From Janthinobacterium sp. LM6 (lineage in GTDB: Bacteria; Pseudomonadota; Gammaproteobacteria; Burkholderiales; Burkholderiaceae_D), in assembly GCF_002002885.1 (NCBI RefSeq), contig NZ_CP019510.1:248001-312000 (forward strand): a stretch of DNA of 64,000 nt. Reading direction: 5' to 3'. This document shows, piece after piece, positions 1-64,000 of this stretch. Under the pieces are notes generated by a model that was not told the origin of the DNA, did not search any database, and saw only the letters and a program-made list of their open reading frames with translations. Numbering within the stretch: the stretch's first letter is position 1; every line of letters starts with the position of its first letter. Made by a program: the position numbers and the translations under genes.

Positions 1-60
1 GTGGGCAAGCCGGAATTTGCCGAACTGCATAAACTGCTCGAAACAGCCATCGCCGGTTAA
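1..60 (+). CDS. 3' end of an unidentified gene (partial)
   Basis: An open frame runs in from the left edge and ends with TAA at 58-60. Only the last 19 residues are visible (VGKPEFAELHKLLETAIAG), too few to assign a family. The window may start within the gene or, less likely, at its GTG. The stop codon touches the left arm of the palindromic element that follows. Confidence 0.4.
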   Translation: MGKPEFAELHKLLETAIAG

Positions 61-179
61 ACGTCTCACATAAGCTGCTGCGCGTCGCGATTTGCAGCCT
101 GCGATGCTCACTGTGCTCAAGCACAGTTCCGCTTCTCTGCCGCAACTCGCTTCCGCTCGCTACGCTTCTGTGAGACGTT
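60..179. repeat. Nested palindromic element, copy 1
   Basis: The ends are an 11-bp perfect inverted repeat, AACGTCTCACA (60-70) and TGTGAGACGTT (169-179). The centre is a hairpin, ACTGTGC (110-116) / GCACAGT (121-127), with loop TCAA. The element starts on the last base of the upstream stop codon. Its layout matches two other elements in the window (9331-9492 and 21117-21270), all with a GTG-(G)CTC-type core. It fills most of the 61-277 gap; nothing else is evident there except a ribosome-binding-like AAGG before 278. Confidence 0.7.
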
Positions 180-277
180 AAAGGCGGGAGAACACCGCAC
201 AAAACCTTGTTGCCAAGCGTTGTCAATCTGTTATAACCTTCCCAGGCGTGATCCCACTCACCTCGTGAAGGCCAGCC

Positions 278-868
278 GTGTCCCCAGCCGCCCAATCGCT
301 CGACCCGCAGCAACTGAAAACCTGGCTGCTCGCCGCCGGCAACAAGGACGCCACCGCGTTCCGCCAGCTATATAACTCCACCTCATCGAAACTGTTTGGC
401 TTCGCGCTGCGTATATTGCATAAGCAAGAGCTCGCTGAAGAAGCCTTGCAAGAGGGGTTCGTCGCCATCTGGAACAACGCCGCCGCTTACCAGAGCCATC
501 TGGCGGCGCCGATGACCTGGATGGCCACCATCGTGCGCAACAAGGCGTTCGATGTGCTGCGGCGCAGCGACGATACCGTGGAAATCGATGCCGAACAGTT
601 TGATAGCGAAGTCATGAATGCACTCCGGGATCCCCAGGCCACGCCGATCGAGTCGCTGCAACTGAGCGGTGACGCCAAGGCGCTGGCGTTTTGCATGTCC
701 GCCCTGGAAGGGCTGCACCGGCAGGTGGTCGCCCTGGCGTTCTATCACGACCTGTCGCACAGTGAAGTGGCGCAGCAGATGTCGCTGCCGATCGGCACCG
801 TGAAGACGTGGATACGCCGCAGCCTGGAACGGCTGCGCACGTGCCTGGCGAAACGGGAGGCATCATGA
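278..868 (+). CDS. ECF-type RNA polymerase sigma factor
   Basis: A 196-residue sigma-70 family factor of the extracytoplasmic-function class, which directs RNA polymerase to a small set of stress promoters. Region 2 lies at about residues 25-95 (FRQLYNSTSSKLFGFALRIL, then TWMATIVRNKAFDVLRR). Region 4, with its helix-turn-helix, is at about 130-190 (LSHSEVAQQMSLPIGTVKTW). The start is a GTG with AAGG about six bases upstream. The stop overlaps the start of the anti-sigma gene (ATGA, 865-868), so the two are translationally coupled. The pairing with an RskA-type partner suggests a SigK-like group. The inducing signal and target promoters cannot be read from the sequence. Confidence 0.93.
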   Translation: MSPAAQSLDPQQLKTWLLAAGNKDATAFRQLYNSTSSKLFGFALRILHKQELAEEALQEGFVAIWNNAAAYQSHLAAPMTWMATIVRNKAFDVLRRSDDTVEIDAEQFDSEVMNALRDPQATPIESLQLSGDAKALAFCMSALEGLHRQVVALAFYHDLSHSEVAQQMSLPIGTVKTWIRRSLERLRTCLAKREAS

Positions 869-1560
869 ATATCCGCGGCAATGACGCGCTGCGCCAGAAA
901 CTGGCGTCCGAATACGTGCTGGGCACCCTGAAAGGGGGCGCGCGGCGGCGTTTCGAAGGCTGGCTGCACAACGACGCCGATTTGCGCAATATCACCGCCG
1001 AATGGCGCCAGCGCCTGGAACCGATGGCGGAATTCGCCACGCCCGTGGCGCCGCCCAAGCGCGTGTGGCAGCAGATCGAGCAGCGCCTGCACCTGCGTCC
1101 GCAGGGCGGCTGGGCGTTGTGGCGCGATGCGCTGTCGTTCTGGCGTGGCCTGGGCATGGCGTCGAGCGCCATCGCCGCCTTGCTGGTGATCGTCTTGGCC
1201 ACGCGCGTGATGGAGGCGCCGCAGATCAGCTATGTGGCCAGCCTGACGGACGAAAAAGCGCAAACGGCCCTGCTGCTGACGGCCGACAGCCGCCACGGCG
1301 CGCTCGAAGTGCGCATGGTGGGCAACGCGCCCGTGCCAAGTGATAAGGATCTGGAACTGTGGGCCGTGCCGAAGAACGGCAACCCGCGCTCCTTGGGCTT
1401 GCTGGCCGACAAGGGCAATATAAAACTGGCCCTGTCGCAGCGCGCCCTCGGCAACGACGTGGCCTTGCTGGCCGTTACCCTGGAACCGAAAGGCGGTTCG
1501 CCGGATCCGAACGGACCGACGGGACCGATTCTCTACAAAGGTAACTGGGTGAAAATTTAA
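865..1560 (+). CDS. RskA-family anti-sigma factor
   Basis: A 231-residue membrane-anchored anti-sigma factor. The N-terminal cytoplasmic part (about 1-90) carries the short anti-sigma region, LASEYVLGTLKGGARRRFEGW. One membrane helix follows (about 95-118, AIAALLVIVLA). The periplasmic C-terminal RskA domain is shown by LELWAVPKNGNPRSLGLL and by the closing GGSPDPNGPTGPILYKG. It probably holds the sigma factor encoded just upstream inactive until a periplasmic signal acts. The ATG at 865 overlaps the sigma stop and is preferred over in-frame starts inside the sigma gene. A REP-like repeat follows 17 bases after the stop. Confidence 0.92.
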   Translation: MNIRGNDALRQKLASEYVLGTLKGGARRRFEGWLHNDADLRNITAEWRQRLEPMAEFATPVAPPKRVWQQIEQRLHLRPQGGWALWRDALSFWRGLGMASSAIAALLVIVLATRVMEAPQISYVASLTDEKAQTALLLTADSRHGALEVRMVGNAPVPSDKDLELWAVPKNGNPRSLGLLADKGNIKLALSQRALGNDVALLAVTLEPKGGSPDPNGPTGPILYKGNWVKI

Positions 1561-1577
1561 CCCGAAGGCAAAAATCC

Positions 1578-1604
1578 GGGGTCTGACCCGTCGGGTCTGA
1601 CCCC
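1578..1604. repeat. 27-bp GGGTCNGACCC double palindrome, copy 1
   Basis: Two arms, GGGGTCTGACCC (1578-1589) and GGGTCTGACCCC (1593-1604), are separated by GTC. Each arm is itself a near palindrome. The copy lies in the short gap between two convergent genes, so it could act as a bidirectional terminator. Three further copies are at 32838, 32936 and 37604, always 27 bp with a 3-base centre. Confidence 0.8.
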
Positions 1605-1628
1605 AGCAGTTGATTTGGGTTGCTTACC

Positions 1629-2051
1629 TTACTTTGGGTAAAGAATCATCTGCGTGCAGCGGAACAGGGCAATCGTCTTGCCCGTTTCCTTGCTTTTCAC
1701 TACGGCATCCCACACTTGCGTGTTGCGGCCCTTGTGCTCAACCTTGGCCGTGCAGGTGAGCGTGCCTTCGCGGGCCGTGCCCAGGTGGTTCGATTTCAGC
1801 TCGATGGTCGTAAAATTGCTCGCGCCTTCGGGCAGGTTGACGATGCAGCCATAGCCGGAAGCCGTGTCGGCCAGGGTCACCACGCTGCCCGCGTGCAGGT
1901 AGCCGTTCGGCGCCAGCAAGTGCGGCAGCACGGGCAATTCCGCCGTCAGCTGGCCGTCGCCCACTGCCGTGATGACGATGCCCAGGTGGCCGGGCAGGCG
2001 GCCGGTGCCGCGTTCATTCAACATTGCTACGGTGATGTCGGGATTGCTCAT
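1629..2051 (-). CDS. PaaI-family hotdog thioesterase
   Basis: A 140-residue single-domain hotdog-fold protein of the PaaI/YbgC-like acyl-CoA thioesterase group. Such enzymes hydrolyse aromatic or short-chain acyl-CoA in the cytoplasm. The family signature LHAGSVVTLADTASGYG spans about residues 54-70, with the G-H-L-G segment before it (GHLGIVITAVGDGQLTAELP). Length is normal for the family. It is convergent with the anti-sigma gene and stands alone; the substrate cannot be predicted from sequence. Confidence 0.88.
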   Translation of the reverse strand: MSNPDITVAMLNERGTGRLPGHLGIVITAVGDGQLTAELPVLPHLLAPNGYLHAGSVVTLADTASGYGCIVNLPEGASNFTTIELKSNHLGTAREGTLTCTAKVEHKGRNTQVWDAVVKSKETGKTIALFRCTQMILYPK

Positions 2052-2140
2052 GCTGGTCCTTGTGCGGGTGAATCCGGACAGCGGATCTGCCGGAAAATAC
2101 TATGATGATAGCAACTTTCCCCGCAACGGTCTGACCGCAG

Positions 2141-3298
2141 CTATTTTTTGCCACGCCGCCGTTTCCACCACACCAGCGTCCCCGTCAGCAGGAACAGCAA
2201 GGGCATCAAACCGAAGACGGTAATGAAGACGCGCCCGGCCACGCCGAACGCCTGGCCCGAATGCAGGGGAAATTGCCAGCCGAGGAAAACATCGCCGGCC
2301 GGCGCCCGCAAGGGATCGCGTATGCGCAGGGGCAAGCCGCTGCGCGCGTCCAGGGTGATGCGCGTGGCGCCGTCGCCGTGGGCGATTTCGCCGGGCTGGC
2401 GCACGCGCACGTCATACGGCTGGTCTTTCCTGGCCGGCAGCACGATGCGCGACACGCGCGCCTGCGGATACAGCAGCTGCGCGGCGGCCATGGCCTGGCC
2501 CGCATCGAGCACGGTGCCGTCCCGCGCCACATTTTTCAATTTTGCCGTATCCGGCACCGTCGACACCAGGTCCACCAGCGGCACGATCAATTGCGGCAAA
2601 TTGAAATAGATGCCGGAAAAGGCCAGCACAGCCAGCACGGGCGCGGCAAAAAAGCCCGCCGCCTTGTGAAACGTGTAATTAAAACGGGGCCAGGAGCCGC
2701 CATGCGACACCGTCAGCGCGCGCTTGATCGCCGTCCACTGCAGGCGCGGCCACCACAGGTAGATGCCGCTCAGCGCCATCAGCAGCAGCATCACGCCCGA
2801 GATACCCGTAATGGTCTTGCCCGCGTCGCCGGACAATACATAGCGGTGCAAATGAAACATGCCCGACATCAGCAATGGGCGCGTGAGGCCGAAACGGCCC
2901 CAGTCGCGCTCGCCTTTCACTTGCAAGGTGTAGGGGTCGACCATCACCTGGCGCACGATGGCCTGGCTGAAGGGCGACGGCTTGCCGGCCTGGCGGTACG
3001 ACGCCACGTACACGTCGCGCGCATCGGCGGGCGGATTGATCTGCGAAGGCTGGCCGTAGGCAGGGTCGGCAGTCAGCTGGTCCACCACCGCTTGCAGCGT
3101 GCGCGGCGTCACCTGGAACACCTGGCCGGGCGCGGGCGTGCTCGCCTGCAACAAATTCGGATTCAGATACGCGTCGAGTTCCGGCATCCAGGCGATGGCG
3201 GACCCCGTCAAGCCCAGCAGGACGAACAGGGCGCCGAACCACAGGCCCACGTACAGGTGCAGTTTGCTGAGCAACCACTTGATCGGGCGTCGGGACAT
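2141..3298 (-). CDS. PepSY-associated membrane protein (PiuB/FsrB-like)
   Basis: A 385-residue inner-membrane protein of the PepSY-TM family, which is linked to iron uptake and siderophore-iron reduction. The N-terminal helix HLYVGLWFGALFVLLGLTG carries the typical early histidine. Further helices sit near residues 185-205, 235-255 and 355-377, with PepSY-like periplasmic segments between. The protein ends in a basic tail (KRRRGKK). The ATG at 3298 (MSRRPIKWLL) is chosen because the family starts shortly before the first helix; the frame stays open to about 3484, so a longer form is possible. It is divergent from the YbhB-like gene. No Fur box was seen upstream. Confidence 0.85.
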   Translation of the reverse strand: MSRRPIKWLLSKLHLYVGLWFGALFVLLGLTGSAIAWMPELDAYLNPNLLQASTPAPGQVFQVTPRTLQAVVDQLTADPAYGQPSQINPPADARDVYVASYRQAGKPSPFSQAIVRQVMVDPYTLQVKGERDWGRFGLTRPLLMSGMFHLHRYVLSGDAGKTITGISGVMLLLMALSGIYLWWPRLQWTAIKRALTVSHGGSWPRFNYTFHKAAGFFAAPVLAVLAFSGIYFNLPQLIVPLVDLVSTVPDTAKLKNVARDGTVLDAGQAMAAAQLLYPQARVSRIVLPARKDQPYDVRVRQPGEIAHGDGATRITLDARSGLPLRIRDPLRAPAGDVFLGWQFPLHSGQAFGVAGRVFITVFGLMPLLFLLTGTLVWWKRRRGKK

Positions 3299-3513
3299 GG
3301 AAACTTTAGGAAATTTGGGCTGCGAAACGATAGCATGAAAGCCCCGCAGAGAAAAACATGCGCGGTCAGAAATCGGCAAACCACACAACACGCTCATGCG
3401 AACGTCGAAATCACGCAAAAACGAGCGTTTCAGCACCATCAGCGAGCGCATCGGCGTCGCGGGTAAATATTGCACGGCATACACTTTCCCCTATACTTAT
3501 CGAAAGGAAAACC

Positions 3514-4059
3514 ATGACTACCTCCCGCCTCCTCGCCGCCACCTTGGGCCTCGCTCTGCACCTGGGCGCCCACGCCGCCGATTTCACGGTCTCCAGCAGC
3601 GACATCGCCCCCGGCCAGAGCCTGGCGAGCGCGCAAGTATTCCAGGGCTTCGGCTGCACGGGCGGCAACCTGTCGCCGCAATTATCATGGAGCAATGCCC
3701 CGGCCGGGACGAAAAGCTATGCCATCACCTTGTACGACCCGGACGCGCCCACGGGCAGCGGCTGGTGGCACTGGAGCGTGTTCAACGTGCCGACCAGCAC
3801 CACGTCCTTGCCTGCGGGAACGACAACGTCCACCTTGCCGGCCGGCGCCGTGCAAGGACGCAACGATTACGGCGACAGCGCCTACGGCGGCGCCTGCCCA
3901 CCACCGGGCGACCAGGCGCACCGCTACCAGCTCACGGTCTGGGCCCTGAAAACAGACAAGCTGCCGCTGGACCAGCACGCCAGCGGCGCCATGCTCGGCT
4001 ACATGCTCAACGCCAACGCGCTGGGCAAGGCACAGCTGACGGGACTGTATGGCAGATGA
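3514..4059 (+). CDS. YbhB/YbcL family (PEBP-like) protein
   Basis: A 181-residue phosphatidylethanolamine-binding-protein family member, with a signal peptide (about 1-21, ending AHA) and therefore probably periplasmic. The PEBP ligand pocket signature is seen as LYDPDAPTGSGWWHWSVFN, and the second block as YGGACPPPGDQAHRYQLTVWAL. Bacterial members have no settled function. The ATG at 3514 is preceded by GAAAGGAAAAC, a fair ribosome-binding site. The 3' end overlaps the AraC regulator by 11 bases, so the two are probably co-translated. Confidence 0.9.
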   Translation: MTTSRLLAATLGLALHLGAHAADFTVSSSDIAPGQSLASAQVFQGFGCTGGNLSPQLSWSNAPAGTKSYAITLYDPDAPTGSGWWHWSVFNVPTSTTSLPAGTTTSTLPAGAVQGRNDYGDSAYGGACPPPGDQAHRYQLTVWALKTDKLPLDQHASGAMLGYMLNANALGKAQLTGLYGR

Positions 4060-4870
4060 GATGGAAGCGGTGGCCCTGAGCGAGCTGCGCATCGCCCACG
4101 GCACCATCGAGGCGCGCCGCGCGCAAAACCTGCGCCGCGTGCCCGTCTTCCAGAGCGCCCTGTGCCGCGTGCGGCAAGGAACGAAATTGCTGGAATGGGG
4201 CACGCGCCAGGCGCGCGCCGGCACGCACGATGTGGTGCTGATGCCGGCCGGGCAGGAACTGGGCGTGGCCAACCTGCCCGGCGCGCAAGGCTACCGGGCC
4301 GAAGTGCTGAGTTTTTCGCCGGCCCTGATCGCCCGTTTCCGCGCGCGCCATGGCGGCCTCGTCGACAACCAGCTGCGCCAGGCGGCCACGGCCAGCCTGT
4401 GCGTGCCGCTCGATACCCACGCGGCGCTGGCCTGGGACCAGCTGACGGCCAGCCTGGCGGGCAGCACACCGCCCGCGCTGCTGGCGCATCAGGCGGAAGG
4501 CTTGCTGCTGGCCCTGGCACTGGGCGGCCATTGCGGCCCGCTGTTGCTGGACCGCCGCGATCCGCTGGCCGCGCGCGTGCAGCAAGTGCTGCTGCTGGAC
4601 CCGGGCGCCGACTGGAGCGTGGCCAAGGTTGCCAGCCACCTGCACCTGGGCGCCTCCACCCTGCGCCGCCAGCTGGCCCTGGAGCAGCGCCATTTCCGCG
4701 CCATCCTGGAAGACGTACGGCTGGGACTGGCCTTGCAGGAATTGCAATCTGGCATCTTACCCATCGGCGACATCGCGGCCGCCTGCGGCTACGCCTCGCC
4801 CTCGCGCTTCGCGGCCCGTTTCCGCCAGCACTATGGCCTGTCGCCGCGCGAGCTGCGCGCCACCTTGTAA
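4049..4870 (+). CDS. AraC-family transcriptional regulator
   Basis: A 273-residue regulator. The C-terminal AraC DNA-binding domain (about 180-270) has two helix-turn-helix units: WSVAKVASHLHLGASTLRRQ, and GDIAAACGYASPSRFAARFR with the hallmark FRQHYGLSPRELR. The N-terminal half is an AraC-N-like sensing domain with no identified ligand. Translation starts inside the 3' end of the YbhB-like gene, implying co-expression. A role in controlling the YbhB-like gene or the TonB receptor downstream is a guess from position only. Confidence 0.9.
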   Translation: MADEMEAVALSELRIAHGTIEARRAQNLRRVPVFQSALCRVRQGTKLLEWGTRQARAGTHDVVLMPAGQELGVANLPGAQGYRAEVLSFSPALIARFRARHGGLVDNQLRQAATASLCVPLDTHAALAWDQLTASLAGSTPPALLAHQAEGLLLALALGGHCGPLLLDRRDPLAARVQQVLLLDPGADWSVAKVASHLHLGASTLRRQLALEQRHFRAILEDVRLGLALQELQSGILPIGDIAAACGYASPSRFAARFRQHYGLSPRELRATL

Positions 4871-4937
4871 GTCCGCTCCAGCGCAAATGACGCAACAAGC
4901 GCTGACAAGGCGGCGATTTTCTTGCTACTATGCGCCC

Positions 4938-5276
4938 ATGTCTTCCCGCCAGCCATCCCGCAAGCCTTACCCGGCGTCCGCCCTCGCGCGCACGCCGTGG
5001 CAGCTGTGCGTGGCGCTGTTCAGTGCGCTGGCCCTCGTGTTCCTGCTGTCGACGGCCGCCTCGCACCTGCACAAGACGACGCTCGACGCGGAAGAGTGCG
5101 CGCTGTGCGCCACGGTCATCGACAAGGTGGCCGACATCGCCGTGCCGCCGGCCATCGCCGAGCCGCCCGCCCAGTTACTGCCCTACCGCTTGCTGGCCAT
5201 CGCGCCCGCCACCCTGGCGCCCGTCGCCGCCATCCTGCTGCCGCCCGTGCGCGGCCCGCCTGCCGCCTCGTTGTAG
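4938..5276 (+). CDS. DUF2946-like small membrane protein
   Basis: A 112-residue protein with a basic N-terminus, one clear membrane helix (about 21-42, LCVALFSALALVFLLSTA), then SHLHKTTLDAEECALC with a CxxC pair and nearby histidines. This matches the small DUF2946-type proteins sometimes found with TonB-dependent metal receptors. A proline/alanine-rich tail follows. It lies directly upstream of a TonB-dependent receptor on the same strand, so a shared metal-related role is plausible but not shown. A TACTAT hexamer just upstream could be a -10. Confidence 0.6.
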   Translation: MSSRQPSRKPYPASALARTPWQLCVALFSALALVFLLSTAASHLHKTTLDAEECALCATVIDKVADIAVPPAIAEPPAQLLPYRLLAIAPATLAPVAAILLPPVRGPPAASL

Positions 5277-5378
5277 TTCCCACGCTGTTTTTATCCTTTT
5301 TTCAGGCTGCACCGCCGCGCGCCGCGTTCTCCGCATGCGCGCCGGGCCGCCTGGCGTAGACTATTTTCGAGGTTCACC

Positions 5379-7550
5379 ATGCAACACACACCACGCCTGA
5401 GCGCGCTGTCGCTCGCCCTTGCCAGCCTGTTCAGCTTTTCCGCCCATGCCGCCGAGCCTGCGGATGCCAGCCCGGCAGCCTCCGGCACCGATGCTGCGCC
5501 GCAAGAGATGCAAAAAGTGGAAGTCACGTCCGCCCATTTGAAAAGCGCACGCATCGAGCTGTCGCCGAAAGTCGGCACCACCATCTACAGCATCGACAGC
5601 CACATGGTCGACATGCTGGGCCAGGGCGACAACACGCCGTTCAATGAAGTACTGCTGCGCCTGCCGGGCGTATCGCAGGATTCGAAGGGTTCCGGCGCCT
5701 TGCACGTGCGCGACGACCATGCCAACGTGCAATACCGCATCAATGGCGTGCAATTGCCCGAAAGCATCAGCGGCTTCGGCCAGTCGATCGACACGCGCTT
5801 GATCGACAAGACGGATTTCATGACAGGCGCCTTGCCGGCCCAGTTCGGCCTGCGCACGGCCGGCATCGTCGATATTGAAACGAAGGAAGGCGGCTTGAGC
5901 CCTGGCGGGCGCATCGGCATCATGGTCGGCAGCCACGATCACGTGGAGCCAAGTGCCGAATTTTTCGGCAGCGTGGGCAAGTTCAATTACTACCTGTCCG
6001 GCAGCTACCTGGGCAATTCCCTGGGCGTGGAAAACCCGCAGGCTACGCGCAGCGCCCTGCACGACAAGACGCGCCAGAACAAATCGTTCGGCAGCCTGTC
6101 GTATTTTCTCGATGACAACACGCGCCTGGGCGCCATGTTCGGCACGTATAACGGCCGCTTCCAGATCCCGAACAACCCGGACCAGGCACCGGGCTTCTCG
6201 CTGGCCGGCCACAGCGATGCGCAGGCGGGCACGTCCACCTTGCCGTCGTCGCAACTGAATGAAAACCAGCGCGAAGTGAACCGTTTTCTCGTGCTGTCGC
6301 TGCAAAAGAGCCTGGGCGACGTCAATTACCAGGTGTCGGCCTTCCACCAGTATTCGCAACTGCACTTCACGCCCGACGCCATTGGCGACCTGATCTACAA
6401 CGGCGTGGCCTCGGATGCGCGCCGCGCCAACAGCGCTTCCGGTGCCCAGTTCGACATCAGCTACAAGCTGCACCAGGACCACACCGTGCGCGCGGGCCTG
6501 GCCTACACGCGCCAGAAGACGACCAGCGACAATGCGGTGGCCGTGTTCCCGAGTATTGACGGGGCGCAAACCGCCACCACGCCGGTCAGCATTCTGGACA
6601 ACAGCGGCAAGACGGGCACCCTGGCCAGTGTCTACCTGCAGGATGAATGGCACATCAGCAAGCCTTTGACCCTGAACTATGGCGCCCGCTTCGACAAGGT
6701 CTCGGCCTACACGAACGAGCAGCAATGGAGTCCGCGCGTGAATCTGGCGTACCAGATCGCGCCGGGCACGGCCCTGCACGCGGGCTATTCGCGCTACTTC
6801 ACGCCGCCGCCGCAGGAACTGGCCGCGCAGGGCAGTATCGACCTGTACGCGAACACGACGAATGCGCCGGAAATCGGCCAGTCCGACAACGTCAAGGCCG
6901 AGCGCACGCACTACTATGACGTGGGCATCAGCCACCAGGTCAATTCAAAACTGACACTGACGGCCGATGTGTACTATAAAAAGATCAACAACCTGCTCGA
7001 CGAAGGCCAGTTCGGCCAGGCATTGATCCTGACCCCGTTCAACTATGCGGACGGCTACGCCAAGGGCCTGGAATTGTCCGCCATCTACAGCGAGAAAAAC
7101 TGGGGCCTGTTCCTCAACGCCAGCACGCAAAAGGCGCAGGGCCGCAACATCAATTCGGGCCAAGCCCTGTTTGGCGCCGATGAGTTGAACTACATCAGCA
7201 AGAACTATGTCTACCTCGATCATGACCAGAAATACACGCTGTCCGGTGGCGGCCACTATCACTTCGGCGATTCGCAAGTGAGCGCTGACTTCCTCTACGG
7301 CAGCGGCCTGCGCATGACACCGGATGGCGACGCACCGAATTCCGGCCATTTGCCGAGTTACTTCACCGTCAACACGGCGCTCACGCACACGTGGAAAAAC
7401 ACGCCGCTCGGCAAGGTGGAAGGACGTTTGGCCCTGATCAACCTGTTCGACAAGTCCTACCTGCTGCGCGACGGTTCCGGCGTGGGCGTGGGAGCGCCGC
7501 AGTATGGCGCCCGCCGCAGTTTCTACGCTGGCCTGTCCACAAGCTTCTAA
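5379..7550 (+). CDS. TonB-dependent outer-membrane receptor
   Basis: A 723-residue outer-membrane receptor. It has a signal peptide (about 1-25, ending SAHA), a short linker, then a TonB-box-like stretch at MQKVEVTS. The plug domain covers about 55-175 (NEVLLRLPGVSQDSKGSGALHV, and YRINGVQLPE). A 22-strand beta-barrel follows, ending in the aromatic residue F (GLSTSF). The late motif GLELSAIY and terminal strand ARRSFYAGLSTSF are typical. The ligand is not evident. The DUF2946-like neighbour weakly suggests a metal chelate, but no Fur box was found upstream. A 12-bp stem-loop follows the stop. Confidence 0.93.
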   Translation: MQHTPRLSALSLALASLFSFSAHAAEPADASPAASGTDAAPQEMQKVEVTSAHLKSARIELSPKVGTTIYSIDSHMVDMLGQGDNTPFNEVLLRLPGVSQDSKGSGALHVRDDHANVQYRINGVQLPESISGFGQSIDTRLIDKTDFMTGALPAQFGLRTAGIVDIETKEGGLSPGGRIGIMVGSHDHVEPSAEFFGSVGKFNYYLSGSYLGNSLGVENPQATRSALHDKTRQNKSFGSLSYFLDDNTRLGAMFGTYNGRFQIPNNPDQAPGFSLAGHSDAQAGTSTLPSSQLNENQREVNRFLVLSLQKSLGDVNYQVSAFHQYSQLHFTPDAIGDLIYNGVASDARRANSASGAQFDISYKLHQDHTVRAGLAYTRQKTTSDNAVAVFPSIDGAQTATTPVSILDNSGKTGTLASVYLQDEWHISKPLTLNYGARFDKVSAYTNEQQWSPRVNLAYQIAPGTALHAGYSRYFTPPPQELAAQGSIDLYANTTNAPEIGQSDNVKAERTHYYDVGISHQVNSKLTLTADVYYKKINNLLDEGQFGQALILTPFNYADGYAKGLELSAIYSEKNWGLFLNASTQKAQGRNINSGQALFGADELNYISKNYVYLDHDQKYTLSGGGHYHFGDSQVSADFLYGSGLRMTPDGDAPNSGHLPSYFTVNTALTHTWKNTPLGKVEGRLALINLFDKSYLLRDGSGVGVGAPQYGARRSFYAGLSTSF

Positions 7551-7564
7551 AAGTTACGCGCGAA

Positions 7565-7596
7565 GACAGCGGCAGGGAGCAACGCCTGCCGCTGTC
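7565..7596 (+). terminator. Stem-loop after the TonB receptor
   Basis: A 12-bp perfect stem, GACAGCGGCAGG (7565-7576) / CCTGCCGCTGTC (7585-7596), with an 8-base loop starts 14 bases after the receptor stop. No T-run follows, so it is either a weak terminator or an mRNA 3'-stabilising hairpin. Confidence 0.6.
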
Positions 7597-7642
7597 GGTT
7601 GCCGTTGAGAAACGATCTCGTGACGTCTATCGGGATGCTGTT

Positions 7643-8137
7643 TTAATGGGGAATATCGGCGATGGGTAGCAGCATGGTCAGCGGATCGTCGGGGAGGGGC
7701 GTAAAACCATACTGTTGATAAAACTGCATGCCTTGCGGCTCTTTGGCATCGACAAACAGGGCAAAGCCGCCCACCTCCGCTGCGACCGATTGCACGCGCT
7801 TCATGGCCGCGACCAGCAGCAATGCGCCAAAGCCGCGACGCTGATGCCGCTGCGCGACAGCAAGCCGCGCCAAGGTAAAGCCGGGTACGTTGCTGGGCAA
7901 CTTCTTCATCATGGCGACGGGAATAGCCTCCCTGGGGGTCATGCTACGAATCGCCAATGAAAAATAGCCAATAATTTCCGTAGGATCAGCCTCATCGACC
8001 AGCACGAACGTGCGCGATGCGCCATGCCGCTGATGCTGCCTTGCTGTTGTCTGCAACCACGTATCCAATACCGGTGTACCGCAACGAAACCTTGTTACAT
8101 CATGTATTGCTTTCAGTACTGTCACGAAGTACGCCAT
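7643..8137 (-). CDS. GNAT acetyltransferase toxin (TacT-like)
   Basis: A 164-residue GNAT-fold acetyltransferase of the TacT/AtaT type, which acetylates charged tRNA and blocks translation. The N-terminal FRCGTPVLDTWLQTTARQHQRHGASRTFVL is family-typical. The acetyl-CoA loop appears as LARLAVAQRHQRRGFGALLL and the probable catalytic tyrosine lies in FYQQYGF. The start at 8137 overlaps the antitoxin gene by 38 bases, matching the usual antitoxin-first, toxin-second order. Toxicity and target tRNA are inferred from family only. Confidence 0.88.
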   Translation of the reverse strand: MAYFVTVLKAIHDVTRFRCGTPVLDTWLQTTARQHQRHGASRTFVLVDEADPTEIIGYFSLAIRSMTPREAIPVAMMKKLPSNVPGFTLARLAVAQRHQRRGFGALLLVAAMKRVQSVAAEVGGFALFVDAKEPQGMQFYQQYGFTPLPDDPLTMLLPIADIPH

Positions 8138-8411
8138 TCTCTACTTTCTGTGCATAATTTTCAAAAGCCTTCGTCAAAGCCGCATTCGGCCCCTGCGGGT
8201 TTTCCAGCAAATCGATCATCATGGCGGCGTCGCGACGGGAATAGCGGATCAGGTATTCGCGATCGATGATCATTTCCGCCTTTTCCAATGCAGCTTGCAC
8301 GAGGAATTGATTCAAGGTAGCGCCGGTCAGCTCAGCCGCTTCTTGAAGTTTCTCGGCAATCGAGCCGGAAACCCTGGCCGTAATACGGCCGCGTTCTTCA
8401 GTCGCACTCAT
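8100..8411 (-). CDS. DUF1778 ribbon-helix-helix antitoxin (TacA-like)
   Basis: A 103-residue DUF1778 protein. The N-terminal ribbon-helix-helix is ERGRITARVSGSIAEKLQEA, followed by AAELTGATLNQFLVQAALEKA. The C-terminal half is the flexible part that wraps the GNAT toxin. It is transcribed first and overlaps the toxin by 38 bases. Known relatives bind their own promoter with the toxin. The inverted repeats at 8455-8521, just upstream, fit such autoregulation. Confidence 0.9.
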   Translation of the reverse strand: MSATEERGRITARVSGSIAEKLQEAAELTGATLNQFLVQAALEKAEMIIDREYLIRYSRRDAAMMIDLLENPQGPNAALTKAFENYAQKVENGVLRDSTESNT

Positions 8412-8454
8412 TATTTAGCTCGTGTCGTCGGGTTGGTTCGGGTGTCGTCGGATA

Positions 8455-8521
8455 TCACTATGAGCATAGCACATGGCGGAGATAAAATAAGCCATAGTGG
8501 AGACAAAATGTCACCACTATG
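8455..8521 (-). promoter_or_regulatory. Operator-like repeat array upstream of the TA pair
   Basis: Contains CACTATG/CATAGTG three times (8456-8462, 8493-8499, 8515-8521). The last two form an inverted repeat with 12-base arms (8493-8504 and 8510-8521, one mismatch) around AAAAT. GGAGATAAAAT and GGAGACAAAAT are repeated in direct orientation. The array lies upstream of the antitoxin start and reaches the end of ung. It is a likely binding region for the toxin-antitoxin complex. Confidence 0.6.
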
Positions 8522-9185
8522 TATCGCCCCATCTGATTTCTGCATGCTGATGCGCCAGCAGATACGCATTTGTCTGGCTAAATGGCTTGCTGCCAAAGAA
8601 ACCTTTGCTGGCCGACAAGGGAGAGGGATGCGGCGCCGTCAGCACCAGGTGCTTGCCGGGGTCGATCAGGCTGCGCTTGGCTTGCGCGTAGCCGCCCCAC
8701 AGGATGAACACGAGGTGTTCGCGCTCGGCGGACAGGTGGCCGATGGCGCTGTCCGTCAGCTTTTCCCACCCCTTGGCGGCGTGCGAGCCTGCCACCCCGG
8801 CGCGCACCGTCAGCACGCTGTTGAGCAAGAACACGCCTTGCTCGGCCCAGTCGGACAAATCCGTGCGCGTGCGCACCACGCCCACGTCGCTGTGTAATTC
8901 CTTGAAGATATTCTGCAGGCTAGGCTGTGGCGGCGTGCCTTCGGGAATCGAAAAACACAGCCCCATGGCCGCACCGGGCGTGTGATACGGGTCTTGCCCC
9001 AGAATCACCACCTTGACTTGCTCGAACGGCGTCAGGTCGAACGCCCGGAAGATGGATTTACCCGGCGGAAAACACGGCCCCGCCGCATACTCTTCCTTCA
9101 CGAAGGCGGCCAGGCGTTCCCAGTAGGGCTGGACAAACTCGCCCTCCAGCCGCGCCTTCCACGATGCATCGATGCGTACGTCCAT
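8517..9185 (-). CDS. ung: Uracil-DNA glycosylase, family 1
   Basis: A 222-residue enzyme that excises uracil from DNA in base-excision repair. The catalytic water-activating motif is GQDPYHTPGAAMGLCFS (about residues 61-77), and the minor-groove intercalation motif HPSPLSA is near 184-190. Length is normal. It is a single gene; a terminator for the upstream lip genes separates it from lipA. Its 3' end overlaps the operator-like region of the toxin-antitoxin pair. Confidence 0.97.
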   Translation of the reverse strand: MDVRIDASWKARLEGEFVQPYWERLAAFVKEEYAAGPCFPPGKSIFRAFDLTPFEQVKVVILGQDPYHTPGAAMGLCFSIPEGTPPQPSLQNIFKELHSDVGVVRTRTDLSDWAEQGVFLLNSVLTVRAGVAGSHAAKGWEKLTDSAIGHLSAEREHLVFILWGGYAQAKRSLIDPGKHLVLTAPHPSPLSASKGFFGSKPFSQTNAYLLAHQHAEIRWGDT

Positions 9186-9282
9186 GCGTCACCTCATAGC
9201 CGATTCGTCCACCATGCTTTTTCAGCATGCCAGTATAGGACGCTCAGCCGCATGAGGTGGACACGATACGCACAGGCAAAAA

Positions 9283-9312
9283 AAAGCCGCCAGCGCTATC
9301 GCGGGCGGCTTT
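9283..9312 (-). terminator. Rho-independent terminator downstream of lipA
   Basis: Read on the minus strand, the stem is AAAGCCGCC / GGCGGCTTT (9304-9312 and 9283-9291) followed by a run of T (A-run at about 9278-9285 on the plus strand). It lies between lipA and ung, so it ends leftward lip transcription after the palindromic element. Confidence 0.85.
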
Positions 9313-9330
9313 GATACGGCGCAAGGTGCT

Positions 9331-9492
9331 TAAGTAACCCCCAATAAATTATTGTGTTTTCTGACTTCCATAACCGGCGCTGTGCGGTGTTGCCCGCAGC
9401 TAGCAGTGCTCGCACTGCGTCGCTGCAGGCGCCTTGCACAGCATCCGGTTCTGTTCGTCATAAATTCACAATAATTTCCCGAGGATTACTTA
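9331..9492. repeat. Nested palindromic element, copy 2
   Basis: Outer 26-base inverted repeats at 9331-9356 and 9467-9492 match at 21 positions. An inner pair, AACCGGCGCTGTGC (9372-9385) / GCACAGCATCCGGTT (9436-9450), and a central hairpin GCAGTG/CACTGC (9403-9418) with loop CTCG complete the nest. The right arm includes the lipA stop codon. Together with the terminator it accounts for most of the 304-base gap 9186-9489. Confidence 0.75.
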
Positions 9493-10500
9493 GAAATTCA
9501 GCGCCGATTCCACGCCGGCGCTGTGCGCCTGTTCATCCGCGTGGTACGAGCTGCGCACCATGGCGCCCACGGCGGCGTGGGTGAAGCCCATTTTATAGGC
9601 TTCTTCCTCGAACATTTTAAACACGTCCGGGTGCACGTAGCGGCGCACGGGCAAGTGGCTGTTCGATGGCGCCAGGTACTGGCCGATGGTCAGCATGTCG
9701 ATATCGTGCTCGCGCATGTCGCGCATGACTTGCAGGATTTCCTCGTCCGTCTCGCCCAGGCCCACCATGATGCCGGACTTGGTTTTGACGTCCGGGTACA
9801 TGGCCTTGAAGTCCTTCAGCAGTTTCAGCGAGTGCATGTAATCGGAACCGGGACGGGCTTCCTTGTACAGGCGCGGCGCCGTTTCCAGGTTGTGGTTCAT
9901 GACGTCAGGCAAGCCATCCTTGAACAGGTTCAGGGCTTTTTCCAGGCGGCCGCGGAAGTCGGGTACCAGCACTTCGATGCGGGTGTTCGGCGACAGGGCG
10001 CGCGTTTGCTGGATGCACTCGACGAAATGGCCGGCGCCGCCGTCGCGCAAGTCATCGCGGTCGACGGAGGTGATGACGACGTAGTTCAGGCGCAGCTTGG
10101 CGATGGTTTTCGACAGGTTGGCCGGCTCTTCCTTGTCCAGCGGGTCCGGGCGGCCATGGCCCACGTCGCAGAACGGGCAGCGGCGCGTGCACTTGTCGCC
10201 CATGATCATGAAGGTGGCCGTGCCCTTGCCGAAGCATTCGCCGATGTTCGGGCAGCTGGCTTCCTCGCACACCGTCACGAGTTTGTTTTCGCGCAGGATG
10301 TCCTTGATTTCATAGAAGCGGGTCGATGCCGAAGCGGCCTTGACGCGGATCCAGTCCGGCTTTTTCAGGCGCTCGACTTGCTCGATCGGAATGATCTTGA
10401 TCGGGATGCGCGAGGTCTTGCTGGCGCCTTTTTGCTTTTCGCTCGGGTTGTAGGCGGCGGGAGCGGCGGGGGCGGTGCTGGAAATGGTCTCAGAAGTCAT
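9490..10500 (-). CDS. lipA: Lipoyl synthase
   Basis: A 336-residue radical-SAM enzyme that inserts two sulfur atoms into octanoyl groups on lipoyl domains, the last step of lipoate synthesis. The auxiliary cluster motif is [12 protein letters not shown]; the radical-SAM cluster motif is CTRRCPFC; the C-terminal RSSYHADE carries the conserved serine. The ATG at 10500 has AAGGG nine bases upstream and gives the usual length. An in-frame ATG at 10545 would add 15 residues and overlap lipB by eight bases. It is downstream of lipB in the same transcription unit. Confidence 0.97.
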
Positions 10501-10537
10501 GGCTGCAAGCCCTTGACGGGCATGTTGGTTTGTTTGC

Positions 10538-11242
10538 TCAGGCATCCGCTGCCTGAGGCGCGCCTGCGGCGCTGTTTACTTCGCTTACATCGAGTAATAC
10601 GGTCAATTCCTGGGCCAGGGCCCGCTGCACCTCGGCCAGCGGCGCCACCACGCCCATGCTGCGCATGTCCACCGTCTTCAGGCCGGAATAGCCGCAAGGG
10701 TTAATCCAGGAAAACGGCGCCAGGTCCATCGCCACGTTGAGCGATACGCCATGGTAGGTGCAGCCGTTGCCGCGCACTTTCAAGCCCAGCGCGGCGATCT
10801 TCGCACCCTTGTCTGGCCCGCCGGCAATATAGATGCCGGGCGCGCCATCGATGCGCTCGCCAGCGAGATTATACGCCGCCAGCACGTTGATGATGGCTTG
10901 CTCGATTTTATGCACGAACTGGCGCGCATACAGCTTGCCGCCCGGCTTGTTGCGGCGCAAGTCCATCAGCAGGTAAATCACCACCTGTCCGGGACCGTGG
11001 AACGTCACTTCGCCGCCCCGGTCCGTCTGCACCACGGGCACATTCTCCGCGCCGGCCAGCAGGTGGCCGCGGTCGGCCGCCAGGCCCAAAGTAAATACGG
11101 GCGGATGCTCGACGATCCACAGTTCGTCGCGCGTGTCGGTCGTGCGCGCGTCGGTGAAGGCGCGCATGGCGGCAAAGGTCGGCTCGTAATCGACGCGGCC
11201 CAGCTCGCGGATCAGCGCCGTTTCGGTGCGGGTGGTGGTCAT
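10538..11242 (-). CDS. lipB: Octanoyl-ACP:protein octanoyltransferase
   Basis: A 234-residue transferase that moves octanoate from acyl carrier protein to lipoyl domains. The substrate-pocket motif is [12 protein letters not shown], the catalytic lysine lies in [10 protein letters not shown] and the catalytic cysteine in INPCGYSGL. It is followed at once by lipA. The usual upstream partner ybeD is about 2.9 kb away, behind an inserted MocR/MFS pair. Confidence 0.97.
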
Positions 11243-11317
11243 GACGGATTCTGTAATCAGCTGCCGGCGCCCTGCGGACGCTGCGGCGAAGCCGTGATTA
11301 TAAGCCAGGCCGCCGTT

Positions 11318-12790
11318 TCATTCCGGGGCAGACTCCGGCAACCGCAGCAATCTGCCTAATTTTTGTGCAGCATGGCGTATCTGGGCGGCATTCAGGGCCG
11401 TGTAGCCGAGCAGCACGGCCGGCGCCAATTTTGCGCTGTGACAAAAATCACCGAGCGGCTGCAGCGCCAGCCCCTCGTGCGCCGCGCGCGCGCAAAAGGC
11501 CCGCTCGTCAGTATCCGGCGGCAGCCACAGCACGCAATGAAAACCCGCCTGCTGGCCGGAAATCGCGTAGCGCCCGGGGGCAATCTGCTCGAGGCAGGCC
11601 AGCAGCAGGTCGCGCCGCTCCTTGTAGGCCAGCCGCGCCTGGCGCAAATGGCGCACGAAAGCGCCATCCTCCATCCAGGCGGACAGCGCCAGCTGCTCCG
11701 TCACGCCCACGGAGCGGCCCGTCAACTGCAGGGTGCGCAGCAACTGCGGACGCAAGGCGGGCGGCAGCACCATGAAGCCCACGCGCAGGCCGGCAAACAG
11801 GGTCTTATTAAAACTGCCACAGTAAATCACGCGCTGGTACTGGTCCAGCGCCTTCAGGGCCGCCAGCGGCGCGCTCTGGTAATTGAATTCGCTGTCGTAA
11901 TCGTCTTCCAGCACCCATGCGCCGCTGTCGTTCGCCCATTCCAGCAAGGCCAGGCGGCGCGTGACGGACATGGTCACGCCCAGCGGCGACTGGTGCGCCG
12001 GCGTCACGTAGGCGAGGCGGGCATCCGCGTGCACGCCCAGGGCGGCGCAATCGATGCCCTCGGCGTCGACGGCTATATCCACCGGCACGGCGCCCGCGAG
12101 GGCGAACAGGGCGCGCGCGGCCGGGTAGCCCGGTTCTTCCAGACACACCTTGTCGCCCTCGCGCACGATGCTGCGCGCCAGCAAGTCGATCGCGTGGCGG
12201 ATGCCGGTCGTGACGACGATGTCTTGCGGGTCGCAGCGGACGCCGCGGTACTTGGCGAGGAAATCGGCGATCTGCTGGCGCAGTTCAGGCAAGCCGGCCG
12301 GATCGGCGCTGCACAACTGCTCCGGCGTGGCGGCCGCCAGCGCCCGCGTGGCGCACTTGGACCAGGCGGCCATGGGAAACAGGCTGGCGTCGGCGCGCCG
12401 CGCCACGAAGGGCAAGCCGTCGCGCACGCCCGTATCCGAGGCAGGCGCGGGCGCCACGGCCAGCGGAGCGGGAATGGCGTCGCCCAGGCCTGCCATCAGG
12501 AAGCGTTCCGGCACGACGGCGCACACGCGCGTGCCGGAACCGGGCACGCGCGTCACGTACGCTTCCGCGTGCAGGCGGTCGAACACGGTTTCGATGGTGC
12601 CGCGCGACAACTCCCACCGTTCCGCCAAGGTGCGGCTGGACGGCAGCCGGCTGCCGGCCGGCAGCATCTTCGTCAGAATGGCCGAGCGCAGCGCTTCATA
12701 CGCGCCATCCTGCTTGTTGACGCCCGCCTTGTCGAGCCAGCTGGTGGGGCGAGGCAAGTCCAGGGCGTGCGGTGATTTTCCTCGCGGCAT
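11318..12790 (-). CDS. MocR-family regulator (GntR HTH fused to aminotransferase)
   Basis: A 490-residue protein with an N-terminal GntR winged helix (about 25-95; LPSSRTLAERWELSRGTIETVFDRL) and a C-terminal fold-type I aminotransferase domain. The PLP lysine lies in YCGSFNKTLFAGLRVGFM, and VLEDDYDSEFNY is the cofactor-binding stretch. MocR proteins use PLP or amino compounds as signals rather than for catalysis. The ATG at 12790 (MPRGKSPH) is chosen because the domain begins soon after. The frame is open to 12841 and neither start has a strong ribosome-binding site. It is divergent from an MFS exporter gene, its likely target. Confidence 0.87.
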   Translation of the reverse strand: MPRGKSPHALDLPRPTSWLDKAGVNKQDGAYEALRSAILTKMLPAGSRLPSSRTLAERWELSRGTIETVFDRLHAEAYVTRVPGSGTRVCAVVPERFLMAGLGDAIPAPLAVAPAPASDTGVRDGLPFVARRADASLFPMAAWSKCATRALAAATPEQLCSADPAGLPELRQQIADFLAKYRGVRCDPQDIVVTTGIRHAIDLLARSIVREGDKVCLEEPGYPAARALFALAGAVPVDIAVDAEGIDCAALGVHADARLAYVTPAHQSPLGVTMSVTRRLALLEWANDSGAWVLEDDYDSEFNYQSAPLAALKALDQYQRVIYCGSFNKTLFAGLRVGFMVLPPALRPQLLRTLQLTGRSVGVTEQLALSAWMEDGAFVRHLRQARLAYKERRDLLLACLEQIAPGRYAISGQQAGFHCVLWLPPDTDERAFCARAAHEGLALQPLGDFCHSAKLAPAVLLGYTALNAAQIRHAAQKLGRLLRLPESAPE

Positions 12791-12797
12791 AATAATC

Positions 12798-12812
12798 GTC
12801 CAAGTGGTCCAA
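12798..12812. promoter_or_regulatory. Direct repeat in the mocR/MFS intergenic region
   Basis: GTCCAA occurs twice (12798-12803 and 12807-12812) separated by GTG, eight bases upstream of the chosen mocR start. MocR regulators usually bind short direct repeats near the divergent promoter, so this is a candidate operator. It would lie within coding sequence if the longer mocR start is used. Confidence 0.4.
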
Positions 12813-12915
12813 TGAATTTTCTGATGACTGGCACTTCGCATTACACCACAAACATTCTACTCTCACCGTTCCGGTGCGCCAGCGGGGCGCACCTGCAATC
12901 TTGCGCTTGGAAACA

Positions 12916-14121
12916 ATGATCAAAAACACATCTCTGCCGCTGTGGGCCTGGGGCGCCATCGTGCTGCTGCTGGTCTGCCTGTCGCGCATCAGCATCGACA
13001 TCTATTTGCCTTCGCTGCCGGCCATGGCCGATGCCCTGCATGCCAGCGATGCCCAGTTGCAACTGACCCTGAGCCTGTTCATGGCCGGCTCGGCCGCCTC
13101 GATGCTCGCGTGCGGGCCGCTGGCCGACCGCTACGGACGCCGCCCCGTGCTGCTGGCCGGCACGGGAATTTTTGTGCTCGCCAGCATCGTCTGCAGCGTG
13201 ACTTCCGATGTGCACGTGCTGATCGCCGCGCGCGTGCTGCAGGCGTTCGGCGGCTGCAGCGGCACCATCATCGGCCGGGTCATGGTGCGCGACCGCTTCG
13301 ACCCCGCCACGCAGGCGCGCATGCTGGGGCAAATCTCGATGGTGATGGGCTTGTCGCCGATCCTGGCGCCGCTGGCCGGCAGCGTGCTCGACGCGGCATT
13401 CGGCTGGCGCGCCGTGTTTGGCGCGCTATGCCTGCTGGGCGCGCTGTCGCTGTGGCTGATCATCGTCTACGTGCCGGAAACCAGGCCGGCCAGCGTCGTG
13501 CCGCAGGGCAATACCCTGGCGCTGTACCGCCGCCTGCTGGGCGACGCGTATTTCCTGCGCTATGCGCTGGCCATCGGTTGTGTATATTGCACGTATTTCC
13601 CCTTCATCGCGGAATCGTCCGTGCTGTTGCAAAGGGGCATGCACCTGTCGCCCGGTGCGTATGCGCTGGTGTTCGGACTGACGGTGAGCGGCTATATCGC
13701 GGGGTCGAGCCTGTTTCGCGCGCTGGGACCGCGCCTGGGCGCCGATTACATGCTGGGCGTGGCGGTGCTGATCAATGTGGCGGGTGCGGCCAGCTTGTTG
13801 CTGGCGGGTACGTTGGCGCCGCAGCATGTGGCGTCGCTGGTGGCGCCCATGCTGCTGGTGATGGTGTCGGTGGGCATGGCGATTCCCGCCTGCCAGCTGG
13901 CCGTGCTGCAGCCGTATGGCGCCCAGGCGGGCAGCGCCTCGGGCCTGTTCTTCTTCGTACAGATGGCCATTACGGCCGCCTGCGGCGCCGTCATCGCCGC
14001 CATCACGGACGGCAGCGCACAACCGCTGCTGTGGGTGACGGCGACGGCCAGTGGCGCTTTTGCCGCCGTCTGGCTGCTCACGAAGAGCCGGGCCAGCGTG
14101 ACGGCAGCCAGCCTTACATGA
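12916..14121 (+). CDS. Bcr/CflA-type MFS drug exporter
   Basis: A 401-residue, 12-helix major facilitator of the DHA1 Bcr/CflA subfamily, which exports drugs or metabolites using proton import. Helix 1 carries SRISIDIYLPSLPAMADAL, typical of Bcr. The loop 2-3 signature is ADRYGRRPVLLAG, and motif C is in helix 5 (MGLSPILAPLAGSVL). The ATG at 12916 is preferred to one at 12874 because the latter would add a non-hydrophobic leader. It is divergent from mocR, a common regulator/exporter arrangement. The stop overlaps the convergent ybeD gene by eight bases. Confidence 0.92.
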   Translation: MIKNTSLPLWAWGAIVLLLVCLSRISIDIYLPSLPAMADALHASDAQLQLTLSLFMAGSAASMLACGPLADRYGRRPVLLAGTGIFVLASIVCSVTSDVHVLIAARVLQAFGGCSGTIIGRVMVRDRFDPATQARMLGQISMVMGLSPILAPLAGSVLDAAFGWRAVFGALCLLGALSLWLIIVYVPETRPASVVPQGNTLALYRRLLGDAYFLRYALAIGCVYCTYFPFIAESSVLLQRGMHLSPGAYALVFGLTVSGYIAGSSLFRALGPRLGADYMLGVAVLINVAGAASLLLAGTLAPQHVASLVAPMLLVMVSVGMAIPACQLAVLQPYGAQAGSASGLFFFVQMAITAACGAVIAAITDGSAQPLLWVTATASGAFAAVWLLTKSRASVTAASLT

Positions 14122-14410
14122 CGATCTTGACCATCGGGTGGCCCGACAGCGCCATGTACAGGGCATCGAGCTGCTCGCGGCTGATGGCGCGCACGGTGAC
14201 GGTCAGACCCGTGTAATTGCCCTTGCCCGATGGGCGCTCTTCCATGCGGCCTGCGTGGAAGGTCGGATCGTGGCTGATCACCAGTTCCAGCATGGTCGGC
14301 GCGAAATCGACGTGCGTCGGGCCCATGATCTTGATGGGAAAATCGCTCGGGTATTCGATCAGCGATTCGCTGGGAGGAATCGTCACTTCGGTGGGTGGGG
14401 TGGTTTGCAT
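14114..14410 (-). CDS. ybeD: YbeD/DUF493 family protein
   Basis: A 98-residue protein of the DUF493 family, ferredoxin-like in fold and of unclear function, usually next to lipB. The core PSDFPIKIMG and VTVRAISREQLDALY are recognisable. In many proteobacteria the gene directly precedes lipB. Here a regulator/exporter pair lies between them, so co-transcription is lost or depends on read-through antisense to the MFS gene. The 3' end overlaps the MFS gene by eight bases. Confidence 0.92.
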   Translation of the reverse strand: MQTTPPTEVTIPPSESLIEYPSDFPIKIMGPTHVDFAPTMLELVISHDPTFHAGRMEERPSGKGNYTGLTVTVRAISREQLDALYMALSGHPMVKIVM

Positions 14411-14543
14411 GGGAAATCCAATCAGTGCCGGTCAGAACAGACGGCGCGGCGCATGGCGCGCGGCGGCTGCAGAAAGGCGTATTGTAGCCAACTTTGGCGG
14501 CGCCTGCGCCGTTGCCATGGCGCCAGGGGCGCGGAAAAAAAAA

Positions 14544-14562
14544 GCCAGCTTTGTAAGCTGGC
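14544..14562 (-). terminator. Rho-independent terminator for the FecR/DUF6600 gene
   Basis: On the minus strand the stem GCCAGCTT/AAGCTGGC with a 3-base loop is followed by a run of nine T. It lies about 200 bases downstream of the FecR/DUF6600 gene, which reads toward it. The rest of the 349-base gap 14411-14759 shows no gene that I can support. Confidence 0.88.
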
Positions 14563-14759
14563 GAAAACTATTTCGTTTGGACAAAATAGCCGGAAAATCG
14601 GTGCTGTCAGCCGCGCAGGCATTGCGCTGTGCTGCAATGACTCCACTGTAGACAAAACACTGCGGCTTGACCGCTGAAATGTGACGAACTGTCGGTTTGG
14701 CGGCTTGAACGTCGTTAATCCATGACCGGACGGACAGACAGCCAGCGCCAGCGGCCAGT

Positions 14760-16562
14760 TCAGCGCTCCGCTTCCTGCATCCGGCCATTACGGCCGGGGC
14801 CGCCGCGCTCATTGCCCCGGTCATTGTTCCGTTCACGCGGAGGCCCGCTGCGTTCGCCCCCGCGCGCCTCCTGTGCCGGACGCGCCACAGGAGCCGGCAT
14901 CGGCGGCGGCGCGGGCCGCGGCTGGGCCACGGGCGGCGGCGCAGGCATGGCAGGCGGCGCCGTCTGCAGCACTTCGCGGCGGCCGCCACGCTCCCAGCGG
15001 TTGCCGTCCGGGCGCGGCACCTCGGCAGGACGCTCGATGGCGGGGCGCGGCGGCTGCGGCCGCTCGGTGCGCGGCCGCTGTTCGCCACGCCATCCGGGAT
15101 GCGCCACCGGATCTTGCACGGGCGGCAAGGAAGGCGCCGCCGGCATCACGGGCTGGGCCGGTATCGGCGGCTGCGGCGGCTGGACTGGCACGGGCGGCCG
15201 GTTCGGCTGCATGGGACGCGGCGCCAGGTGCGTCTGGCCATCGTCCGTCTGCAAGCGGCCAGGGCGGTTGCCCCAGTCGCGCCGGAAACCATCTTGCTGG
15301 CGCGGCGCATCGACGGAACGCTGCCAGTTGCCCGCCGGCGCAGGCGGCGTGCTCAAGGGCATGCTTTGCAGCACGGGGGCCGGCATGATGGTGCGATTGC
15401 GGCGCGGCACGTTCACCGTGCGCGCGCCGCCAAAACGCTCGCCCGGCAGCATCGTCATGCCTTCGCGGCGTTCGCGCTCGCCCGCCACGGAACGGCGCCC
15501 CTCGGCAACGCGGTTGAGGCGGCGCTCATAGTCCGCGCTGGCGCGGTAGCCGGGCACGTAGCGCTCGTGCGGCGACAGGGGAAACCAGCCCACGCCCGGC
15601 TGCTGGCCGTGGCCGGTCCCGTGATTGCCGCCGACCCAGCCCACCAGGGCCGGCGCCCAGGGCACGCGGCCGCGCTCGCGGCCCGGTGCCCAGCCCCAGC
15701 GGTGGCCCAGCAGCACCCAGCGGCCGTAATGCGAGGGCGCGTAGCCCCACGGCGCATTGTCGACCCAGGTCCAGCCCCATGGCGCGATCCACGTCCAGCG
15801 CCCGTCGCTGTACGGCGCCCATCCCAGCGGCACGCTGGCAGGCAGCCACAGCGGGCCGTATTCCGCATCGTCCTGCCAGGCGCCATAGCGGTCCAGCTCT
15901 TCATAGCCGGTCGTATCGTCCGTGACATAGCGCAAGGCCGGCGCGGCGGCAGGCAAGGCTTCGGGCCAGTTGTCGAAGGAGACTCTCTGCGCGGCGCCCG
16001 TGCGCAATTCCTCGTCCGTCAGCTCGGCGCGCTTGCCTGCACGCAAGGTGACGCTGCCCGTCGCGCCATCCACGTCGGCCGCGCCGTCGAGCACGCTGAC
16101 GACGCTGGTGCCGGGCTGGCGCCCCGCCTCGATGCGCACCCAGCCCGGCTGGGTCAGGATCACGCGCGCCTGGGCCGTGGTCAGCTCGAAGCCGCGCAGC
16201 GCGTCCGGGTTGCGCACGCGCACGCTGACCGTGCCATAACCGAGGTGCAATTTGAAACTGTCGTCATCGAGCTCGCTCACTTCCAGCTCGGAATCGCCAT
16301 CGAGGCGCACGGCGGCCGCGCCCACGCGCAATTCCGCCAGCGCGCCGCGCATGGTGGTTAGCCGGTTATCCGTCGTGACGGGCCAGTTCAGCAGGGCATT
16401 TTGCGCCTCGCCCTCGCCGGCGCGCACCAGCACCTGCCCTTCGACGGTGGAAATGCGCCCCACGCGGGCGGGCGGGTCCTGCGCCAGGGCCAGGGAGCAC
16501 GCCGACGACAGCAGCACGGCGCACACGGTGTTGAGAAAAGGGGAGGATAGGGTCGGACGCAT
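14760..16562 (-). CDS. FecR-domain / DUF6600 secreted protein
   Basis: A 600-residue exported protein. It has a signal peptide (about 1-27, ending ALAQ) and a FecR-like domain (about 35-190; RVGRISTVEGQVLVRAG, then LRVGAAAVRLDGDSELEV). A tryptophan-rich DUF6600-type block follows at about 225-330, with GRWTWIAPWGWTWVDNAPWG and HYGRWVLLGHRWGWAPG. The last 220 residues are low-complexity, rich in proline, arginine and glutamine. Function is unknown; the design suggests a periplasmic or surface protein. It is monocistronic with a strong terminator. Confidence 0.82.
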   Translation of the reverse strand: MRPTLSSPFLNTVCAVLLSSACSLALAQDPPARVGRISTVEGQVLVRAGEGEAQNALLNWPVTTDNRLTTMRGALAELRVGAAAVRLDGDSELEVSELDDDSFKLHLGYGTVSVRVRNPDALRGFELTTAQARVILTQPGWVRIEAGRQPGTSVVSVLDGAADVDGATGSVTLRAGKRAELTDEELRTGAAQRVSFDNWPEALPAAAPALRYVTDDTTGYEELDRYGAWQDDAEYGPLWLPASVPLGWAPYSDGRWTWIAPWGWTWVDNAPWGYAPSHYGRWVLLGHRWGWAPGRERGRVPWAPALVGWVGGNHGTGHGQQPGVGWFPLSPHERYVPGYRASADYERRLNRVAEGRRSVAGERERREGMTMLPGERFGGARTVNVPRRNRTIMPAPVLQSMPLSTPPAPAGNWQRSVDAPRQQDGFRRDWGNRPGRLQTDDGQTHLAPRPMQPNRPPVPVQPPQPPIPAQPVMPAAPSLPPVQDPVAHPGWRGEQRPRTERPQPPRPAIERPAEVPRPDGNRWERGGRREVLQTAPPAMPAPPPVAQPRPAPPPMPAPVARPAQEARGGERSGPPRERNNDRGNERGGPGRNGRMQEAER

Positions 16563-16674
16563 GGCAGCGCTCCAGGCAGGACGGACAGAGATGAAAGGTA
16601 GACAACACCCCGATTACAGTCCTATCGGGCGGGCATCGCAAGCGGGCTTACAAATGTTTGCATCTTGATCTGGC

Positions 16675-17316
16675 TCAGGAGGCCGCCTGGCCGCCGCGCT
16701 TGACGAAGAACAGGGCGGCGCCGACGGCCATCAGCAAGCCGCCAAAGAAGCGGTTCTGTTTTTTCACGGCGCGCGCGTCGCGGAAGAAGCGCTGCATCGA
16801 GGACGCTAAAAAGGCGTAGCTGTGCATGACGATCTGGTCGATCGTGCACATGGTGACGGCCAGGATCAGCAATTGCGGCAACAGCGGAGACGTCGGGCTG
16901 ATGAATTGCGGCAACACCGCCACCATGAAGATGATGCCCTTCGGATTCGTCACATTCGTCAGGAAACCCGTCAGCACGCGCCGGCGCATGGACGGCACCA
17001 CGGCGTCCGCATGCAGGTCGCCCGTCACGGCCACCTTGGCGCGCCATTGCGACAGGCCCAGGTAGATCAGGTACAAGGCGCCCACCGTCTTGACGATATT
17101 GAACGCCACTTCGGAAGCGAGCAGCAGGGAACCGACCCCAGCGCCCGCGATGCCCAGCACCACCAGCAGGCCCAGCTGCAGGCCCAGAATCGTGGCACTG
17201 GCCTTTCTGACCCCGTAGGACAGGCCGTGCGACATCGACAGCACGGCGCCCGAGCCGGGCGAAACGGCGATGATGGAGGCGGCGATGACAAAGGTGATCC
17301 AGGTGGCAAAGGGCAT
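16675..17316 (-). CDS. LysE/RhtB-family amino-acid exporter
   Basis: A 213-residue membrane protein with about six helices, from the LysE/RhtB family that exports amino acids such as threonine or homoserine. The family motif near the N-terminus is SPGSGAVLSMSHGLSYGVRKA. The central FLTNVTNPKGIIFMVAVLPQF is the conserved loop and helix. The ATG at 17316 is used; an upstream TTG is less likely. The substrate cannot be set from sequence. Confidence 0.9.
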   Translation of the reverse strand: MPFATWITFVIAASIIAVSPGSGAVLSMSHGLSYGVRKASATILGLQLGLLVVLGIAGAGVGSLLLASEVAFNIVKTVGALYLIYLGLSQWRAKVAVTGDLHADAVVPSMRRRVLTGFLTNVTNPKGIIFMVAVLPQFISPTSPLLPQLLILAVTMCTIDQIVMHSYAFLASSMQRFFRDARAVKKQNRFFGGLLMAVGAALFFVKRGGQAAS

Positions 17317-17435
17317 GCGGTGTCCAAAAATGGTGATGAGAGGCAATTTTAACCCGGTCAGTGCGGCCCTGCCGGCCTTCGCTGAGGTAAGATCAGGGTC
17401 GTGCTTTTCCTTGCCCTACAACCAAGAACAACATC

Positions 17436-17495
17436 ATGAAAAACAACACTTTCCTCGCTCCACAATTTCCTGCCACCACCGTGGGAGCGCGCTGA
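17436..17495 (+). other. Possible 19-codon upstream ORF before yedI
   Basis: An ATG at 17436 opens a 19-codon frame ([19 protein letters not shown]) whose TGA ends one base before the yedI ATG at 17497. The yedI ribosome-binding sequence GGGAG lies inside it. It could be a leader peptide coupling translation, or a chance frame. Confidence 0.25.
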
Positions 17496-17496
17496 G

Positions 17497-18444
17497 ATGG
17501 CCGGCTCCAGTCTGCTGGCCCTGCTCGACGACATCGCCAGCATCCTCGACGACGTTTCCCTGATGACCAAGGTGGCCGCCAAGAAGACGGCCGGCGTGCT
17601 CGGTGACGACCTGGCCCTGAACGCGCAGCAAGTGGCCGGCGTGCGCGCCGAGCGCGAACTGCCTGTCGTCTGGGCCGTCGCCGTCGGTTCGCTGAAGAAC
17701 AAGGCCATCCTCGTGCCCGCCGCGCTGGCCATCAGCGCGTTTGCGCCGTGGGCCATCACGCCGCTGCTGATGGTGGGCGGCGCCTACCTGTGCTTCGAGG
17801 GTTTCGAAAAGATCGCGCATAAATATTTGCACCCGGACGACAGCCACAAGGCCGAGCTGGCGCAGGCGCTGCGCGATCCGCAAGTCGACCTCGTCGCCCT
17901 GGAAAAGGACAAGATCAAGGGCGCCATCCGCACCGATTTCATTTTGTCGGCGGAAATCATCGTCATCGCCCTGGGCACGGTGGCCGCGGCCACCTTCGCC
18001 GAGCAGGTGGCCGTCGTCGTCGGCATCGCCCTCATCATGACGGTGGGCGTGTATGGCCTGGTGGCCGGCATCGTCAAGCTCGATGACGCGGGCTTTTATT
18101 TGTCCGCGCGCAAGGGCGCGGGCGCGCTGATGGACGGCGTGCGCGGCTTTGGCCGCATGCTGGTGTCGGCGGCGCCGAAACTGATGAAGTTTCTCTCCGT
18201 GGTGGGCACGCTGGCCATGTTCATGGTGGGCGGCGGCATCCTGACGCACGGCTGGCCATGGGCCAGCGCCATGCTGCACCATGCGGAAGAAGCCGTCGGC
18301 GGCGTGGCCGGCATCGGCCCCGTGCTGGCGGCCGTCACGCCCAGCCTGATCAACGCGGTGGCCGGCCTCATCGCCGGCGGCCTGGTGCTGGCCGGCGTTA
18401 CAGCCGTGTCGGCTTTGTTGCGCATGATCAAGCCAAACAAATAG
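17497..18444 (+). CDS. yedI: DUF808 membrane protein (YedI-like)
   Basis: A 315-residue inner-membrane protein of the DUF808/YedI family. It starts with the family-typical [20 protein letters not shown], contains [18 protein letters not shown], and has about six hydrophobic helices between residues 70 and 310. The function of the family is unknown. GGGAG lies nine bases before the ATG. A 12-bp stem-loop after the stop separates it from the YiaA-like gene. Confidence 0.92.
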
Positions 18445-18459
18445 ACTTTCTGGTCTGAT

Positions 18460-18491
18460 GGGGCGGCAGGCGCATCCGTGCCTGCCGCCCC
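18460..18491 (+). terminator. Stem-loop after yedI
   Basis: A 12-bp perfect stem, GGGGCGGCAGGC (18460-18471) / GCCTGCCGCCCC (18480-18491), with an 8-base loop, starts 16 bases after the yedI stop. No T-run follows, so termination strength is uncertain. Confidence 0.6.
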
Positions 18492-18528
18492 GGCCATGCC
18501 GGCGGCGCCCGCTGCCCATGGAGACCCT

Positions 18529-18960
18529 ATGCATTCTTCCCCCGCCCCACGCCCCAGCAGCGCCTTTATCGGCGCCTCCTGGGCGGCATTGCTGATCGGC
18601 GTCGTCACCTATCTGTCCGGCCTGTGGAACGCCGGCATGCCTCTCAACGAGAAGGGCTATTATTTTACGATCCTCATGTACGGCCTGTTCGCCGCCATCT
18701 CGCTGCAAAAATCCGTGCGCGACCGCAGCGAGGGCATCGCCGTGACGGGGATTTACTTTGGCCTGTGCTGGATTTCCGTGCTGCTGGCCTTGCTGCTGCT
18801 GACGGTCGGCCTGTGGAACGCCGCCCTGCAGAACAGCGAAAAGGGCTTCTATGCCATGGCGTTCCTGCTCAGCCTGTTTGCCGCCGTGGCCGTGCAAAAG
18901 AATGTGCGCGACGTGGCGCGCGCCTCGGCCACCGCGCCGGCCGAGCTGCCGGGAACTTAA
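18529..18960 (+). CDS. YiaA/YiaB-family membrane protein
   Basis: A 143-residue protein with two copies of the YiaAB two-helix unit. The first is [23 protein letters not shown] followed by [21 protein letters not shown]. The second repeats the pattern: [40 protein letters not shown]. The internal duplication (LWNA..NEKGYY / LWNA..SEKGFY) is clear. Family function is unknown. The ATG at 18529 is chosen because it precedes the first helix and follows the yedI hairpin; a frame open from 18478 is less likely. Confidence 0.87.
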
Positions 18961-19002
18961 ACGCCGGCGCCGCGTCTATCCCTGTATCCATGTCGGGAGG
19001 GG

Positions 19003-21114
19003 ATGATGGGCGACCAGCAGAAACGTTTGCAGATGGCGCTGGAGGCGGCGCACATGGCGATCTGGGATTCGCGCATCGTCGCTGGCCAGGTCATCGACGG
19101 CACGGTCAGCTGGTCGGCCAAGGGCGCCACCTTGCTGGGCCTGGAAGAGCGCGCCCTGACGCAGCCATTCCGCAGCTTTCTCGACAGCGTGCACGCCGGC
19201 GACCGCGACAAGGTGGTCGAAGTGCTGCAGGACGGCGTGCGCCGGCGCGGCGGCTACGCCCTGCAATACCGCGTCGTCTGGCCCGACGGCAGCGAGCACT
19301 GGCTGGCGGCCAAGGCGCACATCTTCGTGGATGCCGGCGGCCGGCCCGACCGCACCCTGGGCATCATCTGGGATATCACCGAGCACATGGCGCGCGAACT
19401 CATGATCGCCGAGCGCAAGGAACTGGCCGAAGTGACGCTCAGATCGATCGGCGACGGCGTCATCACCACCGATCCGCAGGGCAAGACGCGTTACCTGAAC
19501 CGCGTGGCCGAGCAATTAACGGGCTGGAGCAACGAGCTGGCGCAGGGCCTGGACATCGGCCTGACCATGCCGCTGGCCGATGAGCGCACGGGCGAAGCGC
19601 GCGAGCACGTGGCCATGCGCTGCCTGCAACAGCGCCAGGCCATCGGCATTTCGCCCCGCTCGCAACTGGTCACGCGCGACGGGCGGCGCATCGCCGTCGA
19701 GGAATCGGCCGCGCCCATCTGGTCGCGCGACGGCGACATCCTCGGCGCCGTCGTCGTGTTCCGCGACGTCAGCCACGAGCGCAAACTGAGCCAGGAACTG
19801 TCGTGGCAAGCCACGCACGACACCCTGACGGGCCTGATCAACCGGCGCGAATTCGAACACCTGGTGGCCGGCGCCCTGCGCACGGCCAAGCAGGATGGCC
19901 ACGCGCATGCGCTGCTGTACCTGGACCTGGACCAGTTCAAGGTCATCAACGACACCTGCGGCCACGGCGTCGGCGACATGCTGCTGCAACAGCTGGCCAA
20001 GATGCTGCAGGGGCGGATGCGCGACAGCGACATCCTGGCGCGCCTGGGCGGCGACGAACTGGGCGTGCTGCTGCCGCACTGTCCGCTCGAACACGCGCGC
20101 CTGATCGGCGAACAGCTGCGCCAGTCCGTGCGCGATTTCCGTTTCGCCTGGGACGAACGCAGCTTCGAGCTGGGCGTGAGCATCGGCATCGTGGAAATCA
20201 GCCAGGACAGCAAGTCCATGAGCGAGCTGCTGAGCGCGGCCGACCAGGCTTGCTACCTGGCCAAGGAGCAGGGCCGCAACCGCATCCATATATATCAGGA
20301 GTCCGACGTCATGCTGGCGCAGCGGCATGGCGAAATGCTGTGGATCTCGCGCCTGAACGAAGCGTTCGCCCACGACTATTTCCGCCTGTACGCCATGCCC
20401 ATCGTGCACCTGCACGACAGCCCGGAACACCACGACGAGGTGCTGATCCGCATCCGCAACAGCAAGGGCGACCTGATCTTGCCGGGCGCCTTCATCCCCG
20501 CCGCCGAACGCTACGACATGATGCTGTCCATCGACCGCTGGGTCATCCGCGCCGTCTGCGCGCATATCCAGAGCGTGCGCGACAGCCTGCCGCCTTTGGC
20601 CGCGCTGGCGGAAAGCCGGCGCCGTGCACCGGCCCTGTATTCCGTCAACCTGTCGGGCATGTCGCTGGCCGATGCCGGCTTGCACGACTACATCACCGAG
20701 CAGTTCGTAGCATTCGCGATTGCGCCCGAGCAAATCTGCTTTGAAATCACGGAAACGGCCGTCATCGCCAACCTGCCCAAGGCGCAAGTGTTCATGCGCC
20801 AGCTCAAGGCCCTGGGCTGCCGCTTCTCGCTCGATGACTTCGGCAGCGGCTTTTCCTCGTTCGGCTACCTGAAAGCCCTGCCCGTCGACTATTTGAAAAT
20901 CGACGGCGTCTTCGTGCGCGACATCGCCACCAACGCCATCAACCGCGCCATGGTCAAGGCCATCAATGAAGTGGGCCACGTGATGGGCCTGGAAACGGTG
21001 GCCGAATACGTGGAGGACGCGGCCACCCTGGCCGTCATCCGCGAACTGGGCATCGACTATGCGCAAGGCTACGCCGTGGGCAGCCTGCGGCCGCTGACGG
21101 CGGGCGCGGATTAA
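19003..21114 (+). CDS. PAS-PAS-GGDEF-EAL cyclic-di-GMP signalling protein
   Basis: A 703-residue cytoplasmic protein without membrane helices. Two PAS/PAC units occupy about 1-130 and 140-265. A GGDEF domain spans about 270-430, and an EAL domain about 445-695. The cyclase signature is GGDEL (349-353) rather than GGDEF. The phosphodiesterase motif is EVL (479-481) with the catalytic glutamate kept; NLSG, EITET, SLDDFGSG, LKID and ETVAEY are also present. The EAL half therefore looks active, while cyclase activity is less certain. A ribosome-binding GGGAGGGG precedes the ATG. A palindromic element abuts the stop. Confidence 0.93.
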   Translation: MMGDQQKRLQMALEAAHMAIWDSRIVAGQVIDGTVSWSAKGATLLGLEERALTQPFRSFLDSVHAGDRDKVVEVLQDGVRRRGGYALQYRVVWPDGSEHWLAAKAHIFVDAGGRPDRTLGIIWDITEHMARELMIAERKELAEVTLRSIGDGVITTDPQGKTRYLNRVAEQLTGWSNELAQGLDIGLTMPLADERTGEAREHVAMRCLQQRQAIGISPRSQLVTRDGRRIAVEESAAPIWSRDGDILGAVVVFRDVSHERKLSQELSWQATHDTLTGLINRREFEHLVAGALRTAKQDGHAHALLYLDLDQFKVINDTCGHGVGDMLLQQLAKMLQGRMRDSDILARLGGDELGVLLPHCPLEHARLIGEQLRQSVRDFRFAWDERSFELGVSIGIVEISQDSKSMSELLSAADQACYLAKEQGRNRIHIYQESDVMLAQRHGEMLWISRLNEAFAHDYFRLYAMPIVHLHDSPEHHDEVLIRIRNSKGDLILPGAFIPAAERYDMMLSIDRWVIRAVCAHIQSVRDSLPPLAALAESRRRAPALYSVNLSGMSLADAGLHDYITEQFVAFAIAPEQICFEITETAVIANLPKAQVFMRQLKALGCRFSLDDFGSGFSSFGYLKALPVDYLKIDGVFVRDIATNAINRAMVKAINEVGHVMGLETVAEYVEDAATLAVIRELGIDYAQGYAVGSLRPLTAGAD

Positions 21115-21116
21115 GC

Positions 21117-21270
21117 GCCTATCCCGGTAGATGAATACATCCCCTGCTGGCGCCCGTCAGAAGCGGGGACTGCGTTGCTCGTCGTCGCGTGGCTCGCCAC
21201 GCGTCCTCCTCACGCCTTGTCCGCGCTCCTGATGCGCTGCCAGCAGAAGACGCTCCCTACCGGGATAGGC
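21117..21270. repeat. Nested palindromic element, copy 3
   Basis: Outer perfect 14-bp arms are GCCTATCCCGGTAG (21117-21130) and CTACCGGGATAGGC (21257-21270). An inner pair, CTGCTGGC (21144-21151) / GCCAGCAG (21239-21246), and a central perfect hairpin CGCGTGGC-TC-GCCACGCG (21186-21203) complete the nest. It begins two bases after the stop of the GGDEF-EAL gene. The 356-base gap 21115-21470 holds this element and the FNR-type promoter. Confidence 0.75.
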
Positions 21271-21357
21271 TCTAAGCGCCGCCGACAACCAGTAGCTTTA
21301 AAACAATGCCGCATTGCTATCGCTAAATGCGTGCAAGCACGACCAATCTGGAGGATT

Positions 21358-21371
21358 TTGATCTACATCAA
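21358..21371 (+). promoter_or_regulatory. FNR box upstream of the aerotaxis/hemN unit
   Basis: TTGAT-CTAC-ATCAA is a perfect FNR half-site pair. A possible -10 (TACACT, 21394-21399) begins 29.5 bases from the box centre, the spacing of a class II activated promoter. The same spacing is seen at the ccoN promoter. The likely regulator is the FNR protein encoded at 33503-34261. Confidence 0.85.
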
Positions 21372-21470
21372 TAAATTTGCGCAGGCGACTCCTTACACTG
21401 ATCTCCATTCTTGCAATCGTGCAAGTCTTACTCACCAATTGCTCATTTAACCGATCAGGAAGCCGCGACC

Positions 21471-23129
21471 ATGCGACAAAATTTGCCAGTGACTAACCGT
21501 GAAGTCCTCGTCTTGGACGATCAGGCCATCGTGTCGAAAACGGATATGAACGGCAATATCGTCTACGTGAATCCCTACTTCAGCCAGGTCAGCGGCTTCA
21601 GCGAGGCAGAGCTGCTCGGTTCGCCCCAGAACATCGTGCGCCACCCGGACATGCCGGCCGAAGCGTTTGCCGACCTGTGGACCTCGATCCAGGCCGGCAC
21701 GCCATGGACGGGCCTGGTCAAGAACCGCTGCAAGAACGGCGATTTCTACTGGGTGCGCGCCAACGTCACCCCCATCCGCGAAGCGGGCAAGACCATCGGC
21801 TACATGTCCGTGCGCGTGAAGGCCGACAAGGACCAGGTCAAGGCCGCCGAAGAAGCCTACGCGGCCATCCGCAACAAGGAAGGCGGCAACATCGTCATCA
21901 AGCACGGGCAGATCGTGCGCCCGGGCCTGGCGCACCTGCTGCACAGCCTGACGCACATGTCGCTCAACCTGCGCATCTGGGCCGCCACCTCCATCGTCAA
22001 CTGCCTGCAACTGCTGGTGTGCGTCATCAGCCTGTTCGCCAGCGGCGGCCAGATCACCAATTACGCCATCTTCGGCGCCACCCTGTTCGGTTTCCTGATC
22101 AACGTTTTCCTCTGGTACACCTTGCGCATGTCCGTGCTCAAGCCGCTGGGCAAGGCCCTGAACGGTGCGCGGGCGATCGCCGCGGGCGACCTGTCGGGCA
22201 GTTTTGAAACGGAGAGCACGGATGAAGTGGGACAACTGCTGCGCGCGCTGCAACAGATGAACAGCAACCTGATCGCCACCATCCGCGACGTGCGCATCAA
22301 CGTGGAAACCATGGCCGTGGCCACCAAGCAAATCGCCGTCGGCAATATGGACTTGTCGGGCCGCACGGAATCGCAGGCGGCCAGCCTGGAAGAGACGGCC
22401 TCGAGCATCGAGGAATTCTCGTCGACCGTGAAACAGAACGCGGACAACTCGGTGCAGGCGAATGAACTGGCCGTGGCCGCCTCGAAAGTGGCGGTGCAGG
22501 GCGGCGAGATCGTTTCCGAAGTGATCACCACCATGGACGAGATCAACACCTCGTCGAAGAAAATCGTCGACATCATCGGCTTGATCGAAGGCATCGCCTT
22601 CCAGACCAACATCCTGGCCTTGAACGCGGCCGTGGAGGCGGCCCGCGCCGGCGAACAGGGGCGCGGCTTCGCCGTCGTGGCGGGCGAAGTGCGCAACCTG
22701 GCGCAGCGCTCGTCCGTGGCAGCCAAGGACATCAAGCAACTGATTGAAATTTCCGTCGGCAAGGTCGGCGCCGGCATGCTGCAGGTCAACCGCGCCGGCG
22801 CCACCATGGAGCAGGTGGTCAGCTCCGTCAAGCAGGTGACGGCCATCATGCAGGAAATTTCCATCGCCTCGCGCGAGCAGAGCATCGGTGTCGACCAGGT
22901 CAACCAGGCCATCGCCCACATGGATCAGGTGACGCAGCAGAACGCGGCCCTGGTGGAAGAAGCCGCCGCGGCCGCCACGCGCCTGGCGGAGGAAGCGGCC
23001 AGCCTGTCGCAAGCCGTGAGCCTGTTCAATTTCGGCAAGATGCCGCCACCGCGCCGCGTTGCCATGCCCGGCGGCAAATCGGGTGCCGCAAACGCCGGCA
23101 AACCCGCCATGAAACGCCTGGCCGCCTAA
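21471..23129 (+). CDS. Aer-type PAS methyl-accepting chemotaxis protein
   Basis: A 552-residue redox/oxygen taxis receptor. The N-terminal PAS domain (about 10-125) shows [24 protein letters not shown] and [14 protein letters not shown], as in Aer, which binds FAD. Two short membrane helices lie at about 175-225. A HAMP domain follows (about 225-275), then the signalling domain with the invariant hairpin [21 protein letters not shown]. No periplasmic ligand domain is present, as expected for Aer. It is the first gene behind an FNR box and is followed after 25 bases by hemN. The ATG at 21471 is favoured by the PAS start. Confidence 0.92.
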
Positions 23130-23154
23130 ACCTTTCAAGACATCAAAACACATC

Positions 23155-24603
23155 ATGCCTACACTACTCAGCAGTGCTTCCGCCGAACTGGACGCGGTCG
23201 TCGAATTCGACCCGGTCATCATCGGCAAGATGAGCCAGTCCGGCCCGCGCTACACGTCGTATCCGACCGCCGACCGTTTTAACGCCGACTTCGGCTACGG
23301 CAACTTCCTCGAAGCGCTGGCCGCGCTGCGCATGCGCGGCGGCCGCCGGCCGCTGTCGCTGTACGTGCACGTGCCGTTCTGCGACACCCTGTGCTACTAC
23401 TGCGCCTGCAACAAGATCATCACGAAAGACCGCAGCAAGGCCGCCACCTACCTCAGCTACCTGAAGCAGGAAATCGCCATGCAGGGCAAGCTGTTTGCCG
23501 GCATGAACCACATCGAACAGCTGCATTTCGGCGGCGGCACGCCGACTTACCTGAGCGAAAAGCAGATGGACGAGCTGATGGCGCACCTGCGCCAGCATTT
23601 CGAGTTCGCCTCCGATGAAGACGGCGAATATTCGATCGAAATCGACCCGCGCACCGTCTCGCGCGAGCGCGTGTTTTCGCTGCGCGCGCAAGGTTTTAAT
23701 CGCATCAGCCTGGGCGTGCAGGATTTCGACGCGGACGTGCAAAAAGCCGTCAACCGCATCCAGCCGGAAGCGGAAACGGTGGCCATCATGCAGGCGGCGC
23801 GCGACGCGGGCTTCCGCTCGATCAGCATCGACCTGATCTACGGCTTGCCCAAGCAAAGCCTGGACACCATGACGGAAACCTTGCGCAAGGTCATTTCCGC
23901 CAGCCCCGACCGCATCGCCCTGTATCACTACGCGCACATGCCGCACCTGTTCAAGCCGCAGCGCCGCATCCTCGACGCCGACATGCCCGACAGCGCCACC
24001 AAGCTGGCCATGCTGGGCCTGTGCATCGCGCGCCTGACGGCCGCCGGCTATGTCTACATCGGCATGGACCATTTCGCCAAGCCGACGGACGATCTGGCCG
24101 TGGCGCAGCGCCAGGGCCGTTTGCACCGCAACTTCCAGGGCTATTCGACGCGCGCGGAAGCGGACCTGATCGCCTGCGGCGTGTCGGCCATCAGTTCCGT
24201 CGGCGCCGTCTACAGCCAGAATGAAAAGACGCTCGACGCATACTATGAAAAGCTCGACGAAGGCGTGCTGCCGATCGCGCGCGGCATCAAGCTCGATACG
24301 GACGATTTATTGCGCCGTATCATCATCCAGATGCTGATGTGCAACTTCGAATTGTCGATCGCCACCATCGAGCAAGCGCACCCCGTCAAGTTCCGCAGCT
24401 ATTTCGCCGCCGAGCTGGAAAAGCTGCGCGAACTGGCGCGCGACGGCTTGCTCGTCATCGAGGAAGACTGGCTGACGGTGACGCCGAAAGGGCGCTTGCT
24501 GATCCGCAATATCTGCATGGTCTTCGACCGTTACCTGACCCTGGCGCGCGCCAACACGGCGCCGGACGCGGTGCAGCCGCTGCGCTACTCGAAAACGGTG
24601 TAA
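23155..24603 (+). CDS. hemN: Oxygen-independent coproporphyrinogen III oxidase
   Basis: A 482-residue radical-SAM enzyme that decarboxylates coproporphyrinogen III without oxygen, supplying haem under low oxygen. The cluster-binding cysteines are in CDTLCYYCAC (76-85), with LHFGGGTPTYLS following. Full length and the C-terminal HemN domain indicate true HemN rather than HemW. It follows the aerotaxis gene by 25 bases and precedes the SafE-like gene by nine, so FNR control through the upstream box is likely. The haem supply fits the cbb3 oxidase made from the next genes. Confidence 0.95.
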   Translation: MPTLLSSASAELDAVVEFDPVIIGKMSQSGPRYTSYPTADRFNADFGYGNFLEALAALRMRGGRRPLSLYVHVPFCDTLCYYCACNKIITKDRSKAATYLSYLKQEIAMQGKLFAGMNHIEQLHFGGGTPTYLSEKQMDELMAHLRQHFEFASDEDGEYSIEIDPRTVSRERVFSLRAQGFNRISLGVQDFDADVQKAVNRIQPEAETVAIMQAARDAGFRSISIDLIYGLPKQSLDTMTETLRKVISASPDRIALYHYAHMPHLFKPQRRILDADMPDSATKLAMLGLCIARLTAAGYVYIGMDHFAKPTDDLAVAQRQGRLHRNFQGYSTRAEADLIACGVSAISSVGAVYSQNEKTLDAYYEKLDEGVLPIARGIKLDTDDLLRRIIIQMLMCNFELSIATIEQAHPVKFRSYFAAELEKLRELARDGLLVIEEDWLTVTPKGRLLIRNICMVFDRYLTLARANTAPDAVQPLRYSKTV

Positions 24604-24612
24604 CGCCGCCCG

Positions 24613-25383
24613 ATGAACGCCCTCAGCCTCCTGCCGCTGTTCATGGTCGGCCTGGCCGGCAGCGTGCACTGCATCGGCATGTGCGGCGGCATCGTCGGCG
24701 CCCTGTCGATCAGCGGCGGCGCACCGGCGGCGCCAGCCCGCCCCGTAATCGCCATCGCCGTGGCGCGCCCCGCATTGCAGACAACCTTGCAGACGAACGT
24801 CCTGCGCGTGCTGGCCTACAACGGCGGGCGCATAGCCAGCTACATGCTGGCCGGCGCACTGGCCGGCAGCCTGGCGGGCGCGGGCATGCTGCACCTCGCC
24901 TCCTTGCAAGTGGCCGGCTACTGGCTGGCCAATCTGATGCTGGTGGCTTTGGGCCTGTACCTGATGGACGCCTGGCGCGGCCTGGCCCACCTGGAAGCGG
25001 CCGGCAACGTCGTCTGGCGCCGCGTGCGGCCCCTGCTGAAACCGCTGATGCCGATGGATACCCCGCTGAAAGCGCTGGCCGTGGGCGGCCTGTGGGGCTG
25101 GGTGCCGTGCGGCATGGTCTACAGCGCGCTGCTGACGGCCATGATGCAAGGTTCGGCCCTGAGCGGCGCGGCCGCCATGGGCGCCTTCGGCCTGGGCACC
25201 CTGCCCACCCTGCTGGGCATGGGCTTGCTGGGCACGCGGCTGCGCACGCAGATGCAGCGCCGCCCCGTGCGCATCGCCAGCGGCGTGCTGGTGCTGGGCT
25301 TTGGCTTGCTGGGCCTGCTGCGCGCCGCCAACGGCGTGTCGCTGGGCTGGCTCGACGCCCTGTGCGTCACGGGCCATCCATGA
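24613..25383 (+). CDS. TauE/SafE-like membrane protein of the cbb3 cluster
   Basis: A 256-residue integral membrane protein with about six helices. The N-terminal MVGLAGSVHCIGMCGGIVGAL is the signature of the SafE/DUF2-type proteins often found with ccoI, sometimes linked to copper handling. The internal repeat WGWVPCGMVYSALL is also typical. It sits between hemN and ccoI, nine bases after hemN. A role in cytochrome oxidase biogenesis is inferred from this conserved context; transport of sulfite should not be assumed. Confidence 0.85.
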   Translation: MNALSLLPLFMVGLAGSVHCIGMCGGIVGALSISGGAPAAPARPVIAIAVARPALQTTLQTNVLRVLAYNGGRIASYMLAGALAGSLAGAGMLHLASLQVAGYWLANLMLVALGLYLMDAWRGLAHLEAAGNVVWRRVRPLLKPLMPMDTPLKALAVGGLWGWVPCGMVYSALLTAMMQGSALSGAAAMGAFGLGTLPTLLGMGLLGTRLRTQMQRRPVRIASGVLVLGFGLLGLLRAANGVSLGWLDALCVTGHP

Positions 25384-25405
25384 AAAGACGCATGAAAACA
25401 AACCT

Positions 25406-27847
25406 ATGAATGCTGTTTTACAACCCTCCGCCTGCTTCCATTGCGGCTTGCCCGTCCCCGGCGGTTCCAACTGGAACGTCACCATCGACGACGTGCCGCG
25501 CGCCATGTGCTGCCCCGGCTGCGAAGCGGTGGCGCAAACCATCGTCGACATCGGCCAGAGCGCGTATTACCGCGACCGCGACGAGTACGCCGTCAACGCG
25601 GCCGGCGCCGCCATGGTGCCGCCCGAACTGCGTTTGTACAGCAATGACGACGCGCAATTCGCGCGCGACGCCAGCAGCTGCGAAGCGACGCTCTCCGTCG
25701 AGGGCATCCGCTGCGCCGCCTGCGTCTGGCTGATCGAGCGTCAACTGACGCGCCTGCCCGGCGTGCAGGCGGCCAGCCTGAACGTCGCCACGGAGCGCCT
25801 GTACGTGCGCTGGAGCCGCGCCGAATGCGAGCCGGGCGACATCCTGCAAGCCGTGCGGCAAGTCGGCTACACGGCCTATCCGTACGACGCCGTGCGCCAT
25901 GGCGAGCGGCTGCAAAAGGCCAGCAAGACCCTGGGCCGCCAGCTGTTCGTGGCCGGCCTGTCGATGATGCAGGTGATGATGTACGTGGCGCCGTCCTACC
26001 TGGCGGCCGAGGATGGCACGCTGGACGAGAATATGGCCAGCCTGATGCGCTGGGCCAGTTTGCTGCTGACCTTGCCGGCCATCTGCTATTCGGCCATGCC
26101 GTTTTTCCAGGGCGCCTGGGCCAGCCTGCGCGCGCGCACCCTGGGCATGGACGTGCCCGTGGCGCTGGGCATCCTGGCCGCCTTCTTCGGCAGCGTGGTG
26201 GCGACCTTTACGGGACGCGGCGAGGTGTATTACGACTCGGCCACGATGTTCATCTTCCTGCTGCTGTGCAGCCGCTATTTCGAGCTGCAGGCGCGCCGCA
26301 AGGCCGCCTCGGCGCTGGAACGGCTGCAGCACGCCTTGCCCGCGTCCGCCTCGCTGATGGCGGGCTTCCCGGACAACCGCGCCACCACCCTGGTGCCGGC
26401 CGGCAGCCTGGCCGTCGGCGACATCATCTTGGTGAAACCGGGCGAGGCGATCGCCGCCGACAGCGTCATCATCGAGGGCACGAGCGCGCTCGATTTATCG
26501 CTGCTGACGGGCGAAAGCGCGGCGCAGCGCAGGAAGATGGGCGAGCGGGTACCGGGCGGGGCCATCAACGCCAGCGCGGCGCTCATCTTGCGCGTGCTCA
26601 AGCCGGCGCGCGAAAGTACCCTGTCCGACCTGCTGAAACTGATCGAGCGGGCCGGCAGCGGCAAGCCGCAGATCGCCCAATGGGCCGACAAGGTCGCCGC
26701 CTGGTTCGTGCTGGGCCTGCTGCTGTTTGCCGTCGCCGTGTTCGCCTTCTGGAGCTGGCACGATGCGGCGCAGGCGTGGCCCGTGGCGATTGCCGTGCTG
26801 GTCGTGTCCTGCCCGTGCGCGCTGTCTCTCGCCACGCCGACGGCGCTGGCGGCCGCCACCGACAGCCTGCTGCGGCGCGGCGTGCTGATCGTCCAGCCGC
26901 ACGTGCTGGAAACCCTGCACCGCGCCACCCACATCGTCTTCGACAAGACGGGGACATTGACCCTGGGCCGGCCCGTGCTGCGGCAGATCGAGGGCCTGGA
27001 CAGCATGGCGGAAGACGATTGCCTGCAGGTGGCCGCCGCGCTGGAAGCGGGCAGCGCCCATCCGCTGGCACAAGCCATCCTTGACGCCGCCGAAGGATTG
27101 CCAGGACAGCAGCCGTGCGCGCATGCGGAACACCTGCAGGAAGTGCAGGGCCAGGGCCTCGAAGGCGTGGTCGACGGCGTGCGCTACCGTCTGGGCAATG
27201 CGGCTTTTGTCGCCGCCATCGCCGGCCCGCCGCTGGGCGACACGGCCGTCGGCATGCAGGGCATGACGCCGCTGTACCTGGGCACGCAGGGCCGGTGGCT
27301 GACGCGTTTCCTGCTCAGCGACGCGCTGCGCCCGGAAGCGCGCGACGTCGTCGCGTATTTCCACCGGCGCGGCAAGCAGGTCGTGCTGCTCAGCGGCGAC
27401 CAGGAAGCGCTGACGCAAAGCGTGGCGGCCGAGCTGGGCATCGCCACGGCCTGCGGCGAGTGCCTGCCCGATGAAAAGCTCGACTTCGTGCAGCAATTGC
27501 AGGCGACGGGCGCCGTCGTGGCGATGGTCGGCGACGGCATCAACGACGCCGCCGTGCTGAGCGGCGCCGACGTCTCCTTCGCCATGGGTTCCGGCGCCGC
27601 GCTGGCGCAAGCCCATGCGGACACGGTGCTGCTGTCGAGCCAATTGGTCTCCGTGCTCGACACGGCCAAGACGGCCGCGCGCAGCATGCGCATCATCCGC
27701 GAAAACCTGGGCTGGGCCACCTTGTACAATCTGACGGCCATCCCGGCCGCCGCGCTGGGCTTTTTAAACCCCTGGCTGTCCGGCGTCGGCATGGCTGCCA
27801 GCTCGGCGGTCGTCATCGCCAACGCCCTGCGCCTGCGGAAAGCCTGA
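25406..27847 (+). CDS. ccoI: Copper-exporting P-type ATPase for cbb3 assembly
   Basis: An 813-residue P1B ATPase that moves copper to the periplasm for the cbb3 oxidase. The N-terminal FixI-type cysteine region (CFHCGLPVP, CCPGCEAV) is followed by a heavy-metal-associated domain with GIRCAACVWLIE. The transport motif CPC is at 469-471, the phosphorylated aspartate D513 lies in DKTGTLT, and GDGINDAAVL is the hinge. Eight membrane helices are expected. The ATG at 25406 is used. It is followed two bases later by ccoS. Confidence 0.95.
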   Translation: MNAVLQPSACFHCGLPVPGGSNWNVTIDDVPRAMCCPGCEAVAQTIVDIGQSAYYRDRDEYAVNAAGAAMVPPELRLYSNDDAQFARDASSCEATLSVEGIRCAACVWLIERQLTRLPGVQAASLNVATERLYVRWSRAECEPGDILQAVRQVGYTAYPYDAVRHGERLQKASKTLGRQLFVAGLSMMQVMMYVAPSYLAAEDGTLDENMASLMRWASLLLTLPAICYSAMPFFQGAWASLRARTLGMDVPVALGILAAFFGSVVATFTGRGEVYYDSATMFIFLLLCSRYFELQARRKAASALERLQHALPASASLMAGFPDNRATTLVPAGSLAVGDIILVKPGEAIAADSVIIEGTSALDLSLLTGESAAQRRKMGERVPGGAINASAALILRVLKPARESTLSDLLKLIERAGSGKPQIAQWADKVAAWFVLGLLLFAVAVFAFWSWHDAAQAWPVAIAVLVVSCPCALSLATPTALAAATDSLLRRGVLIVQPHVLETLHRATHIVFDKTGTLTLGRPVLRQIEGLDSMAEDDCLQVAAALEAGSAHPLAQAILDAAEGLPGQQPCAHAEHLQEVQGQGLEGVVDGVRYRLGNAAFVAAIAGPPLGDTAVGMQGMTPLYLGTQGRWLTRFLLSDALRPEARDVVAYFHRRGKQVVLLSGDQEALTQSVAAELGIATACGECLPDEKLDFVQQLQATGAVVAMVGDGINDAAVLSGADVSFAMGSGAALAQAHADTVLLSSQLVSVLDTAKTAARSMRIIRENLGWATLYNLTAIPAAALGFLNPWLSGVGMAASSAVVIANALRLRKA

Positions 27848-27849
27848 AC

Positions 27850-28029
27850 ATGGAAGCACTGTATCTCCTCATCCCCTTGAGCGTCGTGGTCGTCTTCATC
27901 GCGCTGTGGGTGTATTTCACGGCCTCGGACAGCGGCCAGTTCGACGACCTCGTCGGACCGGGCCTGCGCGTGCTGCAGGACGACGATACGACAGTCAAGC
28001 CGCCGGCGCCCGGCGAACCGCACGCCTGA
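27850..28029 (+). CDS. ccoS: cbb3 oxidase assembly protein CcoS
   Basis: A short gene of 59 codons. One membrane helix (LYLLIPLSVVVVFIALWVYF, about 4-23) is followed by the family motif SDSGQFDDL and a hydrophilic tail ending PAPGEPHA. CcoS proteins help install haem and copper in the catalytic subunit. It starts two bases after ccoI, completing the hemN-safE-ccoI-ccoS run before the oxidase structural genes. Confidence 0.92.
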   Translation: MEALYLLIPLSVVVVFIALWVYFTASDSGQFDDLVGPGLRVLQDDDTTVKPPAPGEPHA

Positions 28030-28079
28030 CGTTTCCCCCTCCGGCGCGCTGGCGCCTGGCCATCGTTGAAATACGCCTT

Positions 28080-28093
28080 TTGACACAGGTCAA
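28080..28093 (+). promoter_or_regulatory. FNR-family site, distal ccoN promoter
   Basis: TTGAC-ACAG-GTCAA is a symmetric variant of the FNR half-site pair, with C/G in place of T/A at the inner position. It lies 106 bases upstream of the perfect box before ccoN. It could bind FNR weakly or another CRP/FNR-family protein. Confidence 0.45.
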
Positions 28094-28185
28094 GCCCTGA
28101 TTGCAGGGATCTTGCATGGCTTTTTTGACGGGAATATCACTTTATTTCGATGCCAGTTCGCTACGCTTATTTCATCCGGGGAATT

Positions 28186-28199
28186 TTGATCCACATCAA
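28186..28199 (+). promoter_or_regulatory. FNR box upstream of ccoN
   Basis: TTGAT-CCAC-ATCAA is a perfect FNR half-site pair. A putative -10, TACTCT (28222-28227), begins 29.5 bases from its centre, as expected for class II activation. ccoN starts at 28268. Confidence 0.88.
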
Positions 28200-28267
28200 A
28201 GTTTTTTCGCGGTCAAACACTTACTCTCTGGCCACCATCATAAATAGTAATTCCAGGGAGAGTCTTT

Positions 28268-29695
28268 GTGGATCAATCGCTGAACTATAACTACAAGATC
28301 GTGAAGCAATTCGCGGTCGCTACTGTGGTATGGGGCATCATCGGCATGCTGGTAGGCGTTATCATCGCCGCTCAGCTGGCCTGGCCTGCCCTGAACCTCG
28401 ACATACCATGGCTGACATACGGACGCCTGCGTCCGCTGCACACGAATGCGGTGATTTTCGCCTTCGGCATCTGCGGCCTGTTCGCCACCTCGTACTACGT
28501 CGTGCAACGCACCTGCCAGGTGCGCCTGTTTTCCGACAAGCTGGCTGCCTTCACGTTCTGGGGCTGGCAAGCCGTGATCCTGTGCGCGGTCGTCAGCCTG
28601 CCCATGGGCCTGACCCGCGGCAAGGAATACGCCGAGCTGGAATGGCCTATCGCCATCCTCATCGCCGTCGTCTGGATCGCCTACGCCATCGTTTTCTTCG
28701 GCACCTTGATCAAGCGCAAGGTCAAGCACATCTACGTGGCCAACTGGTTCTTCGGCGCCTACATCCTGGCCGTGACGATCTTGCACGTGGTCAATGGCGC
28801 CGTCATGCCGGCCTCGTTCACCAAGTCGTATTCCGCGTATGCGGGCGTGCAGGACGCCATGATCCAGTGGTGGTACGGCCATAACGCGGTGGGTTTCATC
28901 CTGACCGCCGGCTACCTGGGCATGGTCTACTACTTCATCCCGAAACAGGCCGAGCGCCCCGTGTACTCGTACCGTCTGTCGATCGTCCACTTCTGGGCGC
29001 TGATCTTCACCTACATGTGGGCGGGTCCGCATCACCTGCACTACACGGCATTGCCTGACTGGACGCAATCGATCGGCATGGTCTTCTCGCTGGTCCTGCT
29101 GGCACCAAGCTGGGGCGGCATGATCAACGGCATCATGACCCTGTCGGGCGCCTGGCACAAGCTGCGCACCGACCCGATCCTGAAATTCATGATCGTTTCG
29201 CTGTCGTTCTACGGCATCGCCACCTTCGAAGGTCCGATGATGTCGATCAAGACCATCAACTCGCTGTCGCACTACACCGACTGGACCGTTGCCCACGTGC
29301 ATGCGGGCGCCCTGGGCTGGGTGGGCTTCATCACCATGGGTTCGATCTACTACCTGCTGCCGCGCCTGGCGGGCCGCACGCAGATGCACAGCACGCGCCT
29401 GGTCGACGTGCACTTCTGGGTGGCCACCATCGGCATCGTGCTGTACATCGCGGCAATGTGGATCGCCGGCGTGATGCAGGGCCTGATGTGGCGCGCGGTC
29501 AATCCGGACGGCACCCTGACCTACACCTTTGTCGAGAGCGTGAAAGCAACGTATCCGTACTACGTGGTGCGCGTGGCCGGTGGCCTGCTGTACCTGTCGG
29601 GTATGTGCATCATGGGCTACAACACCTGGATGACCTTGCGCGGCAGCAAACTCCCCGTCGCCCGCATTCCGGAACTGAACGCGGCGCACGCCTGA
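28268..29695 (+). CDS. ccoN: cbb3 cytochrome c oxidase subunit I
   Basis: The 475-residue catalytic subunit of the high-affinity terminal oxidase, with 12 membrane helices, holding haem b, haem b3 and CuB. Visible marks are [20 protein letters not shown] with the haem-ligand histidine, [18 protein letters not shown] for the CuB region and [16 protein letters not shown] near the C-terminal haem ligands. The start is GTG, with GGGAGAG five bases upstream. Transcription probably starts from the FNR-box promoter. ccoO follows after 15 bases. Confidence 0.97.
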
Positions 29696-29710
29696 TAGGA
29701 GCATAAGCAA

Positions 29711-30325
29711 ATGAAATTTTCACATGCATGGATTGAGAGAAACCCCTGGCTGCTGATCGCCCTGGTCACGGTGGTGATCAGCATCGGCGGCGCCGTCGAG
29801 ATCGTTCCCCTGTTCTTCCAGAAGAGCACGACGGAGCCGGTCGCCGGCCTGAAGCCGTACTCGCCGCTGCGCCTGGCCGGCCGCGACATCTACGTGCGCG
29901 AAGGCTGCTACAACTGCCACTCGCAGATGGTGCGTCCGCTGCGCGCGGAAACGGAACGCTATGGCCACTATTCGGTCGCCGGCGAGTTCGTCTACGACCG
30001 TCCGTTCCAGTGGGGTTCCAAGCGCACGGGGCCGGACCTGGCCCGCGTGGGCGCCCGCTACAGCGACGAATGGCACCGCACGCACTTGAACAACCCGCGC
30101 GACGTGGTGCCCGAGTCGAACATGCCGTCCTACCCCTGGCTGGCGAAGACCAAGCTGGTGCCTGACGACATCATGCCGAAGATGCGCGCCCTGAAACGCC
30201 TGGGCCAGCCGTACAGCGATGAAGAGATCGCCGCCGGCCCCGCGCAGCTGCAGGACAAGACGGAAGAAGACGCCCTGGTCGCCTATCTGCAAGGCCTCGG
30301 TACATTAATCAAAACAAGGAATTAG
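29711..30325 (+). CDS. ccoO: cbb3 oxidase monohaem cytochrome c subunit II
   Basis: A 204-residue membrane-anchored cytochrome c. The N-terminal anchor helix is at about 13-32. The single haem-binding motif is CYNCH at 66-70 (followed by SQMVRP, a CcoO signature). The axial methionine is probably in NMPSYPWL. It passes electrons from CcoP to CcoN. The ribosome-binding sequence TAGGAG lies before the ATG. ccoQ follows after one base. Confidence 0.97.
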
Positions 30326-30326
30326 C

Positions 30327-30530
30327 ATGGCAATCGAAAACCTGTTTGACAGCGCCAGCAGCGTCATGACGGTGGTTTCCTTTACGACGTTCGTGGGCAT
30401 CCTGTGGTGGACGTTCAGCCGCAGCAACAGCGACTTCGACGCGGCGGCGCGCCTGCCGTTCGCCGACGACGCGCTCGACTATCCGGCCGAGGCCGAGATG
30501 AACCTGGCGAAGGAGCATAACCATGGCTGA
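30327..30530 (+). CDS. ccoQ: cbb3 oxidase small subunit CcoQ
   Basis: A 67-residue single-helix protein (helix about 16-32). The FixQ/CcoQ pattern is TFVGILWWTFSRSNSDFDAAARLPF. CcoQ stabilises the oxidase complex. It lies between ccoO (one-base gap) and ccoP, which it overlaps by eight bases, indicating tight translational coupling. Confidence 0.93.
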   Translation: MAIENLFDSASSVMTVVSFTTFVGILWWTFSRSNSDFDAAARLPFADDALDYPAEAEMNLAKEHNHG

Positions 30531-31443
30531 CTTTACCAATGGCTTCTGGAATATCTACGTCATCGTGCTGTCCCTGCTGGGCATCATCGGCTGCGGCGTG
30601 CTGCTGTACTCGCAGTCGAAAGTAAAAGTGGCCGCCGGCGCGCCTGCCGACGGCACCACGGGCCACGTGTGGGACGAGGACTTGAAGGAACTCAATACGC
30701 CGATGCCGCGCTGGTGGATGTGGTTGTTCTACATCACCATCGTCTTCGCGCTGGCGTACCTGTTCCTGTATCCGGGCCTGGGCAACTATGCCGGCAGCCT
30801 GGGCTGGAAATCCACGGGCCAGTACGAGGAAGAGCTGAAGAAGGCGGAAGCCGACTACGGTCCCCTGTTCAACAAGTACCTGAGCCAGGACTTGAAGACG
30901 GTGGCCGCCGATCCGCAGGCGCAAGCCATCGGCCAGCGCCTGTTCCTGACCTACTGCGCGCAATGCCACGGTTCTGACGCGCGCGGCAACAAGGGCTTCC
31001 CCAACCTGACGGACAAGGACTGGCTGTATGGCGGCGAACCCGACATCATCAAGACCACCATCCTGCACGGCCGCAATGGGCAAATGCCGCCGATGGGCGC
31101 CGCGCTCGGTTCCGAAAAGGATGTCGAGAACGTGGCCCATTACGTGCTGAGCCTGTCCGGTTCCACCTCGGATCCCGTCAAGTCCGTGCTGGGCAAGGCC
31201 AAGTTCGGCGCCTGCATGGCCTGTCATGGCGCCGATGCCAAGGGTAACCAGATGCTCGGCGCGCCGAACCTGACGGACAAGACCTGGCTGTACGGCGGCA
31301 GCGCCGATACCATCATGGAAACCGTGCGCAAGGGACGCAGCAACACCATGCCGGCCTTCAGCGATTTCCTCGGCGAATCCAAGGTACACGTGCTGTCGGC
31401 GTATGTCTGGAGCCTGTCGAATCCGCAGGCACCCGCAAAGTAA
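30523..31443 (+). CDS. ccoP: cbb3 oxidase dihaem cytochrome c subunit III
   Basis: A 306-residue dihaem cytochrome c. An N-terminal FixP-type region with two hydrophobic helices (about 8-28 and 65-88) anchors it. The haem motifs are CAQCH at 145-149 and CMACH at 231-235. It receives electrons from soluble cytochromes and passes them to CcoO. It overlaps ccoQ by eight bases; ccoG starts two bases after its stop. Confidence 0.97.
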   Translation: MADFTNGFWNIYVIVLSLLGIIGCGVLLYSQSKVKVAAGAPADGTTGHVWDEDLKELNTPMPRWWMWLFYITIVFALAYLFLYPGLGNYAGSLGWKSTGQYEEELKKAEADYGPLFNKYLSQDLKTVAADPQAQAIGQRLFLTYCAQCHGSDARGNKGFPNLTDKDWLYGGEPDIIKTTILHGRNGQMPPMGAALGSEKDVENVAHYVLSLSGSTSDPVKSVLGKAKFGACMACHGADAKGNQMLGAPNLTDKTWLYGGSADTIMETVRKGRSNTMPAFSDFLGESKVHVLSAYVWSLSNPQAPAK

Positions 31444-31445
31444 AA

Positions 31446-32828
31446 ATGGAACCTCAAGTCATCAAGATGTATGCGGCCCGCGAGCAAATCTACCCTCGCG
31501 AGGCCAAAGGACGCTACGCTACCTGGCGATGGGTATGCGTATGGCTTACCCAGCTGGCGTTCTACGGCTTGCCGTGGTTGACCTGGAATGGCAGGCAAGC
31601 CCTGCTGTTCGATTTGACCACGCGCAAGTTCTACATTTTCGGCGTCGTGCTGTGGCCCCAGGATTTCATCTATCTGGCGGCCCTGCTGATCATCTGTGCG
31701 TATTTGTTGTTCCTCGTCACGGCCATTGCCGGGCGGGTGTGGTGCGGGTTCTCTTGCCCGCAAACGGTATACACGGAAATTTTCCTGTGGGTCGAACGCC
31801 GCATCGAGGGCACGCGCAGCGCGCGCATGGCCCTCGACAAGCAGGGCCCCTCCGTGCGCAAGGCGTTCAAGAAGACGGCCAAGCACCTGGTATGGGGCGC
31901 CATCGCCCTGTGGACGGGCTTTACCTTTGTCGGCTACTTCACGCCGATCAAGGAACTGGCGCACGCGGTGACCACCTTGAATTTCGGTCCCTGGGAATGG
32001 TTCTGGGTCTTGTTCTACAGCCTGGCAACCTACGGCAACGCGGGCTGGCTGCGCGAGCAGGTGTGCAAATACATGTGCCCCTACGCGCGCTTCCAGAGCG
32101 CCATGTTCGACCAGGACACCCTGATCATCACCTACGATGCCAAGCGCGGCGAACCACGCGGCGCCATGAGCAAGAAGGCCGGCAACAACGACAAGCTGGG
32201 CGATTGCATCGACTGCACCCTGTGCGTGCAGGTGTGTCCGACCGGCATCGATATCCGCAACGGCCTGCAGTATGAATGCATCGGCTGCGCCGCCTGCGTC
32301 GATGCCTGCAACAGCGTGATGGACAAGGTCGAGCGGCCACGGGGACTGGTACGCTACAGTACCGACCATGCGATGGAAAACAACTTCAATTCGAAGCAGA
32401 TACGCCAGCGCGCCATGCGCCCGCGCGTCTTGATCTACACTTCCATCCTGGCCCTGATCATCATCGCCGTATGTACTTCGCTGGCGTTGCGCACGCCCCT
32501 GAAAATGGACGTGATCCGCGACCGCGGTTCCATGGGACGCGAAGTGGAAGACGGCATGATCGAAAACGTCTACCGCCTGCAGATCATGAACACCTCGGAG
32601 CAAAGCCAGCATTTCAAAATCAGCGCTTCCGGCTTGCCGGGCCTGACCTTGCTGACGCGCGAAGAAGTGACCTTGCAGCCAACGGAAACGCTGGGTTGGC
32701 CGATTCGCCTGCGCGTGCCGCACGGCGTGGGAGAGAAGGGCTCGAACAAGATTGCGATCGAATTGCAATCGCTGGACGACCCGTCGCTGCATGTGCGTGA
32801 AAGCGCGGTATTCATCGTGCCGCGGTGA
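31446..32828 (+). CDS. ccoG: Copper/iron-sulfur assembly protein CcoG
   Basis: A 460-residue membrane ferredoxin of the CcoG/FixG/RdxA family. About five membrane helices precede two 4Fe-4S motifs, CIDCTLCVQVCP and CIGCAACVDAC, followed by a periplasmic immunoglobulin-like C-terminal domain. An earlier conserved GRVWCGFSCPQTVYTE is also typical. CcoG is thought to reduce copper for cbb3 assembly. It belongs to the ccoNOQPG run. A palindromic repeat begins nine bases after the stop. Confidence 0.95.
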   Translation: MEPQVIKMYAAREQIYPREAKGRYATWRWVCVWLTQLAFYGLPWLTWNGRQALLFDLTTRKFYIFGVVLWPQDFIYLAALLIICAYLLFLVTAIAGRVWCGFSCPQTVYTEIFLWVERRIEGTRSARMALDKQGPSVRKAFKKTAKHLVWGAIALWTGFTFVGYFTPIKELAHAVTTLNFGPWEWFWVLFYSLATYGNAGWLREQVCKYMCPYARFQSAMFDQDTLIITYDAKRGEPRGAMSKKAGNNDKLGDCIDCTLCVQVCPTGIDIRNGLQYECIGCAACVDACNSVMDKVERPRGLVRYSTDHAMENNFNSKQIRQRAMRPRVLIYTSILALIIIAVCTSLALRTPLKMDVIRDRGSMGREVEDGMIENVYRLQIMNTSEQSQHFKISASGLPGLTLLTREEVTLQPTETLGWPIRLRVPHGVGEKGSNKIAIELQSLDDPSLHVRESAVFIVPR

Positions 32829-32837
32829 TGTTGATTT

Positions 32838-32864
32838 GGGGTTGGACCCTCTGGGTCCGACCCC
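32838..32864. repeat. 27-bp GGGTCNGACCC-type double palindrome, copy 2
   Basis: Arms GGGGTTGGACCC and GGGTCCGACCCC flank TCT. As RNA on the plus strand, the single mismatch becomes a G-U pair. It lies nine bases after the ccoG stop. Confidence 0.8.
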
Positions 32865-32935
32865 GGTATTTCGCCGTAGGGGTATCATCAATCATGCGTT
32901 AGGGTCACTTGATTTTCAACCCGGAAGCAAAAGCT

Positions 32936-32962
32936 GGGGTCAGACCCACAGGGTCCGACCCC
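32936..32962. repeat. 27-bp GGGTCNGACCC double palindrome, copy 3
   Basis: Arms GGGGTCAGACCC and GGGTCCGACCCC flank ACA. It ends one base before the AAGGAG ribosome-binding sequence of fixH. Copies 2 and 3 lie 71 bases apart in the same orientation, between two genes that are normally one transcription unit. Confidence 0.8.
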
Positions 32963-32974
32963 AAGGAGAACAAA

Positions 32975-33499
32975 ATGTCCGACAGTCTGAAACTGCAAGC
33001 ACCCGTTGCACCGTGGTACAAGCATCGCTGGCCATGGCTGCTGATGATCGGCCCCGGCCTGTCCGTGGTCGTCGGCAGCTTCATGGGCTATATCGCATTT
33101 ACCCAGCCCGATGCGCTGGTGGTGGGCGATTATTACAAGCAGGGCAAGGCGATCAACCAGGATTTGAAGCGCGACACGATCGCCAGCGATCTGGCGATGG
33201 ATACGAGCCTGTCGTACGACGTAGCGGCAGCGCGCCTGAGCGGTTCCGTGCACAGCTTCGGCAAGGCGTATCAGGCGCCTTTGCTGCTGCACCTGGCGCA
33301 TGCGACGTTGCCGGAAAAGGATATCAAGCTGCTGGTGCAACCCGATGCGGCCGGCAATTTTTCCGTCGCGTTGCCGATGCTCGAGCGCAGCCGCTGGCAA
33401 GTGCTGGTGGAAAACGACAAGCGCGAGTGGCGCCTGTCCGGCATCTGGACCTGGCCGTTGCAGCGCAGCATCGCGCTGCATGCCGACGAGGAACTGTAA
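32975..33499 (+). CDS. fixH: FixH/CcoH-family protein
   Basis: A 174-residue protein with one N-terminal membrane helix (about 22-42, WPWLLMIGPGLSVVVGSFMGY), then the FixH motif VVGDYYKQGKAINQDL and a periplasmic beta-rich domain. Members help assemble or stabilise the cbb3 oxidase. AAGGAG lies seven bases before the ATG at 32975. Two repeats separate it from ccoG, which may tune its expression relative to the operon. It is convergent with fnr, with three bases between the genes. Confidence 0.92.
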   Translation: MSDSLKLQAPVAPWYKHRWPWLLMIGPGLSVVVGSFMGYIAFTQPDALVVGDYYKQGKAINQDLKRDTIASDLAMDTSLSYDVAAARLSGSVHSFGKAYQAPLLLHLAHATLPEKDIKLLVQPDAAGNFSVALPMLERSRWQVLVENDKREWRLSGIWTWPLQRSIALHADEEL

Positions 33500-33502
33500 G
33501 TC

Positions 33503-34261
33503 TTACTTGCAGATGTCCGTGCCGGCCGTAATCGCTTTCAACTTGGCCGGCTGCAGGATCTCGATCTCGCGGTTCGACACGCGCAGCCAGCCTTCCTTCT
33601 TGAATTTCGACAATAAGCGGCTGACGCTCTCGATGGTCAGGCCCAGGTAGTTGCCGATTTCCTCGCGCGACATGCGCAGCTGGAATTTGCTGCTCGAATA
33701 GCCGCGCGCTTCATAGCGCGAGGCCAGGTTGACGATGAAAGCGGCGAAGCGCTGCGTCGCCTGCATGTTACCCAAAAGCAACATAACGCTTTGCTCGCGC
33801 GTGATTTCCTGGCTCATCATGCGGTGGAAGTGGCGCAGCAGGGTCGGCATATTGCCCAGCAATTGTTCCAGGCTGGAAAAGGGGATTTCACACACTTCGC
33901 TGTCTTCCAGCGCCACCGCATTACAGTGGTGGCGGTCGGCGCTGATGGCGTCCATGCCCAGCAGTTCGCCCGCCATCTGGAAGCCCGTCACCTGCTCTTC
34001 GCCGCCCGGATTGATCTGGTACGTCTTGAAATGCCCCAGGCGGATCGCATACAGGTTCTGGAACGAGTCGCCGATGCGGAACAGCGAAGCGCCGCGCACG
34101 ATCTTGCGGCGGCGGCCAATGATCTGGTCCAGCCTGTCCATATCGCCCACATCGAGGCCCATCGGCAGGCACAATTGATGCATGCTGCAGGTCGAGCATC
34201 GCGCACGCAACGCCTCCACGTTCACGGTGGGCAAGGTTGGAGTGAGGAGCGCTTCAGTCAT
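33503..34261 (-). CDS. fnr: FNR-type oxygen-sensing transcription factor
   Basis: A 252-residue CRP/FNR-family regulator with the oxygen-labile 4Fe-4S cluster. The N-terminal ligands are Cys22, Cys25 and Cys31 (CSTCSMHQLC); the central one lies in DSEVCEIPF, as in E. coli FNR. A cyclic-nucleotide-binding-like domain covers about 35-150. The C-terminal helix-turn-helix is MSREEIGNYLGLTIESVSRLLSKF, whose E..SR residues recognise TTGAT half-sites. Such sites occur upstream of the aerotaxis and ccoN genes here. The ATG at 34261 is preferred over 34291, which would add ten residues. Confidence 0.95.
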   Translation of the reverse strand: MTEALLTPTLPTVNVEALRARCSTCSMHQLCLPMGLDVGDMDRLDQIIGRRRKIVRGASLFRIGDSFQNLYAIRLGHFKTYQINPGGEEQVTGFQMAGELLGMDAISADRHHCNAVALEDSEVCEIPFSSLEQLLGNMPTLLRHFHRMMSQEITREQSVMLLLGNMQATQRFAAFIVNLASRYEARGYSSSKFQLRMSREEIGNYLGLTIESVSRLLSKFKKEGWLRVSNREIEILQPAKLKAITAGTDICK

Positions 34262-34500
34262 GTCGGTACCTTTTAGAAAATGCAACAACAAGTTTACTGC
34301 ATACAGGGTTGCCGTGTGCCAATTTCACCGCAATTTCGGCGAATAAACGACGTCCAGCCTTTAATTATATGGCAACATCGTCAAAAGCCCATGCGGGGCG
34401 GGCAATTTGCGCGGTGGCGCTTGCCAAGCTGGGGCATTGATAGGAAAATTCCTGACAGCATTATCTGCCGCCTGTGCCGCCTGGTACTGAAAAGGAAATC

Positions 34501-37500
34501 ATGAAGCCTCTCGGCATTAAAGCAAAAGTCGCGCTGGCCACCAGCCTGACCTCGATCGCCATGATCGCGCTGGTCACCATGATCCAGGTGCAGCACATGC
34601 GCGACGACTTCACCCGAGTACTGCTGAGCCAGCAATCGTCCCTGATCACCCGCACCGCCGCCGAGCTCGACGACAAGCTGGGCATGCTGCTGCAGATCGT
34701 CACCCTGACGGCCAGGCAGCAGCCGCCGGAATTGATCGCCCGGCCCGCCCAATTGCGCGAATACTATTCGCGCCGCTCGATGCTGGTGCTGTTCGATGAT
34801 GTGCTGGTGCTCGACGCGCAGGGCGCCATCGTGGCCGACATGCCGGAGGTGGCGGGGCGCGCCGGCATCAACGTCGCCGAGCGCGAGTATTTCCAGACCG
34901 TGCTGCGCACCCGCCAGCCCATGATCACCGAGCCGATGCTGGGCAAGTCGAGCGGCATGCCCATCGTGCAGATGGTGGCGCCCGTGCTGGCCGCCGATGG
35001 CCAGGTGGCCGGCGTGGTGATCGGCGTGCTGCGCCTGTACAAGGACAACCTGCTGGGCCGCCTGCGCTCGGAAAAGATCGGCAAGAGCGGCTATTACTTC
35101 ATCCTCACGCGCGGCGCCGTGCCGCGCTACGTGCTGCATCCCGATACCAGCCGGCTGCTGCAACCGCGCCAGCCGAACGCCAACCTGACGACGACCCGGC
35201 TGCTGAAGGAAGATGGCGAAGGCAGCATGGTCAGCACCAACAGCCGCGGCATCACGGCCGTCAACAGCTTCAAGCGCCTGAAATCCGTAAACTGGCTGCT
35301 GGCCGCCTCGCTCCCCGTCGACGATGCATTCGAACCGTTCGATGGCGTGCTGTACCGGCTGGTGCTGTGGAGCATCCTCGCCTCGCTGCTGGCCGCTGCC
35401 GTTCTGGGCTGGGTCACCGTGCGCCTGCTGTCGCCGCTGGTGCGCCTGCGCGACACCCTGCTGGCCCTGCGCACCAGCGGCAGCCGTTTCACCCCCGTGC
35501 CGGTGCAGCAGCGCGACGAGATCGGCGAACTGACGGAAGCGTTCAACGGCCTGATGAGCGAACGCGACCGCATGCAGCAGGAACTCGAAGCGCGCGCGGC
35601 GGAACTGGAACAGGAACGCGACCGTGCCGAGGCGGCCAACCGCGCGAAGAGCGATTTCGTGGCCAACATGAGCCATGAAATCCGCACGCCCCTCAATGCC
35701 GTGCTGGGCATGGTGTATCTGCTGGGCAATACCAAGCTCGATACGGAACAACGCAAGTATCTGACCATGGTGCGCGTGGCGGGCCAGTCGCTGCTGGGCA
35801 TCCTCAACGACGTGCTCGACTATTCGAAGATCGAGGCGCGGCGCATGGAATTGTCGCCCGTCGAATTCGACCTCGACGAAGTCATGAACACGCTGGCCAC
35901 GACGATGACGATGAATGCGGGCGAAAAGGAGCTGGAACTGGCCATCGCCGTCGAGCCTGACGTGCCGCGGCGCCTCGTCGGCGACGCCCAGCGCCTGCAG
36001 CAAATCCTCGTCAACCTGGCCGGCAACGCCATCAAGTTCACGGAGAGCGGCGAAGTGGTGGTGGCCGTCAGCCTGGCCGAGAAAGAAAACGGCCGCGCCT
36101 GGCTGCGCTTCGAAGTGCGCGACACGGGCATCGGCATGACGGAACTGCAGCAACAGCAGCTGTTTGCCGCGTTTTCCCAGGGCGACCAGAGCATCACGCG
36201 GCGCTTCGGCGGCACGGGCCTGGGCCTGGCCATCAGCAAGCAGCTGATCCACATGATGGGCGGCGACATCGCCGTCGCCAGCAGCGAAGGCAAGGGCAGC
36301 CGCTTCTGGTTCAGCGTGCCCTTCGAAATGCTGGCGCAGCCGGCCGAAACGCGGCGCACGCCGGCGCTGGGCCAGCTGCGCCTGCTGGTGGCCGACGACA
36401 ACCGCACCACGCGCGAACTGATCGTCAAGCTGATCGAGGCGTGGGGCTGGCTGGCCGACGAAGTCGATTCCGGCTTTGCCGCCATCGAACTGTACCGCGA
36501 ACGCCTGGCGCAGCAGCAACCATACGACGTGGTGCTGGCCGACTGGCACATGCCCGTCATGGACGGCCTGGCCACGGCCAAGGCCATCCGCCAGGCGGCC
36601 AGCGGCCAGCGCCAGCCCATCGTGGTGATGGTCAACGCCTTCGCCCGCAACCACCTGGAGGAAATCTCCAGCGCGGCCGAGGCCGACGTCGTGCTGATGA
36701 AGCCGATCACGGGCTCGAGCCTGTTCGATGCCCTGCACCAGGCGCTGATCGCCAAGAACGACGGCGGCGAGCAACGCATGCTGCACCAGCCGCTGGGCAC
36801 GGAACTGGCCGGCGTGCATTTCCTGCTGGTGGAAGACAATCATTTGAACCAGGCCGTGGCGCGCGGCATCCTCGAACACATGGGCGCCACCCTGGACGTG
36901 GTGGGCGACGGCTTGCAAGCGGTGGAACGGCTGCGCACGGAAGCGCTGCGCTACGACATCGTGCTGATGGACATGCAGATGCCCGTCATGGACGGCTTCA
37001 GCGCCACCCACATCATCCGCACGGAACTGCGCTTGAGCCTGCCCGTGATCGCCATGACGGCCGGCGTGCTGGCGTCCGAGCGCGAGCGCTGCATGACGGC
37101 CGGCATCAGCGATTTCATCGCCAAGCCCGTGGTGGTGGAAGAAATGATGGAAGTCATCCTGCGCCACCTGCCCAAGCGCCCGCCAGTACAGACGGCCGAG
37201 CCGGCACGCGTCGCCGATGAAGAAGTGTTTTCCATGGCGCCGCTGATGCGCGTGATGGGGCGCGATGCGAAGGGGCGCGGCGTGCTGCGGCGCATGGTGG
37301 AAGACGCGCTGAACAAGGGCATGACGCCCGTGCGCGACGCCGAAACGGCCTTGCAGGCGGGCCGCCACAGCGACGTGGCGCGCATCCTGCACAGCGTGCG
37401 CGGCTCCGTCGGCACCCTGGGCACGAAACGCCTGATCCGCACCGCGTTCGCCACCGAGGAAGCCATCGACGCGGGCCGCCTGGACGAGGTGCCGGCGCTG

Positions 37501-37575
37501 CTGGCGCAGACGGCGCAGGAACTGGAGCAGGCGCTGGCGGCGGCGGCGGATTGGTTGTCCAGGCTGAAGGATTAA
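34501..37575 (+). CDS. Hybrid sensor histidine kinase with two receivers and HPt
   Basis: A 1024-residue hybrid kinase. A membrane helix (about 10-32) is followed by a periplasmic double-Cache-like domain (about 35-285), a second helix (about 290-312) and HAMP. HisKA has the phosphorylated His392 ([10 protein letters not shown]), then the HATPase domain with [13 protein letters not shown]. Two receivers have phosphoacceptors Asp681 ([10 protein letters not shown]) and Asp824 ([10 protein letters not shown]). The C-terminal HPt carries His964 (LHSVRGSVG). GAAAGGAAATC precedes the ATG. No output domain or partner regulator is adjacent, so it likely phosphorylates one elsewhere. It is divergent from fnr across a 239-base gap with no recognised operator. 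Confidence 0.94.
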
Positions 37576-37603
37576 GCTCGTTTGAACCCAAGAGATCAAG
37601 GCC

Positions 37604-37630
37604 GGGGTCGTACCCTCAGGGTACGACCCC
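37604..37630. repeat. 27-bp double palindrome, copy 4
   Basis: Arms GGGGTCGTACCC and GGGTACGACCCC flank TCA and are perfectly complementary. It lies in the 71-base gap between the convergent hybrid kinase and modE genes, where a bidirectional terminator would be expected. Confidence 0.82.
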
Positions 37631-37646
37631 AGTCCTTGCTGTGGGT

Positions 37647-38471
37647 TTAGGCGGGCACGCCCAGAATCACGCTGGACGCTTTAAATATTGCCGTCACGTT
37701 GCTGCCGAGTTCGATGCCCAGCTCGGTGCTGCTCTGGTTCGTGATGATGGCGGCAATCGTGCCGCCGCGCGGCAGGTCCAGCACCACTTCCGTGTTGACG
37801 GCGCCCGTCTGCACGCGCGTCACGACCCCGGCCAGCTGGTTGCGCGCGGAAAAGCGCGCGCCCTGGCTGTCCGTCACGAGGATGATGGACGAGGCCTTGA
37901 TCAGCGCAAACGCTTCCGCGCCCGGCACCAGGCCCAGGCTGGCGCTGCTGCCCTGCGTGACGATGGCCACGATATGCTGTCCGCCCGGCAATTCCAGGGT
38001 GACTTCATCGTTGACGGCGCCCTGTTTCAGTTCAGCAACTTTACCGAGGAATTGATTGCGTGCCGTGGTTTTCATGGCCATTCTCCGTATGAGTAAAAGA
38101 TCGTCGGCGATGCCTTCCGCCTGGCTGCCCAACTGGCGCAGGTAGCGGGCATGCTCGCGCTCGATGATACGGAAATTGTCGACCAGCTGGCGCCCCCGTG
38201 GCGTCAGCCGCGTGCCGCCGCCGCCCTTGCCGCCCGTCAAACGCTCGACCAGCGGTTCGCCGGCCAGGTTGTTCATCGCGTCGATGGCGTCCCAGGCCGC
38301 CTTGTAGCTCATCTTCACAAGCTTGGCCGCCTGCGTGATGGAGCCGCATTCGGCGATGGCGCCCAGCAATTCCACCCGCCCGGCGCCGCCCAGGTTTTCT
38401 CCGCCCACCGTCATCCATACCGAGCCTTGCAGGCCGATTTCCGCTGCCGCTGATTTATCCAATGCGTTCAC
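37647..38471 (-). CDS. modE: Molybdate-responsive regulator ModE
   Basis: A 274-residue regulator. The N-terminal winged helix (about 25-110; GSITQAAKLVKMSYKAAWDAID) binds DNA. Two tandem Mop/TOBE units bind molybdate (KTTARNQFLGKVAELKQGAV, then FSARNQLAGVVTRVQTGAV). It represses molybdate uptake genes when molybdate is plentiful. It is the last gene of the modABC-modE unit and overlaps modC by 17 bases. A ModE box lies before modA, so the operon is likely autoregulated. Confidence 0.95.
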   Translation of the reverse strand: MNALDKSAAAEIGLQGSVWMTVGGENLGGAGRVELLGAIAECGSITQAAKLVKMSYKAAWDAIDAMNNLAGEPLVERLTGGKGGGGTRLTPRGRQLVDNFRIIEREHARYLRQLGSQAEGIADDLLLIRRMAMKTTARNQFLGKVAELKQGAVNDEVTLELPGGQHIVAIVTQGSSASLGLVPGAEAFALIKASSIILVTDSQGARFSARNQLAGVVTRVQTGAVNTEVVLDLPRGGTIAAIITNQSSTELGIELGSNVTAIFKASSVILGVPA

Positions 38472-39168
38472 CTAATGCCTTATTTTCTTCCATGCTGTCA
38501 ATTTGTCCGTCACGCAAGTAAAGCACATGTTCACCCAGAATGCGCGCATCTTCGGGATCATGTGTGATCAGGATCATAGGCACGTCCAGGCGCTGCTGCC
38601 ACTGGCTCAACTCCAGGCGCATTTTGACACGCAGGGCCGGATCGAGGGCGGCGAACGGCTCGTCGAGCAGCAGCGCGTTTGGCTCGGCCACGAGCGCCCT
38701 CGCCAGCGCCACCCTTTGGCGCTGGCCACCGGACAACTCGTCGGGGAACTGGTGCGCCAGTTCCTGCAGGTGGAACGCGTCGAGCCAATGCTCGACCTTC
38801 TGCAATTTTTCGTGCGCGCGCGGGTTGAACCAGCCGCGCGCCAGGCCGAAGCCCACGTTCTGGCGCACCGTCAGGTGCGGGAACAGGGCGTAATCCTGGA
38901 ACAGGTAGGCGACATTGCGCTGCTGCGGCGGCAAGTTGATGCCGGCGGCGGAATCGAACAGGGTGCGCCCGTTCAGGCGGATATGGCCCGCGTCCGGTGT
39001 AAACAGTCCGGCAATGGCTTTCAGGGTCATGCTCTTGCCGGCGCCGGACGGGCCATACATGGCGATGCGCTGGCTGCTGGAGGTGCATTGCACGTGCAGG
39101 TCGAAGCGGCGTTTGCCGGAGCGCAAGGTGGCGCGGAGGTCGAGGTCGAGTTGCATGGGCGTCATCAT
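38455..39168 (-). CDS. modC: Molybdate ABC transporter ATP-binding protein
   Basis: A 237-residue ATPase that powers molybdate import. The Walker A motif is GPSGAGKS, the signature LSGGQRQRVALARAL, and Walker B LLLDEPFAALD. The usual C-terminal Mop domain of ModC (family length about 350) is absent; the protein ends right after the ATPase domain. ModE, encoded next, supplies Mop domains. Several start codons are possible (39165, 39168, 39177); 39168 is used because GAGG lies just upstream. Confidence 0.92.
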   Translation of the reverse strand: MMTPMQLDLDLRATLRSGKRRFDLHVQCTSSSQRIAMYGPSGAGKSMTLKAIAGLFTPDAGHIRLNGRTLFDSAAGINLPPQQRNVAYLFQDYALFPHLTVRQNVGFGLARGWFNPRAHEKLQKVEHWLDAFHLQELAHQFPDELSGGQRQRVALARALVAEPNALLLDEPFAALDPALRVKMRLELSQWQQRLDVPMILITHDPEDARILGEHVLYLRDGQIDSMEENKALGERIG

Positions 39169-39173
39169 AGGCC

Positions 39174-39845
39174 TCATTTGTGCGCGATGCGCCCGGGCGC
39201 CAGGCGGCCGGCCGACAGCAGCACCACGATACACACGGCCGAGGTGATCAGCACCAGGGTGTTGGCCACGTCGTCCTGGCCCGCCTGCACGGCTTCATAC
39301 ACGGCCACCGACAGGGTCTGCGTCTTGCCGGGGATGCTGCCGGCCACCATCAGGGTGGCGCCGAATTCACCGAGCGCGCGCACAAAGCCCAGCAGCACGC
39401 CGGCGAGGATGCCGCGCCAGGCCAGCGGCAAGGTCACGCGGAAAAAGATCGCCATTTCCGAAATGCCCAGCACGCGGGCCGCCTGCTCCAGCTGGCCGTC
39501 GACCGCTTCGAAAGCGGCGCGCGCGGGCTTGAAGACGAGGGGAAAGGCGACCACCGTGGAGGCGATCACGGCGCCCTGCCACGTAAAGATCAGGTTGATG
39601 CCGAAGTTGTCCTGCAGCCAGATGCCCAGCGTGCCGCGCCGGCCCAGCAGCACCAGCAGGTAATAGCCGAGCACGGTGGGCGGCATCACCATCGGCAGGG
39701 TCAGGAGGGCGTCGAGCAGCTCGCGCCCGGGAAAACGCGTGCGCGCCAGCAGATAGCCCGTACCGATGCCGAGCAGCAAATTGAGCGCCGTGGCCCACGC
39801 CGCTACCTTGAGCGACAGGGCCAGCGCGGTCCAGGCGATATCCAT
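39174..39845 (-). CDS. modB: Molybdate ABC transporter permease
   Basis: A 223-residue inner-membrane permease with five helices. The ABC-permease EAA loop is EAVDGQLEQAARVLGISEMAIF, and the family stretch LPMVMPPTVLGYYLLVLLG is present. The ATG at 39845 (MDIAWTALALSLK) is taken because the frame upstream is basic and non-hydrophobic. It lies between modA (16-base gap) and modC (five-base gap). Confidence 0.94.
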   Translation of the reverse strand: MDIAWTALALSLKVAAWATALNLLLGIGTGYLLARTRFPGRELLDALLTLPMVMPPTVLGYYLLVLLGRRGTLGIWLQDNFGINLIFTWQGAVIASTVVAFPLVFKPARAAFEAVDGQLEQAARVLGISEMAIFFRVTLPLAWRGILAGVLLGFVRALGEFGATLMVAGSIPGKTQTLSVAVYEAVQAGQDDVANTLVLITSAVCIVVLLSAGRLAPGRIAHK

Positions 39846-39861
39846 GCGCGTTCGTTTTACC

Positions 39862-40620
39862 TTATGGCTTCTTGAAACCGTACTTGGCGAGGATGGCTTG
39901 CGCCGGCGCCGTCTGCAGGTAGCTGACGAAGCGCTTCGCTTCAGCGGCATTGCCGCTGCCCTTGATGGTGGCGATCGGATACAGCACGGGCGCGTCCAAT
40001 GGCACGTCCAGCACCACGTTCACCTTGTCTTTCATGATGGCCGCGTCGGTGGCGTAGACAAAGCCCGCATCGACTTCGCCGCGCGCCACGTAGTCGAGCG
40101 ACTGGCGCACGTTCTGCGTGCCGATGGCCTTGGGCTGCACGGCGTCCCACAGCTTCGCCTTCTTCAGCGCGCCTTCGGAGTAACGGCCGACGGGCACGCT
40201 GGCCGGATTGGCGATGGCCACGCGGGTCACGCCCTTGTGCGTCAGGTCGCTCAAGTTCTTGATGCCCAGCTTGCTATCGTGCGGCACGATCAGCACCAGG
40301 CTGTTGCCGACGAAGTCCATGCGGTCGGCCGGCAATACCAGGCCCTGCTTTTGCGCCGCATCCATGGTTTCCTGGTCGGCGGAGGCAAACACGTCCACGG
40401 GCGCGCCCTTGACGATCTGTTGCAGCAGCACGCCCGAGGCGGCGAAGTTCAAGGACACCTTGCTGCCCGGATACTGCGCCTCGTAGCTCTGCGCCGCATC
40501 CTTGAACGCATTCGTCAGGCTGGCCGCGGCCGACACCACCACTTCGCCGGCAAGGGCGGAGGTGGCGGCGGTGGCCAGCAGGGCGGTGCCAAGCAGGCGG
40601 GCGAGGGAGGTGAGGCGCAT
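39862..40620 (-). CDS. modA: Molybdate-binding periplasmic protein
   Basis: A 252-residue substrate-binding protein with a signal peptide (about 1-24, ending TSALA). Family marks are VVVSAAASLTNAFKDAAQ near the mature N-terminus and NFAASGVLLQQIVKGAPVDVFASAD, whose serines and backbone hold molybdate. The ATG at 40620 is chosen because the signal peptide starts there. It is the first gene of the mod unit, about 37 bases downstream of the ModE box. Confidence 0.95.
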   Translation of the reverse strand: MRLTSLARLLGTALLATAATSALAGEVVVSAAASLTNAFKDAAQSYEAQYPGSKVSLNFAASGVLLQQIVKGAPVDVFASADQETMDAAQKQGLVLPADRMDFVGNSLVLIVPHDSKLGIKNLSDLTHKGVTRVAIANPASVPVGRYSEGALKKAKLWDAVQPKAIGTQNVRQSLDYVARGEVDAGFVYATDAAIMKDKVNVVLDVPLDAPVLYPIATIKGSGNAAEAKRFVSYLQTAPAQAILAKYGFKKP

Positions 40621-40656
40621 GATCGTATCCTTGTAAAGTGAACGGTGAACAAGGAG

Positions 40657-40680
40657 CGTAATATACACTTATATATAGCG
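40657..40680 (-). promoter_or_regulatory. ModE box upstream of modA
   Basis: CGTAATATA (40657-40665), six bases, then TATATAGCG (40672-40680) matches the ModE operator pattern CGNNATATA-N6-TATATNNCG. It sits where a repressor would block the modA promoter. Confidence 0.85.
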
Positions 40681-40703
40681 TTCTGCCATTGCATGGGTCA
40701 AGG

Positions 40704-40720
40704 CAATGCCAATGGCATTG
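40704..40720. promoter_or_regulatory. 17-bp palindrome between modA and the desaturase
   Basis: CAATGCC-AAT-GGCATTG is a perfect inverted repeat 23 bases beyond the ModE box in the divergent intergenic region. It looks like an operator for an unidentified dimeric regulator. Confidence 0.4.
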
Positions 40721-40786
40721 ACAGACGGGGATGACCGGACTATTTTTAACAAGAGACAACTATCCACTACTTTCCAGGGTTAAACG

Positions 40787-41569
40787 ATGGGATACGCAGC
40801 GCTACTGCTTGGCCCCTTGATGCTCCTGGCGGTCATTGTTCTGGCATTGCTCATCGAGAGGCGGCATCCCCTGCAACAACAGCCTGCGGGGGCGTCACGC
40901 TTCAATCTTGCGTATATGCTCATCTATGCCGCCAGCGGCGCCATGCTGGCCCCGCTCACGGCCATCGTCACGGTACAGTTTGTCAATGCGGCCGGCGGCG
41001 GGCTCATCAATCTAGCCTCTTCAGGCTGGATGCTGGCGCCGGCCTTCATCGCGTATGCCCTCTGCATGGATTTTCTGGAATACGTCTTTCATCGCGTGCA
41101 ACACCACGTACCCGCCCTGTGGGCCATGCATTCCTTCCATCACAGCGATACGGCCATGAATGCCAGCACAACGACGCGGCACTATTGGGCCGAAGCGGGC
41201 ATCAAGGCGCTGAGTATCTATCTGCTGGCGGGGATCTTATTCAAGACCAACATGGTGATTCTGGGAATGTACGGGATGCTGGGCTTGTATCATGTTTTCC
41301 CGCACATGAATGTCCGGGTCGGCTTTGGCCGTTACTGGATGCTGTGCAATTCTCCGCAGTACCATCGCGTTCATCACTCGGTGCAAGCCGAGCATTTCAA
41401 CTGCAATTTCGCGGGGCTGTTCCCCGTCTTCGACTGGCTGTTCGGCACCCACCATATTCCCCGCGCGGGAGAGTATCCCCCGACGGGCCTGGACACGGGC
41501 AAGGCGCCGGGCACCTTGCTTGACGCGCTGACGTGGCCGGTGCACAGCAAGACCCCGTCCATCCCCTAG
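40787..41569 (+). CDS. Sterol desaturase / fatty-acid hydroxylase family protein
   Basis: A 260-residue membrane diiron hydroxylase. Four helices occupy about 5-120. The histidine clusters are HRVQHH, HSFHHSD and HRVHHSVQAEH, which bind the two irons. Substrates in this family include fatty acids, sterols, carotenoids and ether lipids; none can be chosen here. It starts at 40787 and is divergent from modA. The TAG stop overlaps the stop of the convergent BASS gene by four bases. Confidence 0.9.
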   Translation: MGYAALLLGPLMLLAVIVLALLIERRHPLQQQPAGASRFNLAYMLIYAASGAMLAPLTAIVTVQFVNAAGGGLINLASSGWMLAPAFIAYALCMDFLEYVFHRVQHHVPALWAMHSFHHSDTAMNASTTTRHYWAEAGIKALSIYLLAGILFKTNMVILGMYGMLGLYHVFPHMNVRVGFGRYWMLCNSPQYHRVHHSVQAEHFNCNFAGLFPVFDWLFGTHHIPRAGEYPPTGLDTGKAPGTLLDALTWPVHSKTPSIP

Positions 41570-42570
41570 ACGCGCACCGCCGCCGCCTCGTCGCGCCGCG
41601 CATACTTTTGCGCGATCACGGCGCAAATCATCAGCTGAATCTGGTGGAACAGCATCAGCGGCAGGATCACCATGCCCAGCGAACGCGTGGAAAACAGCAC
41701 CTTGGCCATGGGCACGCCGCTGGCCAGGCTTTTCTTCGAGGCGCAAAAGACGATGGCGATTTCATCTTCCTTGTTGAAACCCAGACGGCGGCTGACAAAG
41801 GTCGAAATACCCAGCACCAGCGCCAGCAGCAGCAGGCTGATCAGGCCCAGGGCCACCAGCGTTTCCACCGAAATCGTATGCCACAGACCTTCGCTGACGG
41901 CTTCGCTGAAGGCCGTGTAGACCACCAGCAAGATCGAACCCTGGTCGACGTATTTCAGGGTGGCCTTGTGGCGGTCGACCCAGCGGCCGATCCAGCGGCG
42001 CAGGAACTGGCCGGCCAGGAAGGGCAGCAGCAGTTGCAGGACGATGGACAGCACGGCGTCCACCGACGACTTGCTTTCCGCGCCCTTGGCCACCAGCAAG
42101 CCCACCAGGATGGGGGCGAGGAAAATGCCGATGAAGTTCGAAGCCGAAGCGCTGCAGATGGCGGCCGGCACGTTGCCGCGCGCCATGGCGGTCATGGCAA
42201 TTGAGGACTGCACGGTGGACGGCAACGCGCACAGGAACAAGATGCCCATGTACAGGTCGGGCGTCAGGAAGGTCAGCGCCAGCGGACGCAGTGCCAGGCC
42301 AAGCAGAGGAAACAGGACAAAGGTGCTGGCCAGCACCAGCAAGTGCAGGCGCCAGTGCATGGCGCCTGCCACCACGGCTTCGCGCGACAGCTTGGCGCCG
42401 TGCAGGAAGAACAGGGCGCCGATGGCGACGGTAGTGATATTGCCGAAGACCACAGCCGTCTGGCCCGTGCAGGGCAGGAAAGTAGCCAGCGCCACGGTAA
42501 CGAGCAGGGCGATGGTGAAGTTATCGGGTTTCAGATTGCGCAACAGGGCAGCGGGAGAAAAAGAAGACAT
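41566..42570 (-). CDS. Bile acid:sodium symporter family (BASS) transporter
   Basis: A 334-residue membrane protein with about ten helices of the SBF-like/YfeH group. Visible family marks are LFLCALPSTVQSSIAMTAMARGN with the polar crossing region, and IVFCASKKSLASGVPMAKVLF near the C-terminus. Members move organic anions with sodium; the substrate here is unknown. The ATG at 42570 (MSSFSPAALL) is preferred over 42621. It overlaps the sterol desaturase-family gene tail to tail by four bases. Confidence 0.9.
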   Translation of the reverse strand: MSSFSPAALLRNLKPDNFTIALLVTVALATFLPCTGQTAVVFGNITTVAIGALFFLHGAKLSREAVVAGAMHWRLHLLVLASTFVLFPLLGLALRPLALTFLTPDLYMGILFLCALPSTVQSSIAMTAMARGNVPAAICSASASNFIGIFLAPILVGLLVAKGAESKSSVDAVLSIVLQLLLPFLAGQFLRRWIGRWVDRHKATLKYVDQGSILLVVYTAFSEAVSEGLWHTISVETLVALGLISLLLLALVLGISTFVSRRLGFNKEDEIAIVFCASKKSLASGVPMAKVLFSTRSLGMVILPLMLFHQIQLMICAVIAQKYARRDEAAAVRV

Positions 42571-42740
42571 GCGGTAGCCTGGTAACGACGCAGCCGTGCA
42601 ACGCTGTGCCGGGGATGACAAACAGCGCCGGGAGCGGCGCCAGTGCTGGCTATTCTACTTGTATTTCCCTGCTCCTTGCCCGGCTCCTTGCCTGGCGGCA
42701 TCGGCATGGCTGGCCGGGTAAAACCGTGCGGACAAAAAAA

Positions 42741-42762
42741 TGCCCTGTCCGCAGACAGGGCA
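42741..42762 (-). terminator. Rho-independent terminator after the BON gene
   Basis: On the minus strand TGCCCTGTC / GACAGGGCA with a 4-base loop is followed by seven T (A-run 42734-42740 on the plus strand). It lies about 40 bases past the BON gene stop. Confidence 0.9.
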
Positions 42763-42803
42763 ACCCGGAGTAAAGTACAGCGCGAGGCGTTACCGCGAGG
42801 GGC

Positions 42804-43166
42804 TTAGCCGGCGGCTTTGACTTTCAGCTCGTTCTTGATTTCTTTCACGCCGCTCACGGAAGCGACGATCTGCACGACGCGGTCACCCGCTTCGGCGCTC
42901 GGCACGTCGCCCGACAGGACGACCACACCTTGCTGGGTTGCTACCTTGACGGGCAGGGCAGCGGCTTGCGCATCGGCGCTCAGGGCGGCCTTGGCCGAGG
43001 AAGTGATGGTTTCATCAGGGACGGCGGCGGCGGCGTTGGCGGCCACGACGGTGTCAGCAGGAGCTTGTGCTTTTGGGGCGGAGTCAGCTGCATGCGAAGC
43101 GGTGATCGAGGCGCCCGACAGTACGATAGCGGCGACCAGGGTATTGAACAGTTTCGATGTTTGCAT
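42804..43166 (-). CDS. BON-domain periplasmic protein
   Basis: A 120-residue exported protein. The signal peptide is at about 1-27 (ending SHA). One BON domain follows at about 50-118: ITSSAKAALSADAQAAALPVKV, then QGVVVLSGDVPSAEAGDRVVQI and VKEIKNELKV. OsmY-type BON proteins bind phospholipid or help envelope integrity under stress. The ATG at 43166 is used. Upstream lies a perfect sigma-54 promoter with an IHF site and two GlrR-type sites, so it is probably switched on by the GlrK/GlrR system encoded alongside. Confidence 0.9.
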   Translation of the reverse strand: MQTSKLFNTLVAAIVLSGASITASHAADSAPKAQAPADTVVAANAAAAVPDETITSSAKAALSADAQAAALPVKVATQQGVVVLSGDVPSAEAGDRVVQIVASVSGVKEIKNELKVKAAG

Positions 43167-43252
43167 GGTAGTTCCTCTCAATGAAGTTAAAAGCTTCTTA
43201 CTTGGCTATAGCAATAAACAGCAACACTTTGAAGCGTCACATCTACCCATAC

Positions 43253-43268
43253 AGCAAGCACCGTGCCA
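43253..43268 (-). promoter_or_regulatory. Sigma-54 (-24/-12) promoter of the BON gene
   Basis: Read on the minus strand: TGGCAC-GGTGC-TTGCT, a perfect match to TGGCAC-N5-TTGCW. Transcription would start near 43242 and give a leader of about 75 bases before the ATG at 43166. Confidence 0.9.
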
Positions 43269-43287
43269 GCTTTTAATTTTCCTTGAA

Positions 43288-43300
43288 AATCAACGACTTA
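43288..43300. promoter_or_regulatory. IHF consensus site
   Basis: AATCAACGACTTA matches WATCAANNNNTTR exactly. It lies between the sigma-54 promoter and the two activator sites, where DNA bending is needed. Confidence 0.6.
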
Positions 43301-43361
43301 TACTCGAACTCGATTTTTCCAGCGTGTTTCAGACGGATCTGGCCAGAAAATCCGGGCTTTT

Positions 43362-43379
43362 TGTCGCCTGGCAGCGACA
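43362..43379. promoter_or_regulatory. GlrR-type activator site A
   Basis: TGTC, ten bases, GACA: the TGTC-N10-GACA pattern described for GlrR in enterobacteria. Its centre lies roughly 130 bases upstream of the predicted start of BON transcription. The flanks are inverted too (TGTCGC/GCGACA). Confidence 0.8.
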
Positions 43380-43438
43380 GCTTGTGGCAACAATATCAAT
43401 GTTTCAATCTAAGCCGCTGATTTTTAACACTTTATTTT

Positions 43439-43456
43439 TGTCGCTATTCAGCGACA
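43439..43456. promoter_or_regulatory. GlrR-type activator site B
   Basis: A second TGTC-N10-GACA, 77 bases from site A and closely similar to it (both read GTCGC-N4-CAGCGACAG after a T-run). It overlaps the last codons and stop of glrR itself. Confidence 0.8.
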
Positions 43457-44811
43457 GGGTCGCCATCGGCCCGGAACAGGGCCGGCGTCAGCTCGTATTT
43501 CTGCAGTAAACGGTAGAACTCCGTGCGGTTGCGGTCGGCCAGGCGGGCCGCGTCGGCCACGTTGCCATCCGTCAGGCGCAGCAATTGGATCAGGTAGTCG
43601 CGCTCGAAGCGCTGCTTGGCTTCGTTATAGCTGAGCGCTTCGAGCGACGGCACGCGCAGCGCGCGCTGCACCAGGGACAAGGGCACCAGCGGCGCCGTGG
43701 CCAGCGCGCACACCTGCTCGACCACATTGACCAGCTGGCGCACGTTGCCGGGCCAGGGCGCCGCCACCAGGGCCGTGAGGGCGTCGGGCGCGAAGCCGTT
43801 CAGGGGTTTCTGGTACTTGGCCGCCAGCTTCTGCAGGAAATGGTTGGCCAGCAAGGCGATGTCTTCGCGGCGCTCGGCCAGCGGCGGCAGGGTCAAGGTG
43901 ACCACGTTCAGGCGGTAATACAGGTCTTCGCGGAATTGCCCTTCCGCCATGGCAACATCGAGGTCGCGGTGCGTGGCCGACAGGAGCCGCACATCCACCG
44001 GACGCGTCTGGTCGGCGCCCACGGGGCGCACGGCCCGCTCCTGCAGCACGCGCAGCAACTTGACTTGCAGCGGCAAGGGCATGTCACCGATCTCGTCCAG
44101 AAACAGGGTGCCGCCGTCGGCCGCCTGAAACAAGCCTTCGCGGTTGCCGACGGCGCCCGTAAACGAACCTTTGACGTGACCGAACAGTTCCGATTCCAGC
44201 AGCTGCTCGGGGATGGCGCCGCAGTTGACGGCGATGAACGGCGCCTTGGCGCGGCGGCTGGCGTTGTGCAGCGCGCGCGCCAGCAATTCCTTGCCCGTGC
44301 CGCTGGGGCCGCGGATCAAAATGCTGGCGTCGGACCCGGCCACCAGCTTGGCTTCGGCCAGCAGCTCGGCCATCTGCGCGCTGCGGCTGATCAGCTCGGC
44401 ACGCCAGCTCTCGTCGCCGGACGCCGGCGCCGGCATGACGGTGGACAAGTTGATGGCGTACGCCACCTTTTCCATGAGCAGCTTGCCGTCGAACGGCTTC
44501 GTCAGATACGCAAACGCGCCGCGCGCCGTGGCGTCGACGGCATCGGGAATGGTGCCGTGGGCTGTGAGCAAGATGACGGGCAGGGCCGCGTGCTGGCGGC
44601 GGATTTCATCGAACAGGGCCAGGCCGTCGCGACCCGGCAATTGCACGTCGGTAATAACCAGGGCCGGCAATTCCACGGCCAGGCGCGCCAGCGCCGCTTC
44701 CGCGCTGCCCACGGCCGTCACGCGGTAGTTGCCCGCCTTCAAGCGGATGGTCAGCAGGCGCAGCAGGTCGGGATCGTCGTCGACCAGCAAGATGTGGGCG
44801 TGCTCGCTCAT
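43444..44811 (-). CDS. glrR: Sigma-54-dependent response regulator GlrR (QseF)
   Basis: A 455-residue NtrC-type activator. The receiver (about 5-120) has Asp55 in [11 protein letters not shown]. The AAA+ domain (about 140-370) carries GPSGTGKE, and GSFTGA as the sigma-54 contact loop (S in place of the usual A). The C-terminal Fis-type helix-turn-helix is [20 protein letters not shown]. Phosphorylated GlrR activates sigma-54 promoters from TGTC-N10-GACA sites. The gene is last in glrK-qseG-glrR and overlaps qseG by four bases. Confidence 0.93.
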
Positions 44812-45350
44812 TTCGGCGCTCCCGCGGCGGGGCGCACGGACAGGCTGCGCTCGATGTTTTTCAGCGCTTCCAGCTTTTCATTGAGCAAGTCGATGCGGCG
44901 CTGGGCGTCGCGCAACTGCGTGTTGAGCTTGTCGATGCTCTCTTCCTGGCGACGCAGCTCCGCATACTGGCTGCCCAGTAATTGCGCCAGCGGCGCCAGC
45001 AGCTGCGCCTCCTTGCCCGTCGCCGTCAGCAAGGGTTCCAGCAAGGCTTGCGCACGGGCCAGGTCGCCGGGACCGCGCAGGGCCGCTTGCAGCATGGCGC
45101 GGCGCAGCGTGTTGTGCGGCGCGTGATCGGCCTTGGCCAGGTCCAGCTGCGCTTTCACCAGTTCCGACGGCGTCATCAGGCGCAAGGCGCTTTGATACGC
45201 GAGCAGTTCGGCCAGCTGGGGGTCCATCACCACCACCACGCGCGGCGGCGTCTGCACCAGCACGGGCGTCTGTTTGGCGGGCTTGGCGGCGCAGGCGCCC
45301 AGCAGCAGCGCGCAGGCGGCCATGCCGGCCAGGGAAATTCTCGTCATCAT
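44808..45350 (-). CDS. qseG: QseG-like outer-membrane lipoprotein
   Basis: A 180-residue lipoprotein. The signal peptide ends in the lipobox LLLGAC (cysteine about residue 23). The rest is helical, with a likely coiled coil at about 125-170 (ELRRQEESIDKLNTQLRDAQ). In enterobacteria QseG sits between the kinase and regulator genes and stimulates the kinase. Here it overlaps both neighbours by four bases (ATGA), so the three are one coupled unit. Sequence similarity to QseG is weak; the call leans on size, lipobox and position. Confidence 0.8.
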   Translation of the reverse strand: MMTRISLAGMAACALLLGACAAKPAKQTPVLVQTPPRVVVVMDPQLAELLAYQSALRLMTPSELVKAQLDLAKADHAPHNTLRRAMLQAALRGPGDLARAQALLEPLLTATGKEAQLLAPLAQLLGSQYAELRRQEESIDKLNTQLRDAQRRIDLLNEKLEALKNIERSLSVRPAAGAPK

Positions 45351-46759
45351 ATGGGCAGTTCTATCCGAAAATGCGCGCCGGCGGGGCGCGGTAAAAGAGT
45401 GACGCTGCCATCGTGGGCGGCGATATATTCGCGCACGATGGACAGGCCGATGCCATTGCCGTTGCGCGCGCCGGCCGCCTGGCGCACGCCCTGGTAAAAC
45501 GGCTCGAAGATGCGCGCGGCATCCTCGGGCGCCACGCCGGCCCCCTCGTCGATGCAATCGATGCGCACGCGGCCGCCTTCGCCAGACAGGGTGAAACGCA
45601 CGGTGCCGCCTTCCGGGCTGAAGCGCACGGCATTCGACAGCAGGTTCGCCAGCACAGTTGCCAGCTTGTCGCGGTCGGCCTGCACGATCAGCGATTCGCC
45701 CTGCACCTCGACCGTCAAACGGCGCGCCAGCCATTGCAGGCGCTGCCCGGCCACCACATCTTGCAGCAAGACCAGCAAGTCCACCTTGCTGTGCGCCAGA
45801 TGCTGGGCGTCAAAAGCGGCGGTATTGTAGCGCAGCAAGTCTTCGATCTGGGTTTGCAGCGAGGCCGTGTTTTGCTGCAGGATGCCGGCGATTTCGCGCT
45901 GGCCCTCGCTGAGCTTGCCGGCCACCTCGTCTTCCAGCAAGGCCACGCCTTCGCGCAGGGCCGCCAGCGGCGTCTTCAGCTCATGCGAGATGTGGCGCAA
46001 AAAACGTTCCTTGTCGGCATCGAGGTCGGCCAGGCGCTGGCGCAGCCAGTCGAGCTGCTGGCCCAGGCGGCGCGTGTCGGCCGGGCCGCCGACGACGATG
46101 GGCTGGTCGTAGCGCTTGTCGCCCAGGCGCTCGATGGCCGTCTCGATGCGGCGCAGCGGGCGCGACAACAAAAAGCCGAAGCAGGTAGCCAGCACGGCCG
46201 CCAGCAGCACGGCGCCGCCCACCAGCACGCCCAGCAAGCGGCGCTGGCGTTCCAGCTCGGCCAGCAGGGCATCGTTGCGGCTGCCGATTTCCGTCTTGCT
46301 TTCGCGCGCCAGGCTGTCATTGATCTGCGTCATGCGGGCAAACGCGCGGTACACGACGGCGTGACCGTCGCGCTTGCGGCGCTTACCCGCTTGCAAGACT
46401 TCCCACGCCGCTTGCGCCTGCACCGTCCATTCGTCGGCCAGCTGCGGGGCGAACTCGGGCGTGGCGCGGTTCAGCACTTGCAGCGCCGCCGTCGCTTCGT
46501 CGCGGGCCGCCGCGTAGCGCTCGCGGAAGACGGGGTCGTCCAGCACGAGGAACTGGCGCGCGCTGCGCTCCATGGCCAAGGTGCGCTCGGACAGGCGCTG
46601 CGACTGTTCCGTCAGGGCAATCGCCTGCGCCGCCGTCTCGCGCCCCAGCCGCGCCAGGTGTTCCAGGGTCAGCAGGGCTTGCACGGAGGTGGCCGTCAAA
46701 ATGCCCGTCGTCAAAATGAAGGCGGCAAATAGCAGTTGGCGAAAGGAAAGTCGGGACAA
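45347..46759 (-). CDS. glrK: Sensor histidine kinase GlrK (QseE-like)
   Basis: A 470-residue membrane kinase. Helix 1 is at about 8-28 (LLFAAFILTTGILTATSVQ), then a periplasmic helical sensor (about 30-160), helix 2 (about 165-188) and HAMP. HisKA has LRHISHELKTPLAALREGVALL, a stretch typical of QseE/GlrK, and the ATPase domain has GNGIGLSIVREYIAAH. It phosphorylates GlrR under envelope stress. The TTG at 46759 is chosen because GAAGG lies eight bases upstream. A GTG at 46831 would add 24 residues but has no ribosome-binding site. Confidence 0.9.
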   Translation of the reverse strand: MSRLSFRQLLFAAFILTTGILTATSVQALLTLEHLARLGRETAAQAIALTEQSQRLSERTLAMERSARQFLVLDDPVFRERYAAARDEATAALQVLNRATPEFAPQLADEWTVQAQAAWEVLQAGKRRKRDGHAVVYRAFARMTQINDSLARESKTEIGSRNDALLAELERQRRLLGVLVGGAVLLAAVLATCFGFLLSRPLRRIETAIERLGDKRYDQPIVVGGPADTRRLGQQLDWLRQRLADLDADKERFLRHISHELKTPLAALREGVALLEDEVAGKLSEGQREIAGILQQNTASLQTQIEDLLRYNTAAFDAQHLAHSKVDLLVLLQDVVAGQRLQWLARRLTVEVQGESLIVQADRDKLATVLANLLSNAVRFSPEGGTVRFTLSGEGGRVRIDCIDEGAGVAPEDAARIFEPFYQGVRQAAGARNGNGIGLSIVREYIAAHDGSVTLLPRPAGAHFRIELPI

Positions 46760-46944
46760 GATGGGCGCCTTCGGTTCAGTCTGGAGTGCAAAAGGCGCAT
46801 GGTACGCTAAGCGTTCATCGCGAGGCGCCACCTGTCAAAAAATAGCCAATCTGGCAATATTGTTGCTTTTGCGATCGACAAGCAAGCCACGGCGGCGGCG
46901 CGCAGATACTCCTAGTACAATAGGGAAAAGCTTCATACAGGCAT

Positions 46945-46979
46945 CAAAGTGGCCCCGGCCCTGGCATTACGCCACTTTG
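46945..46979. promoter_or_regulatory. Inverted repeat between glrK and the M16 peptidase
   Basis: CAAAGTGGC (46945-46953) and GCCACTTTG (46971-46979) are perfect 9-base arms 17 bases apart, about 65 bases upstream of the peptidase start. It is a candidate operator for an unknown regulator. Confidence 0.35.
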
Positions 46980-47042
46980 CCCCCACATGTGATGCAGCCC
47001 CACCGACACTCCGAATCACCTACCGCAGAGATCCCATACCGC

Positions 47043-49913
47043 ATGAGCACATTTGAAAAAGTCAGCAGCAACTTCATTCCAGTCTTGCAGGCAACCATCG
47101 AGCAATATGTCGAGCCAGCAACGGGCATGCGCCATATCCACATGCATACCGAGCAGGCTGAGATGGTGTTCCTGGTGGCCTTTCCCACTGTGCCGGAAGT
47201 CAGCGACGGGCGCGCCCACATCCTCGAGCACCTGGCCTTGTGCGGCTCGTCCCGCTACCCGGTGCGCGACCCCTTCTTCTCGATGCTGCGCCGCTCGACG
47301 GCCACCTTCATGAATGCGATGACCTATCCGGACCGCACCGTGTACCCGTTCGCCAGCACCGACCGCAAGGATTTCTTCAACTTGCTCGACGTCTACCTGG
47401 ACGCCGCCTTCTTCCCGAACCTCGATTACCTGAATTTCCGCCAGGAAGGCTGGCGCCACGCGTTCGAAGGCGACAAGCTGGTGTACCAGGGCATCGTCTT
47501 CAATGAAATGAAGGGCGCCTTCAACAGCCCCATGCGCGCGCTCGACAGCGGCATCGCCAGCGCCTTGCTCAAGGGCACGACGTATGAAGTGGAATCGGGC
47601 GGCGATCCGCTGAACATTCCCGAGCTGACGCATGCCATGCTAAAAGAATTCCACGCCAGCCACTATCACCCTTCGCAAGCCGTGATCATGACCTCCGGCA
47701 ATATCGAAGCGTCGGCCGTGCAGGAGCAGGTCGCGGAGCGCGTGCTGTCCAAGCTCAGCGGTTTCAGCCCGCGCCGCCTGCCGCAGCTGGCGCCCGCGTG
47801 GACGGCGCCGCAGGAAAATATCGTCAAAATTCCATCGCAGGAAGCGCGCGACGATGAATTCGGCCTGCAATTCGCCTGGCTGATGGGCGAGTCGAGCGAC
47901 CCCATCGCCTATTACCACGCGCATCTGCTGTCGCACGGCTTGCTGGGCGAATCGTCGGCGCCCGTCATGCGCGCCATGGAATCGGCCGGCTATGGCCGCC
48001 CATCGGACATGAATGGCCGCGACGCGGGCATCCGCCAGATGGTGTTCCACATCGGCATGGAAGGTTTAACCAAAGAACAGATCGCCGACGCGCACCAGCG
48101 CATCTGGACGGCCCTGGAAGAAACGGCGCAAGAGGGCATTCCCGCCGCCGTGCTGCACGCGGCCTTGCGCGATATCAAATACAGCCAGCGCGAAATCAGC
48201 AGCGGCCGCATGCCGTATGGCCTGGGCCGCCTGCTGCACGCCTTGCCGCTGGCCATGTACGACGGCAACGTGATGGACGCGTTCGACAATGCGGCCATCC
48301 TGGAAACCCTGGAACAGCAGATCGAAGACCCGGAATTCTTCAAGCAGCTGGTACGCGAACTGATCGCCAATCCAACTCGTTTGACGACGCACGTGGTGCC
48401 CGACAGCGCCTACTTCACGGACCGCGCCGCGCAGGAAGACGCCAAACTGGCTGCCCTGCAGGCGCAGCTGACGGACGCCGAGCGCGAGCACATCATCGCC
48501 GAGTCCGCCGCGCTGGAAGCGCATCAGCAACTGCCGTCGAATTCGGAAGTCTTGCCGCGCATCCGCCCCGGCGACGTCAGCGCGCTGCCGCGCCCAGCAC
48601 TGCCGATTCCTGCCGCCGTCGACGGCGCCGTGGCCTTCAGCATTGCCTCAAACGGCATCAGCTATGCCAACGTGCTGTACGACGTGTCGGGCTTGCCGGA
48701 AGCGTCGTGGCCATGGCTGCGCCTGTACACGGACCTGGCGCCGGAGCTGGGCGTGGGCGACATGTCGTTCGACGATGCCAGCGCCTGGCGCCAGAGCATG
48801 GTGCCATCGTTCCACATCGGCCTGGAAGCCATTCCCCGCCCGCAACAGGCGATGCGCGTGGAATTGTCGTTCTCGGCCAGCGGCTTGCGCGAAGAACACG
48901 CGGCGATCGCCGCCGTGCTGTCGGCCTGGATCGCCAAGCCCCGCTTCGATGAAGAAGAGCGCCTGGCTTTCCTGATCGAAAGCCTGGTGCAAGACAAATT
49001 GAGCAGCCTGGCCGAATCGGGCAACCGCTACGCCATGCTGGCCGCGGCGGCACCGCTGTCGCCCACGCGCCGCTTCGACGACATCGTCGGCGGCCCGGCC
49101 GCGCTGCCGTTCTACCGCCGCTTGCAGCAGCTGAGCAAGACGTCCGAGGGCTTGCAGGAAATCGCGCGCGAGCTCGACACCCTGCACGCGCACATCATCG
49201 CCCAGCAGCCGACCGTGCTGTGCGCCGGCCTGGAGCAGGATGGCATCACTCTGGCCCGCTTGCTGGAATTGCCGGCAGCCAGCACGGATACGGCCGCAGC
49301 GACGGCAACGCCAGCGCCGGCAGCCTTGCCGCTGGCCAACACGGCCCTGCATGCGACGAGCCAGATCAACCATTGCTTCGTTTCCTGGGCCGTGCCTGGC
49401 GTACACAATCCGGACGCGTCCGCCCTGGCCGTCGCCGCCGAACTGATGACCAACCAGGTGCTGCATACGGCCCTGCGCGAAAAAGGCGGCGCGTATGGCG
49501 GCAGCGCCAGCTATGCGGCCGGCGCCGGCACGTTTACGCTCAGTTCCTACCGCGATCCGCGCCTGGCCGGCACGTACGCCGACTTCGGCACGACCCTGGA
49601 TCAAATCCTCGACGGCGATTTCTCGCAGGAACAAGTGGAAGAAGCCATCATCTGTGTCATCAAGGGCCTCGACAAGCCGCATTCGCCGTACGCGGAAGCG
49701 CTGACGGCGTGGAACATGCAGCAGCGCGGCACGACGGAAGCCGTGCGCCAGCAATTCCGCACCGGCGTATTGACCTGCACCCTGAGCCAGATCAAGGAAG
49801 TCACGCGCACCTGGCTGAAAAACGGCCAGCAGAGCCGCGCCGCGTTTGCGGGCAACACGACGCAAGACCTGGCGGGCCTGGACGTGGTCGATCTGCTGGC
49901 GCTGGCCAGCTAA
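47043..49913 (+). CDS. M16C metallopeptidase (presequence protease-like)
   Basis: A 956-residue zinc peptidase of the insulinase/PreP type. The inverted zinc motif HILEH gives His59, Glu62 and His63; a third ligand is expected further on near NEMKGAF. Four M16 half-domains fill the length, with the C-terminal R/Y motif near KGGAYGGSASYA. PreP-like enzymes degrade short peptides inside a closed chamber. No signal peptide is seen, so it is probably cytoplasmic. The ATG at 47043 (MSTFEKVSSNF) is chosen since the conserved region begins there; longer in-frame starts exist. Confidence 0.92.
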   Translation: MSTFEKVSSNFIPVLQATIEQYVEPATGMRHIHMHTEQAEMVFLVAFPTVPEVSDGRAHILEHLALCGSSRYPVRDPFFSMLRRSTATFMNAMTYPDRTVYPFASTDRKDFFNLLDVYLDAAFFPNLDYLNFRQEGWRHAFEGDKLVYQGIVFNEMKGAFNSPMRALDSGIASALLKGTTYEVESGGDPLNIPELTHAMLKEFHASHYHPSQAVIMTSGNIEASAVQEQVAERVLSKLSGFSPRRLPQLAPAWTAPQENIVKIPSQEARDDEFGLQFAWLMGESSDPIAYYHAHLLSHGLLGESSAPVMRAMESAGYGRPSDMNGRDAGIRQMVFHIGMEGLTKEQIADAHQRIWTALEETAQEGIPAAVLHAALRDIKYSQREISSGRMPYGLGRLLHALPLAMYDGNVMDAFDNAAILETLEQQIEDPEFFKQLVRELIANPTRLTTHVVPDSAYFTDRAAQEDAKLAALQAQLTDAEREHIIAESAALEAHQQLPSNSEVLPRIRPGDVSALPRPALPIPAAVDGAVAFSIASNGISYANVLYDVSGLPEASWPWLRLYTDLAPELGVGDMSFDDASAWRQSMVPSFHIGLEAIPRPQQAMRVELSFSASGLREEHAAIAAVLSAWIAKPRFDEEERLAFLIESLVQDKLSSLAESGNRYAMLAAAAPLSPTRRFDDIVGGPAALPFYRRLQQLSKTSEGLQEIARELDTLHAHIIAQQPTVLCAGLEQDGITLARLLELPAASTDTAAATATPAPAALPLANTALHATSQINHCFVSWAVPGVHNPDASALAVAAELMTNQVLHTALREKGGAYGGSASYAAGAGTFTLSSYRDPRLAGTYADFGTTLDQILDGDFSQEQVEEAIICVIKGLDKPHSPYAEALTAWNMQQRGTTEAVRQQFRTGVLTCTLSQIKEVTRTWLKNGQQSRAAFAGNTTQDLAGLDVVDLLALAS

Positions 49914-49924
49914 GAGCGCTTTGC

Positions 49925-49961
49925 CGAATTCAATACCGCAACTATTGCGGTATTGAATTCG
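49925..49961. terminator. 17-bp perfect hairpin spanning the VOC gene stop
   Basis: Perfect 17-base arms (49925-49941 and 49945-49961) surround CTA. On the minus strand the loop is the TAG stop of the VOC gene, and one arm encodes its last five codons. The copy of GAATTC at both ends is part of the symmetry. It lies between two convergent genes and may terminate both, although no T-run follows. Confidence 0.7.
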
Positions 49962-50346
49962 CTTCCATGTACATCAACTCCCATTGATGTCCATCCAGGT
50001 CCTGGAAACTGTGGCCATACATGAAGCCGAAATCCATCGGCTCCTTGTAGATGCTGCCGCCCGCCTGGACGGCCTTCGCCACCAGCGCATCGACTTCGCC
50101 GCGGCTCTCGGCCGACAGGCACACGAGCACTTCCGTCGCCACCTTGGTATCGCACAGCTGCTTGGGCGTGAATTGCTGGAATTTGTCGTGCGTCAACAGC
50201 ATCACGAAAATGTCGTCGGCGACGATCATGCACGTTGCCGTTTCATCGGTGAAATGGGCATTGAAACTGAAGCCCAGCGCCGTGAAAAACGCCACGGAGC
50301 GTTCCAGCGACTGGACGGGCAGATTGACAAATATTTTGCGGGCCAT
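49942..50346 (-). CDS. VOC-family (glyoxalase-like) protein
   Basis: A 134-residue vicinal-oxygen-chelate protein of the YaeR/PhnB-like group (KIFVNLPVQSLERSVAFFTALGF, then the C-terminal HSFQDLDGHQWELMYME). It has the two beta-alpha-beta-beta-beta units of the fold. The glutamate of WELMYME could be a metal ligand, but the reaction is unknown. Of two adjacent ATGs (50349, 50346) the second is better spaced from AAGGAG. Its last codons form part of a perfect hairpin with the stop in the loop. Confidence 0.9.
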   Translation of the reverse strand: MARKIFVNLPVQSLERSVAFFTALGFSFNAHFTDETATCMIVADDIFVMLLTHDKFQQFTPKQLCDTKVATEVLVCLSAESRGEVDALVAKAVQAGGSIYKEPMDFGFMYGHSFQDLDGHQWELMYMEANSIPQ

Positions 50347-50401
50347 CATGTCTCCTTGAGGTGAGATGCAAAATGCTGCCCGCCGATTCTACACCGGCTT
50401 T

Positions 50402-51298
50402 TTACGCGCCAGCGCGTGCCACGGTCTTCGGCGCGTAGCCGAAATAGCGGCTGAACGCGGCGCTGAAATTGGACGGATGGCGATAACCGGTTTGCCAGCC
50501 CGCCTGCGCCACCTGGCAACCATTTTCCAGCAGTAACTTTGCCCGCTGCATGCGCAGCGCCAGCAGGGTGCGCTGCGGACTGTCGTTGTAGCGGTAGCGC
50601 CATCCCTGCTTGAGCTTGAACAAGCTCAGGCCCGCTTGCGCGCACAGGTAATCAAGCGTCAGGTCTTGCGCCATCTGCTCCTGCATCAGCGCATGGACGC
50701 GCTCCAGCTTGATCATCTCGGCCTCGGACCAGCGCGGGATGGAAGCGGGCGCGGGCGCCGGCCGCAGTGCCCGCAACTGTTCCGCCAGGATACTCAGCAC
50801 GCCGATATGCACGGCCAGCGGGTCCGTCGCGCGCAGCAGCGCCCGCGCCTGCAGGGCGGACGCCGCCGTGGTGGCCGCATGCGCCAGCTGGCGCGCGCCA
50901 CCGTGGGGTAACAATGACGCCAGGCCTTGCGGCCAGTAGCGCGCCAGCGCGTCTTCATCGACCAGCACGCGCAATTGCGCCGCCCGTTGATTCGCCTCGA
51001 AACGGCGCTCGCCGCTGACGTGGTGAAACGCCGTCACCGTCGTATGGCCGGCCCGGAAACGCAATTGTTCGCCATCGCGCGTGGTGTAGCCGGACACGCC
51101 GTCCAGGCCGATGGTGATCACCATGCCGCCCGCATCGTCATGCTTCGATTGCTCGACGAGCGCAAGGCGCGGACGGTAATCGGAATGCACGAGCAGCAAG
51201 CCCTGGTCGACTTGCCGCTGGTCCGCGCGGCACTCTTTCAACCCCGGGTCCAGCTGGCGCCGCGTCCAGCCTGCCGCTTCCCTGTCCTGTTCCCCCAT
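50402..51298 (-). CDS. AraC-family regulator
   Basis: A 298-residue regulator with a C-terminal AraC domain (about 205-295): LDYLCAQAGLSLFKLKQGWR, then AQAGWQTGYRHPSNFSAAFSRYFGY. The YRYNDSP-type spacing after FKLKQGWR and the long N-terminal domain recall PchR-like siderophore regulators. The ATG at 51298 is preferred over 51340. It is divergent from a methyltransferase gene, and a Fur-box-like sequence lies between them. A role in iron-linked control of the methyltransferase is an inference. Confidence 0.88.
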   Translation of the reverse strand: MGEQDREAAGWTRRQLDPGLKECRADQRQVDQGLLLVHSDYRPRLALVEQSKHDDAGGMVITIGLDGVSGYTTRDGEQLRFRAGHTTVTAFHHVSGERRFEANQRAAQLRVLVDEDALARYWPQGLASLLPHGGARQLAHAATTAASALQARALLRATDPLAVHIGVLSILAEQLRALRPAPAPASIPRWSEAEMIKLERVHALMQEQMAQDLTLDYLCAQAGLSLFKLKQGWRYRYNDSPQRTLLALRMQRAKLLLENGCQVAQAGWQTGYRHPSNFSAAFSRYFGYAPKTVARAGA

Positions 51299-51356
51299 CG
51301 CTCCCCCTATCTTCCGCGCCGTCGCGCATACGAAATGCACCGTGCCGCATACAAAT

Positions 51357-51375
51357 GCAAATGATAATTATTCTC
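51357..51375. promoter_or_regulatory. Fur-box-like site
   Basis: This 19-base stretch matches the classical Fur consensus GATAATGATAATCATTATC at 15 positions (core AAATGATAATTATT). It is AT-rich in a GC-rich setting and lies between the divergent AraC and methyltransferase genes, about 50 bases from the latter. Confidence 0.7.
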
Positions 51376-51425
51376 ATTGTTGCATAAAATAGGCTCTCTT
51401 GCCCACCTCAGCGAAAGGAAGCACC

Positions 51426-52466
51426 ATGCCATTCACCACACAACACGCCTTGCAACCGTACTGGAACCTGGCCGTCGCGCCCGTGCAGGCCGATGGGCTG
51501 GCCGCCGCCCTGGAACTGGGCATTTTCGAGGTGCTGGCCACGCCGCACACGCCGGCGCAACTGGCCGAGGCCCTGTCGCTGCATGCGCCGCACACGGCGC
51601 TGCTGCTGGAATTACTTTGGAGCATGCAAGTGCTGGAACGCGACGAGGCCGATGCGGAGGCGCAGCGCTACCGCTGCACGGCCACCACCTTGCAGTATTT
51701 CTGCCGCGACTCCGTGGCCTTTTGCGGCGACGCCTGGCTGTACCGGCTGCACGCGCTGCGCCACTTCGCCAACCAGCTGAGTACGCTGGTGCGCGAGGGT
51801 GGCAAGGCCGCGCCCTACAGCACGGCAAGTGGCGTCAACTGGGCCATTGCCGCGCAGCAGCAGATTGGCCAGGAACAACGCGCCGTCACCATGCGCGCCG
51901 CCCTGTCCGTGATGCAGCGCATCGCCCCGTTTGCAGACCGCCACACGCCGCTGCGCCTGCTCGACCTGGGCGGCGGACCGGGCTGGGTTGCCATTGCGCT
52001 GGCGCAAGCCCATGCGGGCGTGCACGGCGGCGTTTTCGACTGGCCCGAAACGGTCGCCGTGGCGGCCGCGAACATCGCCCATGCGCAACTGTCTGACCGC
52101 CTGGAGACTGTGGGCGGCGACCTGGCCAGCGACGATATCGGCAGCCATTACGATCTGATCTGGTGCTCGTCCGTGCTGCATTTCGTGCCCGACATGGCGG
52201 CGGCCTTGCGCAAGATCCATGCAGCGTTGACACCCGGTGGCGTCTTCGTCTGCGTGCAGGCGGAAATCGCCCCGGCAGCCGGCGACGCGGCGCGCGTGCT
52301 GCCGTATTACTTGCCGATGCGCATGCTGGGTCGCACGGTAACCCAGCAGGGAGAATTGGCGCAATTGCTGCGCGACACGGGCTGGCGGCAAGTGGAGCAA
52401 TACAGCGCCAGCGATTTCCCCATGGCGCCCGTGCAGGTGCTGATTGCGCGCAAGGATGGGGCGTGA
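51426..52466 (+). CDS. SAM-dependent O-methyltransferase-like protein
   Basis: A 346-residue enzyme of the Methyltransf_2 (COMT-like) type. An N-terminal winged-helix dimerisation region covers about 1-100 (LGIFEVLATPHTPAQLAEAL). The SAM-binding motif I is LLDLGGGPGWVAIALAQ (about 178-194) and a later motif is LIWCSSVLHFVPD. Such enzymes methylate small aromatic metabolites. GAAAGGAAG precedes the ATG. With the Fur-like box and divergent AraC gene it may belong to an iron-starvation response, but no biosynthetic partner genes are adjacent. Confidence 0.88.
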   Translation: MPFTTQHALQPYWNLAVAPVQADGLAAALELGIFEVLATPHTPAQLAEALSLHAPHTALLLELLWSMQVLERDEADAEAQRYRCTATTLQYFCRDSVAFCGDAWLYRLHALRHFANQLSTLVREGGKAAPYSTASGVNWAIAAQQQIGQEQRAVTMRAALSVMQRIAPFADRHTPLRLLDLGGGPGWVAIALAQAHAGVHGGVFDWPETVAVAAANIAHAQLSDRLETVGGDLASDDIGSHYDLIWCSSVLHFVPDMAAALRKIHAALTPGGVFVCVQAEIAPAAGDAARVLPYYLPMRMLGRTVTQQGELAQLLRDTGWRQVEQYSASDFPMAPVQVLIARKDGA

Positions 52467-52631
52467 ATCCGCCCGCGCGCAGCGCGCTGCCGCAAGCGCC
52501 ATTTGACGCATCGCATGGCAAGCGCTGCGCCCATGTGGTTGAATACTGGCTGCGCAGCGATGGCGCTGAACGCTGAAGCATGACAAACCCGCATCACGCA
52601 CCTGAGATAACACCAAAATGTCCATCGCCCT

Positions 52632-52946
52632 ATGAGCCTGACACTATCAGATCGTTCTGGAACGATCCTCGGAGAAATTGTCGTCTTGTCCGAGAATGCG
52701 CGTGTTCTCGGGACTTTTCTTCCCACGGCAGCCTTTGCCGCATACGCGACCTTGTTCAAGAATCTGGAACAAGCTGCCAACGATCAGCTTTTCGTCGAGG
52801 CAGACCGGTTGGAGCAGGAAATTCAGTCATGCGATTTTTGCGTACTCGACACGCACAACGGCATGCAGCGGAACATAGCTGATTTGCAGATCATGCAAGA
52901 TGGAATCTGTTTCCATTGGCGAGCAAGCTGGGAACGGCCTGGGTAA
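52632..52946 (+). CDS. Hypothetical protein
   Basis: A 104-residue protein I do not recognise. It is soluble, mostly helical in the middle (FKNLEQAANDQLFVEADRLEQEI) with beta-like ends, and contains SCDFCVLD. Its base composition is somewhat lower in GC than its neighbours, and it sits alone between the methyltransferase and the convergent LysR gene. It might be a small immunity-like or accessory protein, but nothing supports a specific role. No strong ribosome-binding site is seen. Confidence 0.55.
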   Translation: MSLTLSDRSGTILGEIVVLSENARVLGTFLPTAAFAAYATLFKNLEQAANDQLFVEADRLEQEIQSCDFCVLDTHNGMQRNIADLQIMQDGICFHWRASWERPG

Positions 52947-53018
52947 ACCTGCGCCGGCGGCCCGCGCCGGGACCGATGCATGCCGATGTCCCACGGCGCC
53001 CGTTCCCGCTCGCCAGTA

Positions 53019-53918
53019 TCAAGCGGGACTGTCCCGCAACGCGTCGATGATCAGGCCTGCCAGCCGCTCGACGGGCGGCCTGGGCACGCTGGAAGCGCGC
53101 AGCAGTTCCAGCGACAACGGGGGCAGGGCGGGCAAGCCCGCTTCCACGTGATCGAGCGCGCGCACGGTCGAGGGCAAGCCCAGGCTGGTGCGCACCGTCA
53201 CGCCCAGCCCGGCGGCGGCCGCCGCCCACAGTCCCGCCAGGCTGGGACTGGTAAACGCCGTGCGCCAGGCGATGCCCGCATGGTCCAGCGCCTGCGTGGC
53301 GCAGCGCTGGAACAGGCAGTCGCGGTCGAACGTAATGAGCGGCAAGGGCTCGCCCGATTCGGGCTGCCAGGCCAGGCTGGACGAGGCGATCCAGCGCATG
53401 GCCGGCTCGGCAATATGCTGGCGCTGCTGCGGCGGATACTCGGCCACGTCGGCGATGCAGGCGCCGCCCCACAGCAGGGCCAGGTCCAGCTGGCCCATGG
53501 CCAGACCATGCATCAAGGCCGTGTTGCGCGCCACGTGCGCTTCGATGCGCACTTTCGGATGCGCGCGGGCAAAGCGCCCCAGCACGTCGGGCAGCAAGGC
53601 TTCGCCGAAATCCTCCTGCAAGCCGAGCCGTATCCAGCCTTCCAGTTCCGCGCCGCGCAAGGCGACGGCCGCCTCGTCGTTCAGTTCCAGCAGGCGGCGC
53701 GCATAGCCGAGCAGCACTTCGCCGGCCGGCGTCAGCGCCAGGCCCCGGCCATCCTTGCGGAACAGGGGCATGCCCGCCTGCTCCTCGAGTTTTTTCAGCT
53801 GCGCGCTGACGGCCGAGGTGGAACGGCCCACCTTGTCCGCCGCGCGGGCAAAGCTGCCCAGCTCGATGCCGGCCACATAGCTGCGCAAGAAGGCGATGTC
53901 AAAATTCAGCAGGCTCAT
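53019..53918 (-). CDS. LysR-family transcriptional regulator
   Basis: A 299-residue LysR-type regulator. The N-terminal winged helix is at about 5-65 (LRSYVAGIELGSFARAADKVGRS, then TSAVSAQLKKLEEQAGMPLF). A periplasmic-binding-like effector domain follows. It is divergent from an MFS transporter gene, its likely target. A perfect 13-base palindrome with T-N11-A spacing lies between them. The effector is unknown. Confidence 0.93.
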   Translation of the reverse strand: MSLLNFDIAFLRSYVAGIELGSFARAADKVGRSTSAVSAQLKKLEEQAGMPLFRKDGRGLALTPAGEVLLGYARRLLELNDEAAVALRGAELEGWIRLGLQEDFGEALLPDVLGRFARAHPKVRIEAHVARNTALMHGLAMGQLDLALLWGGACIADVAEYPPQQRQHIAEPAMRWIASSSLAWQPESGEPLPLITFDRDCLFQRCATQALDHAGIAWRTAFTSPSLAGLWAAAAAGLGVTVRTSLGLPSTVRALDHVEAGLPALPPLSLELLRASSVPRPPVERLAGLIIDALRDSPA

Positions 53919-53966
53919 GGCGCAAATGCAATCGTCCGGTTTTATGGGATGGTGACTAGTAAATTA

Positions 53967-53979
53967 TCTGATATTCAGA
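53967..53979. promoter_or_regulatory. LysR-box-like palindrome
   Basis: TCTGA-TAT-TCAGA is a perfect inverted repeat with the T-N11-A layout of LysR sites, in the 112-base gap between the divergent LysR and MFS genes. Confidence 0.55.
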
Positions 53980-54030
53980 ACGATCGTACTGCGCAACACT
54001 GTCAGGGTCAACCACTTTCCTCCTGATGCC

Positions 54031-55323
54031 ATGACCACCATCTGCCCAGCCGTTCCTGTCCCCGCCACCGCGCCCGCGCTGGGCGATGCCCACCGCTGGA
54101 AAGTGCTGGCCGTCGGCGTGGCGGCCAATGCCAGCTTTTCCGCCGCCGCCAACGGCATGCCCACCACGGCCATCTGGCTGCGCAGCGGCTATCACCTGAG
54201 CAATACGCAACTGGGAGTGGCGCTGGGCGCCATGGGCCTGGGCGTGGCCCTGACAGAATTGCCATGGGGCATGGCCACCGACCGCTGGGGCGACCGGCCC
54301 GTGCTGCTGACGGGCTTGCTGGGCACCATGCTGGCGCTATTGACCTTGCTGCTGTGGATCACGCCCGCTGACGGCGCCGTGCCGCCGTTATGGGCGCTGG
54401 CGGCCGGGCTGGCGCTGGTCGGCGTGCTGGGCGGCAGCGTGAATGGCGCCAGCGGCCGCGCCGTGATGCGCTGGTTCGGCGCCGGCGAACGGGGTTTCGC
54501 CATGAGCATCCGCCAGACGGCCGTGCCGCTCGGCGGCGGCCTGGGCGCCCTCGTCCTGCCCAGCCTGGCGTCACGTTACGGCTTCATGCCCGTGTTTGGC
54601 GCCCTGGCCCTCGTATGCGGCCTGTCGGCGTTTTTTACGTGGCGATGGATGCATGAGCCCGATTTCTCTGCCGAGGCCGCCACGGGGCCGCAAAACGCGT
54701 CCACGGGCCTGATGGAGGTCAAGCCGCCTCCGCCGCTGCAAGGGCCGCTCAAAAACCGCAAAGTGTGGCGCATGGTGGCCGCCATCGGCTTGCTGTGCGT
54801 ACCGCAGTTTGCCGTGCTCAGCTACGCCACCGTGTTCCTGCACGATGACGGTCACCTGGGCCTGGCCGCCATCACGGCCGTGATGGTGGCCCTGCAGGCG
54901 GGCGCCATGGTGATGCGCATCTGGAGCGGACGCCACACGGACCGCCACGCGAACCGGCCGGCCTACCTGCGCGGCTCGGCCCTGGTGGCGCTGGCGTCGT
55001 TCATTGTGCTGGGATGCATCGCCTGGCTGCAGGCGCCGGGCTGGCTGCTGATGGCAGCCGTGGTGGCCGCCGGCATCGCCGTGTCCGCCTGGCATGGCGT
55101 CGCTTACACGGAGCTGGCGACGGAAGCGGGCGGCGCCAACGCGGGCACGGCCCTGGGCATGGCGAACACGGCCGTCTACGTGGGCCTGTTCCTCACGCCC
55201 ATCGCCATCCCGCACCTGCTGGCGGCCAGCAGCTGGCCCGTCGTGTGGTGGCTGGCGGGGCTGGTGGCGCTACTGACATGGCCGCTGTTTCCCAAGGCTC
55301 AGGGCAGCGGCGAAATGCGATAG
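54031..55323 (+). CDS. MFS transporter (CynX/NarK-like group)
   Basis: A 430-residue, 12-helix major facilitator. The loop 2-3 signature is MATDRWGDRPVLLTGLLG, and helix 4-5 carries VGVLGGSVNGASGRAVMRWF and RGFAMSIRQTAVPLGGGLG, typical of small-molecule or anion porters in the CynX/NNP-like set. The substrate is unknown. It is probably controlled by the divergent LysR protein. Its 3' end overlaps the convergent SufR-like gene by 25 bases. Confidence 0.9.
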   Translation: MTTICPAVPVPATAPALGDAHRWKVLAVGVAANASFSAAANGMPTTAIWLRSGYHLSNTQLGVALGAMGLGVALTELPWGMATDRWGDRPVLLTGLLGTMLALLTLLLWITPADGAVPPLWALAAGLALVGVLGGSVNGASGRAVMRWFGAGERGFAMSIRQTAVPLGGGLGALVLPSLASRYGFMPVFGALALVCGLSAFFTWRWMHEPDFSAEAATGPQNASTGLMEVKPPPPLQGPLKNRKVWRMVAAIGLLCVPQFAVLSYATVFLHDDGHLGLAAITAVMVALQAGAMVMRIWSGRHTDRHANRPAYLRGSALVALASFIVLGCIAWLQAPGWLLMAAVVAAGIAVSAWHGVAYTELATEAGGANAGTALGMANTAVYVGLFLTPIAIPHLLAASSWPVVWWLAGLVALLTWPLFPKAQGSGEMR

Positions 55324-55958
55324 ATGCAGCGCATCGCGTTCGTCAGCAAATGCTGTTCGCGCACGATGCTCGCGCTTGGCCCCACCACTTCCTGGAACAG
55401 CTGCAGTTCGGAACGGCAAAAGCCCTGGCAGGTGCGCGCGGCGGCGCAGATGGGGCAGTGGTCTTCGATCAGCAGCCAGTCGTCGCCATCCGCTTCCACG
55501 CGCGCCATATAACCCTCTTCATCGCGCACGGCGGCCAGTTGCTGCAAGCGCGTGGGCAAGTCCGGCGCCGAGCACGCCAGCGCGTAGGCGCTGCGGCTTT
55601 CCTCTTCGCGCTGCGCGATCAGTTTATCCAGCCCCGCTTCGCCGAACAACTGGCGCACCGAGCCGATCAGCTTGATCGTCAGCTGCGCATGCGTGTCGGG
55701 AAAGCGCGCATTGCCCGCCTCCGTCAAGACCCAGTTCTGGCGCGGCCGCCCGGCACCCGCCTGCGCTTCCTGGCGCCCCTCGATCAGGCCCGCCGCCACC
55801 AGCTTTTGCACTTGCTGGCGCGCCGCCTCGCCCGTCATGTCCAGGGTCTTGGCCAGGGTGGCCGTGGAGACGGGTCCCTTGGTCTTGATGAAATACAGGA
55901 TGCGCTCCGTCGTTTGCGGCGCCTCGCTATTATCCAAACGTTTACTTGTGTAATTCAT
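55299..55958 (-). CDS. SufR-like winged-helix regulator with conserved cysteines
   Basis: A 219-residue regulator. The N-terminal winged helix (about 12-75) includes TTERILYFIKTKGPVSTATLAKTL and GAGRPRQNWVLTEAG, the DeoR/SufR-type wing. The C-terminal part has HCPICAAARTCQGFCRSELQLFQ, resembling the cysteine region of the iron-sulfur-binding SufR repressors. Cluster binding is therefore possible but unproven. The ATG at 55958 is chosen over a TTG nine bases upstream. It is divergent from the DUF2165 gene and overlaps the MFS gene tail to tail. Confidence 0.82.
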   Translation of the reverse strand: MNYTSKRLDNSEAPQTTERILYFIKTKGPVSTATLAKTLDMTGEAARQQVQKLVAAGLIEGRQEAQAGAGRPRQNWVLTEAGNARFPDTHAQLTIKLIGSVRQLFGEAGLDKLIAQREEESRSAYALACSAPDLPTRLQQLAAVRDEEGYMARVEADGDDWLLIEDHCPICAAARTCQGFCRSELQLFQEVVGPSASIVREQHLLTNAMRCIYRISPLP

Positions 55959-56083
55959 TTCGCTCAACTATCATGGGGCCAGTTAACCAACTAATTGCTT
56001 GCATAATAGGCCGGTAGCTCCCCGCTGTCGAGGAGTTTCCACGTCCGCGTGCTGGCAAGGTACTCTTTTGACAGGATTTTCCC

Positions 56084-56566
56084 ATGCAACTGTCTCACTC
56101 GATCTGGCTGTTTCACGCCATCCTCGCCACCGGCCTGGCCCTCTGGCTCAGCGTGGCCGCCATCAACAACCTGCACGCCTTCCACGGCGCCGTCTGGGCC
56201 ATCGGCAACACCATGCGCATGGACCCGCTGCGCCAGGACCCGACCATCCAGACGCCGCTGCTGCGCCGCGCCCTCACCTCATTGACCCTGCACCGCTTGT
56301 CGCTGGGCGTGGTGCTGGCGCTGCAACTGCTGGCTGCCATCGCCGCCTGGACGGGCGTGGCGCTGTTTTTCGGCGCATCCATGACCGCCGGCTTGCCCTG
56401 GCTGAACCTGGCCTTGTGCGCGATGGCCGCCTTTTTGCTGCTGATGCACCTGGGCGGCCTGTGGTTCGGCTACTGGATCGCCCAGGAAAGCTTGCAGACG
56501 ACGCACCTGGTGCTGCTGCTGTGGACCCTGGGTTTGTTCTTCCTCTTCAACGCGCAGCGGACCTGA
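56084..56566 (+). CDS. DUF2165-family membrane protein
   Basis: A 160-residue protein with four helices, matching predicted small integral membrane proteins of DUF2165. Marks are WLSVAAINNLHAFHGAVWAIGNTMRMD and the tryptophan-rich C-terminal LGGLWFGYWIAQES. Function is unknown. It is divergent from the SufR-like regulator and lies 66 bases upstream of the RND adaptor gene on the same strand, so it may share that transcription unit. Confidence 0.85.
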   Translation: MQLSHSIWLFHAILATGLALWLSVAAINNLHAFHGAVWAIGNTMRMDPLRQDPTIQTPLLRRALTSLTLHRLSLGVVLALQLLAAIAAWTGVALFFGASMTAGLPWLNLALCAMAAFLLLMHLGGLWFGYWIAQESLQTTHLVLLLWTLGLFFLFNAQRT

Positions 56567-56632
56567 CCAGCCTCCGCTGCGCCTCTTTTTCCCTGTGTCG
56601 TTATCCCTTTCAATGCTGTAAAGGACTTCATC

Positions 56633-57745
56633 ATGAATACGAAACTCGTCGGCGCTTCCGCGCTGGCCATCGCCCTGGCCGTAGCAGGCGCCGCGCTGAC
56701 TCCGCGCGCTGCATCACAAGCCGCTACGCATGCGGCCGATGCCGCCGCCTACCCCGCCACCAAGGTGGCGCTGGTGCCCGTCGTGCTGGGCACGCAGGAG
56801 CGCTTTTTTGCGGGCGTGGGCGAACTGGAAGCGGCGCGCCAGGTGCAGGTGGCGGCCGAAACGGGCGGCCGGATCACGCAGATCCGCTTCGAATCCGGTC
56901 AGCAGGTGGCAGCCGGCGCCGTGCTGGTACAGCTGAATGACGCCCAAGAACAGGCCATGCTGCTGCGCCAGCGCGCGCAGCTGAAAAACGCGGAAAGCAG
57001 CCATGCGCGCACGGCGCAGATGGTCAGGGACAAGGCGGCCACGCAGGAGCAGCTCGATGCGGCGCTGGCCGCGCGCGACGCAGCGCTGGGCGACGTGCGC
57101 CAGACGGAAGCGCTGATCGCGCAAAAGACCATCCGCGCGCCGTTCGCCGGGCAGCTGGGCATCCGCAAGGTACACGCGGGCCAATACCTGAACGCGGCCG
57201 ATACGGTGGCCAGCCTGATCGACACGAAATCCTTGCTGGTGAACTTCGCCCTCGATGAACAGAGCAGCGCCAAGCTGGCGCCGGGCCAAGCCGTGCAAGT
57301 GCTGGTGGACGCCTATCCGAATGAAATCTTCACGGCGAAGATCAACGCCATCGACCCGCTGGTCGCCCGCTCGCGCATGGTGCAGGTGCAGGCGGCGCTG
57401 ACCAATCCGCGCGGCGCCCTCAAGGCGGGCATGTACGCGAACGTTCGGGTAGCCCGCGAGGCCGGGCAGCAGCTGACGGTGCCGGAAACGGCCGTGACGT
57501 ACAGCGCGTATGGCGACACGGTGTTTGTGGCGCAGCAGGAAGGGAAACAGCCGCTCACCGTCAAGCGCGTGGGCGTCAAACTGGGCGAGCGGGCCGGGGG
57601 CCGCGTGGCCATCCTCGACGGCTTGCGCGAAGGGCAGCGCGTGGTCGCCTCGGGCCAGCTGAAACTGGCCGACGGCATGGCCGTGCAAGCCGTCGCCAAT
57701 ACCCTGGACGAGGCCAAGCGCGCCGCGCCCAAGGCCGGCTCGTAA
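56633..57745 (+). CDS. RND efflux periplasmic adaptor (MexH-like)
   Basis: A 370-residue membrane-fusion protein linking pump and outer-membrane channel. A signal/anchor helix is at about 8-26. The lipoyl halves flank a helical hairpin (VQVAAETGGRITQIRFESGQQV, about 65-86; then TIRAPFAGQLGIRKVHAGQY). The beta-barrel and membrane-proximal domains follow (PETAVTYSAYGDTVFV). It is the first gene of a three-gene RND cassette, with the permease 12 bases downstream. The cassette lacks a linked classical TetR repressor. Confidence 0.93.
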   Translation: MNTKLVGASALAIALAVAGAALTPRAASQAATHAADAAAYPATKVALVPVVLGTQERFFAGVGELEAARQVQVAAETGGRITQIRFESGQQVAAGAVLVQLNDAQEQAMLLRQRAQLKNAESSHARTAQMVRDKAATQEQLDAALAARDAALGDVRQTEALIAQKTIRAPFAGQLGIRKVHAGQYLNAADTVASLIDTKSLLVNFALDEQSSAKLAPGQAVQVLVDAYPNEIFTAKINAIDPLVARSRMVQVQAALTNPRGALKAGMYANVRVAREAGQQLTVPETAVTYSAYGDTVFVAQQEGKQPLTVKRVGVKLGERAGGRVAILDGLREGQRVVASGQLKLADGMAVQAVANTLDEAKRAAPKAGS

Positions 57746-57757
57746 GAGGAGCACACG

Positions 57758-60700
57758 ATGAAATTTACCGATTTGTTCGTGCGCCGCCCCGTGCTGGCGC
57801 TGGTGATCAGCACCTTGATTCTGATGCTGGGCGTGATCGCCATCCTGCAGCTGCCGATCCGCCAATACCCGATGCTCGAATCATCGACCATCACGGTGAA
57901 AACCACGTATCCGGGCGCCTCGGCGGAACTGATGCAGGGGTTTGTGACGCAGCCGATTGCACAAGCCGTATCGTCGGTGGAAGGCATCGATTACCTGACA
58001 TCGTCGTCGGTGCAGGGCAGCAGCACGGTCACCGTGCGCATGGAACTGAACCGCGATTCCACGCAAGCGTTGACGGAAGTCATGGCCAAGGTCAACCAGG
58101 TGCGCTATAAATTGCCTGAAGGCGCTTTTGACCCCGTCATCGAGCGCGCGGCCGGCGATTCCTCGGCCGTCGCTTACGTCGGCTTTGCCAGCGAGAGCGT
58201 GTCCGCGCCCGCGCTGACCGATTACCTGGCGCGCGTGGTGCAGCCGATGTTCGCCACCATCGACGGCGTGGCGAAGGTCGACGTGTATGGCGGCCAGCAG
58301 CTGGCCATGCGCTTGTGGATCGACCCAGCCAAGCTGGCGGCGCGCGGGCTGACGGCGGCCGACGTGGCCGACGCCGTGCGGCGCAATAACTACCAGGCGG
58401 CGCCCGGCAAAGTGAAGGGCCAATTTGTCGTCGCGAACATCAGCGTCAACACGGATCTGACCAGCGTGGAGCAATTTCGCGACATGGTCATCCGCAAGGG
58501 CGGCGATGACAGCGCGGCCCTCGTGCGCCTGAAGGACGTGGGCACGGTGGAACTGGGCGCGGCCGCCACGGAGACGAGCGGCATCATGGACGGCGTGCCG
58601 GCCGTGTATCTGGGCCTGTCGCCGACGCCCGGCGGCAACCCGCTGGTGATCGTCGACGGCATCAAAAAGCTGCTGCCGGAGATCCAGAAAACCCTGCCGC
58701 CCGGCGTGAAAGTCGAGCTGGCGTTCGAGACGGCGCGCTTCATCCAGTCGTCCATCAACGAAGTGGCGCACACCCTGCTCGAAGCGCTGCTCATCGTCGT
58801 CATCGTCATCTACCTGTGCATGGGTTCCCTGCGCTCGGTGCTGATTCCCGTCGTGACGATACCGCTGTCGATGCTGGGCGCAGCGGCGCTGATGCTGGCC
58901 TTCGGCTTCAGCATCAATCTGCTCACCCTGCTGGCGATGGTGCTGGCCGTGGGACTGGTGGTCGATGACGCCATCGTCGTGGTGGAAAACGTGCACCGGC
59001 ATATCGAGGAAGGCAAGACGCCCGTGGCGGCCGCGCTGGTCGGCGCGCGCGAAGTGGCCGGCCCCGTGATCGCCATGACGATCACGCTGGCGGCCGTGTA
59101 TGCGCCGATCGGCATGATGGGGGGCCTCACGGGCGCGCTGTTCAAGGAATTCGCGCTGACCCTGGCCGGCGCCGTGGTGGTGTCGGGCGTGGTGGCGCTG
59201 ACCTTGTCTCCCGTGATGAGCTCCTTGCTGCTGCAGCCGAAACAATCGGAAGGGCGCATGGCGCGCGCCGCCGAGCATTTCTTCGAGGGTTTAACCTCGC
59301 GCTATGCGCGCCTGCTGGACCGCTCGCTGCACCACCGCTGGCTCAGCGCCGGTTTCGCCGCGCTGGTGATGGTGAGTTTGCCGTTTTTATACCTGCTGCC
59401 GCAGCGCGAACTGGCGCCGGCGGAAGACCAGGCCAGCGTCTTGACGGCGATCAAGGCACCGCAGCACGCCAACCTCGATTACGTCGAACGTTTTTCGTAC
59501 AAGCTCGATGATATCTACAAAAACATCCCCGAAACGGATTCGCGCTGGATCATCAACGGCGGCGAAGGGCCGGCATCGAGCATCGGCGGCATCAACCTGA
59601 CGCCGTGGGCCGAGCGTTCGCGCAATGCAGCCGTCATCCAGGCCGAACTCCAGCACGCCGTGGGCGACGTGGAAGGCACCAGCATCTTCGCCTTCCAGCT
59701 GGCGCCCTTGCCCGGGTCGAGCGGCGGCTTGCCCGTGCAAATGGTGCTGCGCAGCGCGCAGGATTACGCCACCCTGTTCCGCACCATGGAAGACGTCAAG
59801 CAGCGCGCGCGCGACAGCGGCCTGTTTGCCGTCGTCGACAGCGACCTCGATTACAACAACCCCGTCGTCAAAGTGCGCGTGGACCGCTCCAAGGCGAACA
59901 GCCTGGGCATCCGCATGCAGGACATCGGCGAATCGCTGGCCGTGCTGGTGGGCGAAAATTACCTGAACCGCTTCGGCATGGATGGCCGTGCCTACGACGT
60001 CATCGCGCAAAGCCCGCGCGAACAGCGACTCACGGCGCAAGCCCTGACGCAGCAGTACGTGCGCGCCGACGATGGCAGCCTGCTACCGCTGTCCGCCGTC
60101 GTCTCGGTGACGGAACAAATCGAACCGAACATGCTGACCCAGTTCAACCAGCAAAATGCGGCCACCTTCCAGGGCGTGCCTGCGCCCGGCGTGACCCTGG
60201 GCGACGCCGTCGCCTTCCTCGACGGCGTGGCGAAAACCCTGCCGCCGGGCTTCAGCTACGACTGGCAATCCGATGCGCGCCAGTTCGCCACGGAAGGCAA
60301 TGCGCTGCTGCTGGCCTTCCTGGCGGCCGTCGTCGTCATCTATCTGGTGCTGGCGGCGCAATATGAAAGCCTGACGGACCCTTTGATCATCCTGATCACG
60401 GTGCCGCTGTCGATTTGCGGCGCGCTGATCCCGCTGGCGCTCGGCTACGCCACCGTCAACATCTACACGCAGATCGGCCTCGTGACCCTGATCGGCTTGA
60501 TCAGCAAGCACGGGATTTTGATGGTGGAATTCGCCAACGAATTGCAGGTGCATGAAGGGCTGGACCGCCTCAGCGCCATCCGCAAGGCGGCGCAGATCCG
60601 CTTGCGCCCGATCCTGATGACGACGGCGGCCATGGTGGTGGGCCTGGTGCCGCTGCTGTTCGCCTCGGGCGCCGGCGCCAACAGCCGTTTCGGCCTGGGC

Positions 60701-60850
60701 GTGGTGATCGTTTCGGGCATGTTGATCGGCACTTTCTTTACCCTGTTCGTGCTGCCCACCGTGTACACCTTTCTGGCCCGCCGCCACACGGCCGACCATG
60801 CCACGCCGCGCGCCCGCGATTTGTCGCACGCGCTGAAGGAATCCCCATGA
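57758..60850 (+). CDS. RND multidrug efflux permease (MexI-like, HAE-1)
   Basis: A 1030-residue inner-membrane pump with 12 helices and two large periplasmic loops. The N-terminus FTDLFVRRPVLALVIST resembles MexI/MexB. Helix 4 carries the proton-relay aspartates in VGLVVDDAIVVVENVHR. The duplicated second half has LVTLIGLISKHGILMVEF. It exports drugs or metabolites using proton import. GAGGAG precedes the ATG. The stop overlaps the channel gene start by four bases (ATGA). Confidence 0.95.
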   Translation: MKFTDLFVRRPVLALVISTLILMLGVIAILQLPIRQYPMLESSTITVKTTYPGASAELMQGFVTQPIAQAVSSVEGIDYLTSSSVQGSSTVTVRMELNRDSTQALTEVMAKVNQVRYKLPEGAFDPVIERAAGDSSAVAYVGFASESVSAPALTDYLARVVQPMFATIDGVAKVDVYGGQQLAMRLWIDPAKLAARGLTAADVADAVRRNNYQAAPGKVKGQFVVANISVNTDLTSVEQFRDMVIRKGGDDSAALVRLKDVGTVELGAAATETSGIMDGVPAVYLGLSPTPGGNPLVIVDGIKKLLPEIQKTLPPGVKVELAFETARFIQSSINEVAHTLLEALLIVVIVIYLCMGSLRSVLIPVVTIPLSMLGAAALMLAFGFSINLLTLLAMVLAVGLVVDDAIVVVENVHRHIEEGKTPVAAALVGAREVAGPVIAMTITLAAVYAPIGMMGGLTGALFKEFALTLAGAVVVSGVVALTLSPVMSSLLLQPKQSEGRMARAAEHFFEGLTSRYARLLDRSLHHRWLSAGFAALVMVSLPFLYLLPQRELAPAEDQASVLTAIKAPQHANLDYVERFSYKLDDIYKNIPETDSRWIINGGEGPASSIGGINLTPWAERSRNAAVIQAELQHAVGDVEGTSIFAFQLAPLPGSSGGLPVQMVLRSAQDYATLFRTMEDVKQRARDSGLFAVVDSDLDYNNPVVKVRVDRSKANSLGIRMQDIGESLAVLVGENYLNRFGMDGRAYDVIAQSPREQRLTAQALTQQYVRADDGSLLPLSAVVSVTEQIEPNMLTQFNQQNAATFQGVPAPGVTLGDAVAFLDGVAKTLPPGFSYDWQSDARQFATEGNALLLAFLAAVVVIYLVLAAQYESLTDPLIILITVPLSICGALIPLALGYATVNIYTQIGLVTLIGLISKHGILMVEFANELQVHEGLDRLSAIRKAAQIRLRPILMTTAAMVVGLVPLLFASGAGANSRFGLGVVIVSGMLIGTFFTLFVLPTVYTFLARRHTADHATPRARDLSHALKESP

Positions 60851-62235
60851 AAAATTACCGCTATCTTATTGCCCTTTTCCCCGTGCTGGCCGGCTGCGCC
60901 GTCAGCCCCGCCTACGTCACGCCGGGCACGCCCGCCATCGCCCTGGCCAGTCCGCAGCAGGCGCAGTTTGCGCCAGGTCAAACGGCAACCAAGGATGCCG
61001 CCTGGTGGACGTTTTTCGACGATGCACGGCTGTCGCAACTGATCGCCAGCGCGCTCGAACACAACCTTGATATCGCACAGGCGCAAGCGAATCTGCTGGC
61101 CGCGCGCGCCGTCTTCGACGAACGCCGGCTCGACGAACTGCCCGCCGTCACGGGCCAGGCGGGCTGGCAGCGCAGCGTGCAGCAAGACACGGCAAACAGC
61201 CGCGCCGCCACGGCGAATACGCGCGTGGGATTCGACGCGCAATGGGAGATCGACCTGTTCGGCCGCCTCGCGCATATTTCCCGCTCGGCGCAGGCGCGCG
61301 CCGACGCGGCGCAGGCCGATTTGCGGCAAGTGCAGCTGACGATCGCCGCCGAAGTGGCGCGCAATTATTACGAGGCGCTGGGCTACCAGCAAAACCTGGC
61401 GCTGACGCAGGCGCAGATACAAAGCTGGCGCGACACGGTGGCATTGACCGACGCGCGCATCCGCGCCGGCAGCGGCTTGCCGGAAGAACGCCACAACGCG
61501 CTGGCCAACCTGGCGCGCAGCGAAGCAGCCTTGCCGCCGTTGCAGGCGGGCCTGCGCCAGGCGCAGTACCGGCTCGATGTGCTGAGCGGCCAAGCGCCTG
61601 GCGCCATCGCCCTGGCGACCACGCCGCGGCAACAGGCGCCGTTGGCCGGCCAGCTACCGCTGGGCGACGTGAACCGGCTGATCAAGCAGCGGCCCGACGT
61701 GGTGCGCGCCGAGCGCCTGCTGGCCGCCTCCAGCGAAGACGTGGGTGCCGCCACGGCCGACCTGTATCCGCGCCTGAGCCTGGGCGGCTTTTTAGGCTTC
61801 TTCGCCCTGCGCGGCAGCGGCGTGTTCGACGGCGGCGCGCGCGCCTTTGAGGTGGCGCCCTCCGTCAGCTATCCGGCCTTCCGCCTGGGCAGCGTCAGGG
61901 CGCGCTTGCGCGGCACGCGGGCCGAGGCGCAGGGCGCGCTGGCGCGCTATGCACAGACGCTGTTAGTCGCGCAGGAAGACGTGGAAAACGCCGTCACGCA
62001 GCTGGCGGAAAACCAGACGCGCCTGGCCTCGCTGCTGGAATCGGCGCGTCACGGCAACGCGGCCCTCGGCATCGCCACGACGCGCTACCAGGGCGGTGCC
62101 GGCAGCTACCAGGCCGTGCTGGAAAACCAGCGCGCCTTGTACGATATCCGGCGCGAAACGCTGCTGGCGGAAACGGCGTCCTACATCGATGCGATTGCCC
62201 TGTACAAGGCGCTGGGATGGGGGCACACTATGTGA
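60847..62235 (+). CDS. RND outer-membrane channel lipoprotein (NodT/OprM family)
   Basis: A 462-residue TolC-type channel. The signal peptide ends at the lipobox VLAGC (cysteine about residue 17). Two OEP repeats follow, shown by LARSEAALPPLQAGLRQAQYRLDVLSG and RPDVVRAERLLAASSEDVGAATADLYPRLSLGGF, the family hallmark. It overlaps the permease gene by four bases, so the three subunits are co-translated. This completes the tripartite pump. Confidence 0.94.
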   Translation: MKNYRYLIALFPVLAGCAVSPAYVTPGTPAIALASPQQAQFAPGQTATKDAAWWTFFDDARLSQLIASALEHNLDIAQAQANLLAARAVFDERRLDELPAVTGQAGWQRSVQQDTANSRAATANTRVGFDAQWEIDLFGRLAHISRSAQARADAAQADLRQVQLTIAAEVARNYYEALGYQQNLALTQAQIQSWRDTVALTDARIRAGSGLPEERHNALANLARSEAALPPLQAGLRQAQYRLDVLSGQAPGAIALATTPRQQAPLAGQLPLGDVNRLIKQRPDVVRAERLLAASSEDVGAATADLYPRLSLGGFLGFFALRGSGVFDGGARAFEVAPSVSYPAFRLGSVRARLRGTRAEAQGALARYAQTLLVAQEDVENAVTQLAENQTRLASLLESARHGNAALGIATTRYQGGAGSYQAVLENQRALYDIRRETLLAETASYIDAIALYKALGWGHTM

Positions 62236-62260
62236 TCTTTTTAGCGCGGAAAGGCACGCG

Positions 62261-62836
62261 ATGTTCACGCAAGGCAGCTGGCTCAATCCACCGGAAAACT
62301 GGTCCGCCGACGGCGCGCAATTGCGCGTGACGACGGATGCGAACACGGATTTCTGGCGCAAGACCTCGTATGGTTTTATCCGCGACAGCGGCCATTTTTT
62401 CGGCACTGAAATCCATGGCGATTTTACGGCGCAGCTGCACGTGGCGGCGCAGTATGCGGCGCTGTACGACCAGGCCGGCATGATGGTGCGCATCGACGCG
62501 CAAAACTGGATCAAATGCGGCGTCGAATTTTCCGACGGCCAGCTCTTATTGAGCACGGTGTTGACGCAGGACAAATCCGACTGGGCCGTCAGCAGCGCGC
62601 CCGCCATGCCGGACGGTTTCTGGCTGCGCGTGACGGTGGCGCAAGGCGTGATCCGCGTCCAGTATTCGACCGATGGCCAGCGCTGGCCGCTGCTGCGCCT
62701 GGCACCATTTCCCGAGGCCGCCAGCTACCGCGTCGGACCCATGTGCTGCACGCCGGAACGGGGTGGCCTGGAGGTGGCGTTTTCCCGGTTTTCCATCGGT
62801 CCGGCGCAGCAAAAAGGCTTGCATGATTTGAGTTAA
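62261..62836 (+). CDS. DUF1349 family protein
   Basis: A 191-residue protein of the DUF1349 family (concanavalin-like beta-sandwich fold). Family marks are DFWRKTSYGFIRDSGHFF, YDQAGMMVRID and WIKCGVEFSDG. No signal peptide is seen. Function is unknown; distant relatives resemble carbohydrate-binding folds. The gene starts 26 bases after the pump genes and ends one base before the convergent NTF2-like gene. Confidence 0.88.
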   Translation: MFTQGSWLNPPENWSADGAQLRVTTDANTDFWRKTSYGFIRDSGHFFGTEIHGDFTAQLHVAAQYAALYDQAGMMVRIDAQNWIKCGVEFSDGQLLLSTVLTQDKSDWAVSSAPAMPDGFWLRVTVAQGVIRVQYSTDGQRWPLLRLAPFPEAASYRVGPMCCTPERGGLEVAFSRFSIGPAQQKGLHDLS

Positions 62837-62837
62837 A

Positions 62838-63236
62838 TTAAACCACCCACGTTTCGTGCAGATGGCGCCACAGCAGCGTTCCAGCCGGTGTCTTCTCATA
62901 CACGACGGTCGACAGCCGCTCCGTATTTTCTCCCCCCGGCAGCGATTGATACTCGCGGTAAGTCACGCTGGCGCCGGCGGCGTTGTCCTGGATCAATATC
63001 AGGTCGGAAATACGCATGATGAGGCCCGGACGGCTGCCGCCGGCGCCCTGGAAAAACGCCGTCAAGCCAGCATGATCGAGCTGCTTGCCGCCGGGCGACA
63101 CCATCGTGTAACCGGGCGAAAAACGCGCGAGCAAATCGGCGCAATGTTCGGGTGCCGTGGCTACGCCAGAGAGCCACTCGCGGATCAGCACATGCGTGGA
63201 TAACACGTCGTCAAAATAAGGATTCGTAGCGTTCAT
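62838..63236 (-). CDS. NTF2-like/DUF4440-type protein
   Basis: A 132-residue protein with the cone-like NTF2 fold expected of SnoaL/DUF4440 members: an N-terminal helix pair (FDDVLSTHVLIREWLSG), then PGYTMVSPGGKQLDHAGLTAFFQGAG and a C-terminal beta sheet ending LWRHLHETWV. Function is unknown. The ATG overlaps the stop of the MFS gene (63233-63236), so it is probably the second gene of that unit. Confidence 0.8.
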   Translation of the reverse strand: MNATNPYFDDVLSTHVLIREWLSGVATAPEHCADLLARFSPGYTMVSPGGKQLDHAGLTAFFQGAGGSRPGLIMRISDLILIQDNAAGASVTYREYQSLPGGENTERLSTVVYEKTPAGTLLWRHLHETWVV

Positions 63237-64000
63237 TTTTTGCTTGCTCCATGGTGATGTAAAAGGTCGAGAACGGCGCGGTTATCGATGCGCAGGCACA
63301 GCGCCAGCGGCAGCACGCACGAGACGGCGGCCAGCGCAAAACACCAGTGAAACACCTGCGCCGCGCGCGCATGCTGGGCGGGGTCGTCCAGCGTCGAAAT
63401 TCCCTGCGCCGCCAGCAAGCCGTTGAGCAGTACGCTCAGCAGCGCCACGCCCAGGCAAAATCCCAGCTGGCGGTTGATATTCCACACGGCGCTGGCCTGG
63501 CTCAGCTGCCCGTCCGGCGTGCGCAAAAACGCCGTGCTTTGCGCCGTGCTGCTGCACAAGCCGCCGCCAAAGCCCATCACGGCATACGCGCCGGCCAGCC
63601 AGAACAGCTGGCCCGCCGCATCCACCCGCAGCAGCATCAGCATGCCCGCCGCCTGCAGCAGCGCGCCAAAGATGAACAAGGGTTGCGGCCCCAAGCGGCG
63701 GTAGCTTTTACCCGTGAGCGAGATGGCCGCAAACGAGGCCAGCGCCCACGGCAGCATCAGCGCGCCCGCCGTCGATGCCGACATGCCCAGCACGCCCTGC
63801 AGGTACAGCATGGCCAGCAGGCTCACCCCCATGAACACGCCCGGCACCAGCAGGTACATCAGCATGGCGATGCGCAGCAGCGGTTCGGCGGCCAGGCGCA
63901 GGTTGAGCAGCGGCGTCGACTTGCGCAGCGCGCCGCGCACGTAGATCCAGGCGCAGGCGGCGCCCAGCGCCAGCACGCCGGCGCCAGCCAGGCCATCGCC
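63233..64000 (-). CDS. MFS transporter, 14-helix DHA2-like (partial)
   Basis: The C-terminal 255 or so residues of a major facilitator; the 5' end lies beyond the right edge. About eight helices are visible, with FMGVSLLAMLYLQGVLGMSASTAGAL and YAVMGFGGGLCSSTAQST, and a late NINRQLGFCLGVALLSVLL. These fit the DHA2 drug-exporter subfamily. It is translationally coupled to the NTF2-like gene downstream. The substrate is unknown. Confidence 0.88.
   Translation of the reverse strand, partial: GDGLAGAGVLALGAACAWIYVRGALRKSTPLLNLRLAAEPLLRIAMLMYLLVPGVFMGVSLLAMLYLQGVLGMSASTAGALMLPWALASFAAISLTGKSYRRLGPQPLFIFGALLQAAGMLMLLRVDAAGQLFWLAGAYAVMGFGGGLCSSTAQSTAFLRTPDGQLSQASAVWNINRQLGFCLGVALLSVLLNGLLAAQGISTLDDPAQHARAAQVFHWCFALAAVSCVLPLALCLRIDNRAVLDLLHHHGASKK

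Follow-up and report, generated by a model that had tools for sequence, protein, structure and literature searches.

A predicted GlrR, IHF and sigma-54 control module between glrR and a BON-domain gene of Janthinobacterium, and exchange of the gene behind it among related genera

The BON-domain gene directly behind the glrK-qseG-glrR operon of Janthinobacterium sp. LM6 is predicted to be driven by GlrR and sigma-54, a reading to which a probability of about 0.9 is assigned from sequence comparison. Taken across genera, the same comparison favours, with more reserve, the view that GlrR carries a conserved enhancer-IHF-sigma-54 socket into which non-homologous envelope genes have been plugged. 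GlrR would then be a general regulator of envelope demand, with an output re-assigned by gene replacement.

Within the window (the whole stretch of 64,000 nucleotides that was analysed), all genes of the locus are read from the minus strand. A gene for a glrK-like sensor histidine kinase with Pfam HAMP, HisKA and HATPase_c domains (45347..46831) is followed by one for a qseG-like lipoprotein (44808..45353) with an LLLGAC lipobox near the N-terminus; the latter lies within a longer listed ORF and its start codon was picked by eye. Next comes glrR (43444..44811), encoding a sigma-54 response regulator of 455 amino acids. The predicted GlrR sites are also on the minus strand: the distal site B, TGTCGCTGAATAGCGACA (43439..43456), covers the last glrR codons and the stop codon, and the proximal site A, TGTCGCTGCCAGGCGACA (43362..43379), lies 77 bp from site B. 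An IHF-consensus site, WATCAANNNNTTR, read as AATCAACGACTTA on the plus strand (43288..43300, plus strand), is exact and begins 32 bp ahead of the -24 element. The sigma-54 -24/-12 element itself, TGGCACGGTGCTTGC (43254..43268, minus strand), has the form TGGCAC-N5-TTGC, GG and GC standing at the fixed distance, with a T at 43253. The start of site A is 111 bp from the start of the -24 element, and the site-to-promoter gap is 93. The original prediction had placed the two TGTC-N10-GACA sites, the IHF consensus and the sigma-54 element correctly in the window sequence, and the overlap that it described between site B and the 3' end of glrR was borne out.

The predicted target (42804..43166, minus strand) encodes a protein of 120 amino acids with a single BON domain (Pfam E 1.3e-16, 61 bits against a cut-off of 27), predicted to be secreted as judged by eye. 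The listed ORF starts at a TTG at 43181; the ATG at 43166 heads a signal-peptide-like N-terminus and is the likelier start. With transcription predicted to start at approximately 43242, the 5'UTR would be about 75 nt. A pattern scan of 42700-43600 yielded three terminator-like sites against 1.2 expected. One of these, a hairpin with a 9-pair stem and a T7 run (42741..42762, minus strand), lies directly 3' of the BON gene, which therefore looks monocistronic. Where the BON transcript is predicted to begin, the same kind of scan alone listed as terminator-like a possible small hairpin of 8 pairs, 3 of them G-C (43221..43240, minus strand). By look only, the neighbouring minus-strand genes encode a membrane protein resembling bile-acid/sodium symporters (41566-42621) and a molybdate-binding, ModA-like protein (39862-40668).

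GlrR (NF011695) was the best NCBIfam match of the regulator at 593.6 bits, with the next match at 409.5 and the cut-off at 763, and Pfam assigned receiver, sigma-54-interacting AAA+ and Fis-type HTH domains. The nearest named relative, at 99% identity, is from Janthinobacterium; the recognition helix, RNRTEFY, is common to the window GlrR and that of three enteric loci (L189, L193 and L194). An RpoN gene is present in the window genome. GlrK models were absent among the 25 best NCBIfam matches listed for the kinase, none of which reached its cut-off, and the glrK name therefore rests on position in the glrK-qseG-glrR order. The lipoprotein gave a weak C-terminal match to QseG (NF007997, E 3.1e-4) and a match to the YfhG lipoprotein family (PF13942, E 9.4e-4), both under cut-off. 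GlrK and QseG are thus named mainly by position. The best NCBIfam match of the BON protein was OsmY, at 52.3 bits against an equivalog cut-off of 174; the outer-membrane stress lipoprotein model PRK11023 scored 28.7 bits, below its equivalog cut-off of 184. OsmY is under sigma-S control and DolP under sigma-E control; both have a BON domain and a signal-peptide-like N-terminus in common with the window protein, which possesses one BON domain whereas OsmY and DolP possess two.

The original prediction took TGTC-N10-GACA as the enterobacterial GlrR pattern, and this agrees with the consensus printed for enteric GlrR, TGTCN10GACA, in the relevant passage of PMC8745638. Applied to the three enteric loci, the same scan found sites 2.6-3.1 kb before glrR, at about the expected place of glmY, and a sigma-54 element with at most one mismatch in L189 and L193, not in L194. 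The enteric scan is a partial positive control.

Conservation was assessed over 99 distinct GlrR loci from 74 genera, 28 from the family and 71 from the order. At a search threshold of E<=1e-120, 28 of the 145 genomes searched in the family encode GlrR, as do 155 of the 399 in the order. The region 3' of glrR was read in 73 of these 155, made up of the 71 new loci and of G000 and G026 from the family set. The order loci were picked by the authors, one or a few per genus and not at random. The 73 genomes cover 67 of 70 genera, g75, g88 and g192 being left out for want of a listed place or because of a contig end; L107-L110 were left out as repeats of family genomes (L034, L033, L038 and L022), and one copy was taken from genomes with two GlrR copies. 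When one mismatch was allowed in each element, 78 of the 99 loci had a site and then a sigma-54 element from -60 to +400 of the glrR stop, against a mean of 0.05 in 20 rounds of dinucleotide shuffling and none in the reverse complement or inside glrR. The module had no mismatch in the site in 56 of the 99, and in 51 the promoter was preceded by two sites that are separated by 55-85 bp and together have no more than one mismatch. Among the 21 loci without a module in this interval, four have elements elsewhere: L090 has sites further on, and a module is found unlinked in the same genome (L046, through L148) or upstream of glrK (L056 and L105). No module was found in the remaining 17.

The original prediction had asked for conservation upstream of BON orthologues; this check was run, and sites and promoter were kept in all 28 family loci. 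Site and sigma-54 element, each with at most one mismatch, lie behind glrR in every one of them (0.00 in 20 shuffles), the sigma-54 element being exact in 22, and a BON gene follows in 26. All eight Janthinobacterium loci carry exact TGTC-N10-GACA at site A and, at the same place, at site B; their IHF site also keeps its position (seven exact, one with one mismatch). The proposal that GlrR acts on the BON gene is accordingly upheld as a prediction. GlrR itself is patchy in the family, being found in 28 of 145 genomes and 9 of 44 genera, a distribution suggestive of repeated loss or transfer. Several order genomes have two GlrR-like genes (e.g. G173, G225, G234 and G259), and a module lies directly behind the second copy of G234 (L261).

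The sites co-occur with GlrR. A strict pattern with a gap of 60-90, which misses the window genome itself (gap 93), matched 70 places in 59 of the 399 order genomes, against 2 places for the reversed control; 47 of 155 GlrR-bearing genomes had matches, as did 12 of 244 GlrR-free genomes. The core TGTCG-N8-CGACA was present at 42 of the 70 places. The other 28 were divided between GlrR-bearing (16) and GlrR-free (12) genomes, and all 12 in GlrR-free genomes are without this core; several have TGTCA...TGACA, a palindrome that together with a sigma-54 element probably belongs to another sigma-54 activator. With a gap of 72-102, the strict pattern matched in 26 of 145 family genomes, 20 of the 28 with GlrR and 6 of the 117 without. 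A close BON orthologue (E<=1e-12) was found in 19 of the 145 and adjoins glrR in 18 of these, the reported match in G133 lying elsewhere.

It is improbable that the sigma-54 promoter is worked by another enhancer-binding protein (NtrC, a PrsR-like protein or the like), with glrR a mere neighbour. The genome does offer 13 other places that match GlrR across the AAA+ region (E<=5.1e-40), and the strict matches in GlrR-free order and family genomes would fit such an activator. However, every one of the 42 TGTCG-N8-CGACA places in the order scan belongs to a genome with GlrR, the close BON orthologue occurs only with GlrR (19 of 19), the recognition helices of four paralogues in the same genome are unlike that of the window GlrR, and like sites precede unlinked BON genes (L148 and L254).

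Other sigma-54 elements with related sites were noted in these scans. TGTCA...TGACA before a sigma-54 element recurs at L157, L158 and L263, with strict matches in G247, G321 and G351; this module is also found in GlrR-free genomes, and at L158 a small DsrE-like-looking ORF follows. Two GlrR-bearing family genomes, G067 and G107, had a strict match at a place other than the glrR slot: that of G067 (L134) overlaps a long open frame and precedes an ORF for a repeat-rich secreted protein, and that of G107 (L135) precedes a Crp-like ORF. Sigma-54 elements with TGTCAC-type sites stand before repeat-rich secreted-protein ORFs at three places in family genomes (L134, L138 and L139), two of the three genomes being without GlrR.

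The geometry of the module is regular. Distances from the proximal site to the promoter (59 values) cluster at approximately 70-72, 81-86, 91-94, 101-106 and 111-113 bp; ten fall outside the main 70-113 range, nine of them larger (123-170) and one of 60. Taking one value for each of 54 genera, the periodicity at 10.5 bp was R=0.63, a value reached in none of 20,000 control sets jittered by up to half a helical turn, and periods of 7, 8, 12, 13 and 14 gave only 0.12-0.25; the genera are not independent samples, so there are fewer independent events than these statistics imply, and the p values serve as rough guidance only. The phase is roughly common to the different slot types, being (of 10.5 bp) 8.3 for BON, 9.2-9.5 for glycine-zipper and 7.0-7.2 for OpgG/OpgH. 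The outermost sites stand 63-68 bp apart in 37 genera, 77-78 bp apart in four, including Janthinobacterium, and 96-98 bp apart in two, classes that step by about one and about three helical turns. The stretch from proximal site to promoter contains an exact IHF consensus at 29 of the 78 loci (0.38 in shuffled sequence) and one with at most one mismatch at 64 (9.2 shuffled); 54 of the 78 have it on the opposite strand at 30-33 bp ahead of the -24 element. The helical phasing is strong sequence evidence for a looping activator. Insertions and deletions between site and promoter seem to be tolerated in whole turns, which fits a looping enhancer-binding protein. The enteric spacings are not all on the same phase grid, with 170 and 202 bp in L193 and 188 bp in L189.

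Taken singly, the elements could be chance or coding-constraint matches, the BON gene being served by an ordinary promoter. About one exact TGTC-N10-GACA is expected per 64 kb by the authors' own chance estimate, and a lone site is no surprise; the window contains sites A and B only. Exact TGGCAC-N5-TTGC occurs once in the window and 34 times in the genome, just about twice the 19 occurrences of its reversed control, and a lone exact element is by itself neither striking nor rare. Site B, moreover, lies within coding sequence. The part that is not chance is the combination of a pair 77 bp apart with a common 12-base core. This longer core, TGTCGC-N6-GCGACA, has three exact copies in the genome of 6,288,464 bp. 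The third (3426760) falls in a Fur/Zur-like ORF and was taken as chance, a search of the surrounding 800 bp that allowed up to two mismatches having found no -24/-12 element; five one-mismatch sites that were looked at (L002-L006) likewise had no sigma-54 element at one mismatch or fewer within 800 bp. The pattern TGTC-N10-GACA-N72-102-TGGCA-N6-TTGC has one match in the window genome, at the BON promoter, and its reversed control has none in all 145 family genomes; a looser pattern matched 10 places in the window genome against 2 in the control. The recurrence of the arrangement in 78 of 99 loci as against 0.05 when shuffled, the helical phasing, the fixed register of the IHF site and the failure to find a sigma-70-type promoter in 42700-43600 (0.2 expected) all speak against coincidence, which is very unlikely. 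Because it is decisively conserved across loci, the arrangement is judged to be real.

What stands behind the module varies. Genes within 1.4 kb in the 78 slots were assigned to BON (38), EF-hand/BON (5), a glycine-zipper group (14), OpgH (6), OpgG (2), an L073-type family (2) and a cyanophycin-synthetase-like class (1), with no class given for 10; the search for slot genes reached 1.4 kb past glrR, and the gene that gives the label may lie behind another ORF. Naming was by Pfam on 20 representatives, with MdoH/OpgH models over cut-off for L061 and L082. The glycine-zipper gene (L075, L081 and L094) or EF-hand gene (L080) starts 0.4-0.7 kb behind glrR. The slot genes are mostly envelope proteins.

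These slots bear on the suggestion that GlrR and sigma-54 do act here, with feedback on glrR or an untranslated RNA as the main purpose and the BON gene incidental. The neighbouring GlrR target of enteric bacteria is indeed a small RNA, glmY, according to passages of PMC6075780 and PMC8745638, and site B overlaps glrR. The promoter nevertheless points away from glrR into the BON gene, whose leader is about 75 nt and which is directly followed by a terminator-like hairpin; no Rfam family reached gathering score in 42500-47200; and one of a few recurring protein groups is found within 1.4 kb in 68 of the 78 slots. There is very little likelihood that the BON gene is incidental.

The reading in which GlrR and sigma-54 serve the BON gene gains from modules at other places. 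The 71 order loci and 32 named loci were inspected on the glrK side, the family loci reaching just 1.5 kb upstream. A divergent module 5' of glrK was found in six of the 71 (L043, L056, L069, L105, L112 and L113) and three of the 32 (L171 in Dechloromonas, L174, and L175 in Propionivibrio). Its sites and sigma-54 element lie some 2.1-2.6 kb ahead of glrR and point outwards from the operon, at spacings of 80, 91-93, 114, 156-158 and 168 bp. By look, the ORF behind it is bactofilin-like in eight of nine cases, of the ...GARLIVGPDVKLKGAEILDCD... type, the module of these eight being 2.1-2.4 kb ahead of glrR, and resembles OpgH in L056. The GARLIVGPDVKLKGAEILDCD type matches Pfam-confirmed bactofilins, and L069 and L171 carry identical sequence there. 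These divergent modules add support to the GlrR reading over its rivals. The window holds no second, divergent module, its sole exact sites being A and B behind glrR. A one-mismatch sigma-54-like element, TGGCAATATTGTTGC, lies at 46852-46866 (plus strand), just 5' of glrK and pointing away from it; six such one-mismatch matches were found against 10 expected by chance, and no exact GlrR site is near 46852-46866.

Unlinked modules in GlrR-bearing genomes precede BON genes (L148 and L254), a glycine-zipper protein (L255), a WecG/TagA-type glycosyltransferase (L161) and small secreted-looking proteins (L251, L252 and L258). Three GlrR-bearing genomes have bactofilin genes, identified by Pfam, with a GlrR-like site and sigma-54 promoter (L250:594-1280, L253:1203-1778 and L256:1228-1818), the L250 module being 3 kb from glrR. 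This sequence pattern suggests a cell-shape branch of the GlrR regulon, and the unlinked targets have mostly envelope or cell-shape functions. The weightiest case is the L148 genome: GlrR is on another contig with no module beside glrR (L046), and the BON gene has site and promoter of its own; its position away from glrR argues for a real link between regulator and target, not mere neighbourhood. It is scarcely credible that the inverted repeats act in the glrR RNA, as hairpins or terminators, instead of binding protein, and the terminator reading was rejected. Each repeat has perfect six-base arms that could form a hairpin, and site B is at the glrR stop codon. But no T run follows the repeats on the coding strand, neither was called a terminator, they keep a helical phase relative to the promoter for which a terminator has no use, and the motif also stands before unlinked genes and divergent genes 5' of glrK.

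On a quick GlrR tree the slot types were clustered, with at least eight changes among the assigned types. Among the BON-bearing rows, those with OpgG/OpgH form a group of their own (support 89, not starred); the cyanophycin-like slot is placed within the BON-bearing rows of the family. In that slot (L022/L110), a cyanophycin-synthetase-like gene replaces BON, with an NCBIfam match under cut-off on the part read; the class is unexpected for an envelope regulator. The simplest reading of these comparisons is that the switch stayed as the gene behind it was replaced several times. In places the socket would be partly written into the last codons of glrR and kept in helical register. A second socket, upstream of glrK and pointing in the opposite direction, would drive bactofilin in some lineages. 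Downstream slots also occur in single loci among the 32 of 80 named loci scanned (L169-L200): Methylophilaceae L177, a group that may belong to the same order in the taxonomy used, gammaproteobacterium L183, Desulfobulbaceae L181, where the two sites are 67 bp apart, and Nitrospirota L187, the distance from site to promoter being 91 bp in both L181 and L187.

A mechanism can be proposed for the window locus. The state of the envelope, presumed to be the input signal, would be sensed by GlrK with the QseG-like lipoprotein, leading to phosphorylated GlrR. This would bind both TGTCGC-N6-GCGACA palindromes, one of which lies within the 3' end of glrR, and IHF would bend the DNA between the GlrR sites and the promoter. 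The AAA+ ring of GlrR could then remodel the RNA polymerase-sigma-54 complex poised at TGGCAC-N5-TTGC and open the promoter. The monocistronic BON gene would be switched on and its product made and exported, presumably for a role in the envelope.

The arrangement is like the GlrK-QseG-GlrR (QseE-QseG-QseF)/glmY system of Enterobacterales in its regulator family, near-identical recognition helix and probable kinase-lipoprotein-regulator order, and like enteric glmY control in predicted IHF assistance and a predicted sigma-54 promoter, features described for the enteric system in passages of PMC6075780. In contrast to the enteric system, where a small RNA target lies ahead of the operon, a protein gene lies downstream of glrR here, one enhancer is within the regulator's own 3' end, and no known RNA family was found in 42500-47200. 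The activation of rpoE by GlrR/QseF in E. coli (PMC6075780) is alike in that GlrR and sigma-54 act in envelope homeostasis; there the target is a sigma factor, whereas here a secreted envelope protein is the predicted direct target. Sigma-54 has been portrayed as a controller of the cell exterior, with targets that serve the exterior and QseF-like activators listed as a group, in passages of PMC3162934. The terms opgG, mdoG, OsmY and GlrR are absent from the main text of that article, and none of its passages on Burkholderia or BON bears on a GlrR target.

Control by GlrR, sigma-54 and IHF is known in enterics for glmY and rpoE, and the GlrR/QseF work in the literature covered concerns enteric bacteria. 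In the open-licence literature, no GlrR target in Burkholderiales-type genera was found in print; an earlier regulon prediction may exist in subscription papers. As far as was found, three things are new: a protein-coding target that neighbours glrR outside the enterics, a socket kept in helical phase, and targets that are exchanged. A direct protein-coding output of GlrR can now be named, as a prediction, across many Burkholderiales-type genera, and the locus plainly exemplifies how a regulatory element can be kept as its target is exchanged, with a geometry that is testable. In different lineages, periplasmic-glucan synthesis by opgG/opgH, bactofilins and glycine-zipper proteins are predicted to respond to one and the same envelope sensor. 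If this is true, it would help to identify what GlrK senses outside the enterics.
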